Assembly (NCBI RefSeq): GCF_005048225.1
Contig: NZ_SUNI01000001.1
Location: forward strand, 372,001-436,000
Origin: Paracoccus gahaiensis
Lineage (GTDB): Bacteria > Pseudomonadota > Alphaproteobacteria > Rhodobacterales > Rhodobacteraceae
Length of the DNA: 64,000 nt
Direction: 5' to 3'
Position 1 is the stretch's first letter, and each line of letters starts with the position of its first letter. Of the stretch, positions 1 to 64,000 are shown one piece after another. The notes under the pieces are model-generated. The model did no database searches. It worked only from the letters and a program-made list of their open reading frames with translations, and was not told the DNA's origin. The translations under genes and the position numbers were made by a program.

Positions 1-515
1 GCCGCGTCGCCCTCCAGCGCGGCGATGACCGGGTCGGGCATCTGCGCCTCCTCGCCCAGGTAGATGCGCAGGTTCAGATCCCGCTGCGCGACCTCCTCGC
101 CATCCGCCCAGATCCGGCCGACCGACAGGACCGGCCCCTCGGCCAGGGCCAGGGCCAGCGACAGGCGATAGCTGATCTGCGTGACCTGCGTGCGCGGCGC
201 GCCCTTGCCGCCGCCCGCATCCTCGGTGCGGGTGATCTCCTCCAGGGGCGAGGCCCAGATCACGTGGCCCGGCACCCGCATCTGGCCCCAGATGCGCGGC
301 ACCGCCATGCCCTCGCCGGCGGTCTGGATGCGCAGCCGGTCGATGCGCCCGGTCTCGACCGCCCGCGCCCCGCCGCCCAGCAGGCGCTGGTCGATGGCCC
401 GACCGACCAGCGCGCCTGCCGCGCGTCCCAGCACGGCGCCCGACAGGCCCAGCACGGCACCGCCGAAGCCCGCCCCAAGCGAGGCCCCCACGGCAGACAG
501 GACAATCGTGGCCAT
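1..515 (-). CDS. g15: GTA host-specificity / megatron protein g15, N-terminal part (runs off the window)
   Basis: The frame is open from an ATG at 515 to the left edge, so only about 171 residues are visible. It begins MATIVLSAVGASLGAGFGG, a glycine/alanine-rich hydrophobic start followed by a beta-rich region, as in the Rhodobacter capsulatus GTA g15 (megatron). In that particle the protein forms the baseplate and tail tip that contact the recipient cell. A near-perfect Shine-Dalgarno AAAGGAGG sits just upstream. It follows g14 after a 24-bp gap and is the last structural gene of the cluster. The family is usually over 1200 residues, so most of it lies outside. Confidence 0.88.
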   Translation of the reverse strand, partial: MATIVLSAVGASLGAGFGGAVLGLSGAVLGRAAGALVGRAIDQRLLGGGARAVETGRIDRLRIQTAGEGMAVPRIWGQMRVPGHVIWASPLEEITRTEDAGGGKGAPRTQVTQISYRLSLALALAEGPVLSVGRIWADGEEVAQRDLNLRIYLGEEAQMPDPVIAALEGDA

Positions 516-539
516 CAGGGCCTCCTTTGTTCGAAATGC

Positions 540-968
540 TCAGGGAAACCGGAACCGCGCCACGATCCGGGATCGCCAGGGCGGGGTCAGCGGACTTTCG
601 ATGACCCCATGAGAGGTATAGGCATGCAGAAATCGCGCCTCGTCGCCGACCTGGGACAGGATACCCAGATGCTTTGCGATCGCACCGGGCCGCATGCGGA
701 ACAGCAGCACCTGACCCGGCCCCCAGGCCGCATCCTGGGCCACGGGCCGCAGATGCCGCATCGCCGCGCCCAGCAGCACCTCGGCGCCGCCGCATTCGGC
801 CCAATCGGCGGTATAGGCGGGGGGCGCCTCGGGCTCGGCCCCGTGGATCTCGCGCCAGACGCCGCGGATCAGGCCCAGGCAATCCGCGCCGCTGCCCCGG
901 GCGCTGGCCTGATGCACATAGGGCGTGCCCAGCCAGCCGCGGGCCACCGCGACGACCCGCTCATCCAT
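540..968 (-). CDS. g14: GTA cell-wall peptidase g14 (NlpC/P60 family)
   Basis: A 142-residue protein with the NlpC/P60 cysteine-peptidase pattern: catalytic Cys30 in GADCLGL and His100 in AKHLGIL. In GTA particles this protein sits in the tail and is thought to cut recipient peptidoglycan so DNA can pass into the periplasm. The start ATG at 968 overlaps the stop of g13, consistent with coupled translation. Length and position match the R. capsulatus g14 gene. Confidence 0.92.
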   Translation of the reverse strand: MDERVVAVARGWLGTPYVHQASARGSGADCLGLIRGVWREIHGAEPEAPPAYTADWAECGGAEVLLGAAMRHLRPVAQDAAWGPGQVLLFRMRPGAIAKHLGILSQVGDEARFLHAYTSHGVIESPLTPPWRSRIVARFRFP

Positions 969-1791
969 GACGCGTCACCTGCGGCGCCAGCAGCCAATCC
1001 TCGGGAGGCAGATGCGGAAAGCCCCGGAAATTGGCGAAATTGCCGAATTTCAGCCGGCAGGTCCGGGCCGCCTTGTCGCAGCCCGCCGTCAGGCGCAGCT
1101 GATCGCCCGGCGCCGGCAGAAGGCCAAGCGCCGACCACAGCTCGATCACGCGCCGGCCACCGGGACGGGCGCTGTCGTTCTTGATCGCCGCATGCAGCCC
1201 CTCGGCGGCCCCGCTCTGAACCTCCAGCCGGCCATGCTCGAACCAGTTGGCATCGAAGGCGGGAAAGTCGGAAAAGCTGAAGATCCGCCCCTCCTCCAGC
1301 CCCTCGACTGATCGCTCCACCGACAGGCCCGGCGCGTCCAGATCGACCTGGCAGGCCCCGTCGCCCAAGCGCGCCGAACAGCGCGGGTGATAGACCCGGC
1401 CCTGCGGCGCGTTCAGCAGATCGGCCAAGCCCCGCAGTTCCGCCCGGAAGGCGCCGTTGCTGCGCGAGACCTCGCCCAGGGAGCCGCGAAAGACCAGCCG
1501 CCGCTGCGCGACATCGGTCCAGTCGACCTCCCACAGGCGCAGCTCGGCCCCGTCCCACCGACCCGCCATCAGGTCGCGTTCGGTGATGGCATCGTCGCTC
1601 AGCGCACCAATGGCCTCGGAATTGTCGACCGACAGGCCGGTGCCCTGCACCAGCGCCCGGGCCGTCAGGCCCCGGTCGGGGCGGAACGCGATGCCCCCGA
1701 AGGCCAGCGGTGCGTCGTGATCGGTCAGGCCCAGCACCAGCCCGTCGCCGCGTCGCAGGGACCAGGCGCGGGCTATCGTCGTCACGCTCAT
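961..1791 (-). CDS. g13: GTA baseplate hub protein g13 (DUF2163 family)
   Basis: A 276-residue protein starting MSVTTIARAWSLRRGDG, with the phage_BR0599/DUF2163-type pattern: an N-terminal region ending in LGLTDHD, an SVDNSEA segment and a C-terminal cysteine-containing part (YHPRCSARLGDGACQ). In the R. capsulatus particle this protein forms the hub between the distal tail ring and the megatron. It overlaps g12 by 4 bp (ATGA) and g14 by 8 bp. The function rests on synteny plus family resemblance. Confidence 0.9.
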   Translation of the reverse strand: MSVTTIARAWSLRRGDGLVLGLTDHDAPLAFGGIAFRPDRGLTARALVQGTGLSVDNSEAIGALSDDAITERDLMAGRWDGAELRLWEVDWTDVAQRRLVFRGSLGEVSRSNGAFRAELRGLADLLNAPQGRVYHPRCSARLGDGACQVDLDAPGLSVERSVEGLEEGRIFSFSDFPAFDANWFEHGRLEVQSGAAEGLHAAIKNDSARPGGRRVIELWSALGLLPAPGDQLRLTAGCDKAARTCRLKFGNFANFRGFPHLPPEDWLLAPQVTRHG

Positions 1792-2420
1792 GCCCGCACC
1801 TCCACCACCGGGATGCTGGGCACCTGCCCCGCCTGGAACGAGCTGACCGACACCGCGATCCGGTCCGTGTCGAAGCGCACCGGCACGTCGAACTCGAAGC
1901 CCGCGGTGATCTCGGCCCCGACCTCGGGGGCCTCATGGAACAGGATCAGCCCGGCCCCGTAATCGACGGTATAGTTCAGCTCGACAAAGACCTCGTTGCC
2001 GCCGATCCCGGCATGGACGGTGCCTGCCACCGGCTTGACGATGGGCCGGTGATAGACCGTGGCCCCCGACCGGTACGCCTTGCTCAGCGCAAAGCTGCGC
2101 CGCTGCCCGTCGCCCACCGCGATGATCTGGTCGGTGAACTGGGGCGCGACCGAAGGCAGGCAGCTCTTGTGATCGGACCAGTCCTTCCAGCGAAAGGCGT
2201 GCAGCTGCCCGGCCCGCGCCTCGAAGAAGGCGATCACCGCCGACAGGTCGTCCAGCGAGCGCAACCCCATCCCCGCATCGAAGCGGCGCAGGGCATGGCT
2301 CCAAGGCGAGTTGCGCTCCTCGAAGCCGCTGGCCAGGGTGACGATCTCGGTCCGCCGCTCGGGGCCGCCGATGGCGCCAAAGGACAGGCTGGCGGGAAAT
2401 CTGACATCGTGAAAGGCCAT
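1788..2420 (-). CDS. g12: GTA distal tail protein g12 (DUF2460 family)
   Basis: A 210-residue protein beginning MAFHDVRFPASLSFGAIGG. The segments FRWKDWSDH and GAEITAGFEFDVPVRFDTD are typical of the DUF2460/TIGR02217 phage protein family. In GTA it forms the ring ending the tail tube. I chose ATG 2420, which lies 13 bp after g11 stops; the frame is open further upstream, but that part has the arginine/proline composition of an out-of-frame read of g11. The next gene, g13, overlaps by 4 bp. Confidence 0.9.
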   Translation of the reverse strand: MAFHDVRFPASLSFGAIGGPERRTEIVTLASGFEERNSPWSHALRRFDAGMGLRSLDDLSAVIAFFEARAGQLHAFRWKDWSDHKSCLPSVAPQFTDQIIAVGDGQRRSFALSKAYRSGATVYHRPIVKPVAGTVHAGIGGNEVFVELNYTVDYGAGLILFHEAPEVGAEITAGFEFDVPVRFDTDRIAVSVSSFQAGQVPSIPVVEVRA

Positions 2421-2433
2421 CTCGTGCCCCCTT

Positions 2434-3078
2434 TCAGCTGTTGCGGTCGCCGCGCGCCAGAACGCGCGACATCTGGGCGGCGATCTGCCCCTGGCTGCGC
2501 CGGAAGCCCGCCACATCGGGAGTCTGGATGTTGAAGGTGACGTTGACCGACCCGCCCCCTCCGGCGGCGGCCACGCCCAGCCTGCCATCCGCGCCCCGGC
2601 GCAGGGGCAGGATCGCCTCGGGCCCGGCCTCGCCCATCAGGCCCTGCCCGCCTCGCATCGGAAAGGCGGTGGGCCCCGAGACGATGCCGCCGATCTGACG
2701 CCCCTGCGCAAAGGCGCCGCCCTTGGCAAAGGGCGTCAGGCTGCCCCCCACCAGCCCGCCCAGGCCGCTGGCAAGGGTGCCCGCCAGGGCCCCCTCGACC
2801 GGCTTCATCGCGATGCCATAGACCGTGTCGGCCAGCGACCGCCCGATCTTCGTCAGCGCCTCCGACAGGGTGCCGCCGTCCAGCACCAGCCCATCGATCG
2901 CCCGACCCAGCCCCCGTTCCAGGCCCGAACTCAGCGTGCCCACCTCGCGCGAGGTCAGCGTCATCGATTGCCGCAGCCGCCCCAGTTCGGCCTGGAACTC
3001 GCGCGTCTCGCGGGCGGTGCCGCCCAGATCGTCGTCCAGCCGGTCCAGCATGGATCCGGCCCCCTCACCCATCGCCAT
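2434..3078 (-). CDS. g11: GTA tape measure protein g11
   Basis: A 214-residue protein with an N-terminal helical part (LDRLDDDLGGTARETREFQ) and a glycine-rich hydrophobic centre (GALAGTLASGLGGLVGGS), then a KGGAFAQGRQIGGIVSGPTAF stretch. This is the composition of short tape measure proteins, which set tail length and occupy the tube lumen. R. capsulatus g11 is about the same size, far shorter than in long-tailed phages. The ATG at 3078 overlaps the end of g10.1 by 14 bp; an alternative ATG lies two codons in. Confidence 0.85.
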   Translation of the reverse strand: MAMGEGAGSMLDRLDDDLGGTARETREFQAELGRLRQSMTLTSREVGTLSSGLERGLGRAIDGLVLDGGTLSEALTKIGRSLADTVYGIAMKPVEGALAGTLASGLGGLVGGSLTPFAKGGAFAQGRQIGGIVSGPTAFPMRGGQGLMGEAGPEAILPLRRGADGRLGVAAAGGGGSVNVTFNIQTPDVAGFRRSQGQIAAQMSRVLARGDRNS

Positions 3079-3331
3079 CGTCCTGTCCCTTCGGTTCGCT
3101 CCTCCGCGCGCCCGAGGGTCCGGGCGCATCGGGATATCGGGCCGCCAGCCCCGCCAACCGGTCGCGCGTCATGCGGGGCAGGCTTGCCGGGCCCAGCCCC
3201 AGCATCAGCGCCAGTTCGGCGGGCGTCAGCGCCCAGAACTGGTCGGGATGCAGCCGCAGGTCGCGCAGCCCGGCACGCATCAGCCCGGCCCAATCCAGAC
3301 CCGCGCCCCCGGATCCGCCGCGCCCGCTCAT
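3065..3331 (-). CDS. GTA small protein g10.1 (phage tail assembly chaperone type)
   Basis: An 88-residue protein containing HPDQFWALTPAELALMLG, the signature of the short GTA tail-assembly chaperone family, which follows the gp10-type protein in many Rhodobacterales clusters. It starts inside the stop of g10 (ATGA) and overlaps g11. It may be made as a chaperone for the tape measure protein; that role comes from phage analogies, not from the sequence itself. Confidence 0.8.
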   Translation of the reverse strand: MSGRGGSGGAGLDWAGLMRAGLRDLRLHPDQFWALTPAELALMLGLGPASLPRMTRDRLAGLAARYPDAPGPSGARRSEPKGQDDGDG

Positions 3332-3642
3332 TCCGGCGCCCGGAAGGCCAGCGCCAGCAGCCGGGCCGCGATCCGGGCGGCCTCCAGCGGCCCGCCCTCG
3401 ATCTGCACCGCCCGCAGATCCTGCGCGCTGCCGGTCCAGCCCGCGCCGCGCAAGCCCGCCACCACGACCGCCAGGATCTCGGCGCTGGAAAACCGCCCCT
3501 CGTCCAGCCGGGCCACCAGCCCGGCCAGCCCGTCTATCTGCAGCTGGCCCTCCAGCTCGGCCAGCGCGCCCAGGGTCAGCCGGGCGACATGGGGCTGGCC
3601 GTCCAGTACCACGGCGACCTCGCCGCGCAGCGCATTGGCCAT
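3328..3642 (-). CDS. g10: GTA protein g10 (gene transfer agent family, tail chaperone-like)
   Basis: A 104-residue protein starting MANALRGEVAVVLDGQPHVARLTLGALAELE, the pattern of the GTA-gp10 family that binds or precedes tail components. The ATG at 3642 shares bases with the g9 stop (TGATG), giving translational coupling; a GTG one codon upstream is possible. Its position between the tail tube gene and the tape measure gene matches tail-assembly chaperones of siphophages. Confidence 0.87.
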   Translation of the reverse strand: MANALRGEVAVVLDGQPHVARLTLGALAELEGQLQIDGLAGLVARLDEGRFSSAEILAVVVAGLRGAGWTGSAQDLRAVQIEGGPLEAARIAARLLALAFRAPE

Positions 3643-4055
3643 CACAGCGCCACGAAGCTCAGCGCCCCGGCCGAGGCCAGCGCCATCTCGTAGGTGGCCT
3701 CGCCGTCATGGCTGCCGGCATAGTCCAGCCCGGTGATCTGGAATGGCCCCTCGACGCGCCCGAAATCGGGGATGATCACCTGAAAGCGCGGAACCTCGCC
3801 GTCAAAGAAGGCCTGCCGCGCGCGCCCGTCGCTGTCCGCGTCGCGAAACACGCCCGAGCCCGCGATCTGCGCGCTGCGGATGCCCGCCCCGCCCAGCAGC
3901 TCGCGCCAGCCGCCCTCGCTTTCCAGACTGGTCACATCGACCGTCTCGGCGTTGAAGGACAGGCGCGTCGCGCGCAGTCCCGCCAGGGTCTCGAACGTGC
4001 CGTCGCCGGACATGTCCATCTTGATCAGCAGATCGCGTCCGCTCTGTACCGCCAT
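3642..4055 (-). CDS. g9: GTA major tail tube protein g9
   Basis: A 137-residue protein of the TP901-1-like major tail family: MAVQSGRDLLIKMDMSGDG at the start, then LRATRLSFNAETVDVTSLES and a C-terminal DYAGSHDGEATYEMALASAG, a beta-rich pattern. It forms the stacked hexamer rings of the tail tube. The start lies 12 bp after g8 ends. Length is normal for the family. Confidence 0.92.
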   Translation of the reverse strand: MAVQSGRDLLIKMDMSGDGTFETLAGLRATRLSFNAETVDVTSLESEGGWRELLGGAGIRSAQIAGSGVFRDADSDGRARQAFFDGEVPRFQVIIPDFGRVEGPFQITGLDYAGSHDGEATYEMALASAGALSFVAL

Positions 4056-4067
4056 TGTCCTGTCCTC

Positions 4068-4487
4068 TCACGTCAGATCGATGCGCGCGCGAAAGGTCAG
4101 GTCGACCTGCCGCGCCGCACCGCTTTTCACCCGGCGTGCCGAGGCACGCAGGAACCACATCCCGGCCAGCCGGCCCCGCGACAGGACCAGCCCGCCCGCC
4201 TCCAGCGCGTCGGCCACGGCCACCGCCGCCGCCTTGACCGCGCCGAAGCCCGCGCCGCTGTCGCTGCCCGCCATGACCGAGATCACGAAATCATGCCGCG
4301 ACCCGCGGGCCGTGGCGTCGCTGGCATCGCGCGCCTCCTCGGGGCCCAGGGACACGAAGACCCCGCTCGGCGCCTCGACCGGCATCGCGTCATAGATCGC
4401 GTCGCCGACCAGATCCGCCAGCGCGGCATCGGCGCGCAGATGCTGATAGACGGCCGCCTGCAAGGCGACCCCCGCCCCATAGCTCAT
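4068..4487 (-). CDS. g8: GTA tail terminator protein g8 (DUF3168 family)
   Basis: A 139-residue protein beginning MSYGAGVALQAAVYQHLRAD, followed by GDAIYDAMPVEAPSGVFVSLGPEE, the signature of DUF3168. In siphophage-like particles this family caps the tail tube and joins it to the head. ATG 4487 overlaps the g7 stop as ATGA; the longer open frame upstream is out of frame with g7 and was not used. Confidence 0.9.
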   Translation of the reverse strand: MSYGAGVALQAAVYQHLRADAALADLVGDAIYDAMPVEAPSGVFVSLGPEEARDASDATARGSRHDFVISVMAGSDSGAGFGAVKAAAVAVADALEAGGLVLSRGRLAGMWFLRASARRVKSGAARQVDLTFRARIDLT

Positions 4488-4822
4488 GTCAGGTCCTCCT
4501 CGCGCGAAAAGCAGTCCAGGAACCGCCCCGATCCGTCCTGTTCCGCGACCGCCTCGATCAGGAACAGCCGGGGGCCAAGGCGGAACCGCTGGCCCGGGCG
4601 CGGCCGGCGCGGATCGCCCACCGGGGCGGCCCGCAGGGTGATGCGCCATTGCACGACGCTGATCAGGCCCGCCCCGGTGCCCCGCTCGCGCCCCGAACGG
4701 GCGTCCATCCGCGCCCAGAGCCAGCCCAGATGCCGCCAGACGGTGGCGTGCCCGCCCAGCCCGTCGGCGATGCGCTCCGAGGTCTCCAGCCCCAGCCGCG
4801 TGGTCAGATCCGGCAGGGCCAT
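4484..4822 (-). CDS. g7: GTA head closure / stopper protein g7
   Basis: A 112-residue protein starting MALPDLTTRLGLETSERIADG, with the beta-rich PRPGQRFRLGPRLFLIEAVAEQD stretch of phage head-closure proteins (SPP1 gp16 type). ATG 4822 shares its base with the g6 stop (TGATG). A much longer open frame continues upstream to 5467 but only because it runs out of frame through g6. The role follows the R. capsulatus order: adaptor, stopper, terminator. Confidence 0.85.
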   Translation of the reverse strand: MALPDLTTRLGLETSERIADGLGGHATVWRHLGWLWARMDARSGRERGTGAGLISVVQWRITLRAAPVGDPRRPRPGQRFRLGPRLFLIEAVAEQDGSGRFLDCFSREEDLT

Positions 4823-5436
4823 CAGCGCCACTCCCGGGTGCCGCGCCCGGCCAGGGTGCGCACCGCGCGCCAGCGCTCGATCAGCGAGCTGACCCCGAAA
4901 GGCAGCGCGTGATGGCGCTCGTCCCGGCTGCGGTCGTCGTAATAGCGCGCCGCCAGCAGGATGACCGCCTGCGCCAGATCGGGCGGCACCTCGCCCCAGT
5001 CGTCGCCAAAGCCTGCCAGGAAGGTCACCGTCACCGATCCCCGGCGCGGCACATGGGGCAGGACCACGCCCGTGGGCAGGATGACCGGGCGCTGCAGATC
5101 GGGCACCAGCCGCCAGCCCTCGGGGGGCAGCACGGTCACGGTGCCCGCGCCGTCGTCGATCTCGATCCGCTCGACCGCATGGACCGGCGCCAGCGGCAGG
5201 GCCTGTCCCAGCCGGTCGCGCCAGTCGTCCAGCTGCATGCGAAAGCGCCGCTTCAGCAGCACCTTGCCCGTGCGCCCCTCGATCGCGGCGATCGCCGCGC
5301 GCAGAAAGCCCGCCAGCGCGGCGGTCTCGGCAGCGTCCTCCGGCCCCTCGAAGCCCTGGGCCAGCCGCAAATGCCCGCGCAGGGCGGCCACCGGCAGCGC
5401 CTCCGCCGCAGGCGCCGTTTCCTCTATCAGCATCAT
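4822..5436 (-). CDS. g6: GTA head-tail adaptor g6 (phage gp6 / phiE125 gp8-like)
   Basis: About 204 residues: MMLIEETAPAAEALPVAALRGHLRL at the start and PPDLAQAVILLAARYYDDR near the end, the hallmark of head-tail connector proteins that bind the portal. I prefer ATG 5436 because GGGAGG lies 8 bp before it; an upstream ATG at 5457 would add seven residues with no good ribosome site. It follows an unusually long gap after the capsid gene that holds a strong hairpin. Confidence 0.88.
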   Translation of the reverse strand: MMLIEETAPAAEALPVAALRGHLRLAQGFEGPEDAAETAALAGFLRAAIAAIEGRTGKVLLKRRFRMQLDDWRDRLGQALPLAPVHAVERIEIDDGAGTVTVLPPEGWRLVPDLQRPVILPTGVVLPHVPRRGSVTVTFLAGFGDDWGEVPPDLAQAVILLAARYYDDRSRDERHHALPFGVSSLIERWRAVRTLAGRGTREWR

Positions 5437-5476
5437 CTCGCGAACCTCCCGTGCCATCCGTCCGCATGTCTACCGG

Positions 5477-5505
5477 GGCCGGCCCCCGCGCCCCGGGGGC
5501 CGGCC
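5477..5505 (-). promoter_or_regulatory. 11-bp GC hairpin between capsid gene g5 and g6
   Basis: GGCCGGCCCCC at 5477-5487 pairs perfectly with GGGGGCCGGCC at 5495-5505, with a 7-base loop. It lies about 130 bp downstream of the g5 stop and just before g6. No T-run follows on the minus strand, so it looks more like an mRNA stability or partial-termination element than a full terminator. Confidence 0.6.
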
Positions 5506-5635
5506 TGCCTTCCCGCGCCTTGAGAAAGGAAGGGAACGCGCTCCCACGCCGGCCATCAGCGCGCGCGGACAGTTGCTAGACCGGAACGACCGGCAGCTGA
5601 CGCGTCCCCTTCCCCTCACCCGATCCCCGAAGGGA

Positions 5636-6799
5636 TCAGGAGAACTTCAGCAGCTTGACCGCCCGGAAATCCGTGACGCCGCCGCCGACCCGCTTGGTGG
5701 CGTAGAACAGGACATGCGGCTTGGCGCTGAAGGGATCGCGCAGCACCCGCAGGTCGGGACGTTCGACGATGGTATAGGCGGCGCGGAAATCCCCGAAGGC
5801 GATCGCCAGTGCGTTGTTCGAGACATCGGGCATGTCCTCGCTGATCAGCACGCCATAGCCCAACAGCTGCGGCACCTGCCCCGCGCTCAGCGCATCGGTC
5901 CACAGGAAGCGGCCATCGGCGTCCTTCATCTTGCGCACCCGCGCCGCCGTCTTCGAGTTCATCACGAAGCTGGCATTGGTCCGGTATTCCGCCCCCAGCG
6001 CATAGACCAGGTCGATCAGGCAATCGGCCGGCGCGGCGGCCGGGAACTCGCCCAGGCCCCCGGCAAGGACGAAGCCGATCTGGCTGGCCGTGGCGGCCGT
6101 GTTCAGCGCGGTCGGATAGGACAGGATGCCGCGCGGCTTGGCCACGCCGTCGCCCTTGATGAAGGCCTCGGCCTCGGAGCGCGCGAACTTGTCGGCGATC
6201 CGCTCGGCCAGCCAGCTCTCCACGTCGAAGGCGGCGTCGTCCAGCAGGCGCTGGCTGGCCTTGGGCATGGCCGACAGCTCGTGGACGGGGATGCTGATGC
6301 GCTCGATGCCCGCGTTGGCGCTTTCGGTCGCGGCGGCCTCGGTGGCCCAGCCGGCGCCCATCTCGCCCTTCTCGACCAGCACCTCATAGACGGCGCTCTC
6401 GATGGTCACCACATTGGCCAGGCGGCGCAGCGAGGCGCCGGAATGCAGCACGTTCTGCACCGCCTCCGCCACCCGGGGCGCCGCCAGGAAGCCGCCGTCG
6501 CTGGCGACAGTCATGGCCTTCTCCTCCAGGACCAGCCCGCGAAGGCCGTCATCGTCGCCGCTGCGCAGATAGGCGTCGAAGGCCTTCTGATGCGGGACGC
6601 CCACCTCGGCGGTGGCGGACAGAGGGGCGCGGCCCCGAAGGGCGGTCTTGCGGTCGATCATGGTCATGCGCTCTTCCTGTGCATTGAGCTTGGTCTGGAT
6701 ATCGTCTCGAAAGCCCTTGAGTTCGCTCACGAACCCCATCATGGCCCCCTTCAGGTCGGCAGGCATGTCGCCGCCGGCCGCGGCCTTCACCTCGGTCAT
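5636..6799 (-). CDS. g5: GTA major capsid protein g5 (HK97 fold)
   Basis: A 387-residue HK97-type capsid protein. The N-terminal roughly 100 residues are charged and helical (the delta domain, removed by the g4 protease in this family), followed by SDGGFLAAPRVAEAVQNVL, the usual start of the mature capsid. The C-terminal part includes LGYGVLISEDMPD and KRVGGGVTDFRAVKLLKFS. ATG 6799 has GAGGAG upstream; the frame is open 23 codons further but that part lies in the structured g4-g5 gap. It is the most abundant protein of the particle. Confidence 0.94.
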   Translation of the reverse strand: MTEVKAAAGGDMPADLKGAMMGFVSELKGFRDDIQTKLNAQEERMTMIDRKTALRGRAPLSATAEVGVPHQKAFDAYLRSGDDDGLRGLVLEEKAMTVASDGGFLAAPRVAEAVQNVLHSGASLRRLANVVTIESAVYEVLVEKGEMGAGWATEAAATESANAGIERISIPVHELSAMPKASQRLLDDAAFDVESWLAERIADKFARSEAEAFIKGDGVAKPRGILSYPTALNTAATASQIGFVLAGGLGEFPAAAPADCLIDLVYALGAEYRTNASFVMNSKTAARVRKMKDADGRFLWTDALSAGQVPQLLGYGVLISEDMPDVSNNALAIAFGDFRAAYTIVERPDLRVLRDPFSAKPHVLFYATKRVGGGVTDFRAVKLLKFS

Positions 6800-6842
6800 G
6801 GTCGTCTCCTCATCGCGATGAACGGGGCCGCGCCCCTGTTGC

Positions 6843-6878
6843 CGGACCGCCTCTGCCCCTTGGGGCACGGCGGGTCCG
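6843..6878 (-). promoter_or_regulatory. Hairpin in the g4-g5 gap, upstream of the capsid gene
   Basis: CGGACC (6843-6848) pairs with GGTCCG (6873-6878), GCC (6849-6851) with GGC (6869-6871) across a bulged G, and TGCCCC (6854-6859) with GGGGCA (6862-6867). The structure sits in the 124-bp gap between protease and capsid genes, about 45 bases before the capsid start codon. It may protect a processed capsid mRNA; this is inference. Confidence 0.5.
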
Positions 6879-6923
6879 AACCCGTGAAGGGGCCGCGCGG
6901 CAAAGCCCGCCCGGCCCGAAACC

Positions 6924-7454
6924 TCATGCGCCCCGCAGAGCCCGGGCGGCCTGCGCGAACAGGGCCGCCATCTCGCGCAGATCCTCGGTCTCCTTGCGCC
7001 CGACCTTGGCCTCGGGCAGCATCGGAAAGGTCACCAGCGACACCTCCCACAGTTCGACCTCGGCCAGCGCCCGGCGGCCCTTGGCATCCCGCTCGGCCCG
7101 GATCGTGCGATAGCCGATGGACAGCCCGTCGATGGCCCCCGCCTCGATCAGCGCCGCAGCCTCGCGGGCCTGCGCCACCTCGGGCAGAAGGCGCCCCTTG
7201 ACCCACAGGCCGGTCGCGTCCTCGCGGACCTCGTCCCAGACTCCGATGGGCCGGGTGGGATCGTGCTGCCACAGCATCCGCACCTTGCAGCCCTTGGCCG
7301 CCAACCGCGCCAGCGACGCGGCGAAGGCCCCGGGCAGGACCGCATCGCCCCCCTGGTCGGTCAGCCCGAAGCGGCTGGCATAGCCCTCGATCACCCGGTC
7401 GCCGGTCAGCACCGGCGCCCCGCCCGCGAATTTCACCTCAAGTCCTGCGATCAT
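6924..7454 (-). CDS. g4: GTA prohead protease g4 (HK97 family)
   Basis: A 176-residue HK97 prohead protease: EGYASRFGLTDQGGD near the start, catalytic His64 in LWQHDPTRPIG and Ser112 in IDGLSIGYR, then VELWEVSLVTFPM. It matures the capsid by removing the capsid N-terminal domain. The start lies 3 bp after the stop of g3.5. Length is slightly below that of phage relatives but complete for GTA. Confidence 0.93.
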   Translation of the reverse strand: MIAGLEVKFAGGAPVLTGDRVIEGYASRFGLTDQGGDAVLPGAFAASLARLAAKGCKVRMLWQHDPTRPIGVWDEVREDATGLWVKGRLLPEVAQAREAAALIEAGAIDGLSIGYRTIRAERDAKGRRALAEVELWEVSLVTFPMLPEAKVGRKETEDLREMAALFAQAARALRGA

Positions 7455-7457
7455 CCC

Positions 7458-7688
7458 TCAGCCCCCCTTCGGCGCATAGTCCAGAATTCCCTGCACGGCC
7501 TGCGTCAGGATCACCGCCACGACCCCGTAGACGGTCATCCACAAGCGCCGCTCCAGCCCCTCGATCATCGCCTCGATCCGCTCCAGCCGACGCTCGACCT
7601 GACCGAATTGCAGCGCGGTGATGCGCTCCTGCGCCTCCAGGCGCGGATCGTGCCACGGCCCGTCCTTGACGAAACGCGACCCCTCCAT
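7458..7688 (-). CDS. GTA small membrane-anchored protein g3.5
   Basis: A 76-residue protein between portal and protease genes, 3 bp from each. It has an amphipathic coiled-coil-like stretch (EAQERITALQFGQVERRLERIEAMIEGLERR) and one C-terminal membrane segment (LWMTVYGVVAVILTQAVQGIL). A gene of this size is found at the same place in R. capsulatus (orfg3.5). Its function is unknown; synteny is the main support. Confidence 0.8.
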   Translation of the reverse strand: MEGSRFVKDGPWHDPRLEAQERITALQFGQVERRLERIEAMIEGLERRLWMTVYGVVAVILTQAVQGILDYAPKGG

Positions 7689-7691
7689 GCC

Positions 7692-8891
7692 TCACGCCCC
7701 CTCCAGGGGCGGCAGACCCAGCAGGGCGCGCTTCTCGGCATCGGTCAGGAACGCCGCCGCGCTGATCCGCGCCCATTGCTGGTTGCGCTCCTCGGCCAAG
7801 GCCGGGATCTGGTCCGGATCGGGCCGCAGTTCCACCTCCGCCCCCAGATGCTCGGACAGCCACCACGCGACCGAGGCCGTGACCCGCGCCACCAGAGGCA
7901 GCACCGTCAGCCGATAGAAGGCCCGGTGCGCCTCGGCGTAATTGGCATAGGTCGCATCGCCGGGGATGCCCATCAGCATGGGCGGCACCCCGAAGGCCAG
8001 GGCGATCTCGCGCGCCGCCGACAGCTTGGTCTCGTGGAACTCCATGTCGGCGGGGCTGAACCCCATGGGGCGCCAGTCCAGCCCCCCCTCCAGCAGCATC
8101 GGACGCCCCGCATTGCGCGCGCCCTGATGGTTCATCTCGATCTCGCCCACCAGCCGGTCATATTGCTCGGGGCTCAGCACCCCCTGCCCGTCCACCCCCT
8201 TGTAGACGATCGCGCCAGAGGGACGCGCCGCATTGTCCAGAAGCGCCTTGGACCAGGCACTGGCGCTGTTATGCACATCCAGCGCCACGGCGGCCGCCTG
8301 CATGGGCGACAACCCGTAATGGTCGTCCTGCGGATGGAAGGCCTTCACATGGCAGACCGGATCGGGGCTGCCCGTCATGTCGAAGCGATGCTTGCGCCCC
8401 CCGACAGCATACTCGTAGCCCACCGGCCAGCCATCCGTCCCCGGCACCACGCTCATCCGGTCCGAGCGCAGCACATGCAGCTCCTCCGGCAGGCCCGAGG
8501 CCCCGGCCCCCACCGCTTCAAGATAGCCGTTGCCCGACAGCAGGATCTGCCCGAACAGCGCCTCGAACAGCTCGGCCCGGCCCTGCCCCGGATTGGGCCG
8601 GCGCAGCAGGTCCAGCACCGGATGTACCTCATAGCGGCTGACCCGGTCCGCGCAGACCAGAGGCACGGCAGCCGCCGCCTCGGCGATCAGCTTCACGCAG
8701 CGAAAGCCCACCGGATTGCCCACGAAGCCGCCGCGCGTCAGACTGCCCGTGTCGCGCGCCGACCAGACGGCCCCGCCGCGCCCCAGGCCGCTGGCAAAGG
8801 CCACCACGCGGCCCACGGCGCTGGCCTTCCTCTCGGGCACGGCCCGCTCCGGCGCCCCGGCCGCCTCCCGCGAAAACAATCGAAACACCAT
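7692..8891 (-). CDS. g3: GTA portal protein g3
   Basis: A 399-residue HK97-type portal protein. Segments such as NPVGFRCVKLIAEAAAAVPL, LDLLRRPNPGQGRAELFEAL and GNGYLEAVGA are standard for the family. The dodecameric portal forms the DNA entry ring of the head. I place the start at ATG 8891, preceded by GGAGG; an ATG at 8903 is also possible. About 110 bp separate it from terL, filled by a copy of a dispersed hairpin element. Confidence 0.93.
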   Translation of the reverse strand: MVFRLFSREAAGAPERAVPERKASAVGRVVAFASGLGRGGAVWSARDTGSLTRGGFVGNPVGFRCVKLIAEAAAAVPLVCADRVSRYEVHPVLDLLRRPNPGQGRAELFEALFGQILLSGNGYLEAVGAGASGLPEELHVLRSDRMSVVPGTDGWPVGYEYAVGGRKHRFDMTGSPDPVCHVKAFHPQDDHYGLSPMQAAAVALDVHNSASAWSKALLDNAARPSGAIVYKGVDGQGVLSPEQYDRLVGEIEMNHQGARNAGRPMLLEGGLDWRPMGFSPADMEFHETKLSAAREIALAFGVPPMLMGIPGDATYANYAEAHRAFYRLTVLPLVARVTASVAWWLSEHLGAEVELRPDPDQIPALAEERNQQWARISAAAFLTDAEKRALLGLPPLEGA

Positions 8892-8940
8892 GCTCGCCTC
8901 CATCTCAGCGCCATGCGAAAGGGCCGCCCCAAAGGGACGG

Positions 8941-9000
8941 CACCTTCATCTTGGCCCAAATATCCTCAGGGGGGTCCGGGGGGCAGACTGCCCCCCGGCT
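8941..9000 (-). repeat. Dispersed hairpin element, copy 1 (inside the GTA operon, after terL)
   Basis: On the minus strand a 10-bp hairpin (8976-8985 with 8989-8998) is followed by GGATATTT, then GGGCCAAGATGAAG. Three similar copies occur on the plus strand at 38591-38660, 54499-54561 and 57243-57301. All four lie directly after the stop codon of a gene on the same strand. Here the element sits 3 bp after terL and before the portal gene. Confidence 0.8.
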
Positions 9001-9002
9001 GC

Positions 9003-10415
9003 TCACAGGCGCCGCATCTGCGGTCGCCGCCAGCCCGTCGCGGGCTCGATCATCAGCTCGTGGATCGCCCAGACCAGCGCATCCAGCCGGTCCGGGCTGC
9101 CGCGCCCCTCGAAGCCGCGCACAGTCATCTGGCACATCTGGTCCTCCAGCGCGCCCAGGGCGCCGCGCAGATGCTTCACGCGCCCCTGCTCGTAGAGCGC
9201 CGCCACCGGCTCGGCCCGCAGGCCCTTGCCGCGCGACGCCCGCAGCGCCTTGAAGGGCACCAGGGCGTCGATCTGGCGCACCACGCTCTCGACCAGATCG
9301 CCGCCCTGGTTCACCTCGGCCACCAGCTTCTCGGCCCCGTGCCGGTCCATGCCGGCGATCGCGGCGCGCGCCCAATCCACCGGACCGCCCCGCACGCTGG
9401 CATCCTCCAGCACATAGGCCCGCCAGTCTGCAGGCTCACCCTGCGCGACGACGCCCGCAACCACGATCCCGCATTCGTCGCTGGCCCGGCTACCCGTCAC
9501 CGAAGGATCGACCGCCACCACGATCCGGTCCAGCTTCGGCACCGCGTCGACGCGCGCGGCCTCCAGCATCGCCGTGGTCCACAGCGCACCCTCCACATCG
9601 TCCAGCAGCACGCCCTCCAGCTCCTGCCGCCCCATCCGGGTGCCCCCATAGCGGCTCTCGACCTCGGCCAGAAAGCTCTCGGCCAGATAGGCGCGGTTGG
9701 CATCGGTGGGCGCATGGGTCACCACCGTGCTGGCATTGCCCAGGATGCGCTTCAGCACGCCCACATTGCGCGGCGTGGTCGTCACCACCTGCTGGGGATG
9801 CTCGCCCAAGCGCAACGCGAATTGCAGCATGTCCCAGACATCCTCGGCCTTCTTCCACTTGGCCAGCTCGTCCACCCAGGCCGCATCGAACTGGGGGCCG
9901 CGCAACGCCTCGGGCTCATGCGCCGAATAGACCGTGGCGGTCGCGCCATTGGCCCAGACCAGCCGCTTGCGCCCCGCCTCCCAATCCGGGCGCCGGTCGG
10001 GGGGCGAACAGGCCAGGATGCCGCTTTCGCCGAACACCATCACCTCGCGCACCTGATCGAAAGTCTCGCCCACCAGCGCCACCCGATGGCACCGCCCCGG
10101 CGCGTCGGGGGTCGGCCCCTCGACCATGCGGCGCACCCATTCGGACCCGGCGCGGGTCTTGCCCGCCCCGCGCCCGCCCATGATCACCCAGGACTTCCAG
10201 TCCCCCTCGGGCGGCAGCTGATGCGGCAGGGCCCAGAACTCGAACAGCCAGGGCAGGCTGGTCAGCGCGTTCTCGGACAGCCCGCCCAGAAAGTCCTCAA
10301 CCTCCCGAGGCTCGGCGCAGGCAAGCCAGGCGGCGCCCGATCTCGTCTCGTGCGGCGTCAAGGTCGAGGCTGCCTCCTCCGACCCCGCCCGCGATATCCT
10401 TGCGAAGTTTGTCAA
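9003..10415 (-). CDS. g2: GTA terminase large subunit g2
   Basis: Up to 470 residues. The N-terminal packaging ATPase has a Walker A motif GGRGAGKTRAG (about residues 80-90) and Walker B FDAAWVDEL; the C-terminal nuclease part has VVAVDPSVTG and LVAEVNQGGDLV. It cuts host DNA and pumps it into GTA heads. From ATG 10415 the first roughly 39 residues overlap the end of g1; no ATG, GTG or TTG was found near residue 31, so the overlapping start may be real. Confidence 0.92.
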   Translation of the reverse strand: MTNFARISRAGSEEAASTLTPHETRSGAAWLACAEPREVEDFLGGLSENALTSLPWLFEFWALPHQLPPEGDWKSWVIMGGRGAGKTRAGSEWVRRMVEGPTPDAPGRCHRVALVGETFDQVREVMVFGESGILACSPPDRRPDWEAGRKRLVWANGATATVYSAHEPEALRGPQFDAAWVDELAKWKKAEDVWDMLQFALRLGEHPQQVVTTTPRNVGVLKRILGNASTVVTHAPTDANRAYLAESFLAEVESRYGGTRMGRQELEGVLLDDVEGALWTTAMLEAARVDAVPKLDRIVVAVDPSVTGSRASDECGIVVAGVVAQGEPADWRAYVLEDASVRGGPVDWARAAIAGMDRHGAEKLVAEVNQGGDLVESVVRQIDALVPFKALRASRGKGLRAEPVAALYEQGRVKHLRGALGALEDQMCQMTVRGFEGRGSPDRLDALVWAIHELMIEPATGWRRPQMRRL

Positions 10416-10704
10416 CCTTGATCCTTTCCGCCATCAGCAGCTGCACGGCCTCGCGGACCGTCTTCGCCGTCTCGATGGCCTTTTTCAGCTTGGAGGGGTC
10501 AAGTTCCCCCGATGTCAGCGCCTCGAGCTCGGCCTGATGGCCCCGCAGATCCCTGACGTAATCCCAGAATAGCCAGCGCAGGACGTCGATCTCGTCCTCG
10601 CCCTCGGCAATCTCGGGGATGCGGAACGCCGCCTTCGCAGGCTGAGTCCCGGCCACGAAAGGTCCTTCGGTTGTCCCGACCTTGCCCATTTCCATATCGT
10701 TCAT
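10297..10704 (-). CDS. g1: GTA protein g1 (small terminase-like)
   Basis: A 135-residue mostly helical protein: EDEIDVLRWLFWDYVRDLRGHQAELEAL, then a lysine-rich helix LKKAIETAKTVREAVQLLMAERIKVDKLRKD. It is the first gene of the cluster and matches the position and size of RcGTA g1, which acts as a small terminase. It lies about 95 bases downstream of a possible promoter. Its end overlaps terL by 119 bp. Confidence 0.85.
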   Translation of the reverse strand: MNDMEMGKVGTTEGPFVAGTQPAKAAFRIPEIAEGEDEIDVLRWLFWDYVRDLRGHQAELEALTSGELDPSKLKKAIETAKTVREAVQLLMAERIKVDKLRKDIAGGVGGGSLDLDAARDEIGRRLACLRRASGG

Positions 10705-10805
10705 GCACTCTGCCCCGCCTCGTGTCCTGTCCGCACGAGCCCAGAAACGAAAAAGCGACCAAGGGTTTCCCCCGGCCGCTTGCCCATCTCTTCCAGCATG
10801 TCCAA

Positions 10806-10834
10806 GTTCTACGTCAGAGCGTTCGCAAAGTCAA
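10806..10834 (-). promoter_or_regulatory. Possible sigma-70-type promoter of the GTA operon
   Basis: On the minus strand TTGACT (10829-10834) and TAGAAC (10806-10811) are separated by 17 bases, close to a housekeeping promoter. Transcription would start near 10799 and leave a leader of roughly 95 bases before g1. In Rhodobacterales this promoter normally depends on GafA and quorum/CtrA control; no site for them was identified here. Confidence 0.45.
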
Positions 10835-10897
10835 TCCATAAACCCAGAGTTGCAGAACAGCGCAGGAAAACACTGTGAAGACAACGCCTTGATCCAT
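10814..10897 (-). CDS. Possible 27-codon hydrophobic peptide between trpF and the GTA operon
   Basis: ATG 10897 is preceded by AGGGAG about six bases upstream. The peptide starts MDQGVVFTVFSCAVLQLWVY and could form a single membrane segment. Its last codons overlap the possible GTA promoter. There is no homology argument; it may be chance, or a leader peptide. Confidence 0.25.
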   Translation of the reverse strand: MDQGVVFTVFSCAVLQLWVYGLTLRTL

Positions 10898-10937
10898 GCA
10901 ACACTCCCTGCGCGCGCCGCGCAACACGGGGTGCGAC

Positions 10938-11573
10938 TCACCCCCGCGCCGCCCTGCAGAAGGCCCCGATCCGCGCCGAATCCTTGACCCCAGGCGCCGA
11001 TTCCACGCCCGAGCTGACATCCACCGCCGGTGCGCCCGTCAACCGCACGGCCTCGGCCACATTGTCCGCCGTCAGGCCCCCGGCCAGCATCCAGGGCCGA
11101 AGCCAGCGCCGCCCGACCAGCAGCCGCCAGTCGAAGGCCAGCCCGTTGCCTCCCGGCAGATCGGCCCCCTTCGGCGGCTTCGCATCCACCAGCAGCAGAT
11201 CGGCCGCCACGCCATATTCGGTCAGCAGGACCAGATCCTCGGGCCCCGAGATCCCCACCGCCTTCATCACCGGCAGACCGGTCAGCGCCTTGACCTCGGC
11301 CACCCGCGCGGGGCTTTCATGGCCGTGCAGCTGCACGATATCCAGCGCCACCGCATCCAACACCTTGGTCAGCAACGCATCCGAGGGATCCACGAACAAC
11401 CCCACCTTGGCCACCCCCACCGGCAGATCGGTCGTCAGCGCGGCCGCCTCGGAACCACTCACTGCACGCGGAGACTTCGGAAAGAACACGAAGCCCAGAT
11501 AACGCGCTCCGGCCGCGACAGCGGCCGTCACATGGGCAGGCTCGCGCAGCCCGCAGATCTTGACCTCGGCCAC
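10938..11573 (-). CDS. trpF: Phosphoribosylanthranilate isomerase
   Basis: A 211-residue TIM-barrel enzyme of tryptophan synthesis that converts phosphoribosylanthranilate to the carboxyphenylamino-deoxyribulose form. Diagnostic motifs: VKICGLREPAHV with the catalytic Cys7, DIVQLHGHES, and the C-terminal phosphate-binding segments LAGGLTADNV and AVDVSSGVES. It follows the LapA-like gene by 3 bp. In many relatives trpB comes next; here the next genes are the GTA cluster. Confidence 0.95.
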   Translation of the reverse strand: MAEVKICGLREPAHVTAAVAAGARYLGFVFFPKSPRAVSGSEAAALTTDLPVGVAKVGLFVDPSDALLTKVLDAVALDIVQLHGHESPARVAEVKALTGLPVMKAVGISGPEDLVLLTEYGVAADLLLVDAKPPKGADLPGGNGLAFDWRLLVGRRWLRPWMLAGGLTADNVAEAVRLTGAPAVDVSSGVESAPGVKDSARIGAFCRAARG

Positions 11574-11576
11574 GCC

Positions 11577-11975
11577 TCAGCGCGCCACGGGCAGGCTGGA
11601 GCGGTTGACACCGGGCCGCGGCTTGTTGGCGGGCTCGTCCAGGATCGCCAGCACCTCGTCGCGCGGCGCGGCATGGCGGTCGCGCAGATGACCGACCTCG
11701 CCCTCCAGCCGGGTGACCTCGGCGCTGCGCAGCTTGGCCTCGCGCCGGAAATGCGCCTCGCGCATCCACTCCCAGACTAGCCCTGCCAACATTCCCAGGG
11801 CGAAGGCCACGAAGATCACCAGGAACAGCGGCAGCGCGATCGTCCAGGTACCGCCCAGATACTGGCCGAAATTCGCCGGAAAGGCCGACAGGGTCACGAT
11901 CTCGCGGTTGGCCAAGGCCACGCCGACCAGCACAAGCGCCAGCAGCGCGACAAAGATCAGACGGATGAAGCGCAT
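11577..11975 (-). CDS. LapA-domain inner-membrane protein
   Basis: A 132-residue protein with two membrane segments (about residues 4-22 and 44-66) around NREIVTLSAFP, then a charged, coiled-coil-like tail (REAKLRSAEVTRLEGEVGHLRDR). This is the lipopolysaccharide assembly protein A (LapA) domain layout. Placement between ihfB and trpF is common in Rhodobacterales. I chose ATG 11975, with GAGG upstream. Its exact role is not established. Confidence 0.8.
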   Translation of the reverse strand: MRFIRLIFVALLALVLVGVALANREIVTLSAFPANFGQYLGGTWTIALPLFLVIFVAFALGMLAGLVWEWMREAHFRREAKLRSAEVTRLEGEVGHLRDRHAAPRDEVLAILDEPANKPRPGVNRSSLPVAR

Positions 11976-12026
11976 GAGAATTCCTCGAGTTGCGGATGGC
12001 GCAGCGGCCACCCTGTTCTACGCCGC

Positions 12027-12311
12027 TCAGGCATCGCCGTTCAAGCGGTCGCGCAGCAGCTTGCCGGTCTTGAAGAACGGCACATGCTTTTCATCGACCT
12101 CGACCGACTCGCCGGTGCGCGGGTTCCGCCCCGTGCGCGAATCGCGCTTCTTGACCGAGAAGGCGCCGAAGCCGCGCAACTCCACCCGGTCACCGCGCGC
12201 CATCGCGTCGATGACCTCCTCGAAGACCGTGTTCACGATCCGCTCGACATCGCGTCGGAACAGGTGGGGATTTTCATCGGAAATCTTCTGGATCAGTTCT
12301 GACCGGATCAT
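12027..12311 (-). CDS. ihfB: Integration host factor beta subunit
   Basis: A 94-residue HU/IHF-family DNA-bending protein: [20 protein letters not shown], then [22 protein letters not shown], with the conserved Arg-Asn-Pro tip of the DNA-inserting arm. It pairs with IHF-alpha. The ATG 12311 has GGGGA upstream. Its position after rpsA is a classic proteobacterial arrangement, but a terminator separates the two, so it likely has its own promoter. Confidence 0.95.
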
Positions 12312-12492
12312 GCTATCCCCCAAATGGACGGGTCTTCCTGCCACGAGAACGGAAAGCGCCGTGGCGCGCGGACAGCGTGGCACCGTCCTTGTGAACCGGT
12401 AACGCCGGACAGAAGTCACTGGTTTCATAGCGTTGCCAGCTTTGAGCGCGGCGTGCAAGCGCGACCCCGCCCCAGCCCGCGCCGCAGGCATG

Positions 12493-12524
12493 AAAAAGCC
12501 CGCCCCGGATGCACCGGGGCGGGC
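12493..12524 (-). terminator. Rho-independent terminator of rpsA
   Basis: An 11-bp perfect stem (12498-12508 with 12514-12524) with a 5-base loop is followed on the minus strand by five Ts (12493-12497). It lies 22 bp past the rpsA stop. Confidence 0.9.
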
Positions 12525-12546
12525 CAAGCCGGACGGGAGGACCCGA

Positions 12547-14226
12547 TCAGCCGTTGCGGTTCAGAGCCGCACCCAGGATGTCACCCAGCGACGCGCCCGA
12601 ATCCGAGCTGCCATAGGTGTCGATCGCTTCTTTTTCCTCGGCGATCTCGCGGGCCTTGATGGACAGGCCCAGACGGCGGGTCTTGGTGTCCACGTTGGTC
12701 ACGCGGGCATCGACCTTGTCGCCGACGGTGAAGCGCTCGGGACGCTGGTCGGCACGGTCGCGGGCCAGATCCGAACGGCGGATGAACGACTTCACGCTGT
12801 TGAACTCGACCTCGATCCCGCCTTCCTCGATCGCGGTGACCTCGGCGGTCACGATCGAGCCACGCTTCACACCGTCAACGGCTTCGGCCATGTGCTCGTT
12901 CTCGAGCGACTTGATCGACAGGCTGATACGCTCTTTCTCGACATCCACGTCCTGCACGACCGCCTTGACGGTGTCGCCCTTGCGGAAGTCCTGGATCGCA
13001 TCCTCGCCCCGGGCATCCCAAGAGATGTCCGACAGGTGAACCATGCCGTCGATGTCGCCGTCCAGACCCACGAACAGACCGAATTCGGTGATGTTCTTGA
13101 CCTCGCCCTCGATGACGGTGCCGGTCGGATGCGTCTCGGCGAAGACTTCCCACGGGTTGCGCATGGTCTGCTTCAGACCCAGCGACACGCGGCGCTTGGC
13201 CTCGTCGATCTCCAACACCATCACTTCGACTTCCTGCGAGGTCGAGACGATCTTGCCCGGATGCACGTTCTTTTTGGTCCAGCTCATTTCGCTGACATGG
13301 ACCAGACCCTCGACACCGGCTTCCAGCTCCACGAAGGCGCCATAGTCGGTGATGTTGGTGACGCGACCCTGATGGACCGATTCGATCGGGAACTTGTCCG
13401 CGACCGTATCCCACGGATCGGCCTGAAGCTGCTTCATGCCCAGGCTGATGCGGTGGCTGTCCTTGTTGATCTTGATGACCTGAACCTTGACGGTCTCGCC
13501 GATCGCCAGGATCTCGGAGGGGTGGTTGACCCGGCGCCAGGCCATGTCGGTGACATGCAGCAGGCCGTCGACGCCGCCCAAATCCACGAACGCACCGTAT
13601 TCGGTGATGTTCTTCACGACGCCGTCGATCGACTGGCCTTCGGTCAGGTTGGCGATGACTTCGGCGCGCTGCTCGGCGCGGCTCTCTTCCAGGATGGCGC
13701 GACGCGACACGACGATATTGCCGCGGCGACGGTCCATTTTCAGGATCTGGAAGGGCTGCTTCAGACCCATCAGCGGGCCGGCATCGCGCACGGGGCGCAC
13801 GTCGACCTGGCTACCGGGCAGGAACGCGACAGCGCCGCCCAGATCGACCGTGAAGCCGCCCTTGACGCGACCGAAGATGGCGCCTTCGACACGCTCTTCG
13901 TCGCCATAGGCGCGCTCCAGACGATCCCAGGCTTCCTCGCGGCGGGCCTTCTCACGGCTGATCGATGCTTCACCACGGGCGTTCTCGACGCGGTCCAGAT
14001 AGACCTCGACCTCGTCACCGACCTTGATGGTCGATTCTTCGCCCGGATTTGCGAATTCCTTCAGATCGACGCGGCCTTCCATCTTGTAGCCGACGTCGAT
14101 GATGGCCTGGCCCGCCTCGATGGCGATCACACGGCCTTTGACAACGCTGCCCTCATCGGGGGTGTCAATTTCGAGGCTTTCATTCAGAAGGGCCTCGAAC
14201 TCCTCCATAGTCGCTTTAGCGCACAT
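12547..14226 (-). CDS. rpsA: 30S ribosomal protein S1
   Basis: A 559-residue protein with six S1 RNA-binding repeats; repeated signatures such as [20 protein letters not shown] and [21 protein letters not shown] are visible. It binds mRNA leaders at the ribosome. Length matches alphaproteobacterial S1. The start [20 protein letters not shown] could also be the internal ATG at 14208, which would give MEEFEALL. It has its own terminator. Confidence 0.97.
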
Positions 14227-14280
14227 GCGTATGCAGTTTCCTTTGTGTCTGTTTTCCGGCCTGACGGTTGGCTCCGCCGG

Positions 14281-14309
14281 TCTTTATGGTGCCTTTGGGG
14301 CAACGCCAA
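14281..14309 (-). promoter_or_regulatory. Possible promoter of rpsA
   Basis: On the minus strand TTGGCG (14304-14309) and TAAAGA (14281-14286) are 17 bases apart, leaving a leader of roughly 50 bases before the rpsA start. Assigned by pattern only. Confidence 0.4.
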
Positions 14310-14413
14310 AGGGTCGCGGCATGGTGCCCGACCCGGTGGAAAGCGGCCTGTTCTGGCCATGTCGCCCGTTTGACTGCGGTTCCCTTACCCGCGATCGGGG
14401 CAAAATTCAACGG

Positions 14414-15205
14414 CTAAACGCGCCGCCACACGCCCGAGGCGCGACTATAGCCTGCAATCTGCGGCGCATCAAAGCCCTTGCCGCCCATCGGCGCCATGTG
14501 GCGTTCCAAGCGCAGCTCGGTGCCCTCGATCTCCAGCAGCGCGAATTCGTTCTGGATGTCGGTGATGCGGGCGCAGAGCGCGGTGCCCGTCTGGATCTGC
14601 AGCACCCGGGGCGCGTGCCCCGTGGCCAGCAGGTCGTCCACCGCCCAGCGGTGCAGATGCCCCGACAGCACGATGTTCACCCCCGCCGCCTCCATCCGGC
14701 GCAGAGCCCGGGTCGCCTGCCGCGCCAAGGCCTTGTCCACCCGGGGCAGCTGCTGCAGCGGATGGTGCAGCACGGCGATGTTGGTGCCCAGAGGATCGAC
14801 ATGGGCGATGACGCGGCCGACCTCTCCGGCGCGGATCTTGCCGCGCTGCCAGGAATAGGGATCGGCGCTGTTGATGGCCATCACCCGCACATCGCCCGCG
14901 TGAGCGCGTGGCGTCAGCGAGGGGCCGAAGGCCTTGCGATAGGCCCGGAAGGGCCAGAAGGTCCGCGCCAGCAGGTTCCACAGCGGAACATCGTGATTTC
15001 CGGGCAGGCAGATCAGCGGCGCCTCGATCCGGTCCAGAAAGGTCCGGGCCCGCGCCAGCTGCGCCGGCAAGCCGCGATGGGTCAGATCGCCGCCCACGGC
15101 CACCAGATCGGGCTGCAGCGCGGCGATCCGCTCCAGCAGCGGTGCCTCCAGCGCCTCGCGGTGAAAACCGAAATGCAGGTCGGTCAGATGCAGGATGCGC
15201 GTCAC
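14414..15205 (-). CDS. Metallophosphoesterase
   Basis: A calcineurin-like phosphoesterase of about 263 residues. All family motifs are visible: HLTDLHFG (metal Asp/His), GGDLTHRG, LPGNHDVP, VLHHPL and SGHLHRW. I chose GTG 15205, giving VTRILHLTDLHFG, because it falls 4 bp after the upstream kinase-like gene ends; an open extension further upstream overlaps that gene. The substrate is unknown; relatives act on cyclic nucleotides, nucleic acids or UDP-diacylglucosamine. Confidence 0.85.
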   Translation of the reverse strand: MTRILHLTDLHFGFHREALEAPLLERIAALQPDLVAVGGDLTHRGLPAQLARARTFLDRIEAPLICLPGNHDVPLWNLLARTFWPFRAYRKAFGPSLTPRAHAGDVRVMAINSADPYSWQRGKIRAGEVGRVIAHVDPLGTNIAVLHHPLQQLPRVDKALARQATRALRRMEAAGVNIVLSGHLHRWAVDDLLATGHAPRVLQIQTGTALCARITDIQNEFALLEIEGTELRLERHMAPMGGKGFDAPQIAGYSRASGVWRRV

Positions 15206-15209
15206 GGGG

Positions 15210-16166
15210 TCAGGCCTCGTCGCGGGCGGTCTTGCTGACGCCGTCGCGCGGCAGCAGGACGCGCAGGCCCTCATGGCGCACCTGCAGGCGGAAGGGACTG
15301 TCCAGCGTGGTCTTTTCCCCATCATGGGCGACAAGCTGGCGGCGCTTGGGCGTCTCGATCTGCAGCTCGTCGGTCAGGATCAGGTCGAAATCGTCGTCCT
15401 TGGCGCTGCGCCCCACGGCCATCCGCAGGGCCGAGCGCATCAGCGGCAGCGGTCGCTTCGCCTTGGCGATCAGCACCGCGAACTCGCCGCGCCGGATCTC
15501 GGCCGCACCTTCCAGCCCGAAGCTGTCCAGCTGATAGGCGCTGCGCGCGACGAAGACCAAGGCGCTGGTATAGCGGCGGGATTCGCCCTCCACCCGGGCC
15601 ACCAGCTGCATCGGATTGCGCAGCCGCCGCAGCGCCACCAGCACCGACCAATAGGCCGCCAACCGCGACCGGCCCCAACGCTTGTAGATCCCCTCGCGGG
15701 TCTTCAGGATCTGCGGATAGGCGCCGAAGCTGAGATTGTTGAGAAAGATGAGACCGTTGACATTGCCCACATCGACGGCTTCGACCCGCGCATCCAGGAT
15801 CGTGTCCAGCGCGTCCTCGACGATCTCGCCCACCCCCAGATCCCGGGCGAAATAGTTGAAGGTGCCGCCCGGCAACACGCCCATGATGGTCTCGCTGCCC
15901 GTCAGCGCATCGGCCACCGCCGATTGCGTGCCGTCGCCGCCCGCCGCGATGACCAGATCGAAATCCTCGCCCGCCACCTGCCGGGCCAGCGCCGGCAAGT
16001 CACGGCCTTTACGGCTTTCGCGCAGGATGTAGCTGCCGCAGGCCGGCGCCAGCCGCTCTTCCAGCATCTGCCGCAATTCCTGGTGCTTTTTCTTGCCCGA
16101 GCCGCGATTCATGACGACACAGACCCGTGCCTGAGCCAGGTCGAAACCCTCGGTGCTGTCCTGCAT
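15210..16166 (-). CDS. Diacylglycerol kinase-like lipid kinase (YegS/DagK family)
   Basis: A 318-residue protein with the nucleotide-binding motif AAGGDGTQSAVADAL and GVLPGGTFNYFARDLG, the signature of the DAGK catalytic domain, and an N-terminal VVMNRGSGKK. It probably phosphorylates a lipid such as diacylglycerol at the membrane. It forms a pair with the downstream phosphoesterase (4 bp apart). The precise substrate cannot be read from sequence. Confidence 0.85.
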   Translation of the reverse strand: MQDSTEGFDLAQARVCVVMNRGSGKKKHQELRQMLEERLAPACGSYILRESRKGRDLPALARQVAGEDFDLVIAAGGDGTQSAVADALTGSETIMGVLPGGTFNYFARDLGVGEIVEDALDTILDARVEAVDVGNVNGLIFLNNLSFGAYPQILKTREGIYKRWGRSRLAAYWSVLVALRRLRNPMQLVARVEGESRRYTSALVFVARSAYQLDSFGLEGAAEIRRGEFAVLIAKAKRPLPLMRSALRMAVGRSAKDDDFDLILTDELQIETPKRRQLVAHDGEKTTLDSPFRLQVRHEGLRVLLPRDGVSKTARDEA

Positions 16167-16203
16167 TGGTTGCCTGTCCCCGGCCTATTCGGTCTCTCTG
16201 AGG

Positions 16204-16235
16204 ATGCAACCCGCAACCCCCGGCAAGGGTTGCAT
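16204..16235. promoter_or_regulatory. 9-bp inverted repeat between fdsD and the lipid kinase gene
   Basis: ATGCAACCC (16204-16212) is mirrored by GGGTTGCAT (16227-16235), 14 bases apart. It lies 6 bp past the fdsD stop, in front of the lipid kinase gene. It may be an operator or a weak terminator; no T-run follows. Confidence 0.35.
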
Positions 16236-16241
16236 GATCCC

Positions 16242-16442
16242 TCAGAGGCGGCGGGCGGCCTCCAGCGCCGAGGGCTTCAGCCCCTCCCCGCCGCTGTCGA
16301 GGAAGGCCAGCAGCTGGGCCCGCATCCGCGGCTCCCAATAGTCGCGCAGATGATCGGCGACCTTCTCGGCGGGATCGCCGGGCTGGCTGTCGAAGAAAGT
16401 GGCGATCTGGTTGGCCATCATGACCATCTTCTCAGGCGACAT
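16242..16442 (-). CDS. fdsD: NAD-dependent formate dehydrogenase delta subunit
   Basis: A 66-residue protein, MSPEKMVMMANQIATFF at the start and LRDYWEPRMRAQLLAFL in the middle, the typical form of the FdsD/FdhD-delta small subunit found at the end of fds operons. It helps assemble or stabilise the formate dehydrogenase complex. Its start overlaps the end of fdhD by 11 bp. Confidence 0.9.
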   Translation of the reverse strand: MSPEKMVMMANQIATFFDSQPGDPAEKVADHLRDYWEPRMRAQLLAFLDSGGEGLKPSALEAARRL

Positions 16443-17265
16443 CGGACACCTCGGCGCGCAGCCGTTCAGGGTGGGAAAACAGATCGAAGCCCTCGCCGCG
16501 CGCAAAGGCCGCCAGCGTGATGCCCGATCCCTCGGCCAGGCGCAGCGCATGGGCCGTGGGGGCCGACACGGCGATCAGCACCGCGCCCCCGGCGATGGCG
16601 CATTTCTGCACCATCTCGACCGAGACGCGGCTGGTCAGCACGAAGGCCCCCTGCCCGGCATCCAGGCCCTGGCGGACCATCGCGCCGATCAGCTTGTCCA
16701 GCGCATTGTGGCGACCCACATCCTCGCGTGCCAAGACGATCCCCCGACCCGGCATCAGAAAGCCCGCCGCATGGACGGCGCGGGTCTGGTCATGGAGCGG
16801 CTGCCAGCCGCGCAGATCCTCGGTCGCCCCGGCGATCTGGGCCGCATCCAGCACCGGCCCGGTGCCATGCAGGTCGGGCAGCGCCCGCACCGCCTCGTCC
16901 AGGCTGTCGATGCCGCACAGCCCGCAGCCCACCGGCCCGGCCATGAAGCGACGCCGCGCCGACAGCGCCTCGGCGCGATCCTCGCCCAGCCACATCTGCG
17001 CCTCGACGCCCTTGGGATGGGTCATCACCTCCAGCCGCTCGATCTGGCCGGCATCGGTCACGATCCCCTCGGTCAACGAGAACCCCACCGCGAAGTCCTC
17101 GAGATCCAAGGGCGTGGCCATCATCACGGCCTGGGTCGATCCGCCATAGACCATCGCCACCGGCAGCTCCTCGGGCAGGGCGCGGGTGACGTGGCCGCGA
17201 CGGCCGGCCCGGACATGGGTGGCGGTCGCGGCATGGACGGGGGCAGGCAGGGTCACGTGGTTCAC
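16432..17265 (-). CDS. fdhD: Formate dehydrogenase sulfurtransferase FdhD (FdsC)
   Basis: A 277-residue protein with the FdhD sulfur-carrying loop GCGLCG (Cys114, Cys117). FdhD binds bis-MGD cofactor and passes sulfur to it before insertion into formate dehydrogenase. It overlaps the end of fdsA by 4 bp and precedes fdsD, as in the fdsGBACD operon of R. capsulatus, where it is called fdsC. Confidence 0.95.
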   Translation of the reverse strand: MNHVTLPAPVHAATATHVRAGRRGHVTRALPEELPVAMVYGGSTQAVMMATPLDLEDFAVGFSLTEGIVTDAGQIERLEVMTHPKGVEAQMWLGEDRAEALSARRRFMAGPVGCGLCGIDSLDEAVRALPDLHGTGPVLDAAQIAGATEDLRGWQPLHDQTRAVHAAGFLMPGRGIVLAREDVGRHNALDKLIGAMVRQGLDAGQGAFVLTSRVSVEMVQKCAIAGGAVLIAVSAPTAHALRLAEGSGITLAAFARGEGFDLFSHPERLRAEVSDVA

Positions 17266-20204
17266 TCCGCAGCTGACAGGATCCGCCGCGACCGTTCGGC
17301 CTGGGCAGTGTAGGTCTCCTGCCAGTCCGAGGGACCGTTCGAGGGGCTGACCTGCACGGCGGTGACCTTGTATTCGGGGCAGTTCGTCGCCCAGTCCGAG
17401 AAATCGGTCGTCACCACGTTAGCCTGCGTCGCCGGGTGATGGAAGGTCGTATAGACCACCCCCGGCGCCACCCGTTCGGTCAGCGTGACCATCAGCGTCG
17501 TCTCGCCCGCCCGGCTGGCCAGCCGCACCCAGTCCCCGTCGGCGATGCCGCGCGTCTCGGCATCATGGGGATGGATCTCCAGCACGTCCTGATCGTGCCA
17601 GACGCTGTTCTCGGTTCGCCGGGTCTGCGCGCCCACGTTGTATTGCGACAGGATGCGCCCGGTGGTCAGCAGCAGCGGGAAGCGCGGCCCGGCACGTTCG
17701 TCGGTGGCCACGTATTCGGTGACCATGAAATGACCCTTGCCGGACCGGAACCCGTCCACATGCATGATCGGCGTGCCGGCGGGGGCATTCTCGTCGCAGG
17801 GCCATTGCACGCTGCCCAGTTCCTCCAGCCGCTCATAGCTGACGCCGGTGAAGCTGGGCGTGGTCGAGGCGATCTCGTCCATGATCTGGCTGGGATGGGT
17901 GTAGTGCCATTTGGCGCCGTCCTGGCCCTGCAGCAGGGCATTGGCCAGCATCTGGGTGATCTCCCAATCCTCATAGCCATTGCGCGGCGCCATCACCTTG
18001 CGCACCCGGTTGATGCGGCGCTCGGCATTGGTGAAGGTGCCGTCCTTTTCCAGGAAGCTGCTGCCCGGCAGGAAGACATGCGCATAGTTCGCCGTCTCGT
18101 TCAGGAACAGGTCGTGGACGATCACGCAGTCCATCGCCCGCAGGCCGGCGGCCACGTGATGCGTGTCGGGATCCGATTGCAGGATGTCCTCGCCCTGGCA
18201 ATAGAGGCCCTTGAACGTCCCCTCGACCGCCGCATCCAGCATGTTGGGGATGCGCAGCCCCGGCTCGGGGTCGATCTCGACGCCCCATTCCCGCTCATAG
18301 ATGGCACGCACATCGGGCAGCTTGACATGGCGGTATCCCGGCAGCTCGTGCGGGAACGAGCCCATGTCGCAGGCGCCCTGCACGTTGTTCTGGCCCCGCA
18401 GCGGGTTCACGCCCACGCCGGGCCGCCCGATATTGCCGGTCAGCATCGCCAGGTTCGCGATCGCCATGACCGTGGTCGAGCCCTGGCTATGCTCGGTCAC
18501 GCCCAGCCCGTAATAAATCGCGCCGTTGCCGCCGGTGGCGAACAGCCGCGCCGCGGCACGCAGATCGGCGGCGGGCACGCCCGTCACGGATTCGATCGCC
18601 TCGGGGGCATGGCGGGGATTGCTGATGAAGTCGGCGTAATGCTGGAACTCGTCCCAATCGCAGCACGCGCGGATATAGGCCTCGTCCATCAGCCCCTCGG
18701 TGACGATCACATGGGCCAGCGCGCTGACCACGGCCACATTGGTGCCGGGCCGCAGCGGCAGGTGATATTGCGCCTCGACATGGGCCGAGCGCACGATGTC
18801 GGTGCGGCGCGGATCGACGACGATCAGCTTGGCCCCGGCGCGCAGGCGCTTCTTCAACCGGCTGGCAAAGACCGGGTGCCCGTCCGTGGGGTTGGCGCCG
18901 ATGATCAGCACCACGTCCGTGTGTTCGACCGAATCGAAATCCTGCGTGCCGGCCGAGGTTCCGAAGGTCTTGCCCAGACCATAGCCCGTGGGCGAATGGC
19001 AGACGCGGGCGCAGGTGTCGGTGTTGTTGTTGCCAAAGACCGCGCGGGTCAGCTTCTGGACCAGATAGGTCTCCTCGTTGGTGCAGCGGCTGGAGGTGAT
19101 GACCCCGACCGAGCGCTTGCCATGCCGCTCCTGGATGCCGCGCATCCGGGCGGCGGCGAAGGACAGCGCCTCGTCCCACGCCACCTCGCGCCAGGGCTCA
19201 TCGATGCTGTCGCGGATCATCGGCGACAGGATGCGGTCCTGATGCGCGGCATAGCCATAGGCGAAGCGGCCCTTGACGCAGCTGTGCCCGCGATTGGCCT
19301 TGCCGTTCTTCCACGGCACCATGCGCACCAGCCGGTCGCCGTTCATCTCGGCCTTGAAGCTGCAGCCGACGCCGCAATAGGCGCAGGTGGTGATGACCGA
19401 CCGCGTGGGCGTGCCCAGCTCGGCCACCGATTTCTCCTGCAAGGTCGCGGTCGGGCAGGCCTGCACGCAGGCGCCGCAGCTGACGCAATCGCTGGTGAAG
19501 AAGTCATCCGCGCTGGTCCCGGCGCTGACGCGGCTGTCGAAGCCCCGGCCCTCGATGGTCAGAGCGAAGGTGCCCTGCACCTCGTCGCAGGCCCGCACGC
19601 AGCGCGAGCAGACGATGCACTTGCTGGGATCATAGGTGAAATAGGGGTTGCTGTCGTCCTTGGGGATGTATTGCGGATTGTCCTGCCCGCCGCGCAGGCG
19701 CGCCTCGGCCTGGGACCGCGCGCCGGTGCCCGAGGGGTCGAAATGGTTGTCGCCGGGCGCATAGCGCACGTCGCGCAGGCCCACCTGCCCCGCCGCATCC
19801 TGCAACTCGCAATCGCCATTGGCCGCGCAGGTCAGGCAATCCAGCGGGTGGTCGCTGATATACAGCTCCATCACGCCTTTCCGCAGCTTGCGGATCTTGT
19901 CGGACTGGGTGCGGACGACCATGCCCTCGGCCACCGGGGTCGTGCAGCTGGCGGGCGTGCCGCGCCGCCCGTCGATCTCGACCACGCAGAGGCGGCAGGA
20001 CCCGAAGGCCTCCAGGTTGTCGCTGGCGCACAGCTTGGGGATCTCGATCCCGGCCTCGAAGGCCGCGCGCAGGACCGAGGTGCCCTCGGGCACGACGACC
20101 TCGATGCCGTCCACGACCAGCGCCACCGGCGCGCCCTGCCGGGCGGGGGTGCCCATGTCGCGCTCGTCGCCGGGCGCATAGACGGGGATGATGAAATCTT
20201 TCAT
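17262..20204 (-). CDS. fdsA: NAD-dependent formate dehydrogenase alpha subunit (Mo-bis-MGD)
   Basis: A 980-residue catalytic subunit. The N-terminus carries a 2Fe-2S ferredoxin domain (Cys59, Cys70, Cys73, Cys87), then a His/Cys cluster segment (HPLDCLTCAANGDCEL), two 4Fe-4S sites (CIVCSRCVRAC; CVSCGACVQAC) and the CAYCGVGC cluster before the molybdopterin domain. Cys402 in CARVCHSPTGYG is the expected molybdenum ligand; cysteine, not selenocysteine, is used. ATG 20204 overlaps the fdsB stop by 4 bp. It oxidises formate to CO2 in the cytoplasm. Confidence 0.97.
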   Translation of the reverse strand: MKDFIIPVYAPGDERDMGTPARQGAPVALVVDGIEVVVPEGTSVLRAAFEAGIEIPKLCASDNLEAFGSCRLCVVEIDGRRGTPASCTTPVAEGMVVRTQSDKIRKLRKGVMELYISDHPLDCLTCAANGDCELQDAAGQVGLRDVRYAPGDNHFDPSGTGARSQAEARLRGGQDNPQYIPKDDSNPYFTYDPSKCIVCSRCVRACDEVQGTFALTIEGRGFDSRVSAGTSADDFFTSDCVSCGACVQACPTATLQEKSVAELGTPTRSVITTCAYCGVGCSFKAEMNGDRLVRMVPWKNGKANRGHSCVKGRFAYGYAAHQDRILSPMIRDSIDEPWREVAWDEALSFAAARMRGIQERHGKRSVGVITSSRCTNEETYLVQKLTRAVFGNNNTDTCARVCHSPTGYGLGKTFGTSAGTQDFDSVEHTDVVLIIGANPTDGHPVFASRLKKRLRAGAKLIVVDPRRTDIVRSAHVEAQYHLPLRPGTNVAVVSALAHVIVTEGLMDEAYIRACCDWDEFQHYADFISNPRHAPEAIESVTGVPAADLRAAARLFATGGNGAIYYGLGVTEHSQGSTTVMAIANLAMLTGNIGRPGVGVNPLRGQNNVQGACDMGSFPHELPGYRHVKLPDVRAIYEREWGVEIDPEPGLRIPNMLDAAVEGTFKGLYCQGEDILQSDPDTHHVAAGLRAMDCVIVHDLFLNETANYAHVFLPGSSFLEKDGTFTNAERRINRVRKVMAPRNGYEDWEITQMLANALLQGQDGAKWHYTHPSQIMDEIASTTPSFTGVSYERLEELGSVQWPCDENAPAGTPIMHVDGFRSGKGHFMVTEYVATDERAGPRFPLLLTTGRILSQYNVGAQTRRTENSVWHDQDVLEIHPHDAETRGIADGDWVRLASRAGETTLMVTLTERVAPGVVYTTFHHPATQANVVTTDFSDWATNCPEYKVTAVQVSPSNGPSDWQETYTAQAERSRRILSAAE

Positions 20205-21718
20205 TCGGCTGCCTCCTTGTGGGTGGCGAAATCGTCGGGAAATTGCGTCAGCGCGGACATGACCGGATAGGGCGTGAAGCCCCCCAGGGCGCAGAGCGAC
20301 CCGTCCTTCATCGTCTCGCAGAGATCGGTCAGCAGGGCGGCGGCCCCGGGATCGCCGGCGGCGATGCGGTCGATCGTCTCGACCCCGCGCACCGCGCCGA
20401 TCCGGCAGGGCGTGCATTTGCCGCAGGATTCGATGGCGCAGAACTCCATCGCAAAGCGCGCCATCGCCAGCATGTCGGCGCTGTCGTCGAAGACCACGAG
20501 GCCCGCATGGCCGATCAGCCCGCCCGCCGCGTCGAAATCCTCGTAGCCCATGGCCGTGTCGAACTTCGACACGGGCATATAGGCGCCCAGGGGCCCCCCC
20601 ACCTGCACCGCCTTGACGGGCCGCCCCGACAGGGTGCCGCCGCCGATATCGTTCACCACTTCGCCCAGGGACATGCCGAAGGCCGTCTCGAACAGCCCGC
20701 CACGCCGGACATTCCCGGCGATCTGCAGCGTCACCGTGCCGCGCGACCGGCCCAGCCCGAAATCGGCATAATGCTGCGCGCCCTTCTCGAAGATCACCGG
20801 GATGGTCGCCAGACTGATCACGTTGTTGACCACCGTGGGCTTGCCCAGAAACCCCTCCAGCGCGGGCAGCGGCGGTTTCGCCCGCACCGTGCCGCGCTTG
20901 CCCTCCAGGCTGTTCAGCAGGCTGGTCTCCTCGCCGCAGACATAGGCGCCCGCGCCCACGCGGACCTGCATGTCGAAGGCCCGGCCAGAGCCCAGCACGT
21001 CCGCCCCCAGCATCCCGCGCTGGCGGGCGATCACCACGGCGCGTTCCAGCACGTCGATCGCCACCGGATATTCCGAGCGCATGTAGACATAGCCCCGCGT
21101 GGCGCCGACGCCCAGACCCGCGATCGCCATCCCCTCGATCAGGGTGAAGGGGTCGCCCTCCATGATCATGCGGTCGGCGAAGGTGCCGCTGTCGCCCTCG
21201 TCGGCATTGCAGACGATGTATTTCTGATCCGCCACCGCCCCGGCCACGGTCTTCCACTTGATGCCGGTCGGAAAGCCCGCGCCGCCGCGCCCGCGCAAGC
21301 CGCTGGCAGTGACTTCGTCGACGATGGCGGCGCTGTCCATGCCGATGGCGCGGCGCAGGCCCACCAATCCGCCATGGGCCGCGTAATCGTCCAGATCCAG
21401 CGGGTCGATCACCCCGCAGCGCGCGAAGGTCAGGCGGGTCTGGCGGCGCATCCAGTCCAGATCCTCGACCGGACCGAGGCTATTCAACCGACCATCCAGC
21501 AGCGCTGGCACGTCGGCGGGCGTGACCGGGCCATAGCCCACGCGCCCCTCGCCCGCATCGACCTCGACCAGCGGCTCCAGCCAGACCATGCCATGCGAGC
21601 CGTTGCGGATGATCTGCACGTCGATGCCGCGCGCGGCCGCCTCGCGCGCGATCGCCTCGGCCACCGCATCCGCGCCAAGCGCCTTGGCGGCGCTGTCCAG
21701 GGGAACCCAGATCTTCAT
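20201..21718 (-). CDS. fdsB: NAD-dependent formate dehydrogenase beta subunit (NuoF-like)
   Basis: A 505-residue flavoprotein: thioredoxin-like N-terminal domain, then GLRGRGGAGFPTGIKWKTV (FMN/NADH region), NADEGDSGTFADR, and a C-terminal cluster motif ESCGKCTPCR. It passes electrons from FdsA to NAD+. I chose ATG 21718, within the end of fdsG; the frame is open further upstream but overlaps fdsG. Confidence 0.97.
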   Translation of the reverse strand: MKIWVPLDSAAKALGADAVAEAIAREAAARGIDVQIIRNGSHGMVWLEPLVEVDAGEGRVGYGPVTPADVPALLDGRLNSLGPVEDLDWMRRQTRLTFARCGVIDPLDLDDYAAHGGLVGLRRAIGMDSAAIVDEVTASGLRGRGGAGFPTGIKWKTVAGAVADQKYIVCNADEGDSGTFADRMIMEGDPFTLIEGMAIAGLGVGATRGYVYMRSEYPVAIDVLERAVVIARQRGMLGADVLGSGRAFDMQVRVGAGAYVCGEETSLLNSLEGKRGTVRAKPPLPALEGFLGKPTVVNNVISLATIPVIFEKGAQHYADFGLGRSRGTVTLQIAGNVRRGGLFETAFGMSLGEVVNDIGGGTLSGRPVKAVQVGGPLGAYMPVSKFDTAMGYEDFDAAGGLIGHAGLVVFDDSADMLAMARFAMEFCAIESCGKCTPCRIGAVRGVETIDRIAAGDPGAAALLTDLCETMKDGSLCALGGFTPYPVMSALTQFPDDFATHKEAAE

Positions 21719-22203
21719 CCTGCGGCCTCCAGTTCCGAGGCCAGCCGGTCGGCATCGACCCGGCCCAGCACCCGCCCGTCGATCATCGCGGCGGGCCCGC
21801 AGGCGCAGAGGCCCAGGCAATAGACCGGTTCCACCGTCACCGCGCCATCGGCGGTCGTGCCGTGCCAGTCCACGCCAAGACGCGCCAGCACCGCATCGGC
21901 CATGGCCGTGCCGCCCACCGACTGGCAGGCCTCGGCCCGGCAGATCTTCAGCACATGCCGCCCGGACGGATGGTCGCGGAAGTCGTGATAGAAGCTGATG
22001 ACCCCATGCACCTCGGCCCGGCCCAGGTTCAGCACATCGGCCAACACCGGAACGGCCGCCTGCGGGACATGGCCCCAGACCGCCTGGATGGCATGCAGCA
22101 TCGGCAGCAATGGCCCCTCCAGCGCGGTCAGGGGGGCGATGACATCCCGGATCTCCTCGGGCGCGGGAGAGGTGGGCAACAGGGCTGGCGCGGTCGACTG
22201 CAT
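21715..22203 (-). CDS. fdsG: NAD-dependent formate dehydrogenase gamma subunit (NuoE-like)
   Basis: A 162-residue 2Fe-2S subunit: HGVISFYHDFR, then cysteines in CRAEACQSVGG and VYCLGLCACGPAAMI. It works with FdsB in electron transfer. The start ATG 22203 is preceded by AAAGG. It is the first structural gene of the operon and lies just past an ATAG-N7-CTAT palindrome. Confidence 0.96.
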   Translation of the reverse strand: MQSTAPALLPTSPAPEEIRDVIAPLTALEGPLLPMLHAIQAVWGHVPQAAVPVLADVLNLGRAEVHGVISFYHDFRDHPSGRHVLKICRAEACQSVGGTAMADAVLARLGVDWHGTTADGAVTVEPVYCLGLCACGPAAMIDGRVLGRVDADRLASELEAAG

Positions 22204-22276
22204 GGCTGGCCTTTCAGGTTCGGTCCACCATCACACCGCCATTCATGCGTCAAATCAATATCGCAAATCCGTCAAA

Positions 22277-22295
22277 CGATAGTCATTGCCTATCG
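22277..22295. promoter_or_regulatory. LysR-type operator palindrome in front of fdsG
   Basis: CGATAG (22277-22282) and CTATCG (22290-22295) form a perfect inverted repeat with a 7-base centre, i.e. ATAG-N7-CTAT, the form bound by OxyR-like LysR regulators. It overlaps the last codons of the LysR gene and stands 74 bp before fdsG. The adjacent LysR protein is the obvious candidate binder. Confidence 0.6.
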
Positions 22296-23171
22296 AACCA
22301 TGCGCCGCGCCTCGGTCAGCAAGGCCTCCAGCACCGGGGTATGCGGCTCGCGCCACGGGGCGATCAGGCCCACCGCATGGCCCGGCCCCTCGCCCTCCAT
22401 CGGCATCAGCGCCAAGGGCTTGCCCTGCGCCAGAAAGCCCGCGATGTCCTGCGGCAGGATGGTCAGCCATCCCCCCGCCAGCACCTGCGAGACCAGAACC
22501 ACGGTCGAATTCGATTCGACCATCGCCATCGGGGTGACCCCGGCATCCGTCAGGCGGCGGTTGATGATGCGGCGGTTCTGCATGTCGGGGGTCAGAAGGC
22601 ACAACCGCTGCCCGTCCAGCGCCGACCAAGGCACCGGATGCCGCCCCGCCAGCGGATGATCTCGCGGCGCCACCAGCGCATAGCTTTCGTCATACAGAGG
22701 CACGGCGCTGACCTTGCCCAGAGGCTCGTTGTCCAGATAGGAAATGCCCGCATCCACCTGAAGATCCTCGATCATCTGAAGGATCTGGACCGAGCTGCGC
22801 GACAGGATGGTGAAGCCGACATTGGGATGCGCCTCGCCGTATCGCGCCGCCAGCCGCGCGGCCCAGGTCAGCGCGGTGGGCACCACCGCGATGCGCAGCC
22901 GCCCCGACAGCCCGTGGCGGGTGGCACGCATCTCGTCCTTCAGCTGGCGCGCATCGCCCACGATGCGCCGCGCCCAGACCAGCGCCGACTGCCCCTCGGG
23001 CGTCAGCCCGCCATAGCGCGAGCCGCGAAAGATCAGCAGGACGCCCAGGGTTTCCTCCAGCTGCTTGATCCCGGCGGACAGGCTGGGCTGGGTGATCCCC
23101 AAGGTCGCGGCGGCGCGGCCGAAATGGCCCTCCTTGGCGACGGCCAGGAACATTTCCAGCTTGTCGATCAT
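22290..23171 (-). CDS. LysR-family regulator, likely of the formate dehydrogenase operon
   Basis: A 293-residue LysR protein: winged helix (MIDKLEMFLAVAKEGHFGRAAATLGITQPSLSAGIKQLEE) and a periplasmic-binding-like effector domain. It lies directly upstream of fdsG on the same strand with an 86-bp gap. The placement matches FdsR-like regulators of fds operons in other bacteria; formate control is inference from context. Confidence 0.85.
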   Translation of the reverse strand: MIDKLEMFLAVAKEGHFGRAAATLGITQPSLSAGIKQLEETLGVLLIFRGSRYGGLTPEGQSALVWARRIVGDARQLKDEMRATRHGLSGRLRIAVVPTALTWAARLAARYGEAHPNVGFTILSRSSVQILQMIEDLQVDAGISYLDNEPLGKVSAVPLYDESYALVAPRDHPLAGRHPVPWSALDGQRLCLLTPDMQNRRIINRRLTDAGVTPMAMVESNSTVVLVSQVLAGGWLTILPQDIAGFLAQGKPLALMPMEGEGPGHAVGLIAPWREPHTPVLEALLTEARRMVR

Positions 23172-23263
23172 CGCGCGGCCCCCCTTGGCCGCGCATCAGG
23201 CCGCAGGCGGGGGGCGGGGTCAAGGCGCTTGCGGGGGCGCGGCGGGGGCGGCACTGTCGGGCG

Positions 23264-23947
23264 ATGACGTACATCCTGCTGATCCACGGCGCCTGGCATG
23301 ACGGCGACTGCTTCGCGGCGCTGGCCCGGGCGCTGGCGGCGCGCGGGCATCGGGCGCTCTGCCCCGACCTGCCGGGGGCGCCCGCCACCGGGCTGGCCGA
23401 ATGCGTGGCGGCGCTGCCTGGGGCGCCGGTCGTGCTGGGCCATTCGATGGGCGGGATGGTGGCCGAGGCGCTGGCGCAGGCCCGCCCGCCGCGCCTGCTG
23501 ATCCATCTGTGTTCCTATCTGCCATTGCCGGGCGACAGTCTGGCGGCGCTGGACCGGCTGCTGCCAAGCCCGGCGCGGAGCTGGCCGCGCGACGCCGAAA
23601 GCCGCCTGATCCTGCCGCCAAAGGCCGCGCGGGCGATGCTTTATTCCGACCTTCCCGAGGATCTCGCGACCGCCGCGCTGGCCCGCCTGCGCCCGCAGCC
23701 CTTGGGGCCGATGCGCGACCCCCTGCCGGGACCGGACCGCGCGTCGGTGCGGCGGCATTATATCCTCTGCGGGCAGGACCGCGCGATCCCGCCCGCCCTG
23801 CAGCGCGCGATGATCGCCCGCGCGCCCGTCGAGCATCTGCACGAAACCCCCTGGGGCCATTCGCCTTTCCTGTCCGACCCCGAGGGGCTCGCCGCCCTGC
23901 TGGACCGGATTATCCGCGCCGAGGGGCTGCACCCCGCCCATCCCTGA
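23264..23947 (+). CDS. Alpha/beta hydrolase
   Basis: A 227-residue alpha/beta-hydrolase fold enzyme. Nucleophile Ser61 in LGHSMGGM, acid Asp172 in CGQDRAIP, and His199 in TPWGHSPF make a complete triad. The oxyanion segment LIHGAWHDGDCF resembles plant-type salicylate esterase/hydroxynitrile lyase-like bacterial esterases. The substrate is unknown. It runs divergently from the LysR gene. Confidence 0.8.
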   Translation: MTYILLIHGAWHDGDCFAALARALAARGHRALCPDLPGAPATGLAECVAALPGAPVVLGHSMGGMVAEALAQARPPRLLIHLCSYLPLPGDSLAALDRLLPSPARSWPRDAESRLILPPKAARAMLYSDLPEDLATAALARLRPQPLGPMRDPLPGPDRASVRRHYILCGQDRAIPPALQRAMIARAPVEHLHETPWGHSPFLSDPEGLAALLDRIIRAEGLHPAHP

Positions 23948-24065
23948 CGCAGATGCGCCACAGGCAGCCCCCGCCCCGCGCCAGCACTTGCAGATCGCGC
24001 AAATCCTTGCTTGGTGTCCCGCGTGGCGCCCGACCCCCGGCGCGTCCCCGGCCAAGGAACGACCT

Positions 24066-25088
24066 GTGACCCTGACCCATCTGGCGACCTTCGCCACGGC
24101 ACTGACCGGCGCGGCGCTGTTCCTTGTCCTCGGCCTGCCGCTGCCTTGGCTGCTGGGACCGATGATCGCCTGCCTGATCGCGGCGCTGGCGGGGCAGCGG
24201 CTGGCGGGCACGGGGCAACTGGGCGTCTTCATGCGGACCTTCCTGGGTGTGGCGGTCGGCGCCTCGATCACGCCCGAGGTGCTGGCGGGCCTGCCCGAGA
24301 TGGCGGCCTCGCTGGCGATGGTGCCGGTGTTCATCGGGGTGATCGCGGCGATCGGCTATCCGCTGTTCCGCCGCGTCTTCGGCTTCGACCACCCCACCGC
24401 CTGGTACGCCGCCATGCCGGGCGGGCTGCAGGACATGCTGGTCTTCGGCGAGGAGGCGGGCGGCGACATTCGCGCGCTGTCGCTGATCCATGCGACCCGG
24501 GTGCTGATCATCGTCACCGTCGCGCCGCTGATCATGACGCTGTGGTGGGGGCTGGACCTGACCGCGCCGCCCGGTGCGCCCCTGACATCCGTGGCGTGGG
24601 ACCAGCTGGCGCTGATGGTCGCAGCGGGGCTGATCGGCTGGAAGGGCGCGGAACGGGTGGGCCTCTTCGGCGCGTCGATCCTGGGGCCGATGATCCTGAC
24701 GGCGGGGCTGTCGCTGGCGGGGATCCTGGAAACCCGCCCCCCGGCCGAGGTCATCCAAGCGTCGCAATTCTTCATCGGCATCGCCATCGGCGCGAAGTAC
24801 ATGGGCATCACCGGGCGCGAGCTGCGCATCGACGTGACGGCGGGGGTCGTCTATTCGCTGATCCTGGCCCTCATCAGCCTGATGTTTCTCGAGGCAATCC
24901 ATCTGCTGGGCCTAGCCCCGGGGCTGGACGCCTTCCTGGCCTTCCTGCCCGGCGGACAGGCCGAGATGGTGGTCATCGCCATCATCGCGGGCGCCGACCT
25001 GGCCTATGTGGTCAGCCACCATATCCTGCGCATCGTCCTGGTGATCCTGCTGGCGCCCTTGGTGGCCCGGCTGGTCAAGAAACCGTGA
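24066..25088 (+). CDS. AbrB-family membrane protein
   Basis: About 340 residues with roughly ten membrane helices and two related halves. Glycine-rich re-entrant-like segments (LPWLLGPMIACLIAALAGQRL; AAMPGGLQDMLVFGEEAG; FLPGGQAEMVVIAIIAGAD) are typical of the AbrB/COG3180 family of putative transporters or ammonia monooxygenase-like proteins. GTG 24066 was chosen because AAGGAA lies upstream; the frame continues further with no ribosome site. The substrate is unknown. Confidence 0.8.
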   Translation: MTLTHLATFATALTGAALFLVLGLPLPWLLGPMIACLIAALAGQRLAGTGQLGVFMRTFLGVAVGASITPEVLAGLPEMAASLAMVPVFIGVIAAIGYPLFRRVFGFDHPTAWYAAMPGGLQDMLVFGEEAGGDIRALSLIHATRVLIIVTVAPLIMTLWWGLDLTAPPGAPLTSVAWDQLALMVAAGLIGWKGAERVGLFGASILGPMILTAGLSLAGILETRPPAEVIQASQFFIGIAIGAKYMGITGRELRIDVTAGVVYSLILALISLMFLEAIHLLGLAPGLDAFLAFLPGGQAEMVVIAIIAGADLAYVVSHHILRIVLVILLAPLVARLVKKP

Positions 25089-25160
25089 CCCTGCCCGGCA
25101 GGAACGCAGTCCGCCCGGCCCGTGTTGCCCTGCCGAAGCAACAGACACTGGAGACAAGCC

Positions 25161-25595
25161 ATGAAAACCTCTGTGATCGCGATCGCCGCCGTGATGTCGC
25201 TTGGCACCGCCGCCATGGCGCAGGACACGCCCGCGCCGACCGCCGTTCCCGAACCGAACCTGGACATGACCGTCGCGCCCGGCGCCGCCGAGACGGGCGC
25301 CATGGCGGACATGAGCGAGCTGGACGATTCCGTCATGATCACCGGTTGGGACATGTCGGTCGACGATGTCGAGGACATGGACGTCCATGATGCCGACGGC
25401 AACCAGATCGGCGAAGTCGAGGAGGTGCTGGGCCGCGACGAGACCGCCGAAGCCATCGTGGTCGATTTCGACGACGATCAGGGCTATGAGGGCGAGGACC
25501 GGATCGTGCCGCTGGACATGCTGAGCGTCGCCGATGACGCGCTGGAGCTGTCGGCGGATGCCGATGTCGCCTCGTTCGAGGAACATGACGACTGA
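25161..25595 (+). CDS. Secreted PRC-barrel domain protein
   Basis: A 144-residue protein with a signal peptide (MKTSVIAIAAVMSLGTAAMA, cleavage after AMA-Q) and an acidic PRC-barrel domain (DVHDADGNQIGEVEEVLG ... AIVVDFDDDQGYEGED). Such proteins are found in Rhodobacterales periplasms with unclear function. ATG 25161 was used, not the upstream start at 25122, because it begins the signal peptide. A strong terminator follows. Confidence 0.85.
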   Translation: MKTSVIAIAAVMSLGTAAMAQDTPAPTAVPEPNLDMTVAPGAAETGAMADMSELDDSVMITGWDMSVDDVEDMDVHDADGNQIGEVEEVLGRDETAEAIVVDFDDDQGYEGEDRIVPLDMLSVADDALELSADADVASFEEHDD

Positions 25596-25616
25596 TCTGC
25601 GGATCTGTCGGACAGG

Positions 25617-25648
25617 ACGGCCAGAGGCACCCGCCTCTGGCCGTCTTT
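25617..25648 (+). terminator. Terminator after the PRC-barrel gene (between convergent genes)
   Basis: A 12-bp perfect stem (ACGGCCAGAGGC at 25617-25628 with GCCTCTGGCCGT at 25633-25644), a 4-base loop, then CTTTCGTT. The next gene on the other strand ends at 25665, so it separates convergent transcripts. Confidence 0.85.
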
Positions 25649-25664
25649 CGTTGCGCCCCGTGGT

Positions 25665-26651
25665 TCAGACCTCGGTCGCGATCACCGCAAGGCAATCGCC
25701 CGATTGCACGAGGCCCGGAAAATGCCGCGCCGCCACCAGACCCGCGCGATTGGCCGTGACCGTGATCGGCGCCACGCCGGTGCGGTCGGCGGGCCAGATC
25801 TGCGCCAGCGGCTGACCCTCGGAGACGGTGTCGCCCAGATCGGCCAGCGGATGCAGCAGCCCATCGCTTGGCGCGAAGTGAAAGCAGTCGTCGCCGGGCA
25901 TGTCCAGCATCCGGCTGTCCTCGGCGCCCTCGACCTCGCCCGACAGGATGCCCGCATGGCGCAGAACGTTGCGCGCCCCCCGGATGGCGATGCGCGCGCT
26001 GGCGGCTGTGGCGGTGCCGCCGCCGCCCAGTTCGGTGGTGACGAACACCTTGCCCTGCGCCTCGACCTCGGTGTCGAACATGCCGACCGCGTCGATCTCG
26101 CGCATCATCATCGACCAGGGCGCGGCGAAGGCCCGCATCGCCGCCACGCAGGCCGTCTGCTGCGCGTCGTCGTCCAGGTAATGCGCCGCCGCATAGGGCA
26201 GGAAATCCAGCGTCTTGCCGCCCGAATGATAATCCAGCACCAGATCCGAGATCGGCACCAGCGCATGGCTGATGTAATGCGCGATCTTCTGCGTCACGCT
26301 GCCATCGGCTCGGCCCGGAAAGCAGCGGTTCATGTTGATCTGATCGATCGGGCTGACCCGCGTGCCCGCCCGGAAGGCGGGCGCGTTCATCGTCGGCAGG
26401 ATGATGATGCGGCCCTGCACCTGGCCCGGATCAAGCTCCCATGCCAGTTGCTGCAGCGCGATCGGGCCCTCGTATTCGTCGCCGTGATTGCCGCCGGTCA
26501 GCAGCGCCGTGGGCCCTTCCGAGCCCACGATGACGGTCAGCGGGATCAGCACGCTGCCCCAGGCGCTGTCGTTGCGCGAATGGGGCAGGCGCAGGAAGCC
26601 GTGATGCTTGCCGGGCCGGTCCAGCGGGATCGTGGGCTGGACGGCGCTCAT
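25665..26651 (-). CDS. doeB: N-acetyl-diaminobutyrate deacetylase (ectoine breakdown)
   Basis: A 328-residue zinc-dependent deacylase of the succinylglutamate desuccinylase/aspartoacylase family: GGNHGDEYEGPIAL (His and Glu ligands), FPGRADG, DYHSGG (third ligand). In ectoine breakdown it removes acetate from N-alpha-acetyl-L-2,4-diaminobutyrate, giving diaminobutyrate. It is also called EutE. Its start overlaps the stop of doeA by 4 bp, the last gene of the minus-strand operon. Confidence 0.92.
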   Translation of the reverse strand: MSAVQPTIPLDRPGKHHGFLRLPHSRNDSAWGSVLIPLTVIVGSEGPTALLTGGNHGDEYEGPIALQQLAWELDPGQVQGRIIILPTMNAPAFRAGTRVSPIDQINMNRCFPGRADGSVTQKIAHYISHALVPISDLVLDYHSGGKTLDFLPYAAAHYLDDDAQQTACVAAMRAFAAPWSMMMREIDAVGMFDTEVEAQGKVFVTTELGGGGTATAASARIAIRGARNVLRHAGILSGEVEGAEDSRMLDMPGDDCFHFAPSDGLLHPLADLGDTVSEGQPLAQIWPADRTGVAPITVTANRAGLVAARHFPGLVQSGDCLAVIATEV

Positions 26652-27844
26652 GCCTTCACCAGCATCCGGCGCGGGATGGAACAGAACAGCTCGGGCTCGG
26701 CCTCGGTGATGACCAGCGATTCGGTCGTCTCATAGCCCCAGCCCTCCATCCACAGGCCGGTCATGAAGTGGAAGGTCATGCCCGGCTTCAGCTCGGTCCG
26801 GTCGCCCCGGCGCAGCGACATGGTGCGCTCTCCCCAGTCCGGCGGATAGGACAGGCCGATCGGATAGCCGGTGCGGTTGTCCTTGACGATGCCGTAGCGG
26901 TCGAGGACGGTGAAGAAGGCATTGGCGATATCCTCGCAGGTATTGCCCGCGCGGGCGGCGCCCAGACCCGCCTCCATCCCTTCCAGCACGGCCTTCTCGG
27001 CCTCCAGCATCTCCTTCGGCGGCGTGCCCAGGAAGATCGTGCGCGACAGCGGCACATGGTATCGCTGATAGCATCCGGCGATCTCGAAGAAGGTGCCCTC
27101 GTCCACCTTCATCGGCTGGTCGTCCCAGGTCAGGTGCGGGGCGGCGGCATCCGGCCCCGAGGGCAGCAGCGGCACGATGGCGGGATAGTCGCCGCCATGG
27201 CCCGACCATTCGTCATAGCGCAGGCCCGCATCATAGATCTCGGCCACCAGATCGCATTTGCGCTTGCCCACCTCGATCTTGTCGGCGATGCGGCGATGCA
27301 TGCGTTCGACGATCCGCGCCGCCTTGCGCATGTATTGCAGCTCCTTGGGCGTCTTGACCGCACGCTGCCAGCTGACCAGGCCGGTGGCGTCCAGGATCTG
27401 CGCCTCGGGCAACCCGTGGACCAGACGCTCATGTGCCTTGGCCGAGTAGTAGTAGTTGTCCATCTCGACGCCGATGAAGCCGGTATGCCAGCCCTTGTCG
27501 GCCAGCGTGGCCCACAGATAGTCCATCGGGTGCCGTTCGGTCGATTGCACGTAATGGTCCGGATAGCCGATGATGTGATCGTCGCTCATCCAGACGGTGC
27601 GCAGCGCGCCCTGCGCATCCTGCCCGCGCCCGAACCAGATGGGCGCCCCGGTCGGCCCGACGATCACGCATTGATGGACATAGAAGGACCAGCCGTCATA
27701 GCCGGTCAGCCAGGCCATGTTGGACGGATCGCTGACGATCAGCAGATCCAGGCCCAGCTTCTCCATGCTGGCGCGGGTCTTCTTCAGGCGCTCCTCGTAT
27801 TCGGCGGTCGAGAAGCGTTCGGGCGTCCTTTGCAGTTCAGGCAT
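26648..27844 (-). CDS. doeA: Ectoine hydrolase DoeA (EutD), M24 peptidase fold
   Basis: A 398-residue protein with a creatinase-like N-domain and a C-terminal pita-bread M24 domain (DEGTFFEIAGCYQRYHVPLSRTIF). It opens the ectoine ring, giving N-acetyl-diaminobutyrate isomers. The start MPELQRTPERFSTAEYEERL matches the family; ATG 27844 lies inside the end of eutC. In a six-gene array it sits between eutC and doeB as in Ruegeria. Confidence 0.93.
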   Translation of the reverse strand: MPELQRTPERFSTAEYEERLKKTRASMEKLGLDLLIVSDPSNMAWLTGYDGWSFYVHQCVIVGPTGAPIWFGRGQDAQGALRTVWMSDDHIIGYPDHYVQSTERHPMDYLWATLADKGWHTGFIGVEMDNYYYSAKAHERLVHGLPEAQILDATGLVSWQRAVKTPKELQYMRKAARIVERMHRRIADKIEVGKRKCDLVAEIYDAGLRYDEWSGHGGDYPAIVPLLPSGPDAAAPHLTWDDQPMKVDEGTFFEIAGCYQRYHVPLSRTIFLGTPPKEMLEAEKAVLEGMEAGLGAARAGNTCEDIANAFFTVLDRYGIVKDNRTGYPIGLSYPPDWGERTMSLRRGDRTELKPGMTFHFMTGLWMEGWGYETTESLVITEAEPELFCSIPRRMLVKA

Positions 27845-28808
27845 TCGGGTCGTCTTTCGAAAATGCGTCCAGCGCATGGGTGGCAATGGCGGTGTCCTGC
27901 ACGCCGGTGCCGGTCAGATCGCAGATGGTGATCTGGTCGGGGGTCCGGCGTCCGGGATGGGTGCGGGCGATGATCTGGCCCAGTTCGGGATGCTCGCCAT
28001 CAGGCATCGTGCCTGCGGCGATGGCTGTGCGCAGCTCGCCCATCAGGCGGGTCTGGCTGGTGCGGTCCGCGACATAGAGGTCGGCGCGGGCCAGGCAGTC
28101 GGGATGCAGCTCGCCCTTGCCGGGCTGATCGCTGCCCATGGCGGTGATGTGCTGTCCCGGGCGCAGCCAGTCGGCCTGCAGGATCGGCTGCGTCGCGGGG
28201 GTGGTGGTGACGATGATATGGGCCTCTGCCGCCGCCTCGGCGGGATCAGCGGTCGCGGTGACGCTGAAACCGGGGGCGTCCATTTCGCGGGCCAGCACCT
28301 GCGCCTTGGCCGGATCGCGCGCCCAGATCACCGCATGGGTCAGGGGCCGCACCAGCCGCAGGGCCTGCAATTGCAGCCGCGCCTGCATGCCCGCGCCGAA
28401 GATCGCCGCGCGGGTGGCGTCCGGTCGCGCCAGATGCCGCGCGGCCACGCCGCCCGCCGCCGCCGTGCGGATGTCGGTCAGATAGCCATTGTCCAGCAGC
28501 ACCGCCCGGACCCGCCCCGTCAGCGCATCCAGCACCACCATCAACCCCGAGGTTGAGGGCAGCCCGCGCCCCGGATTGTCGAAGAAACCGGGTGAGATCT
28601 TGACCGCAAACCCTTGAAGTCCCGGCACATAGGCGGTCTTGACGTCCACCTCTCCATTCACCTGCGGCAGGTGCATGGACATGACCGGCGGCATGACCAC
28701 GCCGCCCCCCGCCAGCCCGGCGAAGGCGGCCTCCACCACGTCGATGGCGGCCAGGTCCAAGGGCACGCGGGCGCGCAGGTCGGGTTCGGACAAAATCAGC
28801 GGGGTCAT
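27837..28808 (-). CDS. eutC: EutC, ornithine cyclodeaminase-like protein of hydroxyectoine use
   Basis: A 323-residue member of the ornithine cyclodeaminase/mu-crystallin family: Rossmann motif IFGAGMQARLQLQALRL and conserved VDVKTAYVPG and TDIRTAAAGG. In ectoine clusters it works with EutA and EutB, probably to convert hydroxyectoine towards ectoine. Overlaps with eutB and doeA point to one transcript. The exact reaction is still inferred. Confidence 0.9.
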   Translation of the reverse strand: MTPLILSEPDLRARVPLDLAAIDVVEAAFAGLAGGGVVMPPVMSMHLPQVNGEVDVKTAYVPGLQGFAVKISPGFFDNPGRGLPSTSGLMVVLDALTGRVRAVLLDNGYLTDIRTAAAGGVAARHLARPDATRAAIFGAGMQARLQLQALRLVRPLTHAVIWARDPAKAQVLAREMDAPGFSVTATADPAEAAAEAHIIVTTTPATQPILQADWLRPGQHITAMGSDQPGKGELHPDCLARADLYVADRTSQTRLMGELRTAIAAGTMPDGEHPELGQIIARTHPGRRTPDQITICDLTGTGVQDTAIATHALDAFSKDDPNA

Positions 28809-29752
28809 GCGGCCTCCAGCAGCCGGGCATGCTGTGCGGGGTCGATATTGGCGCCCGACAGGATCAGGACCAGCGGGAACGGCCCCTGAAGGCGCCCCGC
28901 CAGAACGGCGGCGGCGCCCACGGCGGCGGCGCCCTCGACCACATGGCCCTCGGATGCCAGATGCCGGATGCCGGCGGCGATCTGATCCTCGGTCAGCAGG
29001 ATCAGGTCGTCCATCAGGTCGCGCACCATCGGGAAGGTCAGCCGATTGCCCAGCCCGATCCCGCCGCCCAGACTGTCGGCCAGCGTCGCCAATTCGGTGA
29101 CCTCGACAGGATGCCCGGCGGCCAAACTTGCCGCCATGGCGGCGCCGCGCTCCATGCTGATCCCGATGATGCGGATATCGGGACGCAGCGCCTTGGCGGC
29201 CGCCGCGACCCCCGCCAGCAGACCGCCGCCCGAGAGAGGCACGCCGATGCTGGGGGCCTGCGGGATCTGGTCCAGGATCTCCAGCGCCAGCGTGCCTTGC
29301 CCGGCGATCACGTCCGCATGGTCGAAGGGCGGGATCAGCGCGAAGCCCTCGTCGCGGGCCAGACGGTGCGCCTCGACGAAGGCATCGTCCTGGCTGTCGC
29401 CGATGATCCGCGCCTCGGCGCCAAGCGCGCGGATCGCCTCCAGCTTGTTGGCGGGCACCAGGCGCGACATGCAGATCACCGCGCGCAGCCCCCGGGCGCG
29501 GGCCGCATGGGCCAGCGCGCGGCCGTGATTGCCGGTCGAGGCGGTGGTGACCCCCGCCACATCCCCCAGCCCCGCCACGGCATTGGTCGCACCGCGCAGC
29601 TTGAAGGCGCCGGTGGTCTGGCGGTGTTCCAGCTTCAGCCAGACCTCGCCCCCCGCCCGCGCCGACAGGGCGTCCGACAGGGCCACGGGGGTGCGCAGCA
29701 CATCGCGTCCGATGCGGTCCCGGGCGGCCAGAACCTGATCCAGCCCTACCAT
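28805..29752 (-). CDS. eutB: EutB, threonine dehydratase-like PLP enzyme
   Basis: A 315-residue fold-type II PLP enzyme: Lys51 in TTGAFKLRGATNA forms the Schiff base, with ASTGNHGRAL and the glycine loop PLSGGGLLAGVA binding phosphate. In hydroxyectoine catabolism it may eliminate water from a hydroxyectoine-derived intermediate. It overlaps eutA by 7 bp and eutC by 4 bp. Confidence 0.92.
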   Translation of the reverse strand: MVGLDQVLAARDRIGRDVLRTPVALSDALSARAGGEVWLKLEHRQTTGAFKLRGATNAVAGLGDVAGVTTASTGNHGRALAHAARARGLRAVICMSRLVPANKLEAIRALGAEARIIGDSQDDAFVEAHRLARDEGFALIPPFDHADVIAGQGTLALEILDQIPQAPSIGVPLSGGGLLAGVAAAAKALRPDIRIIGISMERGAAMAASLAAGHPVEVTELATLADSLGGGIGLGNRLTFPMVRDLMDDLILLTEDQIAAGIRHLASEGHVVEGAAAVGAAAVLAGRLQGPFPLVLILSGANIDPAQHARLLEAA

Positions 29753-30450
29753 GTGCGCGCCCGGAACAGCGCGCCGGGGCCGGTCGCAGGGATTGCCGCC
29801 TGATCCAGCATCGCCCAGAACAGCGCCTGGTTCGAGGTCAGGACCGGCTTGCCAAGCCTCGCCTCCAGCTCGTCGATCAGATCCAGCGCGGGCAGCGCAG
29901 TGCAGGACATGAACAGCGCCTGCGCATCGGGATGGTCGCTGTCCTCGGCCATCTCGAGGATCTCGGCGTCGCGCAGCATCGCCATGTCGCGGTCGTCGGC
30001 ATGGCCCATCGAGCTGCGCCGCAGCACCTGCACGCCGTGCTTCTGGAAATGATCGCCCACCAGATCTGTCGTCGCCGCCAGATAGGGCGTCATCAGCGCC
30101 ACCCGGTCCAGCCCAAGCGCCGAAAAGCCCCGCAGCGCCGCGCCCGCAGGCGTGGTGACGGGCGCGCGCCCGCCCGCCAGCGCCTCGATCTCGTCACCCA
30201 GCACTGCCGAGGCCGAGGTGCAGCCGAAGCCGATCCCCGCCAGCGGGACGCCCGGCACCAGCAGGTCCACCGCCGCGCGCAGGCGCGGGCCGGTCCGGCG
30301 CAGGTTCTCCTCGGTCGTGGGATTGTCGAAGGCGATGCGGGTCACGTGCAGCTGCGTGTCGCGCGGCATCAGCCGGGCTCCATCGCCCTCGATGGTCATG
30401 TCGGTGGCCAGGATCACCAGGCCGAAGCGGGTCAGGCTGTCGCGGCGCAT
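29746..30450 (-). CDS. eutA: EutA, Asp/Glu racemase-family protein
   Basis: A 234-residue member of the maleate isomerase/Asp-Glu racemase family with two catalytic-type cysteines, in GFGCTSASAV and FMSCTALPALD. It is the first of the eutABC trio and starts 4 bp after the TRAP large subunit ends; Ruegeria has a universal stress protein gene at this junction which is absent here. Proposed role: stereochemical conversion of hydroxyectoine or its product. Confidence 0.9.
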   Translation of the reverse strand: MRRDSLTRFGLVILATDMTIEGDGARLMPRDTQLHVTRIAFDNPTTEENLRRTGPRLRAAVDLLVPGVPLAGIGFGCTSASAVLGDEIEALAGGRAPVTTPAGAALRGFSALGLDRVALMTPYLAATTDLVGDHFQKHGVQVLRRSSMGHADDRDMAMLRDAEILEMAEDSDHPDAQALFMSCTALPALDLIDELEARLGKPVLTSNQALFWAMLDQAAIPATGPGALFRARTW

Positions 30451-30454
30451 GGAT

Positions 30455-31741
30455 CTATTCCGCCATCGCCAGATCGCGCAGGAACAGCGCGATCTGCGGG
30501 AAGAAGATCAGCAGCGCCGAGACCGACAGCAGGATGATGATGAAGGGCGGGGTGCCGCGGATCACCTCCCAATAGGGCCTCCGGAACACGGCGATGGCCG
30601 TGAAGATGTCGCAGCCGAAGGGGGGCGTGGCACTGCCGATGGCCACCTGCAGCGTCACGATGGTGCCGACCAGCACCGGGTCCAGGCCCGTCGCCTGCAC
30701 CACGGGCGCGAAGATCGGCACCAGGATCAGGATCACCACGATCGGGTCGACGAACATGCAGCCGATGAAGAAGGCGACCGAGATGGTGAAGAGGACACCG
30801 TAGGGCCCCATCTCGTCGATGCCGATGCCGCCCAGGATGGCCTGCGGGATCTGCGCGAAGCTGATGACATAGCTGAAGGCCGCGCCCGCCCCGACCAGGA
30901 TGAACACGACCGCCGTGATCAGCCCCGTCGATTTCGCCGTCGCATACAGCTGGCGCGGGGTGACCTCGCGAAAGACGATCATCTCCAGCACGATGGCGTA
31001 GAGGACGCAGGCGGCGGCGGCCTCGGTTGGCGAGAAGATGCCGCCATAGATGCCGCCGATGATGATCGCCGGAAAGCCCAGGGGCCAGATCGCGCGGCGC
31101 ATCGCGCGCAGGCGTTCGAACCAGGTGGCGGCGGGCTCGGTCGGCACGTTGTGGCGCACGGCATAGATGTAGGAATAGATAGAGAACAGCAGCAGGATCA
31201 GCAGCCCCGGCCCGATCCCCGCCAGGAACAGTTCGGAAATCGAGGTGCCAGACACCACGCCATAGATGATCATCCCGATGGACGGCGGGATCAGGAAGGC
31301 GATGTCCGAGGCATTGATGATCAGCGCCAGGGAAAAGCGGTCGCTGTAGCCCGCCTTCAGCAGGCGCGGGCGCAGCGGGCCGCCCACCGCCACCACGGTC
31401 GCCTGCGTCGAACCCGACACCGCGCCGAACATCGTGCAGGCCCCGGCGGTCGAGATCGCGAGCCCGCCCTTGATATGGCCCAGAAAGGCCATGACCAGAT
31501 CGATCAGCCGCTCGGCCGACTGGCCGCGGGTCATGATCTCGGCCGCGAAGATGAACATCGGCACGGCGATCAGGCTGGCGGGCTGGATGCCCGCGACGAC
31601 CTGCTGGACCAGCGTCTCCAGCTGTCCTAGCCCCCCGAAGAGGCCCACGAAGCCGACCATCGAGCCGATGATCAGCGGAACCATCATCGGAAATCCCAGC
31701 AGCAGCAGCACGATCATCGTGCCCAGAATGGCGGCGGTCAT
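30455..31741 (-). CDS. uehC: Ectoine TRAP transporter large membrane subunit
   Basis: A 428-residue DctM-family protein with about 12 membrane helices; motifs such as GRFVFG-type segments are in the small subunit, while here [35 protein letters not shown] and [14 protein letters not shown] are typical of TRAP large subunits. It carries substrate using a sodium gradient. Start overlaps the uehB stop by 4 bp. Confidence 0.93.
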
Positions 31742-32436
31742 GGGGCGCTGTCCTTGTGCGGCAGGTCATAACCGTCGCGCGTGGCGGTCGACAGCCAGAT
31801 TTCGGGATCGGTCAGGTTCTTCAGCGCGGTCAGCGCATATTGCAGTCCGGTCAGGAACAGGCCCGCCGGCACCCAGACCAGGATCCACCATTGCGGGATG
31901 CTGAGCGCGGGCAGCACCCGGCCCCGCCCGGCAGTGGTCATCACATAGGACAGCGCGTACCAGGACAGGGCCAGCAGCAGCACCGCCGTCACGGTCGAGA
32001 TGATGACCATCATCGCCTTGCGCGCCCGGAAGGGCAGCGCGTCGGTGATGGCCGACATGCGGATATGCCGCCCGTGCCGCGCCGCGTAGGAGATGCCCGC
32101 GAAGGTGATCAGCACGATCAGCCCCTGGTTCACCTCTTCCGCGAAGTACAGCGAGCGCCCGAAGACGAAGCGCCCGACGACGTTGGCCACGGTCATCCCG
32201 GCCATGGCGAGGACGCCGAAGGCCAGGCAGAACGCCTCCAGCCGCGCGATGCCCTTGTCCAGCAGGCCAAGCGGCCCCGGCAGACCAGAATCGTACAGCG
32301 AATCGTCGATGTCGTCCTGCGCCTGCGTCGCCTCGGCGGCGGCCAGGACCTCAGCATCGACGGTCGCGGTTCGGTGTTCGGGGGAAGCATCGTCGGGGCC
32401 AGGCCCGCCGGGATCGACATCGCGCGTCATGGCCAC
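31738..32436 (-). CDS. uehB: Ectoine TRAP transporter small membrane subunit
   Basis: A 232-residue DctQ-family protein. The first roughly 60 residues are acidic and cytoplasmic; four helices follow, with [20 protein letters not shown] as the family signature. It pairs with UehC. A second ATG at 32430 could be the start. The long acidic leader before the first helix is longer than in average DctQ proteins. Confidence 0.92.
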
Positions 32437-32461
32437 CTGTGCCTCGGAAAGGTTGGTCGGA

Positions 32462-32491
32462 GGACCCGGCCGCAGTCCTGCGGCCGGGTCC
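32462..32491 (-). promoter_or_regulatory. 13-bp hairpin between uehA and uehB
   Basis: GGACCCGGCCGCA (32462-32474) pairs fully with TGCGGCCGGGTCC (32479-32491), loop of 4. It fills most of the 69-bp uehA-uehB gap. Such hairpins after a binding-protein gene often raise its mRNA above that of the membrane subunits; no T-run follows. Confidence 0.6.
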
Positions 32492-32505
32492 CGATGGGGG
32501 TGGCC

Positions 32506-33516
32506 TCAGCCGGCGGCTGCGGCCTCGAGGTCGGCCTTCATCTGGTCCAGCACCTCCTGGGCGCGCGGACCGCCGATCTCGAGGAAGGTCGCCTCGACAT
32601 CGGCTGCCGTCTCGCGGAAGGGAGCGCGCTGTTCCTCGGTCAGCGTGGTGACGGTCATGTCGGGCTTGGCCTCCATGATCGCCTCCAGCGCGGTCTCGGT
32701 CAGGCCCTGCTGATAGTCGATGATGTGGTCGAAGGCGGCATCGGCCGCGGCCTGGATCACCTGCTGGTCGGCCTCGTCGAGGCCTGCGAAGAACTCCTGA
32801 TTGGCCATCAGCGCGGTGGTGAAGTTGTTGTGGCCAAGCCGGGTGATGTGGTCGGTGACCTCGTACATCCGCGTCGATTCGATGAAGAAGGCCGGGTTCT
32901 CCTGACCGTCGATGATGCCGGTCTGCAGACCGCCATAGGTCTCGCCCCAAGGCAGCGGCGTCGGCGTGGCGCCGAAGGCGCGATAGCTTTCGACCAGCAG
33001 CGGGTTGGTCATCACGCGGACCTTGACGTTGTCCAGATCGGCGGGGCTTTCCACCGGGGTCTTCGTGGTCAGCATGACCTCGCCCTCGGGATACATCTTC
33101 AGCAGCTCCAGCCCCTGTTCAGCATAAAGCTCGGGGAAGATGCTGGTGATGGTTTCCGAGTTGCGGAAGAAGCTAACCAACTGGTCCTGATCCTCGGGCA
33201 GCAGGTAGGGCACGAAGAAGACCTGCGCCTCGGGGATCAGCGCGCCGGTGAAGCCGGGCGACTGGTTCACGAACTGCAGGATGCCCGACTGCGCCTGTTC
33301 CATGATGTTGTCGGATTCGCCGAGCGTCCCGAAGGGGAACAGCTGGACCTCGTGGTCGGAATTGGCCTCGACCTCTTCCTTGAACTTCTGGGCATAGACG
33401 CCCTGGACCTCGTCCAGAGCCTCTTCGAAGGCATAGCGCCAGGTGTCGGCGAAGGCGGTGCCGGAGCCCAGGATCAGGGCGGTGACGCTGGCGGTGGTGA
33501 GTGTCTTGAAGGTCAT
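32506..33516 (-). CDS. uehA: Ectoine/hydroxyectoine TRAP substrate-binding protein
   Basis: A 336-residue DctP-family periplasmic protein with a signal peptide (MTFKTLTTASVTALILGSGT, cut near AFA-D) and TRAP motifs such as MTNPLLVESYRAFGATPTPLP and WGETYGGLQTGIIDGQENP. It captures ectoines and hands them to UehBC. ATG 33516 has GGAGAG upstream. First gene of the ueh-eut-doe operon, with enuR ending 160 bp upstream. Confidence 0.93.
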   Translation of the reverse strand: MTFKTLTTASVTALILGSGTAFADTWRYAFEEALDEVQGVYAQKFKEEVEANSDHEVQLFPFGTLGESDNIMEQAQSGILQFVNQSPGFTGALIPEAQVFFVPYLLPEDQDQLVSFFRNSETITSIFPELYAEQGLELLKMYPEGEVMLTTKTPVESPADLDNVKVRVMTNPLLVESYRAFGATPTPLPWGETYGGLQTGIIDGQENPAFFIESTRMYEVTDHITRLGHNNFTTALMANQEFFAGLDEADQQVIQAAADAAFDHIIDYQQGLTETALEAIMEAKPDMTVTTLTEEQRAPFRETAADVEATFLEIGGPRAQEVLDQMKADLEAAAAG

Positions 33517-33634
33517 GATCTCTCCTGTCGACGGGCACGCGTGATGCAACGGCATCCGGCGCCTCGGGTTGCAAGATTCGGGCAGATTTACCCGTCCAAG
33601 CTTGGCCCGAGAGTTCGGACGAAGCGGATTCCAA

Positions 33635-33663
33635 GTCAATTTCTATATTAAATCATGACAATT
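33635..33663 (-). promoter_or_regulatory. AT-rich direct repeats in the uehA promoter region (possible EnuR site)
   Basis: GTCAATT (33635-33641) and GACAATT (33657-33663) lie 22 bp apart, about two helical turns, around an AT-rich core that stands out in this GC-rich DNA. MocR-type regulators commonly bind direct repeats of this kind. The operator role is inferred; no clear -10/-35 pair was found. Confidence 0.4.
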
Positions 33664-33676
33664 CTGGGGCCGAGAG

Positions 33677-35074
33677 TCAAACCGACGGCTTCACAAGCCC
33701 ATTCTGGGCAGGCTCGCCGGGGGGCAGGACTGCCGAAACGATGCGCAGGGCCTGCTCCAGATCGCGCATCGGCGCCCCCCCGATCGAGACCCGCAGCGCC
33801 GGCCCCTGCGGCCGCATCGCAAAGCCCGCGCCGGGGGCCAGCGCGACCTGCCGGTCCAGCGCCTTGGCCAGGGTCCGCGCCTCGTCGCAGCCGGGCGGCA
33901 GCGGCAGCCAGCGGTGCAGCCCATGCAGGAAACCCTGCGATCCGGGCAGGATGCGGGCGGCCAGCCGGTTGCGCGCCGCCAGCTCGCTCCGCTGCGCGGC
34001 CAGCAGCGTCTCGGCGGTGCCGCCGGTGATCCAGTCCTGCGCAATCTCGGCCATCAGCGGCGTCGCCATCCAGGCCATCGACAGATGCCGGTTCAGCGCG
34101 ACCTCTGCCAAATTTTCGGGCATGGCAAGAAAACCGAGCCGCAGCCCCGGCGACAGGCATTTCGAGAGGCCGGTGAAGTAGAAGCTGCGCTCGGGGGCAA
34201 AGCTGGACAGGGCGGGGGGTCGGCGCGGCGGCATGGGGCCGGTCGGGTCGCTTTCCAGAATCACCAGCCCGGCCCCTGCGGCGGCCTGGGCCAGCGCCTC
34301 GCGCCGGTCGCGGTCCATGATCCGGGCCGAGGGGCCGCCGCCCGAGGGCAGCAGGAACACCGCCTTCATCCGTCCGCCCGCCGCCCGCGCCGCCGCGATC
34401 AGCGCATCGGGATCCATGCCGCGATCGTCGCCCGCGATCCCCTTCAGCCGCAGATGCAGGTGCAGCGCGGCGGGGCGCAGGGTGTGGCAGGTGGTCTCTT
34501 CGGTGGCGATGATGTCGCCGGGCTGGGCGGCGCAGGACAGGGCCACGAACATCGCGGGCGTGGTGCCGTTGGTGATCAGGATGCGCTGCGCCGGCACCAC
34601 CATCCCGCAGCGCGCCAGCCAGGCCGCCGCCATCCCGCCATAGAGCGCCATGGTCTGCCGGGGCCGGAAGGACATCATCGCGGAGGCCGGCAACCGGTCC
34701 GACAGGCGCACCAGCGTCTCCGACCAGGCTTGGGCGATCTGCGGCAGGGCCACCGGAGTCATCATCGACAGGTCGATGGGGGGCCGGTCGGTGGGCGCGC
34801 GGAACCACGGCACCTCGATCGTCTCGCGCGGGCCGCGCTTGACGAAGCTGCCCCGCCCCACCTCGCCCGAGATCAGGTCGGCGCGGATCAGCTCCTCATA
34901 GGCGCGGCTGACGGTCTGCACGCTGACGCCCAACTGCCAGGCCAGATCGCGATGCGGCGGCAGGCGGGCCCCGGGCGCAAGGCTGCCCGCGTCGATGGCG
35001 GCGGCCACCCCCTGGGCGAGGCTGCGATAGGCGGGGCGGGTGATATCCGTTCGACGGAGGGGCCAATGCGACAT
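33677..35074 (-). CDS. enuR: EnuR, MocR/GntR-family regulator of ectoine use
   Basis: A 465-residue protein: GntR winged helix (residues 1-80, RLPPHRDLAWQLGVSVQTVSRAYEEL) fused to an aminotransferase-like domain whose PLP lysine is Lys305 in FTGLSKCLSPGLRLGF. EnuR binds PLP and a diaminobutyrate-type inducer and represses ectoine genes. ATG 35074 chosen over 35131, which would add 19 residues from the spacer. It lies upstream of uehA on the same strand and diverges from the AsnC gene. Confidence 0.93.
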   Translation of the reverse strand: MSHWPLRRTDITRPAYRSLAQGVAAAIDAGSLAPGARLPPHRDLAWQLGVSVQTVSRAYEELIRADLISGEVGRGSFVKRGPRETIEVPWFRAPTDRPPIDLSMMTPVALPQIAQAWSETLVRLSDRLPASAMMSFRPRQTMALYGGMAAAWLARCGMVVPAQRILITNGTTPAMFVALSCAAQPGDIIATEETTCHTLRPAALHLHLRLKGIAGDDRGMDPDALIAAARAAGGRMKAVFLLPSGGGPSARIMDRDRREALAQAAAGAGLVILESDPTGPMPPRRPPALSSFAPERSFYFTGLSKCLSPGLRLGFLAMPENLAEVALNRHLSMAWMATPLMAEIAQDWITGGTAETLLAAQRSELAARNRLAARILPGSQGFLHGLHRWLPLPPGCDEARTLAKALDRQVALAPGAGFAMRPQGPALRVSIGGAPMRDLEQALRIVSAVLPPGEPAQNGLVKPSV

Positions 35075-35139
35075 GGCCCGCAGGATCGCGTGGCCGGGCC
35101 CGATTGACAAGCCGCGCCGCGCCGGGAACAACCGCCCCC

Positions 35140-35625
35140 ATGATCCCGCCCCGCAGCCCCCGCCTGGACGACCGCGACATCGCCATCCTGGCGATCCTGT
35201 CGCGCGAGGGGCGCATCGCCAAGACCGACCTGGCCGCCCGGGTGAACCTGTCGCCCACCCCCTGCTGGGACCGCATGAAGCGGCTGGAGCAGGCGGGGCT
35301 GATCCGGGGCTATCGCGCGCAGGTCGATCTGGCGGCGCTCGGGCCGCATGTGCAGGTCTTCGTGACGGTCGAGCTGGACAGCCACCGCGCCGAAAGCTTC
35401 CAGATCTTCGAGCGGGTGATCGCGCGGATGGACCCCATCACCGGCTGCTGGGCCATCGGCGGCGGTTACGACTACCTGATGCTGGTGATCGCGCCCGATG
35501 TGGCGGCCTTCCAGACGCTGATGGACGGGCTTCTGGAAAGCCGGGCCGGGGTCAGGCGCTATTTCAGCTATATCGTCACCAAGCCGGTCAAGGACCAGCC
35601 CCCGGCCTCGGCCCTGCTCGGCTAG
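35140..35625 (+). CDS. asnC: AsnC/Lrp-family regulator of ectoine breakdown (DoeX type)
   Basis: A 161-residue Lrp/AsnC protein: helix-turn-helix LDDRDIAILAILSREGRIAKTDLAARVNLSPTPCWDRMKRLE and an RAM effector domain. Its ectoine-cluster position matches the AsnC regulator of Ruegeria and DoeX of Halomonas. I use ATG 35140; a TTG 12 codons upstream also opens the frame. It is divergent from enuR and precedes the aldehyde dehydrogenase by 117 bp. Confidence 0.88.
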   Translation: MIPPRSPRLDDRDIAILAILSREGRIAKTDLAARVNLSPTPCWDRMKRLEQAGLIRGYRAQVDLAALGPHVQVFVTVELDSHRAESFQIFERVIARMDPITGCWAIGGGYDYLMLVIAPDVAAFQTLMDGLLESRAGVRRYFSYIVTKPVKDQPPASALLG

Positions 35626-35700
35626 AGGAATCCCCGGCGGGCGCGGGCCACAACAGAGGAATCCTCTGCACCCCTCGTCCCGAACAGGCAAATCCCCTGC
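35624..35700 (+). promoter_or_regulatory. Three operator-like repeats 31 bp apart before the aldehyde dehydrogenase
   Basis: AGAGGAATCCCC (35624), AGAGGAATCCTCTGC (35655) and AGGCAAATCCCCTGC (35686) share an ARRSRAATCCYC core and start exactly 31 bp apart, about three helical turns. The middle copy is a perfect 15-bp palindrome (35654-35668). Regular phasing fits wrapping around an Lrp/AsnC octamer; the AsnC protein encoded just upstream is the likely binder. Confidence 0.6.
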
Positions 35701-35742
35701 GCGCCCTGCGTCATGATGCGGCCAGAGCAAGAGAGGTGACCG

Positions 35743-37203
35743 ATGTTCGACGACCACCAGAGCCAATTGACCGAACGGCTGGCCGATGCCGGGCTGCTGC
35801 CCGGACATGGCGATTTTCCCGCCGAGGGGCGCCTGGCCGTCCGCGATCCCGCCACCGGCGCGCTGGTCGCGCAGGTCGCCGTCAGCGCGGCGCCCGGCGC
35901 CCGGGCGGCGGTGGATGCCGCGCAGGCCGCCTTCCCCGGCTGGTCCGCGATGCTGCCCCAGCACCGCGCCACCATCCTGCACCGCTGGCATGCGATGATC
36001 CTGGAGGCGCGCGAGGATCTGGCGCGCATCATGGTGGCCGAGCAGGGCAAGCCCCTGAGCGAGGCGCGCGGAGAGATCGACTATGCCGCCAGCTTCGTGG
36101 CCTTCTATGCCGAGGAGGCGCTCCGCCCCAATATCGAGGGCGTGACCAGCCACCTGCCCGATGCGGAAATGGAGCTGTGGCGCGAACCCGTGGGCGTCGC
36201 CGCCCTGATCACGCCCTGGAACTTTCCCTGCGCGATGATCACCCGCAAGGCCGCCGCCGCCCTGGGCGCGGGCTGCACGGTGGTGATCCACCCGTCCGCC
36301 GAGACGCCGCTGTCGGCGCTGGCGCTGGCGGTGCTGGCACGGCGCGCGGGCTTCCCCGAGGGCGTGGTGAACACCGTCATCGGCGATGCCGCGACCATCG
36401 TGGGCGAATGGACGGGCGACGCGCGGGTCCGCGCGCTGTCCTTCACCGGGTCCACGGAAGTCGGGCGGCTGCTTTATCGCCAATCCGCCGACACGGTGAA
36501 GCGCCTGGTGCTGGAACTGGGCGGCCACGCGCCCTTCATCGTCTTTCAGGGCTGCGATCTGGACCGCGCCGTGGCCGAGGCCGTCAAGGCCAAGTTCGCG
36601 ACCTCGGGTCAGGATTGCCTGGGCGCCAACCGGTTTTACATCCACCGCCCGGTCTATGAGGACTTCTGCGCCCGCTTCACGGCAGCGGTCGAGAAGCTGA
36701 CTCTGGCGCCGGGGATGCAGGACGGCGATCTGGGTCCGCTGATCCACGACCGCCAGATCGCCAAGCAGGTGGCCCATGTCGAGGATGCGCTGTCCCACGG
36801 CGCACGTTTGCTGACCGGCGGCGGGGTCGCCCAGGATCTGGGGCCGCTGTTCTTCCAGCCGACCGTGCTGGCCGACGTGACTGACGAGGCCCTGATCATG
36901 CGCGAGGAGACCTTCGGTCCCGTCGCCGCCCTGTCGGTCTTCGACACCGAGGACGAGGTGATCGCGCGGGCCAATGCCAGCGAATACGGGCTGGTGGCCT
37001 ATGTCCACAGCCTGGACCCGCGCCGGATCTATCGCCTGACGCGCGCGTTGCAATATGGCATGGTCGCCGTGAACCGCACCAAGGTCACCGGCGCGCCGAT
37101 CCCCTTCGGGGGGATGAAGCAGTCCGGGATCGGCCGCGAGGGCGCCCGGCAGGGGCTCGAGGCCTTCACCGAAATCAAGTATGTGTGCCGCGATTGGGCC
37201 TGA
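35743..37203 (+). CDS. doeC: Aldehyde dehydrogenase of ectoine breakdown (aspartate semialdehyde oxidising, Ssd/DoeC)
   Basis: A 486-residue NAD(P)-dependent aldehyde dehydrogenase similar to succinate semialdehyde dehydrogenases: Glu258 in LELGGHAP and catalytic Cys292 in SGQDCLGAN. In this cluster it likely oxidises aspartate beta-semialdehyde to aspartate. It overlaps nothing, but the transaminase gene starts 10 bp later. In Ruegeria the same gene is called ssd. Confidence 0.88.
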
Positions 37204-37213
37204 GGAGATGACG

Positions 37214-38584
37214 ATGCTGACCAATGACGAACTGGCGAAATGGGACCGCGAGAACTTCTTCCACCCCTCGACCCATCTGGCGCAATTCGCGCGCGGCGAG
37301 GCGCCGCAGCGCATCGTGACCGGCGGCGAGGGCTGCCACATCCACGACCGTGACGGCAACAAGCTGCTGGACGGGTTCGCGGGGCTCTATTGCGTGAACG
37401 TGGGCTATGGCCGCCAGGAGATCGCCGAGGCGATCGCCGATCAGGCGCGCGAGCTGGCCTACTACCACTCCTATGCCGGTCACGGCACCGAGGCCTCGAT
37501 CACCCTGGCCAAGATGGTCATGGACCGCGCGCCCGAGGGGATGGCGCGGGTCTATTTCGGCCTGTCGGGATCGGATGCGAACGAGACCAACATCAAGCTG
37601 GTCTGGTACTACAACAACATCCTGGGCCGCCCGAAGAAGAAGAAGATCATCAGCCGCTGGCGCGGCTATCACGGCTCGGGGCTGATGACCGGCTCGCTGA
37701 CCGGCCTGGACCTGTTCCACCGCAAGTTCGACCTGCCGCTGGAGCAGGTGATCCACACCGAGGCGCCCTATTACTTCCGCCGCCCCGATGCCTCGATGTC
37801 CGAGGGTGATTTCGTGGGCTATTGCGTCGACAAGCTGGAGGCGCTGATCCAGGCCGAGGGGGCCGACACCATCGCCGCCTTCATCGGCGAGCCGGTGCTG
37901 GGCACGGGCGGCATCGTGCCCCCGCCCGCAGGCTACTGGCCCGCCATCCAGGCGGTGCTGGACGCCCATGACATCCTGCTAATCGCCGACGAGGTGGTGA
38001 CGGGCTTCGGCCGCTTGGGCAGCATGTTCGGGTCGGATCACTATGGCATGAAGCCGGACCTGATCACCTCGGCCAAGGGGCTGACCTCGGCCTATGCGCC
38101 GCTCTCGGCCTCGATCGTGGGGCAGCGGATGTGGGACGTGCTGGCACGCGGCACCGACGAGAACGGCGTCATGGGCCATGGCTGGACCTATTCCGCCCAT
38201 CCCATCGGCGCGGCGGCGGGGGTTGCCAACCTGAAGCTGATCGACAGCCTGGGGCTGGTCGAAAATGCCGGCACGGTCGGCGCCTATCTGAACGAGCGGA
38301 TGACGGCGGCGGTGGGCGATCACGCCCATGTCGGCGAGGTGCGCGGCGAGGGGATGCTCTGCGCGGTCGAGCTGGTCGCCGACCGCGACGCGCGGCGGTT
38401 CTTCGATCCGTCCGAGGGCAAGGGCGCCAAGGTCGTCGCCGCCATGCTGAAACGCGGGGTGATCGCGCGGGCCATGCCGCAGGGCGACATCCTGGGCTTT
38501 GCGCCGCCTCTGTGTTTGACGCGAGAGGAGGCGGACCGGATCGTCGAGGTGACGGCGGAGGCGCTGGCCGAGGTGCTGGGTTGA
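37214..38584 (+). CDS. doeD: Diaminobutyrate transaminase (ectoine breakdown)
   Basis: A 456-residue class III aminotransferase: PLP lysine Lys288 in [14 protein letters not shown], and [12 protein letters not shown]-type segment [16 protein letters not shown]. It likely moves the amino group of diaminobutyrate, giving aspartate semialdehyde. I chose ATG 37214 with GAGGAG six bases before it; an ATG at 37208 directly abuts that site. A dispersed hairpin element follows 7 bp after the stop. Confidence 0.9.
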
Positions 38585-38590
38585 GGCTTT

Positions 38591-38660
38591 GCGTCCCGCG
38601 ACGGCCGGGGGGCTTCGCGCCCCCCGGACCCCCCGCGGGATATTTGGGCCAAGATGAAAG
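38591..38660 (+). repeat. Dispersed hairpin element, copy 2 (after doeD)
   Basis: GCGTCCCGCGACGGC, then a 9-bp stem (38605-38613 with 38619-38627), then GGGATATTTGGGCCAAGATG at 38637-38656, ending in AAAG. Same layout as the copies at 8941, 54499 and 57243. It stands between convergent genes, so termination of doeD is one possible job. Confidence 0.8.
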
Positions 38661-38662
38661 GG

Positions 38663-39205
38663 TTAGGTTGGGGCGATCTGGTCGGGAGTGTCGATGTCGC
38701 GCAGAAGGCTGCGGGCGTCGATGTACTGGGTTGGCGGCAGGTCCTGGAGGAGACGGGCGGCGCCTTGGTCTCCGTTCAGGCTGTGCAGGTCGGCAAGGCG
38801 GGCCTGCGGGAAGCAGGCGGGGGGCAGCGGGGCGGTACCGTCATGGCTGCAGGCGGGCAGGTCCTCGGTGGCGGCGGTCAGGATGCGCGTCAGATGCGCG
38901 GCGGTCACGTCGGGCATATCCCCCAAGGCGATGAGCAGGCGGTCGGGCTGGCCGGCCGCCTGCAGTCCCGCGCGCAGGCTGTCGGATTGCTGGCCCGGGG
39001 GGATCAGGATTATCTCGAACCCGTCGAGCAGACGTGCGAGTTCGGGATGGGCGATGACGGCGATGCGGTGGTCGAGAGGCGTGTCGCGCAGCGCATCTGC
39101 GGCATGGGTGACCAGCGGCTGTCCGTGCAGCAGGGCCAGCAGCTTGTCCTGCGGCCCGAAGCGGCGCGAGGCGCCGGCGGCCAGCAGGAGGCCGGTGCGG
39201 ATCAC
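38663..39205 (-). CDS. mocA: MobA/MocA-like nucleotidyltransferase (Mo-cofactor cytidylyl/guanylyl transferase)
   Basis: A 180-residue protein with the nucleotide-sugar-transferase-like motif LLLAAGASRRFGPQDKLL and ALGDMPDVT. MocA makes the cytosine dinucleotide form of the molybdenum cofactor for xanthine-oxidase-family enzymes. It starts at GTG 39205, overlapping the xdhC stop (GTGA). No molybdenum hydroxylase gene is in the window; the enzyme it serves lies elsewhere. Confidence 0.8.
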   Translation of the reverse strand: MIRTGLLLAAGASRRFGPQDKLLALLHGQPLVTHAADALRDTPLDHRIAVIAHPELARLLDGFEIILIPPGQQSDSLRAGLQAAGQPDRLLIALGDMPDVTAAHLTRILTAATEDLPACSHDGTAPLPPACFPQARLADLHSLNGDQGAARLLQDLPPTQYIDARSLLRDIDTPDQIAPT

Positions 39206-40035
39206 GCGGTAAGCGCCTCGTAGGCCGCGAGGATCTCGGTCAGGGTCGAGGCGGCGATCAGGCGCGGGTCGCGGGCGGGCGAGATGACACCGATCGGACC
39301 GCGCAGGCGGGCCAGGGTCGGCGCATCGACGCCCTGCTGCGCCAGCGCCGCATGACGGGCGGCGCGGGCGCGCTGCGAGCCGAGCGCGCCGATGTAGAAG
39401 GCCTCGGATTGCAAAGCGCGGGTCAGGGCCGGCAGCTCGCGGTCGTGGTCGTGGAACAGGGTGACCACGGCGCTGTAGGCATCGGGGCGGGCCTCCTGCC
39501 CCAGGATCGGCATGTCCAGCGCAGCCACCAGGGCGGTCAGGGCCTGGGCCTCGTCGCCCTCGCCATGGATCTGGAAGGCCGGCGGGGGCGGCAGGGTCAG
39601 GGCGAAATCGGCCGTGTCCGGCGCCTCGGTCCGGCAGGGGCGTCCGGTCTGCAGGTTCACGCACCAGCGCCCCGAGCGGCGGCGGATGCGGTCGTCCCAG
39701 ATGGCGCCCAGCCAGTCGGGATCGGGACGGTGGATCAGCGCGATGTCCACGCTGCCGCCACAGGGCAAGGGCAGATCCACCGGCCCGCCCACGCCATAGG
39801 TCAGCCGCGTGACCGGGCCGGGGCGGTCCAGATGCGCGGCGATGTCGCCATCGATGCAGCCCGCGCCCAAGCGTCCCACGCGCGTGCCATCGGGCCAGAG
39901 CGCCATCATCGCGCCGGGGCGGCGGGGAAAGCCGCCCGTGGTGCCGGTCAGAAGCGCCAGGGCCCCGCCGGGGCGGCGCAGCAGGGACTTGACCGGGCAG
40001 GTGCCCGTGGCGGCGATGGGGGCAGAGATCGACAT
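39202..40035 (-). CDS. xdhC: XdhC/CoxI-family maturation protein
   Basis: A 277-residue protein with XdhC-type domains: an N-terminal part with GTTGGFPRRPGAMM and GAGCIDGDI, and a C-terminal Rossmann-like part with FHDHDRELPALTRALQSEAFYIGALGSQRA. XdhC binds sulfurated molybdenum cofactor before its insertion. ATG 40035 chosen over the longer frame to 40110. Paired with mocA in one transcript. Confidence 0.88.
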   Translation of the reverse strand: MSISAPIAATGTCPVKSLLRRPGGALALLTGTTGGFPRRPGAMMALWPDGTRVGRLGAGCIDGDIAAHLDRPGPVTRLTYGVGGPVDLPLPCGGSVDIALIHRPDPDWLGAIWDDRIRRRSGRWCVNLQTGRPCRTEAPDTADFALTLPPPPAFQIHGEGDEAQALTALVAALDMPILGQEARPDAYSAVVTLFHDHDRELPALTRALQSEAFYIGALGSQRARAARHAALAQQGVDAPTLARLRGPIGVISPARDPRLIAASTLTEILAAYEALTA

Positions 40036-40199
40036 GGCAGGATTCCGGCACAAAGGGTCGCAGCCCCTGTAACGCCCCTGCCCCGGATTTGGATGCACGG
40101 AAATCTGCAACCTTGAGGCGGTGTGCGAGGTAGGACGCCCTCGGTCATCGCTCCAGACATCAGACTGTGCGATCCTGGAAGGCCCGGGGGCGGCGCGGT

Positions 40200-41243
40200 T
40201 CAGGCGGCGGGCATCTCGATCTGGATCTTGACGTCGGTCTCGCGGCCCTCGGCGGCGCGGTCGAAGGCGGCGATGCTGTCGGCGAAGGGCATCGTCAGCG
40301 AGATGAGCGGCGTCAAGTCCACCTTGCCCGCCGCGATCAGGGCGATGGCGCGGTCATAGACATTGGAATAGCGGAAGACGGTCTCGATCCGCAGCTCCTT
40401 CGCCTGCAGGCCCACGATGTCGACGGGCACCGGATCGACCGGCATGCCGACCAGCACGACCGTGCCGCCGGGCCGGGCCAGCTGCGGCAGGCCCAGGATG
40501 GCGGGCGCCGCGCCCGAGCATTCGAAGACCACGTCCGCGCCCCATCCAGCCGTGGCATCCGCGATGGCCTCGGCTGCCGGGGTCTGGCGGATGTTGATCG
40601 TCTCGATGCCGGGATAGGCGGCGATGATGTCCAGCTTGGGCTGGGCCAGATCGGCCACGTAGACCTTGGCGCAGCCGCCGGCCAGCGCGGCCAGCGCGGT
40701 CATCATGCCAATGGGACCGGCGCCGTTGACCAAGCCGATGTCGCCGGGCTGGATGCGGGCGCGCAGCGCGGCCTGCATGCCGATGGCGAAGGGCTCGACC
40801 ATCGCGCCCTCGGCGAAGGAGACGTTGTCGGGCAGCAGGTAGGTATAGGCCGCCGGATGGACCACATGCGGCGTCAGGCAGCCATGGATGGGCGGCGTCG
40901 CCCAGAACCGGACGGCGGGATCGACGTTGTAGATCCCCATCTTGGCCGCGCGCGAGGTCGGGTCGGGGATGCCCGGCTCCATGCAGACGCGGTCGCCGGG
41001 CTTCAGGTGGCGGACCTGCGCGCCGACCTCGGTCACCACGCCCGAGGCCTCGTGGCCCAGCACCATCGGCTCGGTGACGACGAAGGGGCCGATCTTGCCA
41101 TGGGTATAGTAATGCACGTCCGATCCGCAGACCCCGACCGTGCGGATGGCGATGCGCACATCGTCCGGCCCCAGATCCGTGTCCAGCGCGATCTCGCGCA
41201 GCGACAGCTGGCCCTTGGCCTCCAGCACCAGTGATTTCGCCAT
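40200..41243 (-). CDS. Zinc-type polyol dehydrogenase (sorbitol/xylitol dehydrogenase-like)
   Basis: A 347-residue medium-chain dehydrogenase: [16 protein letters not shown] (catalytic zinc Cys), GHEASGVV, a Rossmann [18 protein letters not shown] motif. Closest to xylitol/L-iditol 2-dehydrogenases. The structural zinc cysteines expected in the region after VCMEPG are replaced ([14 protein letters not shown]), as in some bacterial xylitol dehydrogenases. No transporter or kinase gene for polyols is adjacent, so the substrate is not certain. Confidence 0.82.
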
Positions 41244-41297
41244 GGTGATCCCCTCCCTGCGGGTCGTTTCTCTGCGCGGCCAGCAGGACGGCGACCG

Positions 41298-41324
41298 CCG
41301 CGGGGTGTCAATGTCGCCCCGCGG
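41298..41324. promoter_or_regulatory. 8-bp inverted repeat between the polyol dehydrogenase and the class IV gene
   Basis: CCGCGGGG (41298-41305) mirrors CCCCGCGG (41317-41324), 11 bases apart, in the 146-bp gap. It could be a terminator stem of the class IV gene or an operator for the dehydrogenase; both genes run leftwards. No T-run adjoins it. Confidence 0.3.
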
Positions 41325-41389
41325 GAAATCGCGGCAAATTTCGCAAGACAGGAAAAAAGCGATCGGCCTTGCGGGCGGGACTGCAGGGG

Positions 41390-42304
41390 TCAGCCCGCCA
41401 GATAGTCCTGATAGAGCGCGTTCATCCGGGCGGTGCGCGGCCCGGGACGGCCATCCCCGATGGGCCGCCCGTCGATGGTCGCCACCGGGGTGATGCCGCC
41501 AAGCGTGCCGGTGACGAAGGCCTCGTCGGCGGAATAGACCTGCGCCAGGGTGAAGGGCGCCTCGCGCACCGTCAGCCCCGCCTGCCGCCACAGCCGGATG
41601 GCGGCCTTGCGGGTGATGCCGTTGAAGCAGGTCAGCCCGTCCGAGGTCCACAGTTCGTCGCCCCGGAAGATGAAGAAGTTCGTCGAATTGCACGAGGCGA
41701 CGAAGCCCCGGTCGTCCAGCATCAGCGCCTCGTCCGCGCCCATGTTGATCGCCTGCAGCAGCGCCTGGATGAAGTTCAGCCGCGAATGGGAATTCAGGCG
41801 CAGGTCGAACACATCCGGCGTGGAACAGCGGATGGTCGAGGTCATCAGCGCCATCCCGGTCTCCTTCAGGGCCGGGTTCGGCTGCTTCCATTCGGCCACG
41901 ATGACGATGGTGGCGCCGCCGGTGATAAAGCGGGGGTCCTGGTTCGGCGTCGATTTCACCCCGCGCGAGATCATGATGCGGATATGCACGCCGTCCTGCA
42001 TGTCGTTGTGGCGCAGGCATTTCCAGATTTCCTCGACCAGCCCGGCCTTGGTGAAGCCGATGTCCAGCTGGATCGCCGTCGCGCCTTCGAAGAGGCGGTC
42101 GATATGGTCGTCGATGGCTAGAAGGCGCCCGTCGATCAGGCGGATCCCCTCCCAGATGCCGTCGCCCAGCACGAAGCCCGCATCGAAGATCGACACCTTG
42201 GCCTGATCGCGGGGAAAGAAGTCGCCGTTCACATAGATCTGCACCCCCTCGTTGCGGGGATCCTTCACATAGCTTTGCGACGAGGAACTGCTGAGCGGGG
42301 TCAT
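41390..42304 (-). CDS. Class IV aminotransferase-like protein
   Basis: A 304-residue member of fold-type IV (IlvE/D-alanine transaminase family) by overall pattern: [40 protein letters not shown]. The segment that holds the PLP lysine in active members reads [10 protein letters not shown], with Arg175 and no lysine, and the position of the conserved PLP-binding Glu carries Ser204. It precedes amaB in a lysine/pipecolate-type set, which suggests aminoadipate or D-amino acid metabolism. Activity is uncertain. Confidence 0.75.
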
Positions 42305-42334
42305 GATGCGGCCTTCTGTCGGGATGTCTGCAGG

Positions 42335-43852
42335 TCAGATGTCGAAGCTGACGCCCTGCGCCAGGGGCAGCTCGCGCGAGTAGTTGATCGTGTTGGTGGC
42401 GCGGCGCATGTAGCCCTTCCACGCGTCCGAGCCGCTTTCGCGCCCGCCGCCGGTTTCCTTCTCGCCACCGAAGGCCCCGCCGATCTCGGCGCCCGAGGTG
42501 CCGATGTTCACGTTGGCGATGCCGCAATCGGACCCCGCCGCCGACAGGAACGTCTCGGCCTCGCGCAGGTCGGTGGTGAAGATCGAGGACGAGAGGCCCG
42601 CGCCGACCGCATTGTGCTGCGCGATCGCCTCGTCCAGATCGCCGTAACGCATGACATAGAGGATCGGCGCGAAGGTCTCCTCCAGCACCGGGCCGGTCTG
42701 GGCGGGCATCTCGACCAGCGCGGGGCGGACGTAGAAGGCGGCCTCGGGGCCTGCCTCGGTGACGCGCGTGCCGCCATGGACGGTGCCGCCGGCGGCCTTC
42801 GCGGCCTGAAGCGCCGCCTGCATGGCGTCATATGCCGCGCGGTCGACCAGCGGGCCGACCAGCGCGGGCGTCGTCAGCGGGTTGCCCACCGTGACCGAGG
42901 CGTAGGCCTTGACCAGCCCCGGGACCAGCTGGTCATAGACGCTGTCATGGACGAACAGCCGCCGCATCGTCGTGCAGCGCTGGCCCGCCGTGCCCATCGC
43001 GCCGAAGGCGATGGCGCGCAGGGCCATGTCCAGATCGGCCGAGGGGCAGACGATGCCCGCATTGTTGCCGCCCAGCTCCAGGATCGTGCGCCCGAAGCGC
43101 GCCGCCACCTTGGGCCCCACCTGCCGCCCCATCCGGGTCGAGCCGGTGGCCGAGACCAGCGCCACGCGCGGACCCTCGACCAGCGCCTCGCCCGTCTCGC
43201 GGCCGCCGACGATCACTTGGCTCAGTGCCTCGGGCGCGTCGCCGAAGCGGGCCAGGGCGCGGTCCAGGATCGCCTGGCAGGCCAGCGCGGTCAGCGGGGT
43301 CTTCTCGGACGGCTTCCAGACGACCGGATTGCCGCAGACCAGCGCCAGCGCGGTGTTCCACGACCAGACCGCGACCGGGAAGTTGAAGGCCGAGATGACG
43401 CCCACGACGCCAAGCGGGTGCCAGGTCTCCATCATCCGGTGGCCGGGGCGTTCGGTGGCGATGGTCAGGCCATAGAGCTGGCGCGACAGGCCCACGGCGA
43501 AATCGCAGATGTCGATCATCTCCTGCACCTCGCCCGCGCCCTCGGACGGGCTCTTGCCCGCCTCGATCGAGACGAGGCGGCCCAGATCGTCCTTGGCGGT
43601 GCGCAATTCCTCGCCCAGCAGCCGGACCAGCTCGCCCCGGCGCGGCGCGGGAACCGTGCGCCAGGCGCGGAAGGCCACCGCAGCGCGGTCGATAGCGGCG
43701 GTGACCTCGGCGGCGCCCTGTTCGGGCAGCGTGGCGATGCGCTCGCCGGTGACCGGCGAGAAGCTGTCCAGCGTGCCGCCGGTATAGAGCGCGGATCCGA
43801 CGCCGAGGCGGTCCAGAACGTCGCGGGTCACGGTGGCGATGCTGTCGGTCAT
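42335..43852 (-). CDS. amaB: Aldehyde dehydrogenase, antiquitin type (aminoadipate semialdehyde dehydrogenase)
   Basis: A 505-residue ALDH7-family enzyme: Glu259 in ILELGGNNA, Cys293 in [10 protein letters not shown], and [31 protein letters not shown]. Homologues oxidise aminoadipate-6-semialdehyde to aminoadipate in lysine breakdown. The flanking AmaA-like oxidase supports this reading. The gap to amaA (181 bp) suggests a separate promoter may exist. Confidence 0.88.
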
Positions 43853-44033
43853 GGGGATGGGTCCTTGTCGGTCGTGCGAGGGCGCGAGGCCCGTTCAGGT
43901 CTGTGGATGTCGGCGTGCCGCAGGGGCGCGGGTTCGGGGGCCTTCTTACAGCATCGCCCCCACCTTGGAACGGGTTGTTTGGGACTGAGGTGATGCGGCC
44001 CCGGAATGGCGCGGGCGGGGCGCGTCTCCTTGG

Positions 44034-45317
44034 TCAGCGCCGCGCATCGACCAGATGCACCATCTGCGCGCCGATCTCGAACCCGGCGGCGCGCAGGCGT
44101 CCAAACGCGGCGGGCTGGGGCTGGCAAGGGCGCAGCGGCAGGTCGGCCTCGGGGATCTCACCCGACAGATAGCCCGCCAGGACCTGCCCGAAGACCGTGC
44201 CCGGTGCGATCCCCCGGCCATTGTAGCCGCAGAAGCTGTAGACACCCTCGTCCAGCCGGTGGAACCGGGGCAGGTTGTCGCCGGTCATGCCGATCTGCCC
44301 GAACCAGCCCGTCTGGAACTTGACCTCTCCGATCTGCGGAAAGATCCGCCGCAGCGCGCGCCGTGCCCAGGCCCGGTGGACCAGATCGCCGCTGTTGCGC
44401 AGCGCGCCGACCGAGCCGAAGACCATCCGGTTCTGCCGGTCCAGCCGGAACGAGGTCAGCACCTCCTGCGTGTCCCATCCGCCCTGCCGCCCGGGCAGGA
44501 TGGTCCGGGCGACATCGTCAGACAGGGGTTCGGTCGCCAGGTTGAAATAGGGCAGGAAGACCTGCTGCGTGCGAAGTTCCGGCGTCAGGTGGCGGGTATA
44601 GGCGTCGGTCGCCATGACCACCCGCCGCGCGGTGACCGATCCCGCCGGGGTGGTCACGCGCCAACCCGCGCCCTGCCGCTGCAGCCCCGTCGCGGGCGAG
44701 CCGGTGAAGATCCTCGCGCCCTGCCCCAAAGCCGCCCGGGCCAGCCCGCGCGCATAGGCCAAGGGCTGGATCGTGCCCGCCCGGCGGTCCAGAAGCGCAC
44801 CGGCATAGACTTTGCTGCCGATCATCGCGGCGGCCTCGTCGGGCGGCAGCAGCTCGACCGGGGCGCCGAGGCGCTGCCACTGGCGGGCGCGTTCGGACAG
44901 CTCGGCCCAGCCCGAAGGCCCGACCGCCGCGTGCAGGGTGCCCGTGGGCGTGGCCTCGCAGGCGATGTCATGGCGGCGCACGATGTCCCAGACCCGGGCC
45001 GGACCCTCGGCCAGCAGCGCGATGAGGCGCCCCCCCTGATCGGGGCCGAGCGTCGCCACCAGCTGGTCGGGCATGACCCACATGCCCGCATTGACCAGCC
45101 CCACATTGCGCCCCGCGCCGCCGAAGCCGATCTCGACCGCCTCCAGCACGACCGCGTCGATGCCGCGCTCGGCCAGGTGCAGGGCGGTGGAGAGGCCGGT
45201 ATAGCCCGCGCCGACGATGACGACCTCGGCGGTGGTCTCGCCCTCCAGCCGGCCTGTCGGCGGGGCGGCGGGGGCGGTGCGTTCCCACAATCCGTGGGTG
45301 CAGGGATCATCGCGCAT
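44034..45317 (-). CDS. amaA: FAD-dependent oxidase, L-pipecolate oxidase-like
   Basis: About 427 residues from ATG 45317. DAO-family fold: N-terminal dinucleotide motif VVIVGAGYTGLSTALHLAERG, GFGGAGRNVGLVNAG, and a C-terminal FCGYNGRGIAPGT. AmaA-type enzymes oxidise L-pipecolate to piperideine carboxylate, which opens to aminoadipate semialdehyde, the AmaB substrate. ATG 45317 has AAGGGG upstream; 45335 is possible. A LysR gene starts divergently. Confidence 0.82.
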   Translation of the reverse strand: MRDDPCTHGLWERTAPAAPPTGRLEGETTAEVVIVGAGYTGLSTALHLAERGIDAVVLEAVEIGFGGAGRNVGLVNAGMWVMPDQLVATLGPDQGGRLIALLAEGPARVWDIVRRHDIACEATPTGTLHAAVGPSGWAELSERARQWQRLGAPVELLPPDEAAAMIGSKVYAGALLDRRAGTIQPLAYARGLARAALGQGARIFTGSPATGLQRQGAGWRVTTPAGSVTARRVVMATDAYTRHLTPELRTQQVFLPYFNLATEPLSDDVARTILPGRQGGWDTQEVLTSFRLDRQNRMVFGSVGALRNSGDLVHRAWARRALRRIFPQIGEVKFQTGWFGQIGMTGDNLPRFHRLDEGVYSFCGYNGRGIAPGTVFGQVLAGYLSGEIPEADLPLRPCQPQPAAFGRLRAAGFEIGAQMVHLVDARR

Positions 45318-45433
45318 CGGTCGGGCCCCTTTCATGGCGGGGCCCGTGTCGCCACGCCCCTCGGGGGACTTTTGTCCGCCGGCCCCGGCAGTTAAGATAG
45401 CGCCAGTTTTTCATGACATCTGCCCATCCCGGA

Positions 45434-46354
45434 ATGACCATGGCCACGCCCCGCAGGTTCCTGCCCTCGCTGCCGCTACTGGCAGCCTTCGAAGCCGCTG
45501 CCCGGACCGGGTCGATCACCCAGGCCGCGCAGGAGCTGGCGCTGACCCAATCCGCCGTCTCGCGCCAGATCCGGGCGCTGGAGGGGCAGCTGGGCGTCAC
45601 GCTGTTCGTGCGCGAGAAGCAGACGATCGCGCTGACCCTGGGCGGCCAAGGCTATGCGCGCGAGGTGCGCGACGCGCTGCAGCGCATCTCGGCGGCCTCG
45701 ATGAACCTGCGCGCCAGCCCGGCAGGCGCCCTGACCCTGGGCGTGCCGCCGGGCTTCGGGGCGCGCTGGCTGATCCCGCGCCTGCCGCGCTTCACCGCAC
45801 AATGCCCCGACATCACCGTCAACATCCTCAGCCGCGCGGCCCGGTTCGAGTTCCGCGACGGCATCGTCGATGCGACCATCCGCTTCGGCAGCCCCGGGCG
45901 CGGCGAGGAGCCCGCCGTGATGCTGCAGCCCGAGACGGTGCTGCCGCTCTGCGCGCCCGAACTGGCCGCACGCCACGCGCCGCGCCTGCCACAGGATCTG
46001 CGCGGGATGCCGCTTCTGCACCTGACCACCCGCCCCGATGCCTGGGAACGCTGGCTGCGCGAATATGACGTGGATGACAGCGCCATCCACGGGATGCTGT
46101 TCGACCAGTTCGCGCTGCTGGGCGCGGCGGCGGTGGCGGGCCTGGGGGTGGCGCTGCTGCCCGAGCAACTGTTCCAGGCGGAACGGGCCGAGGGCCGGCT
46201 GGTCGAGGCCTTGCCCCTGCCCTTTCGCGGCACCGAGGCCTACTACCTGTCCTGGCCCCGCGACCGCGACGATTTCCCGCCCTTGCAGCACCTGCGCCGT
46301 TGGCTGATCGAGGAGACCGCCGGCCCCACCCCCGACGCGCCCGGACCCGGCTGA
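45434..46354 (+). CDS. LysR-family regulator (GcvA-like), divergent from amaA
   Basis: A LysR protein of about 306 residues: winged helix PSLPLLAAFEAAARTGSITQAAQELALTQSAVSRQIRALE and effector domain with the GcvA-type pattern PLLHLTTRPDAWERWL. It probably controls the divergent amaA-amaB genes. Starts at 45413, 45434 or 45440 are all possible and none has a strong ribosome site. Confidence 0.82.
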   Translation: MTMATPRRFLPSLPLLAAFEAAARTGSITQAAQELALTQSAVSRQIRALEGQLGVTLFVREKQTIALTLGGQGYAREVRDALQRISAASMNLRASPAGALTLGVPPGFGARWLIPRLPRFTAQCPDITVNILSRAARFEFRDGIVDATIRFGSPGRGEEPAVMLQPETVLPLCAPELAARHAPRLPQDLRGMPLLHLTTRPDAWERWLREYDVDDSAIHGMLFDQFALLGAAAVAGLGVALLPEQLFQAERAEGRLVEALPLPFRGTEAYYLSWPRDRDDFPPLQHLRRWLIEETAGPTPDAPGPG

Positions 46355-46371
46355 GGGCGGCGCATGGGAAA

Positions 46372-46402
46372 ACGGGGCGCCACATTGCCGTGGCACCCCA
46401 TT
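46372..46402 (-). terminator. Terminator of rpmG (between convergent genes)
   Basis: GGGGCGCCAC (46377-46386) and GTGGCACCCC (46393-46402) form a 10-bp stem with one mismatch, followed by TTTT on the minus strand (46372-46375). It lies between the LysR gene and rpmG, which run towards each other. Confidence 0.7.
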
Positions 46403-46451
46403 TCTACAGTTCAGATGGGCCCGGCGCGTGCCAAGCCGGTCGGCAGGATCC

Positions 46452-46619
46452 TTACTTGATCTTGCCTTCCTTGTATTCGACATGCTGACGGACGACGGGG
46501 TCGTACTTACGCACGGCCATCTTCTCGGTCATCGTGCGGGCATTCTTCTTGGTCACATAGAAGTGGCCGGTCCCGGCGGTCGAGTTCAGCCGGATCTTGA
46601 TGGTGGTCGGCTTCGCCAT
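46452..46619 (-). CDS. rpmG: 50S ribosomal protein L33
   Basis: A 55-residue basic protein: [20 protein letters not shown] at the start and [19 protein letters not shown]. It is the form without zinc-binding CxxC pairs, usual in Gram-negatives. It has its own terminator. Frame read-through upstream is an artefact. Confidence 0.97.
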
Positions 46620-46777
46620 GATAATCGCTCCTGCTTCGGGGCAATCGCGCGCCGCACACCCCGTGGAATTCCTGATGAAGACGCCTTTTAGCCTCAGGCG
46701 CGGGAGTGTCAACCGCCAAACCGACCCGCTGTCGGGAAAGTGCGGGTCGGCGCCAAGGGACGGGCCGCATTTCGGCG

Positions 46778-47239
46778 TCAGTCCTCGGTCGTGAACCCGG
46801 TGGGGATCTGCCGGCCCTTGCCGGGCGGCAGGTCGGCCTCGCGGATCAGGTCCTCGGCCATGGAATCGGCATTCGGCCCGGCCTTCATCAGATGCTGCCA
46901 GACCTCGCGGATGGCCGGCAGGATCCGGGGTTCGGTCACCGCCCGCGCGGTGTGCAGCCAGACCGCCAGCCCGTCGCTGCTGTCGTAGTGACGCTCCTTG
47001 CGCAGGGCCGCAATCCGGGTCTGGGCGCTGGAGACGAAACGCGCGACGTCCTTCTTGGGCCATTGCGCGAGGTCGTGAAGATCCTGCCCCTGGGACAGGT
47101 GATGGGCAGCCCAGAACTGGGCGGCGGCAGCGTGGCTTTCCACGAAATGCGGCTTGGTCCCGGCCAGCCGGTCGGCCAGCGCCTGCGCCTCGTCGACAAG
47201 GCCCGAGATGGCCTTTTCCTGCTTCCATTGCGCAAACAC
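46778..47239 (-). CDS. Conserved-looking hypothetical protein, helical
   Basis: A 153-residue protein starting at GTG 47239 (AAGGA upstream; the frame closes shortly before it), [20 protein letters not shown]. It is largely alpha-helical with many alanines, no signal peptide and no membrane segment; ends [10 protein letters not shown] do not recognise the family. It lies 81 bp downstream of a tiny 21-codon gene on the same strand and may share its transcript. Confidence 0.6.
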
Positions 47240-47320
47240 CGCGTCATCCTTGTCCGGGGTCTCAAGGTGGGCATGGTATCACGCCCGGACGCGCCCTGCA
47301 TCCGGGCCGTGGCAATGTCC

Positions 47321-47386
47321 TCAGCGCCGCCGCATGAAACGGCGGATCATCTTGAAGATCGCGAAATACTTGAAAAGACGGAACAT
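47321..47386 (-). CDS. 21-codon cationic amphipathic peptide gene
   Basis: ATG 47386 is preceded by AAAGGAG six bases upstream, a near-ideal ribosome site. The 21-residue product starts MFRLFKYFAIF and ends RRFMRRR: five phenylalanines and eight Lys/Arg, an amphipathic cationic helix that could bind membranes or RNA. No family is recognised. Support is the ribosome site and composition; the short length leaves real doubt. Confidence 0.5.
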   Translation of the reverse strand: MFRLFKYFAIFKMIRRFMRRR

Positions 47387-47824
47387 GGGTTTCTCCTTTG
47401 GTGTCGGGGCCAACGCGACGGGCGCGGCTTGGGTTCATTCCGCGCGGACGGCGCGTGACCGCTGCAAAAAAGGACCGGTTTTCGCCCCAAATCCTGCGAT
47501 TGCGAGGGAACGTTCTGCGCTGCGGCATGTTGAGGGGACGTAGCAAGTTGCAGATGTCGTTCGAACCGTAAAAGGGGCCCGCCGCAAGGCAGGGCCCCTT
47601 TTCCGACGGGGGCGTACCGAACCTCCGAAATGCCAAGACAGCATGGGCGCGGGGCACCGCAGACCCCTGCCCCGCCTCTCCAGCAGGGGTCCCTCGGGAT
47701 CGGCGGGGCGGCGCGATCGACGGGGGTGCGGCAATCGGCACCTGCTGCGCCCCGTGGCGGCGTGCTGCGGCGCCGCATATATCCCTTGCGACAGGAACGG
47801 CATGACCCCTAGGATGCAGCCGTC
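47387..47824. other. 438-bp intergenic region with an orphan terminator
   Basis: The stretch separates a leftward tiny gene from the rightward dikinase-like gene. It contains no credible longer coding region. Its main feature is a perfect inverted repeat at 47570-47602. A smaller pyrimidine-rich stretch occurs near 47478-47490 on the minus strand. Because neither flanking gene ends here, a short untranslated RNA could lie within it. Confidence 0.4.
47570..47602. terminator. Orphan bidirectional-type terminator
   Basis: AAAAGGGGCCC (47570-47580) and GGGCCCCTTTT (47592-47602) form an 11-bp stem with A/T tails on both strands, usable in either direction. No gene ends close by; it may end a small RNA or insulate divergent promoters. 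Confidence 0.7.
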
Positions 47825-50368
47825 ATGACCATCGCACCCCCGCCCCCCACGGCAATCCGCATCACGCCCTCGGCCCCGGTCGTGCGCGATCTGCACGGCT
47901 GGCGGGCAAAGTGCCTGCAACGGCTGATCCGCATGGAATTGCCGGTCCCGCGCAGCTTTGCCATCGGCTGCGACAACGTGCGGATGATCGCCCAAGGGCG
48001 GCGCCCCCCGCCCGCCGATCTGTCGCCGATCTTCGACGGCAGCGGGCTGGTCAGCGTGCGCCCCTCGGCGGTGATGCCCGAATGGGGCGGGCCGGGCACG
48101 GTGCTGAACGTGGGCATCAACGACGCGCTGCACGACCGGCTGGCGGGCCGGATCGGCCAGGCCAATGCGGATGCGGTCTATCTGTCCTTCGTGCAAAGCT
48201 ATGCCATCCACATCGCCCGGCTGGATCCCGACCTGTTCACCCAGGACGGCCCCGGCGCGCTGGCGGGCGCTCTGCGCTGCTATTGCGACGAAATGGACGC
48301 CCCCTTCCCCCAGGATCCCGCCGAACAGCTGTCCGAGGTACTGCGCAGCATGGCGCGGGCCTGGGACGGCCCGACCGCCCGGCTGCTGCGTCAGGCCAAG
48401 GGCGCGCCGCCCGACGCGCCCTTGGGGCTGGTCGTGCAGGAGATGGCCTTGGCCTTGGGGCCGGGTATCTGCGGCTCCGGCACGATCCAGTTCATCGATC
48501 CGGTCACCGGCGCCCCCCGCGTCACCGGGCGGTTCCGCGGACAGCGCCACGGCCCCACCATCGGCACCGGGGCCGAGACGCTGTACCTGACCCGCGACAC
48601 GCGCGGCCCCTCGCTGGAGGAGACCGCGCCCGAGATCTTTGCCGATCTGGTCCGCTTCGGCATCGCCGCCCGCGAACGCCTGCGCGAGGAGATGCAGATC
48701 GAGTTCGTCGTCACCGGCGGGCAGATCAGCGTCATCGACGCCGACCGCGTCGCGCGCGGCAGCCGCGCCAGCGTGCGCATCGCCGTCAGCCTGGCGCGTG
48801 ACGGCATCATCCCCCCGACCGAGGCTCTGATGCGGGTCGAGCCCCGCGCCCTGGCCGACCTGCTGCACCATCAGGTCGATCCGCGCGCCCCCCGCGACGT
48901 GATTACCCGCGGCATCGATGCCAGCCCCGGCGCCGCCACCGGGCGCATCGTCTTTTCCGCCGCCGCCGCGCAATCCGCCCATGCCCGGGGCGAGCCCTGC
49001 ATCCTGGTCCGGCGCGAGACCATCCCCGAGGATATCCGCGGCATGCATGCCTCGGTCGGCGTGCTGACGGAACGGGGCGGCACCACCAGCCATGCCGCCG
49101 TCATCGCGCGCGGCCTGGGCCTGCCCTGCATCGTGGGGGCCAGCGCGATCCGCATCGATGCCCGCGCCCGGACCCTGCGCGCGGGCACGCGGATGCTGCG
49201 CGAGGGCGACGAGATCACCATCGACGGCTCCTCGGGCGAGGTGCTGGCCGGGGCCGCCGTGCTGCTGCCCCCGGCGCTGGACGACGCCTTCACCCAGCTG
49301 ATGGACTGGGCCGCCGATGCCGGGGGCATGGGCGTGCGCGCCAATGCCGACACGCCCGAGGATGCGATCACCGCGCGCCGCTTCCAGGCCCAGGGGATCG
49401 GCCTCTGCCGGACCGAGCACATGTTCTTCGACGGCGAGCGCCTGCCGGCCATGCGCGAGATGATCTTCGCCGACAGCCCCGAGGATCGCCGCCTGTCTCT
49501 GGACCGCATCCTGCCCATGCAGCGCCAGGATTTCAGCCGCCTGTTCGAGATCATGGCCGGACTGCCGGTGACCATCCGCCTGTTCGACCCGCCCCTGCAC
49601 GAATTCCTGCCCCATGACCGCGAGGGCCTGCGCGAGCTGGCGGAATCGCTGGACCTGCCCTTGGCCGACGTGACCCGCCGCGTCGAGGCCCTGACCGAGT
49701 TCAACCCGATGCTGGGCATGCGCGGCGTGCGCTTGGGCATCACCGTCCCCGAGATCTATGACATGCAGGCCCGCGCCATCTTCGAGGCGACCATCGAGGC
49801 CAGCCGCAAGGGCGATCCGGTGGTCCCCGAGATCATGATCCCGCTGGTCAGCGCCATGCGCGAGGTCGAGCTGGTCAAGACCCGCATCGACGCCGTCGCC
49901 GCCGCCGTCCGCAACCAGACGCGGACGGATTTCACCTATCGTCTTGGCGTCATGGTCGAGACGCCGCGCGCCGCGCTGCGGGCGGGCGACATCGCCGGGC
50001 AATGCGCCTTCCTGTCCTTCGGCACGAACGATCTGACGCAGATGACCTACGGCCTGTCGCGCGACGATGCGGGCCGCTTCATGGGCACCTATGTCGGTCA
50101 GGGCGTCTATGCCGAGGATCCGTTCCATGTGCTGGATCAGGACGGGGTGGGCGAGTTGCTGTTGATCGGCGTCCAGCGCGCCCGCGCCCACAAGCCCGGC
50201 ATCACGCTGAGCGTCTGCGGAGAGCATGGCGGAAACCCGGAATCCATCGCCTTCTGCCACAAGGCGGGGCTGGATTACGTGTCCTGCTCGCCCTTCCGGG
50301 TGCCGGTGGCGCGGCTGGCGGCGGCGCAATCGGCGATTCGCATGTCTCAGGGTCGCGCGGAAATCTGA
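47825..50368 (+). CDS. Pyruvate phosphate dikinase-like protein with damaged nucleotide-binding domain
   Basis: An 847-residue paralogue of PPDK. The phosphohistidine domain is intact (His423 in ERGGTTSHAAVIARGLG), and so are the PEP-binding signatures GIGLCRTEHMFF and LSVCGEHGGNPES with the catalytic cysteine. The ATP-grasp N-terminus is not: the usual GGKG loop is missing (LHGWRAKCLQRLIRMELPVP), and the expected QTR after a metal-binding IEF motif reads DAD. It may transfer phosphate from PEP without ATP, or be regulatory. Length is near the family norm. Confidence 0.8.
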   Translation: MTIAPPPPTAIRITPSAPVVRDLHGWRAKCLQRLIRMELPVPRSFAIGCDNVRMIAQGRRPPPADLSPIFDGSGLVSVRPSAVMPEWGGPGTVLNVGINDALHDRLAGRIGQANADAVYLSFVQSYAIHIARLDPDLFTQDGPGALAGALRCYCDEMDAPFPQDPAEQLSEVLRSMARAWDGPTARLLRQAKGAPPDAPLGLVVQEMALALGPGICGSGTIQFIDPVTGAPRVTGRFRGQRHGPTIGTGAETLYLTRDTRGPSLEETAPEIFADLVRFGIAARERLREEMQIEFVVTGGQISVIDADRVARGSRASVRIAVSLARDGIIPPTEALMRVEPRALADLLHHQVDPRAPRDVITRGIDASPGAATGRIVFSAAAAQSAHARGEPCILVRRETIPEDIRGMHASVGVLTERGGTTSHAAVIARGLGLPCIVGASAIRIDARARTLRAGTRMLREGDEITIDGSSGEVLAGAAVLLPPALDDAFTQLMDWAADAGGMGVRANADTPEDAITARRFQAQGIGLCRTEHMFFDGERLPAMREMIFADSPEDRRLSLDRILPMQRQDFSRLFEIMAGLPVTIRLFDPPLHEFLPHDREGLRELAESLDLPLADVTRRVEALTEFNPMLGMRGVRLGITVPEIYDMQARAIFEATIEASRKGDPVVPEIMIPLVSAMREVELVKTRIDAVAAAVRNQTRTDFTYRLGVMVETPRAALRAGDIAGQCAFLSFGTNDLTQMTYGLSRDDAGRFMGTYVGQGVYAEDPFHVLDQDGVGELLLIGVQRARAHKPGITLSVCGEHGGNPESIAFCHKAGLDYVSCSPFRVPVARLAAAQSAIRMSQGRAEI

Positions 50369-50557
50369 GTCTGCAACCACAAGTTGCCGACCAATCGGGA
50401 CGGTTCGGACCTATTTGGGGCCCATGCGCCGGAACCCGCCAAACTGGACTGAACCGTCCAGCGGATTACTGCCCAAAACTGCTTGGACACGGCCCAATCC
50501 CCCCTTCGCAGGGAACGGGGATAGCCGGAGGCGTGTCGAAAATCCTAATCACTTCGT

Positions 50558-50596
50558 CAGACCGCCCGGCATGACGGTCTGCTCCTGTCGCCGGGC
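50558..50596 (+). promoter_or_regulatory. Mutually exclusive inverted repeats in the cell-wall hydrolase leader
   Basis: CAGACCG (50558-50564) pairs with CGGTCTG (50575-50581), and GCCCGGC (50564-50570) pairs with GCCGGGC (50590-50596). The two stems cross, so they compete or form a pseudoknot. They lie 42 bp before the hydrolase start. Possible RNA switch; GC-rich chance repeats remain likely. Confidence 0.3.
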
Positions 50597-50637
50597 CTTA
50601 ATGCCCCGTCAACGGGTGCCCTGTTATAGGACGATCC

Positions 50638-51288
50638 ATGCCCAAGCTGCTTCACCGGCTGGCGCACGTGACCTTATGTGCCGCCTTCGCCGTCCCCTTC
50701 GCCTCGACCATCGCCACCGCAGGGGGGAACGGATCGCTGTTTTCGTCCGACGCGGTCCTTCTGAGCGCCCTGCAATCGACCTCGAGCCATGCCCGCCTGA
50801 CGCCGCTTCTATACACCGGCGCCGAGCCTGCGAAAGTGGAAATTACACCCGATGCGCCGGTCGAAGAACTTCATCTGGCAAGCACCCGGTCCAGCTATTC
50901 CCGCGCCGATCTGGAATGCCTGTCCGAGGCCCTCTATCACGAGGCGCGCGGCGAGGGTCGCCAGGGCCAGGCCGCCGTGGCCGAGGTGATCCTGAACCGC
51001 GTCGACAGCGGCGCCTTTCCGGGCACCGTCTGCGGGGTGATCAACCAGCCCAGCCAGTTCAGCTACACCATCGGCGGCGCCAAGCCGATCCGCAACAAGG
51101 GCGCCTATCTGCGCGCCCGCGACATCGCCGAGGCTGCCCTGTCGGGCGCCCCCCGCGCCCTGACCGGCGGCGCCACCTATTTCCACACCCCCGCCGTGCG
51201 CCCCGCCTGGTCGCACCGCTTCCAGCGCACCGTGCAGATCGGCCGCCACATCTTCTATCGCGGCAACCAGCGCGTCGCCTCGAACTGA
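50638..51288 (+). CDS. Secreted cell wall hydrolase (SleB/CwlJ family)
   Basis: A 216-residue protein with a signal peptide (about residues 1-28, ending IATAGG) and a C-terminal Hydrolase_2 domain: LECLSEALYHEARGEGRQGQAAVAEVILNRV with the catalytic Glu, and GATYFHTPAVRPAWSH. It probably cleaves peptidoglycan in the periplasm. Its leader holds competing inverted repeats. Confidence 0.88.
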   Translation: MPKLLHRLAHVTLCAAFAVPFASTIATAGGNGSLFSSDAVLLSALQSTSSHARLTPLLYTGAEPAKVEITPDAPVEELHLASTRSSYSRADLECLSEALYHEARGEGRQGQAAVAEVILNRVDSGAFPGTVCGVINQPSQFSYTIGGAKPIRNKGAYLRARDIAEAALSGAPRALTGGATYFHTPAVRPAWSHRFQRTVQIGRHIFYRGNQRVASN

Positions 51289-51344
51289 GGCTGCGGGATG
51301 CGGGCGGGACTTGCCCGCGCCAGCGATTTGCTGTGAATGGCCTG

Positions 51345-52133
51345 ATGGAACATCCCGACCGCATCTTTCTGCGCGATCACGTCCTCTCGGCCGAGATCGG
51401 CGCCTTCCAGTCCGAACGCGGCCGCGACCAGCGCCTGCGCTTCAACCTGACCGTCGAACTGCGCGAGACGGTCGCGGGCAGCGACGATCATGTGGACCAG
51501 ATCCTGTCCTATGATGTGCTGACCCAGGGCGTGACGACCGCGCTGGCCGACCAGCGCTACAACCTGGTCGAGACCCTGGCCGAGCGCATCGCCGCCGAGG
51601 TCCTGGCCCATCCCCGCGCCGCCTGCATCCATGTCACCGTCGAGAAGCTGGATCGCGGCCCCGGCGCGCTTGGCGTGTCGATCACCCGTCATCGGGGCCG
51701 CGTGCCGGCCTCGGGCGTCGCGGCCTCGGTGGCAATCCTGATCCACGGCCCCGGCGCACCCGCCCCGCAGGGCGCGGTCGTGGTGCTGCCGGGCGATGCG
51801 CCCGTGCCGGCCGAGGGCCCCCACGCCCGGCGCATCGCGCTGCTGGCGCTGGATCAGATGGCCTGGGCGCTGGCCGGAGCGCTGGATCTGGAGATCGCCG
51901 AGACGCGGACCGAACTGGAGGCCGCCATCCAGGCCGGCCAGCCGGTGGTCTGGGCGCCCGCGCGGCTGGCCGCCGATGCCCCTGCGGCAGGCGAGACCCC
52001 CGACAGCCTGTCGCTGTGGCTGGCGGGCCGGATCGGCGCGCATCGGCTGGATGTGGCGCGCCCCGAGCCCCTGCCCCTGCCCGCGCTGCCCGAGGGTCTG
52101 GTGTTGACCCTCTCCCGCCTGCCCGCGCGGTAG
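51345..52133 (+). CDS. folB: Dihydroneopterin aldolase fused to an amino-acid-kinase-like domain
   Basis: A 262-residue protein. Residues 1-120 are a FolB domain (DRIFLRDHVLSAEIGAFQSE, Glu and Lys101 in VTVEKLDRGPGA), which turns dihydroneopterin into hydroxymethyl-dihydropterin for folate. Residues 125-262 (IALLALDQMAWALAG, PVVWAPARLAAD, TPDSLSLWLAGRIGAHRL) resemble the C-terminal half of MfnE-like amino-acid kinases; the N-terminal glycine loop is not clear, so kinase activity is doubtful. FolB alone is about 120 residues. GTG 51333 is an alternative start. folP follows after 5 bp. Confidence 0.82.
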   Translation: MEHPDRIFLRDHVLSAEIGAFQSERGRDQRLRFNLTVELRETVAGSDDHVDQILSYDVLTQGVTTALADQRYNLVETLAERIAAEVLAHPRAACIHVTVEKLDRGPGALGVSITRHRGRVPASGVAASVAILIHGPGAPAPQGAVVVLPGDAPVPAEGPHARRIALLALDQMAWALAGALDLEIAETRTELEAAIQAGQPVVWAPARLAADAPAAGETPDSLSLWLAGRIGAHRLDVARPEPLPLPALPEGLVLTLSRLPAR

Positions 52134-52138
52134 GGATC

Positions 52139-53131
52139 ATGTCCGAGCGCGCCTATTACCGCCCGATTCCGCAGCCCGGCGCCGCCCGCTGGCGGCTGGC
52201 CGGAGGCTGGACCGGCTTCACCCTGTTCGAGCGCCTGCAGCGCGGCCAGCCCCCGCAGGTGGTGGACCGCGCCCCGGACGAGGTCATGGCCGCCCTGACC
52301 GCGCCCCGCGCGCCGCTGCTGGGCCTGTCGCTTGACCGCCCGCGCCTGATGGGGATCGTGAACGCCACCCCCGACAGCTTTTCGGATGGCGGGCATTACG
52401 ATCCGCCCCAGCAGGCCCGAGCGCTGGTCGCTTCGGGCGCCGATCTGCTGGATCTGGGCGGCGAATCAACCCGCCCCGGCGCCGAGGAGGTGCCCGAGGA
52501 CGACGAGATCGCGCGCATCCTGCCGACCCTTCATGCCATGGCGGGCGCGGTGCCGCTGTCCGTGGACACCCGCAAGGCCCGCGTCGCGCAGGCCGCTCTG
52601 GCGGCGGGGGCGGGCATGGTCAACGATGTCTCGGGCTTCGATTTCGACCCGGATCTGGCGGGCGTCGTGGCGCAGGCGGACGTGCCGGTCTGCCTGATGC
52701 ATGCCCAGGGCCAACCGGCGACGATGCAGCACGATCCGCGCTATGGCGACGTGCTGCTGGACGTCTATGACGCGCTGGAGGCGCGGATCGCGCGGGCGGT
52801 GACGGCGGGCATTCCCGCGCAGCGGATCGTGATCGATCCGGGCATCGGATTCGGCAAGACGATGGCGCATAATCTGGCGATCCTGCGGCGCATCTCGGTC
52901 TATCACGGTCTGGGCTGCCCGATCCTGCTGGGCCTGTCGCGCAAGCGCTTCATCGGCACGATCGGCGGGGCCGAGGCGCCCGGCGACCGGATGCCCGGCA
53001 CGCTGGCGCTGACCGTCATGGCGGTGGCGCAGGGGGTCCAGATCCACCGCGTCCATGACGTGGCCGAGCATGCACAGGGGCTGCGCCTGATCGCGGCGCT
53101 GAACGACGAAGAAGGAAAGACGGGGACATGA
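52139..53131 (+). CDS. folP: Dihydropteroate synthase
   Basis: A 330-residue TIM-barrel enzyme joining the pterin to p-aminobenzoate. Motifs: [50 protein letters not shown]. An N-terminal extension of roughly 70 residues precedes the barrel. ATG 52139 follows the folB stop; its own stop overlaps the glmM start by 4 bp. Confidence 0.95.
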
Positions 53132-54471
53132 GCAGGAAGCTTTTCGGGACCGACGGGGTGCGCGGACGCGCCAACACCCATCCCATGACCGCCGAGATGG
53201 CGCTGCGCCTCGGCGCCGCCGCCGGGCGCTATTTCCGCCGCGACGGGCGCAACCGCCATCGGGTGGTGATCGGCAAGGACACGCGCCTGTCGGGCTACAT
53301 GCTGGAGAACGCGCTGACCGCCGGGCTGACCAGCACGGGCATGAACGTGCTGCTGCTGGGCCCGGTGCCCACGCCCGCGGTGGGGTTCCTGACCCGGTCC
53401 ATGCGCGCCGATCTGGGCATCATGATCTCGGCCAGCCACAACCCGGCCGAGGATAACGGCATCAAGTTCTTCGGCCCCGACGGCTTCAAGCTGTCCGACG
53501 AGGCCGAGGCCGAGATCGAGGCCATCGTCGCAAGCGAGGTCGCCCCCGCCCAGCCCGCCAATATCGGCCGCGCCAAGCGCATCGACGACGGGCGCGGGCG
53601 CTACATGGAATATGCCAAGACGACCCTGCCCTCGGGTCTGCGGCTGGACGGTCTGAAGGTGGTCCTGGACTGCGCGCATGGCGCGGCCTATCGCGCCGCC
53701 CCCGACGTGCTGTGGGAGCTGGGCGCCGAAGTGATCCCGCTTGGCGTGAAGCCCGACGGCTTCAACATCAATGACGGCGTGGGCAGCACCCATCCGCAGG
53801 CCTGCGCCAAGGCGGTGCTGGCCCATGGCGCGCATCTGGGCATCAGCCTGGACGGCGATGCCGACCGGGTGGTGATCGTGGACCAAACGGGCCGCGTGGC
53901 GGATGGCGATCAGATCATGGCGCTGCTGGCGGGCCGATGGGCCGCGCAGGGCCGGCTGAAGGGCGGGGCGCTGGTCGCCACCGTCATGTCCAACCTGGGG
54001 CTGGAGCATTTCATGGCGGCCCAGGGGCTGCGGCTGGAGCGCACCCAGGTGGGTGACCGCTATGTGGTCGAGCGGATGCGCGAGGGCGGGTTCAACCTGG
54101 GCGGCGAGCAGTCGGGCCATATCGTGATGACCGACTATGCCACCACCGGCGACGGGCTGGTGGCGGCGATGCAGGTTCTGGGGGCCATGGCCGAGACCGG
54201 CCTGCCCGCCAGCGAGCTGGTCGCCCAGTTCGACCCAGTCCCGCAGATGCTGAAGAACGTCCGCTATGCCGCCGGCGCCGATCCCCTGGCAGCCGAGCCG
54301 GTCCGCCGCGTCATCGCCGAGGCCGAGGCGCGGCTGGCCGGCACCGGCCGGGTGCTGATCCGCAAGTCGGGCACCGAGCCCCTGATCCGGGTCATGGCCG
54401 AGGCCGAGGACGAGCATGTCCTGCGCGAGGTGGTCGAGGGCATCGTCGCGGCGGTCGAACACGCGGCCTGA
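53128..54471 (+). CDS. glmM: Phosphoglucosamine mutase
   Basis: A 447-residue alpha-D-phosphohexomutase: [13 protein letters not shown], active-site phosphoserine in [17 protein letters not shown] (Ser103), metal site [11 protein letters not shown], and the phosphate-binding [12 protein letters not shown]. It makes glucosamine-1-phosphate for the cell wall. The folP-glmM pair is common in bacteria. A dispersed hairpin element follows. Confidence 0.97.
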
Positions 54472-54498
54472 TCGCGTCCCGCGGTGGGGGCCTGAGCG

Positions 54499-54561
54499 CG
54501 TCCCGCGACGGCGGGGGGCCAGCCCCCCGCACCCCCCGGGATATTTCTGCCAAGATGAAAA
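54499..54561 (+). repeat. Dispersed hairpin element, copy 3 (after glmM)
   Basis: GCGTCCCGCGACGGC begins the element, as in the copy at 38591. An 8-bp hairpin (54511-54518 with 54523-54530) is followed by GGGATATTTCTGCCAAGATG and AAAAGG. A partial duplicate of the leading block lies just before it at 54476-54486. The opposite-strand monooxygenase gene ends at 54580. Confidence 0.8.
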
Positions 54562-54579
54562 GGGGTGCCGGTCTGTGCC

Positions 54580-55710
54580 TCAGGGGCTGGCCGTGACCGG
54601 GTCGTGGTCGTAGAGCCAGTCGAAGCGGCCGGGCATCAAAGCGGGGGCGAGGCGGTCGGCCAGGCGCAGCACGGTATGGGCGGCGAGGCGCATCGGGCCC
54701 TTGAAGTGATAGTTGCGGGCATTGGCGGTGGCGGCCTCGGTGATGCGGGTGACGCGCGGCTGGCGCAGGGCCTGATAGCGGGCAAGGGCTGCGGGCTGAT
54801 CGGGACCCGCGTCGAGGCAGGTGGCCAGCACCCAGGCATCCTCGATCGCCATGCCCGCGCCCTGCGCCAGGAACGGCAGGGTCGGATGGGCGGCATCGCC
54901 CAGGATCGCGCGGCGATCGTCGTGCCAGCGGGCGGCGACGGGGTGGCGGAAGAGGCCCCAGAGATGGACCTTTGAAACAGCAGAGAGCCAGCCGGGCACC
55001 GGGCCGCCGAAGCCCGCGAAGGCCGTGCGCAGATCACCGGGGTCGCCGGGCCGGGACCAGCCCTCGTCCTGCCAGTCGGCGCGCTCGAGGACGGCCACCA
55101 GATTGCGCCGCCCGCCCGCCAGCGGATAGCTGACCAGATGGCGACCCGGGCCCATGAAGACCTGCGCCTCGGGCGGGGCCCCGGGGGTCTCGGGGATGAG
55201 CGCGCGCCAGGCGGTCTGGCCGGTGAAGAACGGGGTCTCGGGGCCGTTCAGCGCGCGGCGCAGGGGGCTTCTGACGCCCTCGGCGCCGATCAGCAGCGGC
55301 AGGTCGGGGGGCGTCGCGATGTCCTGTCCCAGGCGGAGATCGACCCCGGCGCCCAAGGCCGCATCGGCCAACAGCTCGATCAGCCGGGCGCGGTGAATCA
55401 GCAGGAAGCGCGCCTCGGGCCGGTGCGCGGCAAGGTCCATGCGCAGCACGCGGCGGCCTTGGGCGTCGTTCAACTGGACCGCGCGGTTGCGCAGGCTGGC
55501 GCTGTCCAGCGCCGGACCCAGCCCGAGGGCGTCCAGCACCCGCACCGCATTCGCCGAGAGCTGGATGCCTGCGCCGACCTCGGACAAGGCCGGGGCGCGT
55601 TCGAGGACGGTCACGCGGGCGCCGCGCCGCGCCAGGGCCAGCGCGGCGGTCAGGCCGCCGATCCCGGCGCCGATCACGGTGGCGGGCCGGCCGGTCAGGG
55701 CGCCGGTCAT
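54580..55710 (-). CDS. FAD-dependent monooxygenase (salicylate hydroxylase-like)
   Basis: A 376-residue group A flavin monooxygenase: GAGIGGLTAALALARRGARVTVLER (FAD), AEGVRSPLRR, and ILGDAAHPTLPFLAQGAGMAIEDAWVLA (FAD/NAD(P)H). It probably hydroxylates an aromatic or related acid. No pathway neighbour defines the substrate. Confidence 0.82.
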   Translation of the reverse strand: MTGALTGRPATVIGAGIGGLTAALALARRGARVTVLERAPALSEVGAGIQLSANAVRVLDALGLGPALDSASLRNRAVQLNDAQGRRVLRMDLAAHRPEARFLLIHRARLIELLADAALGAGVDLRLGQDIATPPDLPLLIGAEGVRSPLRRALNGPETPFFTGQTAWRALIPETPGAPPEAQVFMGPGRHLVSYPLAGGRRNLVAVLERADWQDEGWSRPGDPGDLRTAFAGFGGPVPGWLSAVSKVHLWGLFRHPVAARWHDDRRAILGDAAHPTLPFLAQGAGMAIEDAWVLATCLDAGPDQPAALARYQALRQPRVTRITEAATANARNYHFKGPMRLAAHTVLRLADRLAPALMPGRFDWLYDHDPVTASP

Positions 55711-55791
55711 CGCGGCCCCCGAGGGGCGCCGGTCAGATGCCCTGAAGCATCGCGGACCGGCCCGGTATGGGGGCCGCGGCTTGCGGGCCGG

Positions 55792-56214
55792 TCAGTCGTC
55801 GCGATGGACGCGCTCCTTGCGCTCGTGACGCTCTTGCGCCTCCAGCGTCATGGTGGCGATGGGGCGGGCATCCAGACGGCGCAGGCTGATCGGCTCGCCG
55901 GTCATCTCGCAATAGCCGAAATCGCCGGTCTCGATGCGGCGCAGTGCCGAGTCGATCTTGCTGACCAGCTTGCGCTGGCGGTCGCGGGTGCGCAGTTCCA
56001 GCGCGCGGTCGGTTTCCTCGCTGGCGCGGTCGGCCAGGTCGGGCACCGCACGGGCGCTGTCCTGCAGGCCTTCCAGCGTCTCGGCCGACTGGTCCAGCAA
56101 TTCCTGCTTCCAGGCTTCCAGCTTGCGCCGGAAATATTCGAGCTGACGCTCGTTCATGAAGGGCTCGTCCTCGGCGGGACGATAATCCTGGGGAAGGAAG
56201 GTCTGGGCTTTCAT
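55792..56214 (-). CDS. dksA: DksA-like RNA polymerase secondary-channel factor (single cysteine)
   Basis: A 140-residue DksA: coiled coil with tip residues Asp59-Leu-Ala-Asp62-Arg-Ala64 in the expected place for ppGpp-dependent action on RNA polymerase. The four-cysteine zinc finger is reduced to one Cys102 (FGYCEMTGEPISLRRLDARP). The single-cysteine form is known from Rhodobacter sphaeroides and keeps function. ATG 56214 fits the family start MKAQTFLPQDYRP. Confidence 0.9.
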   Translation of the reverse strand: MKAQTFLPQDYRPAEDEPFMNERQLEYFRRKLEAWKQELLDQSAETLEGLQDSARAVPDLADRASEETDRALELRTRDRQRKLVSKIDSALRRIETGDFGYCEMTGEPISLRRLDARPIATMTLEAQERHERKERVHRDD

Positions 56215-56388
56215 ACGTCCTCCGGCAGCGCCGGGCGGAGCTAATTTACCGGCACCTTGCGCGCCCCCATAAAGTATGGCGTGGCGCTTGTCACTAGGGT
56301 TGCGCAGGGTAATCATGCGCGGCGTGCAAATCTGCCCGCCCGCGCGGGCCATCGCGGCCAAGCACCTTGGCCAGAAGGAGAAGTCTTC

Positions 56389-57231
<843 letters not shown>

Positions 57232-57242
57232 GCGGGGTTGGA

Positions 57243-57301
57243 GGGGGGCGCTGCCCCCCGTCCTGCGGACTCCCCCCGGGATATTTCAGCCAAGATGAAA
57301 G
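57243..57301 (+). repeat. Dispersed hairpin element, copy 4 (after moxR)
   Basis: A 7-bp stem (57243-57249 with 57253-57259, loop of 3), a 17-base spacer, then GGGATATTTCAGCCAAGATG and AAAGG. It starts 11 bp past the moxR stop. The hairpin is shorter than in the other copies and the GCGTCCCGCG block is missing. Confidence 0.75.
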
Positions 57302-57340
57302 GTGGGCGTGAGGACCGGGGCCCGGGCCCCGGTCCAACGG

Positions 57341-58243
57341 TCAGTTTGCGGGGGCCTCGGGCAGCGGCTCGACGATGCCCGGGACGATGGGTTCATCGGC
57401 GGCGGGGGCGCCGTCGCCCGGCATCGGGGGATCGACCGGGGCGGGGGCGGGCCCACCCTGGGGCCCGCCATGGTGGCGGCCATGGGAGGGCATCGGGGCG
57501 CAGGCGCCCTCGCCCGCCAGCGCGAACTCGACCTCGACCTGCGCCGTGGTCTCGACCTCGCCGGGCTGGACGGGAGTGCTGTCGGCCATCGCCGCCTCCA
57601 TCCGCATCATCGGGCGCGGGCCGCCATTGCCGGTCGCCACGTCGCGCAGGGTCATCAGCGGACCCAGCTCGACGCCGGCGGCCTCGGCCAGGACCTCGGC
57701 CTTGCGCCGCGCATCGGCGACCGCCTCGCGGCGGGCGTCGTCCTGGGTCGAGGCGCCATCCTCGCGGGTGAAGGTGATGCCGTTGATCTCGTTGGCGCCG
57801 GCGCCCACGATCGCGTCCAGCACCTCGCCCAAGGTCCCCAGATCCGAGACGCGGACGGTCACCATGTTGCTGGCCTGATAGCCCGTCACGGTGGGCGCCT
57901 GGTTCTCGCCATATTGCATCAGCGGGTTCAGCGACAGGCCCGAGGTCTGGATCTGCGCGGCGTCGATCCCCGTGTCGGTCAGGGCCGCGATCACCGCGCT
58001 CTGGCGGTCGTTGTTCTGCGACATCGCCTCGGCGGCGCTGTCGGCCTGGGTGGTGACGCCCAGCTGGATGCTGGCCATGTCGGGGGCGGTCCGGGACTGG
58101 CCCTCGCCCGTGACGGTCATGCGCGAGGGGCCGGCGGGGCCGCAGGCCATCGGCGCGGCGAGGGCGGGACCGGCGGTCAGCGCGGCCAGCGCCACGCTCA
58201 GGGCCAGGCGGCGGGCATGCGGGGCACGGAGGGAAGGTCGCAT
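57341..58243 (-). CDS. Secreted SIMPL (DUF541) domain protein
   Basis: A 300-residue periplasmic protein: signal peptide (RRLALSVALAALTAGPALA-A), then SIMPL-domain motifs VTGEGQSRTAPDMASIQLGV, TVTGYQASNMVTVRVSDLG and DARRKAEVLAEAAG. The last 50 residues are proline- and glycine-rich. ATG 58243 has AAAGGA upstream. SIMPL proteins are linked to envelope and oxidative stress, mechanism unknown. Confidence 0.85.
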   Translation of the reverse strand: MRPSLRAPHARRLALSVALAALTAGPALAAPMACGPAGPSRMTVTGEGQSRTAPDMASIQLGVTTQADSAAEAMSQNNDRQSAVIAALTDTGIDAAQIQTSGLSLNPLMQYGENQAPTVTGYQASNMVTVRVSDLGTLGEVLDAIVGAGANEINGITFTREDGASTQDDARREAVADARRKAEVLAEAAGVELGPLMTLRDVATGNGGPRPMMRMEAAMADSTPVQPGEVETTAQVEVEFALAGEGACAPMPSHGRHHGGPQGGPAPAPVDPPMPGDGAPAADEPIVPGIVEPLPEAPAN

Positions 58244-58447
58244 CGGGGGATCCTTTCTGATCACACGTTGGGCGTGCCTTGTGATGCCTCGGACCTCCTG
58301 CGATGCACAGCCCTTTTGCGCGCAAATCCGATCACAGATGTGGCAGTTCTTCTTTCAACACTCCACAATTTGCGGTAGAGAGGACGACGAGGCCAACGAC
58401 ATGGCGCGCACGCATCGCACCATGCAAACCGAGCAGTGAACACATCC

Positions 58448-61400
58448 ATGAACCAGCATGCCGCGTCCCCTGAATTCGCCATGAGCTTTACCCAGGAGGC
58501 CGTGCAACTGGAATGTCGCGACGGCCCCGAATGGCAGCCGCTCGGCCAGGCCCGCTTTGCCGGCGGCGACCTGGCCTCGGTCCTCAACGCCCTGCGCAAG
58601 GAGGCCGGGGGTCAGGCCGGCGAGCTGGACACCGTGCTGGTGATCCCCGACGACCAGATCCTGTATACGGTGCTGACGGTGCCCTTCGGGTCCGACACGG
58701 CGGCCACCATCGCGCGCGCACTGGAGGCCTCGTCGCCCTACCGGGCCGAGGATCTGGCCTTCGACTGGTGTCCCGCCGCCAATGGCGACATCGAGACGCT
58801 GCGCGTGGCCGCCGTGGCCCGCCGCACCCTGGACGAGGCCGAGGATTTCGCGCGCGCGCAGGGGTTCCGCCCTTCGGGCTTCCAGGCCCGGCCGGGCGAT
58901 GACCGTTTCGAGGGGCAGCCCGATTTCGGCCCCACGCGCCTGGCGCAGGAACAGTTCGACCGCCGTCCCTTCAGCGCGCCCGACCTGATGCAGGCCCGCG
59001 TCACCGCCCCGGTGATCGAGGTCGAACCGGGCGCGGCCCCGGCGATGGCCGCGCAGCCCGCCGTCTCGCGGATCACCCCGCATGTGCCGGTGCAGATGCC
59101 GGCGGATGCGGTGGTCGCGACGGATGCTGTCGCCGATGCCGATGCCGGGGACGCCAGTCCGGCCGAGGGGGGGGCGTCTGGCGCCGTCATCCGGCATGGC
59201 GGGGCGCTGACCGCCAGCCGCCTCTCGCCGCGGGCCGAGGCCCTGCATCAGCGTGCCGCCACGGCGAAGGCGCAGCGCGCGGCCGAGGCCGCGGATCCCG
59301 TCCCGACGCGCGGTCTTGCCGATCGGCTGCGGGCGCTGGATCCCGGGCGGTTGCCGGTGATGCTGGGCGGGCTGGTGCTGATCCTGGTGCTGGCGCTGCT
59401 GGTCTTCGGCCGCCCGACCTCGCAGACCCCGGTCGCCGAGGCGCCGCCGACGGAGGTTCCAGTGGCTGAGGCGCCTTCGGCACAACCCGAGGGCGAGCTG
59501 CCGGCGGCCCCTGCGCCCGCGGCGGATCCCGCCGAGGTGGCGCCGGTTGTGCCGGAGACGGCGCCCGAGACGGCGGCTGAGACGGCCCCCGTCACGGCAC
59601 CTGATGCCCCTCTGGCCGAGGCACCGGACGCCCCGGCTGAGAGTGCCGCGCCGGCGCCGGTCGCCCCGACCCAAGCGCCCGCGACCGAACCGGATGCGCT
59701 GGACCGTGCCTTGGCCGAGGCTCTCGGGACGGCGCCTCCGGCTGCGGGCGTGACGCCCGAGGCCGCCGCCAGCGCCGCGACCGCCGCCTCTGCGGCGGCG
59801 GGTCTTCCCGTGACGGGCGCGGCGACCGGAACGGCCTCCGCGACGGCTCCGGCATCGGAGTTCGTTCCCGCCGAGAACGCCCCTGCCGCGCCGGCGCCGG
59901 GATCCCCCGCCGAAACGGAGGGCGCGACCCCACCGCCTGCGGCACCTCCTGCCACAGCGCCTTCGGCAGCGGCCACCGGCCCGCTGGCCCGTTCCGTGCG
60001 CCCGCCCCCCCGGACGGCGCCCGAGGCCGCCGCGCAGCCCGCGGCCCCCGACAGCCGCCCGACCGTGCCCGAAAGCCCTCTGCCCTTCCAGGCAGAGGTG
60101 CAGCCCGCGCCCGAGGCGCCCGCCGTTGCCGCCACGCGGCCCCGGTCGCGCCCGACCGTCCCGGCGGCGGCACCTCAAGCCGACGCGCCCGCTCCGGCGC
60201 CCGCGGCAACCGGCCCCGCAACGCCTGCGCCGGCAGCCGCCGCACCGACCCCGGCACCGGCGGCTCCGACCGCCACGGCTCCGGCGGCGCGGCCTGACGG
60301 GGCCCGGCCCCCGGCTGCCAGCGCAAGCCCGAACCCTGCCCCGACCTCTGCGCCAAGCCCCGCCCCGGCGCCGACGGCGACCCCGGTCGAATCGACCTCG
60401 CGTCCGCCGGCCCGGCCTCAGAGCCTGTCGCAGCTGGACGAGGGCAGCGCCGCCGAGGCGGATCAGCCGCGCCGCCTGACCCTGGCCGAGCGGGGCCAGA
60501 CCGCCCTGCAGCTGAGCGACCTCGGCGTGCCCCAGATGGGCGTCGGGTCCCTGGCCGACCGCGATCCGCTGGTGCACCCGGTGCGCCTTGCGCGGGTCGA
60601 CGCCGCCGAGGACCGCCTGCGGCAGCAGCAGCGCGACCTGCGCACGGCGCAGGCCGGCGCGGCGCCGCTGAGCCGGGCCGAGCGCGGGATGGTCTTCCAG
60701 CTGGCCGATGCCCGCCCGATCCGCAAGCCCACGGCAGGCGCCGTCCCCGCGCCGCGCGCCGCGCAGAGTTCCGTGTCCGCGCCCCGCCCCGCCGCGCGCG
60801 CCAGCATCGCGGCGGATGTCGTCTCGCCCCCCGCCTCGGCCAGCCCGGCACCCGCCGTCACGGCAGCCTCCACGGGGACCATCCAGCGCTCGGCCCGGCC
60901 CGCCAGCCGGCCCGAGACGCAGGCCGCCCCCAACCGCGTCTCGGGCGCGGCGGTCGAAGAGGCCATCGCCTCGGCCATCGACGACAGCCCGGCCCGGCCC
61001 GGCGCGGTCGCCCTGACGGCGCTGACCTCGTCGCAGGTGCCGCCGCGCCGGGCGGCACGGGCCACCGGGGCCGCGGTCAATTCCATGATGGCCTCGGCCG
61101 CGCCGGTCGCCGCCGCGCTGACGCCCTCGGCCTCGGACCTGCGGGCCGCCGCCGAGGCACAGGCCGCCGCAGCCGCCGCCGCGGCGGCCCAGAATTCACA
61201 GGCCGCCCTTGCCGCGCAGCGCCGCCAGGATGACGAATTGCAGGCCCAGGCCGAGGCGCGGGCCCGGTCCCAGGCTGCCGCCGATGCGCGCGCCGACGCG
61301 CAGGCCCGCGCCGCCGCCGAGGCCCGCGCCCGCGCACAGGCCCAGGCAGAACAGCAGCGGGCCGCCGCGCGCAACCAGCGCTATCAGCCGCCCGAGGTGG

Positions 61401-61687
61401 ATGCCGAGCCCGACGTGGTCGCCGCCGTGCCGCAGAATGCCGTGGGCAATGCCGCCGCCAGCGCCACCGTCAGCGACGGCATCCAGCTGAACAGCACCCA
61501 GATCATCGGCACCATCGGCGCGGGTCGCGCCAGCCGGGCGCTGGTGCGCCTGTCGAACGGGCGGGTGCTGACGCTGCGGATCGGCGACCGCATCAATGGC
61601 GGCACGATCAGCGAGATCGGCGACAGCCGCATCACCTATCAGAAGCAGGGCCGCGCCCATGCCCTGGGCGTGCTGAACGGGCAGTAG
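58448..61687 (+). CDS. Large membrane protein with GspL/PilM-like N-terminus and GspC/PilP-like C-terminus
   Basis: A 1079-residue protein of unknown function. Residues about 10-145 (TVLVIPDDQILYTVLTVPFG, ASSPYRAEDLAFDW) resemble the cytoplasmic actin-like part of GspL/PilM. One membrane helix follows at about 301-321. Then come several hundred residues rich in Ala and Pro, a long alanine-rich coiled coil (about 894-977), and a compact C-terminal domain from about 1010 (SRALVRLSNGRVLTLRIGDR) like PilP/GspC periplasmic domains. The start could be GTG 58436. It would span the envelope. No other secretion genes are nearby. Confidence 0.72.
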   Translation: MNQHAASPEFAMSFTQEAVQLECRDGPEWQPLGQARFAGGDLASVLNALRKEAGGQAGELDTVLVIPDDQILYTVLTVPFGSDTAATIARALEASSPYRAEDLAFDWCPAANGDIETLRVAAVARRTLDEAEDFARAQGFRPSGFQARPGDDRFEGQPDFGPTRLAQEQFDRRPFSAPDLMQARVTAPVIEVEPGAAPAMAAQPAVSRITPHVPVQMPADAVVATDAVADADAGDASPAEGGASGAVIRHGGALTASRLSPRAEALHQRAATAKAQRAAEAADPVPTRGLADRLRALDPGRLPVMLGGLVLILVLALLVFGRPTSQTPVAEAPPTEVPVAEAPSAQPEGELPAAPAPAADPAEVAPVVPETAPETAAETAPVTAPDAPLAEAPDAPAESAAPAPVAPTQAPATEPDALDRALAEALGTAPPAAGVTPEAAASAATAASAAAGLPVTGAATGTASATAPASEFVPAENAPAAPAPGSPAETEGATPPPAAPPATAPSAAATGPLARSVRPPPRTAPEAAAQPAAPDSRPTVPESPLPFQAEVQPAPEAPAVAATRPRSRPTVPAAAPQADAPAPAPAATGPATPAPAAAAPTPAPAAPTATAPAARPDGARPPAASASPNPAPTSAPSPAPAPTATPVESTSRPPARPQSLSQLDEGSAAEADQPRRLTLAERGQTALQLSDLGVPQMGVGSLADRDPLVHPVRLARVDAAEDRLRQQQRDLRTAQAGAAPLSRAERGMVFQLADARPIRKPTAGAVPAPRAAQSSVSAPRPAARASIAADVVSPPASASPAPAVTAASTGTIQRSARPASRPETQAAPNRVSGAAVEEAIASAIDDSPARPGAVALTALTSSQVPPRRAARATGAAVNSMMASAAPVAAALTPSASDLRAAAEAQAAAAAAAAAQNSQAALAAQRRQDDELQAQAEARARSQAAADARADAQARAAAEARARAQAQAEQQRAAARNQRYQPPEVDAEPDVVAAVPQNAVGNAAASATVSDGIQLNSTQIIGTIGAGRASRALVRLSNGRVLTLRIGDRINGGTISEIGDSRITYQKQGRAHALGVLNGQ

Positions 61688-61690
61688 GCG

Positions 61691-62698
61691 TCAGTCCAGC
61701 CGCCGGATCGCAAAGCCCTCGGCCTCCAGCAGGGCCAGCACCCCCGCCGCGCCGGGCAGGTGCAACGCCCCGAAGGCCGCGACGATGCCCTGCCCCTCCG
61801 ACGCGGCCTCGGCAGCGCCGCGCGTCAGGGGCGCGATCCAGGCACGGTTGCGGTCATCCATCAGCCGGGTCTGCGCCAGGGTCATCTGGCGGTCGACCTC
61901 GGCCTCGGGCAGGCCGGAATTGGCCAGCGCGTCGAAGCGCCCGAACTCCCAGATCTTCCACACGTCGCCGTCGAAATAGGCATCCGTCAGCGTCACCGCG
62001 TAATCATCGGCATAGCCCGCCGCGGGCAGGCCCGCGCGGATCATGTCCAGCTCCTGCTGGGGCGTCAGCCCCTGGAAGAGGCCGAAGATCGTGTCCCAGG
62101 GCTCCAGCGCACGGATCGGGGTGCCGGCCGCCTCGGCTTCGGCGACCAGCAGGTGGTCCAGCCCGCCCGCATCGCCCGTCTCGGCCATCGTGCGGACCAT
62201 GCAGGGCGACACGCCCAGCATCATCGCCACATACCAAGGCCGCATCTTGGCCGCGATCACCGCCGGGGTGCCGCGATCCGACATGGCCGCGGCCAGCGCC
62301 TGCCATTCCGGCGTCGACAGCCGCTCGGGCAGGGTCGGGCCGTCGGGATCGACCATCAGCGTGGGGTCCGCAGTCAGCGCCTCGGCCAGATGCGCCTCCT
62401 CCTCGGGGCCGGCCTCGACATACAGCGCCTGCGCCTCGGCGATCATCGGGCGCAGCCGGTCGACCATGACCTGATGGCGCGAATCGGCGAAATGATAGGT
62501 TCCGGCCAGGATGATGTGCCGATCGCCCTGCCGCGCCTCGAACAGAAGGCCGCGCCGATAGGGCACGCCCTCGGTCGCGGCCTCGATGGCGGCAGCACGT
62601 TCGGGGGGCATGGTGTCGAACAGGTTCTGGCCCTCGCAGGCGGCCCAGGCAGGCTGACCCGCCAACAGGAACAGGGCGGCAGGGATCGTCATTCGCAT
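61691..62698 (-). CDS. TraB/GumN-family secreted protein
   Basis: A 335-residue protein with a short signal peptide (MTIPAALFLLAGQPAWA) and TraB/GumN motifs: ILAGTYHFADSR near the start and VAAFGALHLPGAAGVLALLE near the end, with conserved Gly-x-x-His pairs and Glu/Arg residues. The family includes proposed metalloproteases. It converges on the large membrane protein gene with a 3-bp gap. Confidence 0.85.
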   Translation of the reverse strand: MRMTIPAALFLLAGQPAWAACEGQNLFDTMPPERAAAIEAATEGVPYRRGLLFEARQGDRHIILAGTYHFADSRHQVMVDRLRPMIAEAQALYVEAGPEEEAHLAEALTADPTLMVDPDGPTLPERLSTPEWQALAAAMSDRGTPAVIAAKMRPWYVAMMLGVSPCMVRTMAETGDAGGLDHLLVAEAEAAGTPIRALEPWDTIFGLFQGLTPQQELDMIRAGLPAAGYADDYAVTLTDAYFDGDVWKIWEFGRFDALANSGLPEAEVDRQMTLAQTRLMDDRNRAWIAPLTRGAAEAASEGQGIVAAFGALHLPGAAGVLALLEAEGFAIRRLD

Positions 62699-62797
62699 GG
62701 GGGATCAGGTCCTTATCGGTCGGCGTCTCGGTCGGTTCGGGGCGCAGGCTGTCACGTCCGGCGGGCGGAATCCAGCCCGCCGGGGGCATGACGGCTG

Positions 62798-62826
62798 TTG
62801 ACACGGGCCCCCGATTTGCCTAGATC
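62798..62826 (+). promoter_or_regulatory. groESL promoter
   Basis: TTGACA (62798-62803) and TAGATC (62821-62826) are 17 bases apart, a good sigma-70-type promoter. The CIRCE operator begins 8 bp past the -10 element, where bound HrcA would block transcription. Confidence 0.75.
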
Positions 62827-62833
62827 ACCGTCA

Positions 62834-62860
62834 TTGGCACTCGCAGTCGGTGAGTGCCAA
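62834..62860 (+). promoter_or_regulatory. CIRCE operator (HrcA site) of groESL
   Basis: TTGGCACTC (62834-62842), nine bases, then GAGTGCCAA (62852-62860): the CIRCE inverted repeat with a G for A at position 3, compensated by a C in the right arm. It predicts heat-shock control by the repressor HrcA. Confidence 0.95.
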
Positions 62861-62900
62861 CAACGAAACACTGCAACCTGAAATATCGGAGTGTTCTATC

Positions 62901-64000
<1,100 letters not shown>

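Follow-up and report, generated by a model that had tools for sequence, protein, structure and literature searches.

The closest described counterparts of the protein considered here belong to the type II secretion system (T2SS) and to type IV pili. In the excerpts available from the respective sources, GspL is described as binding GspE (PMC4471445), and GspC as being built from a membrane helix, a Pro-rich linker and an HR domain, the latter of which binds the N0 domain of the secretin (PMC3169554). A natural PilO-PilP fusion in Pseudomonas putida is mentioned in the same excerpt (PMC3169554), and a further source, likewise available as an excerpt, presents GspB/OutB as the anchor that attaches the secretin both to peptidoglycan and to the inner membrane (PMC9239104).

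The window analysed here, a stretch of 64,000 nucleotides from Paracoccus gahaiensis, carries a gene whose product, according to a preliminary description, joins a GspL/PilM-like N-terminal end to a GspC/PilP-like C-terminal end through one membrane helix, a Pro/Ala-rich linker and a long coiled coil, with no other secretion gene around it. One chain almost certainly does join GspL-type and GspC-type domains, and the explanation favoured here, with a probability of roughly 60%, is that gspL and gspC parts were fused and repurposed as an envelope scaffold that is independent of a secretin. The features of the locus, in positions of the window, are the following:

58448..61687, forward strand: whole gene, with an ATG start, 1079 residues plus stop
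58448..58927, forward strand: residues 1-160, putative GspL/PilM-like cytoplasmic domain (Foldseek and profile-profile comparison; low-confidence model)
58928..59350, forward strand: residues 161-301, putative cytoplasmic linker, poorly conserved (median identity of 31% among Paracoccus)
59351..59407, forward strand: residues 302-320, single predicted transmembrane helix (hydropathy; N-terminus cytoplasmic by the charge rule)
59408..61126, forward strand: residues 321-893, Ala/Pro-rich, putatively periplasmic linker (composition; topology by the charge rule)
60137..60154, forward strand: RPxxRP motif 1, RPRSRP (motif count)
60401..60418, forward strand: RPxxRP motif 2, RPPARP (motif count)
60896..60913, forward strand: RPxxRP motif 3, RPASRP (motif count)
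61127..61387, forward strand: residues 894-980, Pro/Gly-free, Ala/Gln/Arg-rich predicted helix or coil (composition; Paracoccus feature)
61460..61684, forward strand: residues 1005-1079, predicted HR domain of GspC/PilP type (profiles, Foldseek, VIA, model)
57341..58264, reverse strand: SIMPL (DUF541) protein, divergent neighbour (Pfam; frequent, not obligatory)

The frame at 58448-61687 is a genuine gene and not a GC-rich chance frame, since both ends are conserved far above residues 321-700 among Paracoccus relatives: the median identity to 22 of them is 60% for the N-domain and 71% for the C-domain, as opposed to 24% for residues 321-700. In addition, none of 5966 letter-shuffled frames was matched, either by the N-profile or by the C-profile. 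An alternative in-frame start, GTG at 58436, would yield 1083 residues versus the 1079 obtained from the ATG at 58448, which is the point from which the Paracoccus relatives align. Scans for promoters and terminators returned 0 and 1 site, respectively, which equals chance expectation, and the direct repeats within the gene are short repeats of Ala and Pro codons that form no regular array.

Fold searches with both ends, proposed as a check in the preliminary description, returned GspC/PilP and GspL/PilM, as it had anticipated. The lack of a match at either end, named there as grounds for refutation, did not arise, albeit with a low-confidence model for the N-terminal end. For the last 70 or so residues, submission of the predicted model (pLDDT 78.3) to Foldseek placed PilP and GspC at ranks 1-3 (E 0.011-0.054), with unrelated structures appearing from 0.13. 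In VIA, the top twelve rows comprised PilP, the GspC/PulC HR domain, GspB, a chain of a PilQ complex and a Dot/Icm chain, with Z of 7.8-5.0, a range below the value of 8 under which the tool warns, for both ends of the protein, that a common arrangement may be involved; the first unrelated row followed at Z 4.6, and the two alignments at Z 7.8 covered 61 and 69 residues with rmsd of 2.8 and 3.4. At their edge, the VIA margins over unrelated rows are smaller than 1 for both ends. In searches of PDB sequences, the best match of the Paracoccus C-profile was GspC (7oio, E 0.01), followed by PilP at ranks 2 and 3, all within E 0.01-0.14; the wider C-profile gave weaker matches, with GspC first (0.036), an uncharacterised protein second and PilP sixth. 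When the full-length protein is searched, PilP is likewise matched at its C-end, with sub-threshold E-values of 0.15 and 0.018, and is the Pfam family with most members matched (22 of 23 Paracoccus C-domains and all 40 from 40 genera), the unrelated ribosomal L2 family being matched by 11 of those 40; none of the printed Pfam and NCBIfam matches for the fusion protein and its relatives reaches a curated cut-off. As modelled, the C-end thus has the small all-beta fold of HR domains. It forms the chain end of a bitopic protein, as opposed to the N-terminally anchored lipoprotein that PilP is, and stand-alone HR-like proteins without a membrane segment are present in relatives.

For the N-terminal end, the predicted model is poor (pLDDT 50.4, pTM 0.42). 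Foldseek against the PDB nevertheless ranked GspL at positions 1-4 (E 6.6e-5 to 1.1e-4, the best match being PulL at 6.6e-5) and PilM at positions 5-10 and 12, while the top seven rows in VIA, all under the warning given above, were GspL, PilM and chain Ma from a model of the type IV pilus machine (Z 5.8-4.7), with GspL at 5.8, PilM at 5.7 and the first unrelated row at 4.4. The structural alignments have rmsd of 7.2-8.5 over 106-116 residues, or 2.3 over 57. The model covers approximately the first 140 residues of the GspL actin-like fold, and of the full actin-like domain of PilM it likewise covers the first part alone, in both Foldseek and VIA. Among sequence families, T2SSL matches the N-domains of 5 of 23 Paracoccus and 3 of 40 members of the other-genera set, and PilM_2 those of 1 of 23 and 5 of 40, with printed scores below the curated cut-offs; the unrelated DUF7710 matches 4 of the 40, the N-domain of the window protein itself matched no Pfam family, and neither GspL nor PilM was found by the N-profiles among PDB sequences. 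The latter searches were topped by designed TPR proteins, a match that was rejected because its totals are sums over near-identical repeats, the best single-repeat E-value in the printed alignments being no better than 12. Residues 1-160 would, on this low-confidence model, represent the actin-like cytoplasmic domain of GspL.

The sub-threshold printed sequence scores and the poor model of the N-domain would be in keeping with a chance resemblance of small common folds, in a protein unrelated to secretion systems. Searches of 289 genomes of the class argue strongly against such a coincidence, which is considered highly improbable, because outside the family the two domain profiles match GspL-type proteins and genes located just upstream of gspD. 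The N-profile, built from 40 genera, matched 8 of these genomes, four inside the family and four outside. The four out-of-family matches (E 3e-9 to 5e-4) are proteins of GspL type with 373-392 residues and a PilN domain above cut-off, and they also match PilM_2, above cut-off in one case. Two of these four are preceded by frames that resemble pseudopilins by eye; the context evidence covers the neighbourhoods of matches other than that in genome G404. The Paracoccus C-profile matched 6 genomes, four inside the family and two outside, and both out-of-family matches lie directly upstream of a gene for a secretin with a GspD N0 domain. In Pfam, one of these two small proteins has no match and the other matches CdsD_C/HofP below cut-off, neither being named GspC, and they are taken as GspC-like candidates by position and profile. 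In genome G343, both profile matches share one cluster with gspD, in the order gspL, a gap of 529 bases, gspC-like gene, gspD; the same order is found in G347, with a gap of 532 bases and a GspL-type protein that the N-profile missed. Profile-profile comparison (hhalign) of the N-domain with alphaproteobacterial GspL-type proteins gave 97.9% (E 4.2e-13), and of the C-domain with the two GspC-like proteins 95.1% (E 3.2e-8), figures that are weakened by the fact that the same profiles had served to find most of the proteins compared; the crossed controls gave 0.2% and 0.1%. The gene-cluster context is independent of these numbers, and it is genome context that is ranked as the strongest evidence.

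The segment between the two domains agrees for the most part with what had been described. A single hydrophobic peak stands out at residues 302-320, with a mean Kyte-Doolittle value of 2.94 compared with 1.22 for the runner-up, as expected for one membrane helix. Positive charge is greater ahead of this helix than behind it in all of 44 proteins, including the window protein, and by the charge rule the N-end would be cytoplasmic and the C-end periplasmic. Residues 321-900 contain 29% Ala and 18% Pro, and upheld the assignment of a Pro/Ala-rich linker. The long coil was borne out in part: residues 894-980 do form a stretch of 87 residues free of Pro and Gly and rich in Ala, Gln and Arg, but such stretches, 62-87 residues long in five Paracoccus examples, reach 58 residues or more in 21 of 23 Paracoccus, as opposed to a median of 22 and a maximum of 48 in 39 other genera. 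The coil is thus a Paracoccus addition and no family-wide feature.

Periplasmic linker lengths in the 44 proteins range from 320 to 684 residues, 684 being that of the window protein, and the linker may cross the periplasm. The motif [RK]PxxRP occurs 107 times in the 44 periplasmic linkers, compared with 1.8 in shuffles that keep composition, with at least one copy in each of the 44; the cytoplasmic linkers hold two in total. A consensus segment, GLVxATPEG, is visible in the alignment of the 44 tails, the strict pattern being found in 15 of them, some by chance, and in none of the five from Paracoccus. The widespread RPxxRP motifs would suit a scaffold of the inner membrane that never reaches the outer membrane, and that uses its HR-like domain or its Arg-Pro motifs to bind the wall, lipopolysaccharide or some protein of the periplasm; the stand-alone HR-like proteins that lack a membrane segment also imply that docking on a secretin is not necessary. 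However, linkers of 320-684 residues could suffice to cross the periplasm, and a protein confined in this manner is regarded as unlikely. That the HR domain, as a foot, reaches the outer membrane, making the protein a single-chain connector of both membranes as first proposed, is plausible.

The gene is close to core in its family, which we take to be GTDB's wide Rhodobacteraceae. In a sample of 198 family genomes from 197 genera, 183 have the N-domain and 187 the HR domain, the corresponding counts among the 174 good ones being 164 and 168; 15 genomes were without the N-domain, 11 without the HR domain and six without both, four of these six being smaller than 3 Mb. With the wider N-profile, the conservation in Rhodobacterales on which the preliminary description had asked for a check was borne out in each of the 149 well-sequenced genomes from the order, which represent 72 genera and belong without exception to the family, in a search that concerned the N-domain alone and in which a few weak matches could be GspL itself. 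A search with residues 1-161 gave matches in 24 of 25 genomes from the genus, counting the own genome, and in none of 16 from other families. Among the matches listed, four named relatives are Paracoccus species, and a fifth relative, with 42.5% identity over the N-domain, is encoded on a replicon of 1.58 Mb in Pseudorhodobacter turbinis; NCBI taxonomy places both genera in Paracoccaceae, Rhodobacterales. Of the 40 loci read in as many other genera, 39 carry both ends on a single frame, which measures 787-1230 residues between stops and whose HR domain ends at most 4 residues from the stop; the fortieth (L126) consists of two overlapping frames, and was left out of the other-genera alignments and of the analyses of 44 proteins. 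From the Paracoccus alignments, one locus occupying the same place as another and one whose frame is split in two were omitted. Short N-domain frames occur in three genomes of one genus (247, 257 and 272 residues) and in one Paracoccus (422 residues), so that the fusion is established in many genomes and not everywhere. This retention also bears on the idea that the protein is a functionless, decaying fossil of a lost T2SS. PilN, a mark of GspL or of type IV pili, is found in 12 of the 198 family genomes only, as such a loss would predict; with the N-domain present throughout the 149 genomes and both ends conserved far above the linker, decay is scarcely credible.

The genes recognised around the locus offer no link to secretion. 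The window neighbours searched with Pfam, to which the window annotation was confined, encode SIMPL, TraB/GumN, GroES and an AAA ATPase, and a survey of conserved neighbours that covered 45 loci (the target being recognised at 44) turned up no recognisable secretion or gsp gene, in agreement with the earlier statement that none is present. Frequent neighbours across genera are a Cys/Met metabolism enzyme, SIMPL, an antiporter, CarD and ferredoxin, all named from sequence by eye except SIMPL. SIMPL is a neighbour at 28 of the 45 loci; as an obligatory partner it was rejected, being present in 156 of 198 genomes versus 183 for the N-domain.

The preliminary description had also asked whether the gene co-occurs with pilus or secretion genes. 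The secretin (PF00263) is present in 175 of 198 family genomes, in which a role with it is possible. The P. gahaiensis genome itself (4.18 Mb, 99.98% complete), searched for secretin, PilN and T2SSE ATPase, has no match to PF00263 or to PilN (PF05137), and its sole T2SSE match, beside a TrbI gene, is VirB11-like by eye, so that no GspE-type ATPase was found. A secretin partner is therefore not supported in this genome, and here the HR domain cannot act in the manner known from type II secretion and type IV pili. Across the family, the N-domain is kept in 19 of 23 secretin-free genomes (20 listed and three by elimination), and one of the secretin-free genomes, assembled as one contig and 100% complete, holds both domains. 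Genomes G112, G144 and G203 carry, in addition to this gene, a PilN-bearing one on a different contig, close to a long secretin. Retention without a secretin, together with this coexistence, indicates that the fusion is not just one more component of the T2SS. These data weigh on the possibility that it serves as an accessory of a Tad pilus or another secretin machine, with the HR domain on the secretin N0 and the GspL-like head on the machine ATPase. Both contacts have precedents in the excerpts cited at the outset, and the secretin is widespread; given a gene kept without it, in this genome and in most secretin-free ones, and without recognised secretion genes at its side, such a role is improbable.

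The fused, secretin-independent scaffold is therefore retained as the best explanation. As the protein is kept in species where the searched core machine parts are missing, it probably has a job in the cell envelope that differs from that of an export machine. An ancestral cluster would have had the order seen in G343 and G347 (a gspL-type gene, a gap of some 530 bases, a gspC-like gene and gspD), an arrangement that makes fusion within the cluster easy; a deletion or fusion there could have produced a protein with head, membrane helix, Pro-rich linker and HR domain, whose gene would then have come to stand alone at a conserved locus and been kept without a secretin. The resulting bitopic scaffold would hold a cytoplasmic partner at the inner membrane through its GspL-like head, its extended Pro/Ala linker with Arg-Pro motifs would run through the periplasm, and its HR domain would dock on a wall-bound or outer-membrane partner other than the secretin. 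A more specific form of this scaffold is offered tentatively, at somewhat less than even odds: an offshoot of the T2SS platform, free of secretin and GspE, may have replaced the L-M-C bridge with one chain and become a family-wide housekeeping tether between a cytoplasmic partner and the wall or outer membrane, with a receptor for the HR domain other than the secretin. If true, the tether would be a new class of link from the inner membrane to the wall or outer membrane, of which few are known. This widely conserved gene probably encodes a protein that spans much of the envelope, and the relatives of its head and foot have known binding faces; with the two ends of the T2SS bridge separated from the machine, each becomes open to study alone, and the order offers laboratory models, Paracoccus and Rhodobacter among them.

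In the open-licence literature searched, neither a chain combining GspL with GspC nor an HR domain retained in the absence of a secretin was found described; in the searched portion of the text of the Rhodobacter sphaeroides CenKR paper (PMC9275681), PilP and GspL do not appear. The folds themselves and a natural PilP fusion are known. Compared with GspL of the T2SS, the N-domain aligns with residues 51-188, by eye most of the part ahead of the GspL membrane helix, but the fusion carries a Pro/Ala linker and an HR domain in place of the PilN-like periplasmic domain, and has neither gsp neighbours nor, in its own genome, a GspE-type ATPase that was found. With GspC it shares the architecture of helix, Pro-rich linker and HR domain; it differs in having a whole GspL-like domain where the cytoplasmic part of GspC is short, in its linker of 684 residues, and in the lack of a gsp cluster and of a secretin match in its own genome. 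PilM and PilP of type IV pili have the same two folds as its ends, but are separate proteins, PilP being a lipoprotein, and belong to a system of which neither secretin nor PilN was matched in the own genome. GspB/OutB has an HR-like fold (4wfw, Z 5.4). It works together with the secretin and is not known to carry a GspL-like head. Finally, the PilO-PilP protein of P. putida is, according to the excerpt cited above, likewise a naturally occurring fusion with a PilP domain, but it joins two neighbours inside the type IV pilus system, whereas the protein described here joins the ATPase-side and the secretin-side ends.

The neighbour transcribed divergently from the fusion gene belongs to the SIMPL family:

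57341-58264 of the window, minus strand, SIMPL gene

SIMPL was recognised adjoining or close to the fusion gene in 28 of 45 loci, and it was found anywhere in the genome in 156 of the 198 family genomes.

The frame of the fusion gene is enlarged in some Paracoccus (loci L036, L037 and L048), reaching 1399-1639 residues from stop to stop; the membrane helix of L036 is found only at residue 643, and its cytoplasmic linker is therefore expanded. Elsewhere the frames are split or short, as in genomes G585, G593 and G608 and in a locus of another genus:

L126, 6096-9007, split frame of the fusion gene

Such frames may represent sequencing errors, real frameshifts or shortened forms. Shortened forms are also possible in G130 and G204, family genomes of 2.2-2.5 Mb with no secretin match, where profile searches of the family genomes detected the HR domain and gave no match for the N-domain.

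Two HR matches per genome occur in 41 of the 198 family genomes. The three second copies examined are all stand-alone HR-like proteins:

L133, 4965-5222
L134, 4944-5210
L135, 6950-7222

These proteins, of 85-90 residues, match Pfam T2SSC/PilP (best 1.4e-5, slightly below the cut-off), and their genes lie between neighbours that look purF-like and SDR-like on reading of the sequence. Their start regions carry no hydrophobic segment; an HR domain located in the cytoplasm would be odd.

Paracoccus gahaiensis itself (G000) also carries a secretion-type ATPase:

Contig C5, 10845-11309 (locus L151), VirB11-like ATPase, adjoining a TrbI gene

From this gene pair, the genome probably encodes a type IV secretion system of the conjugative kind.
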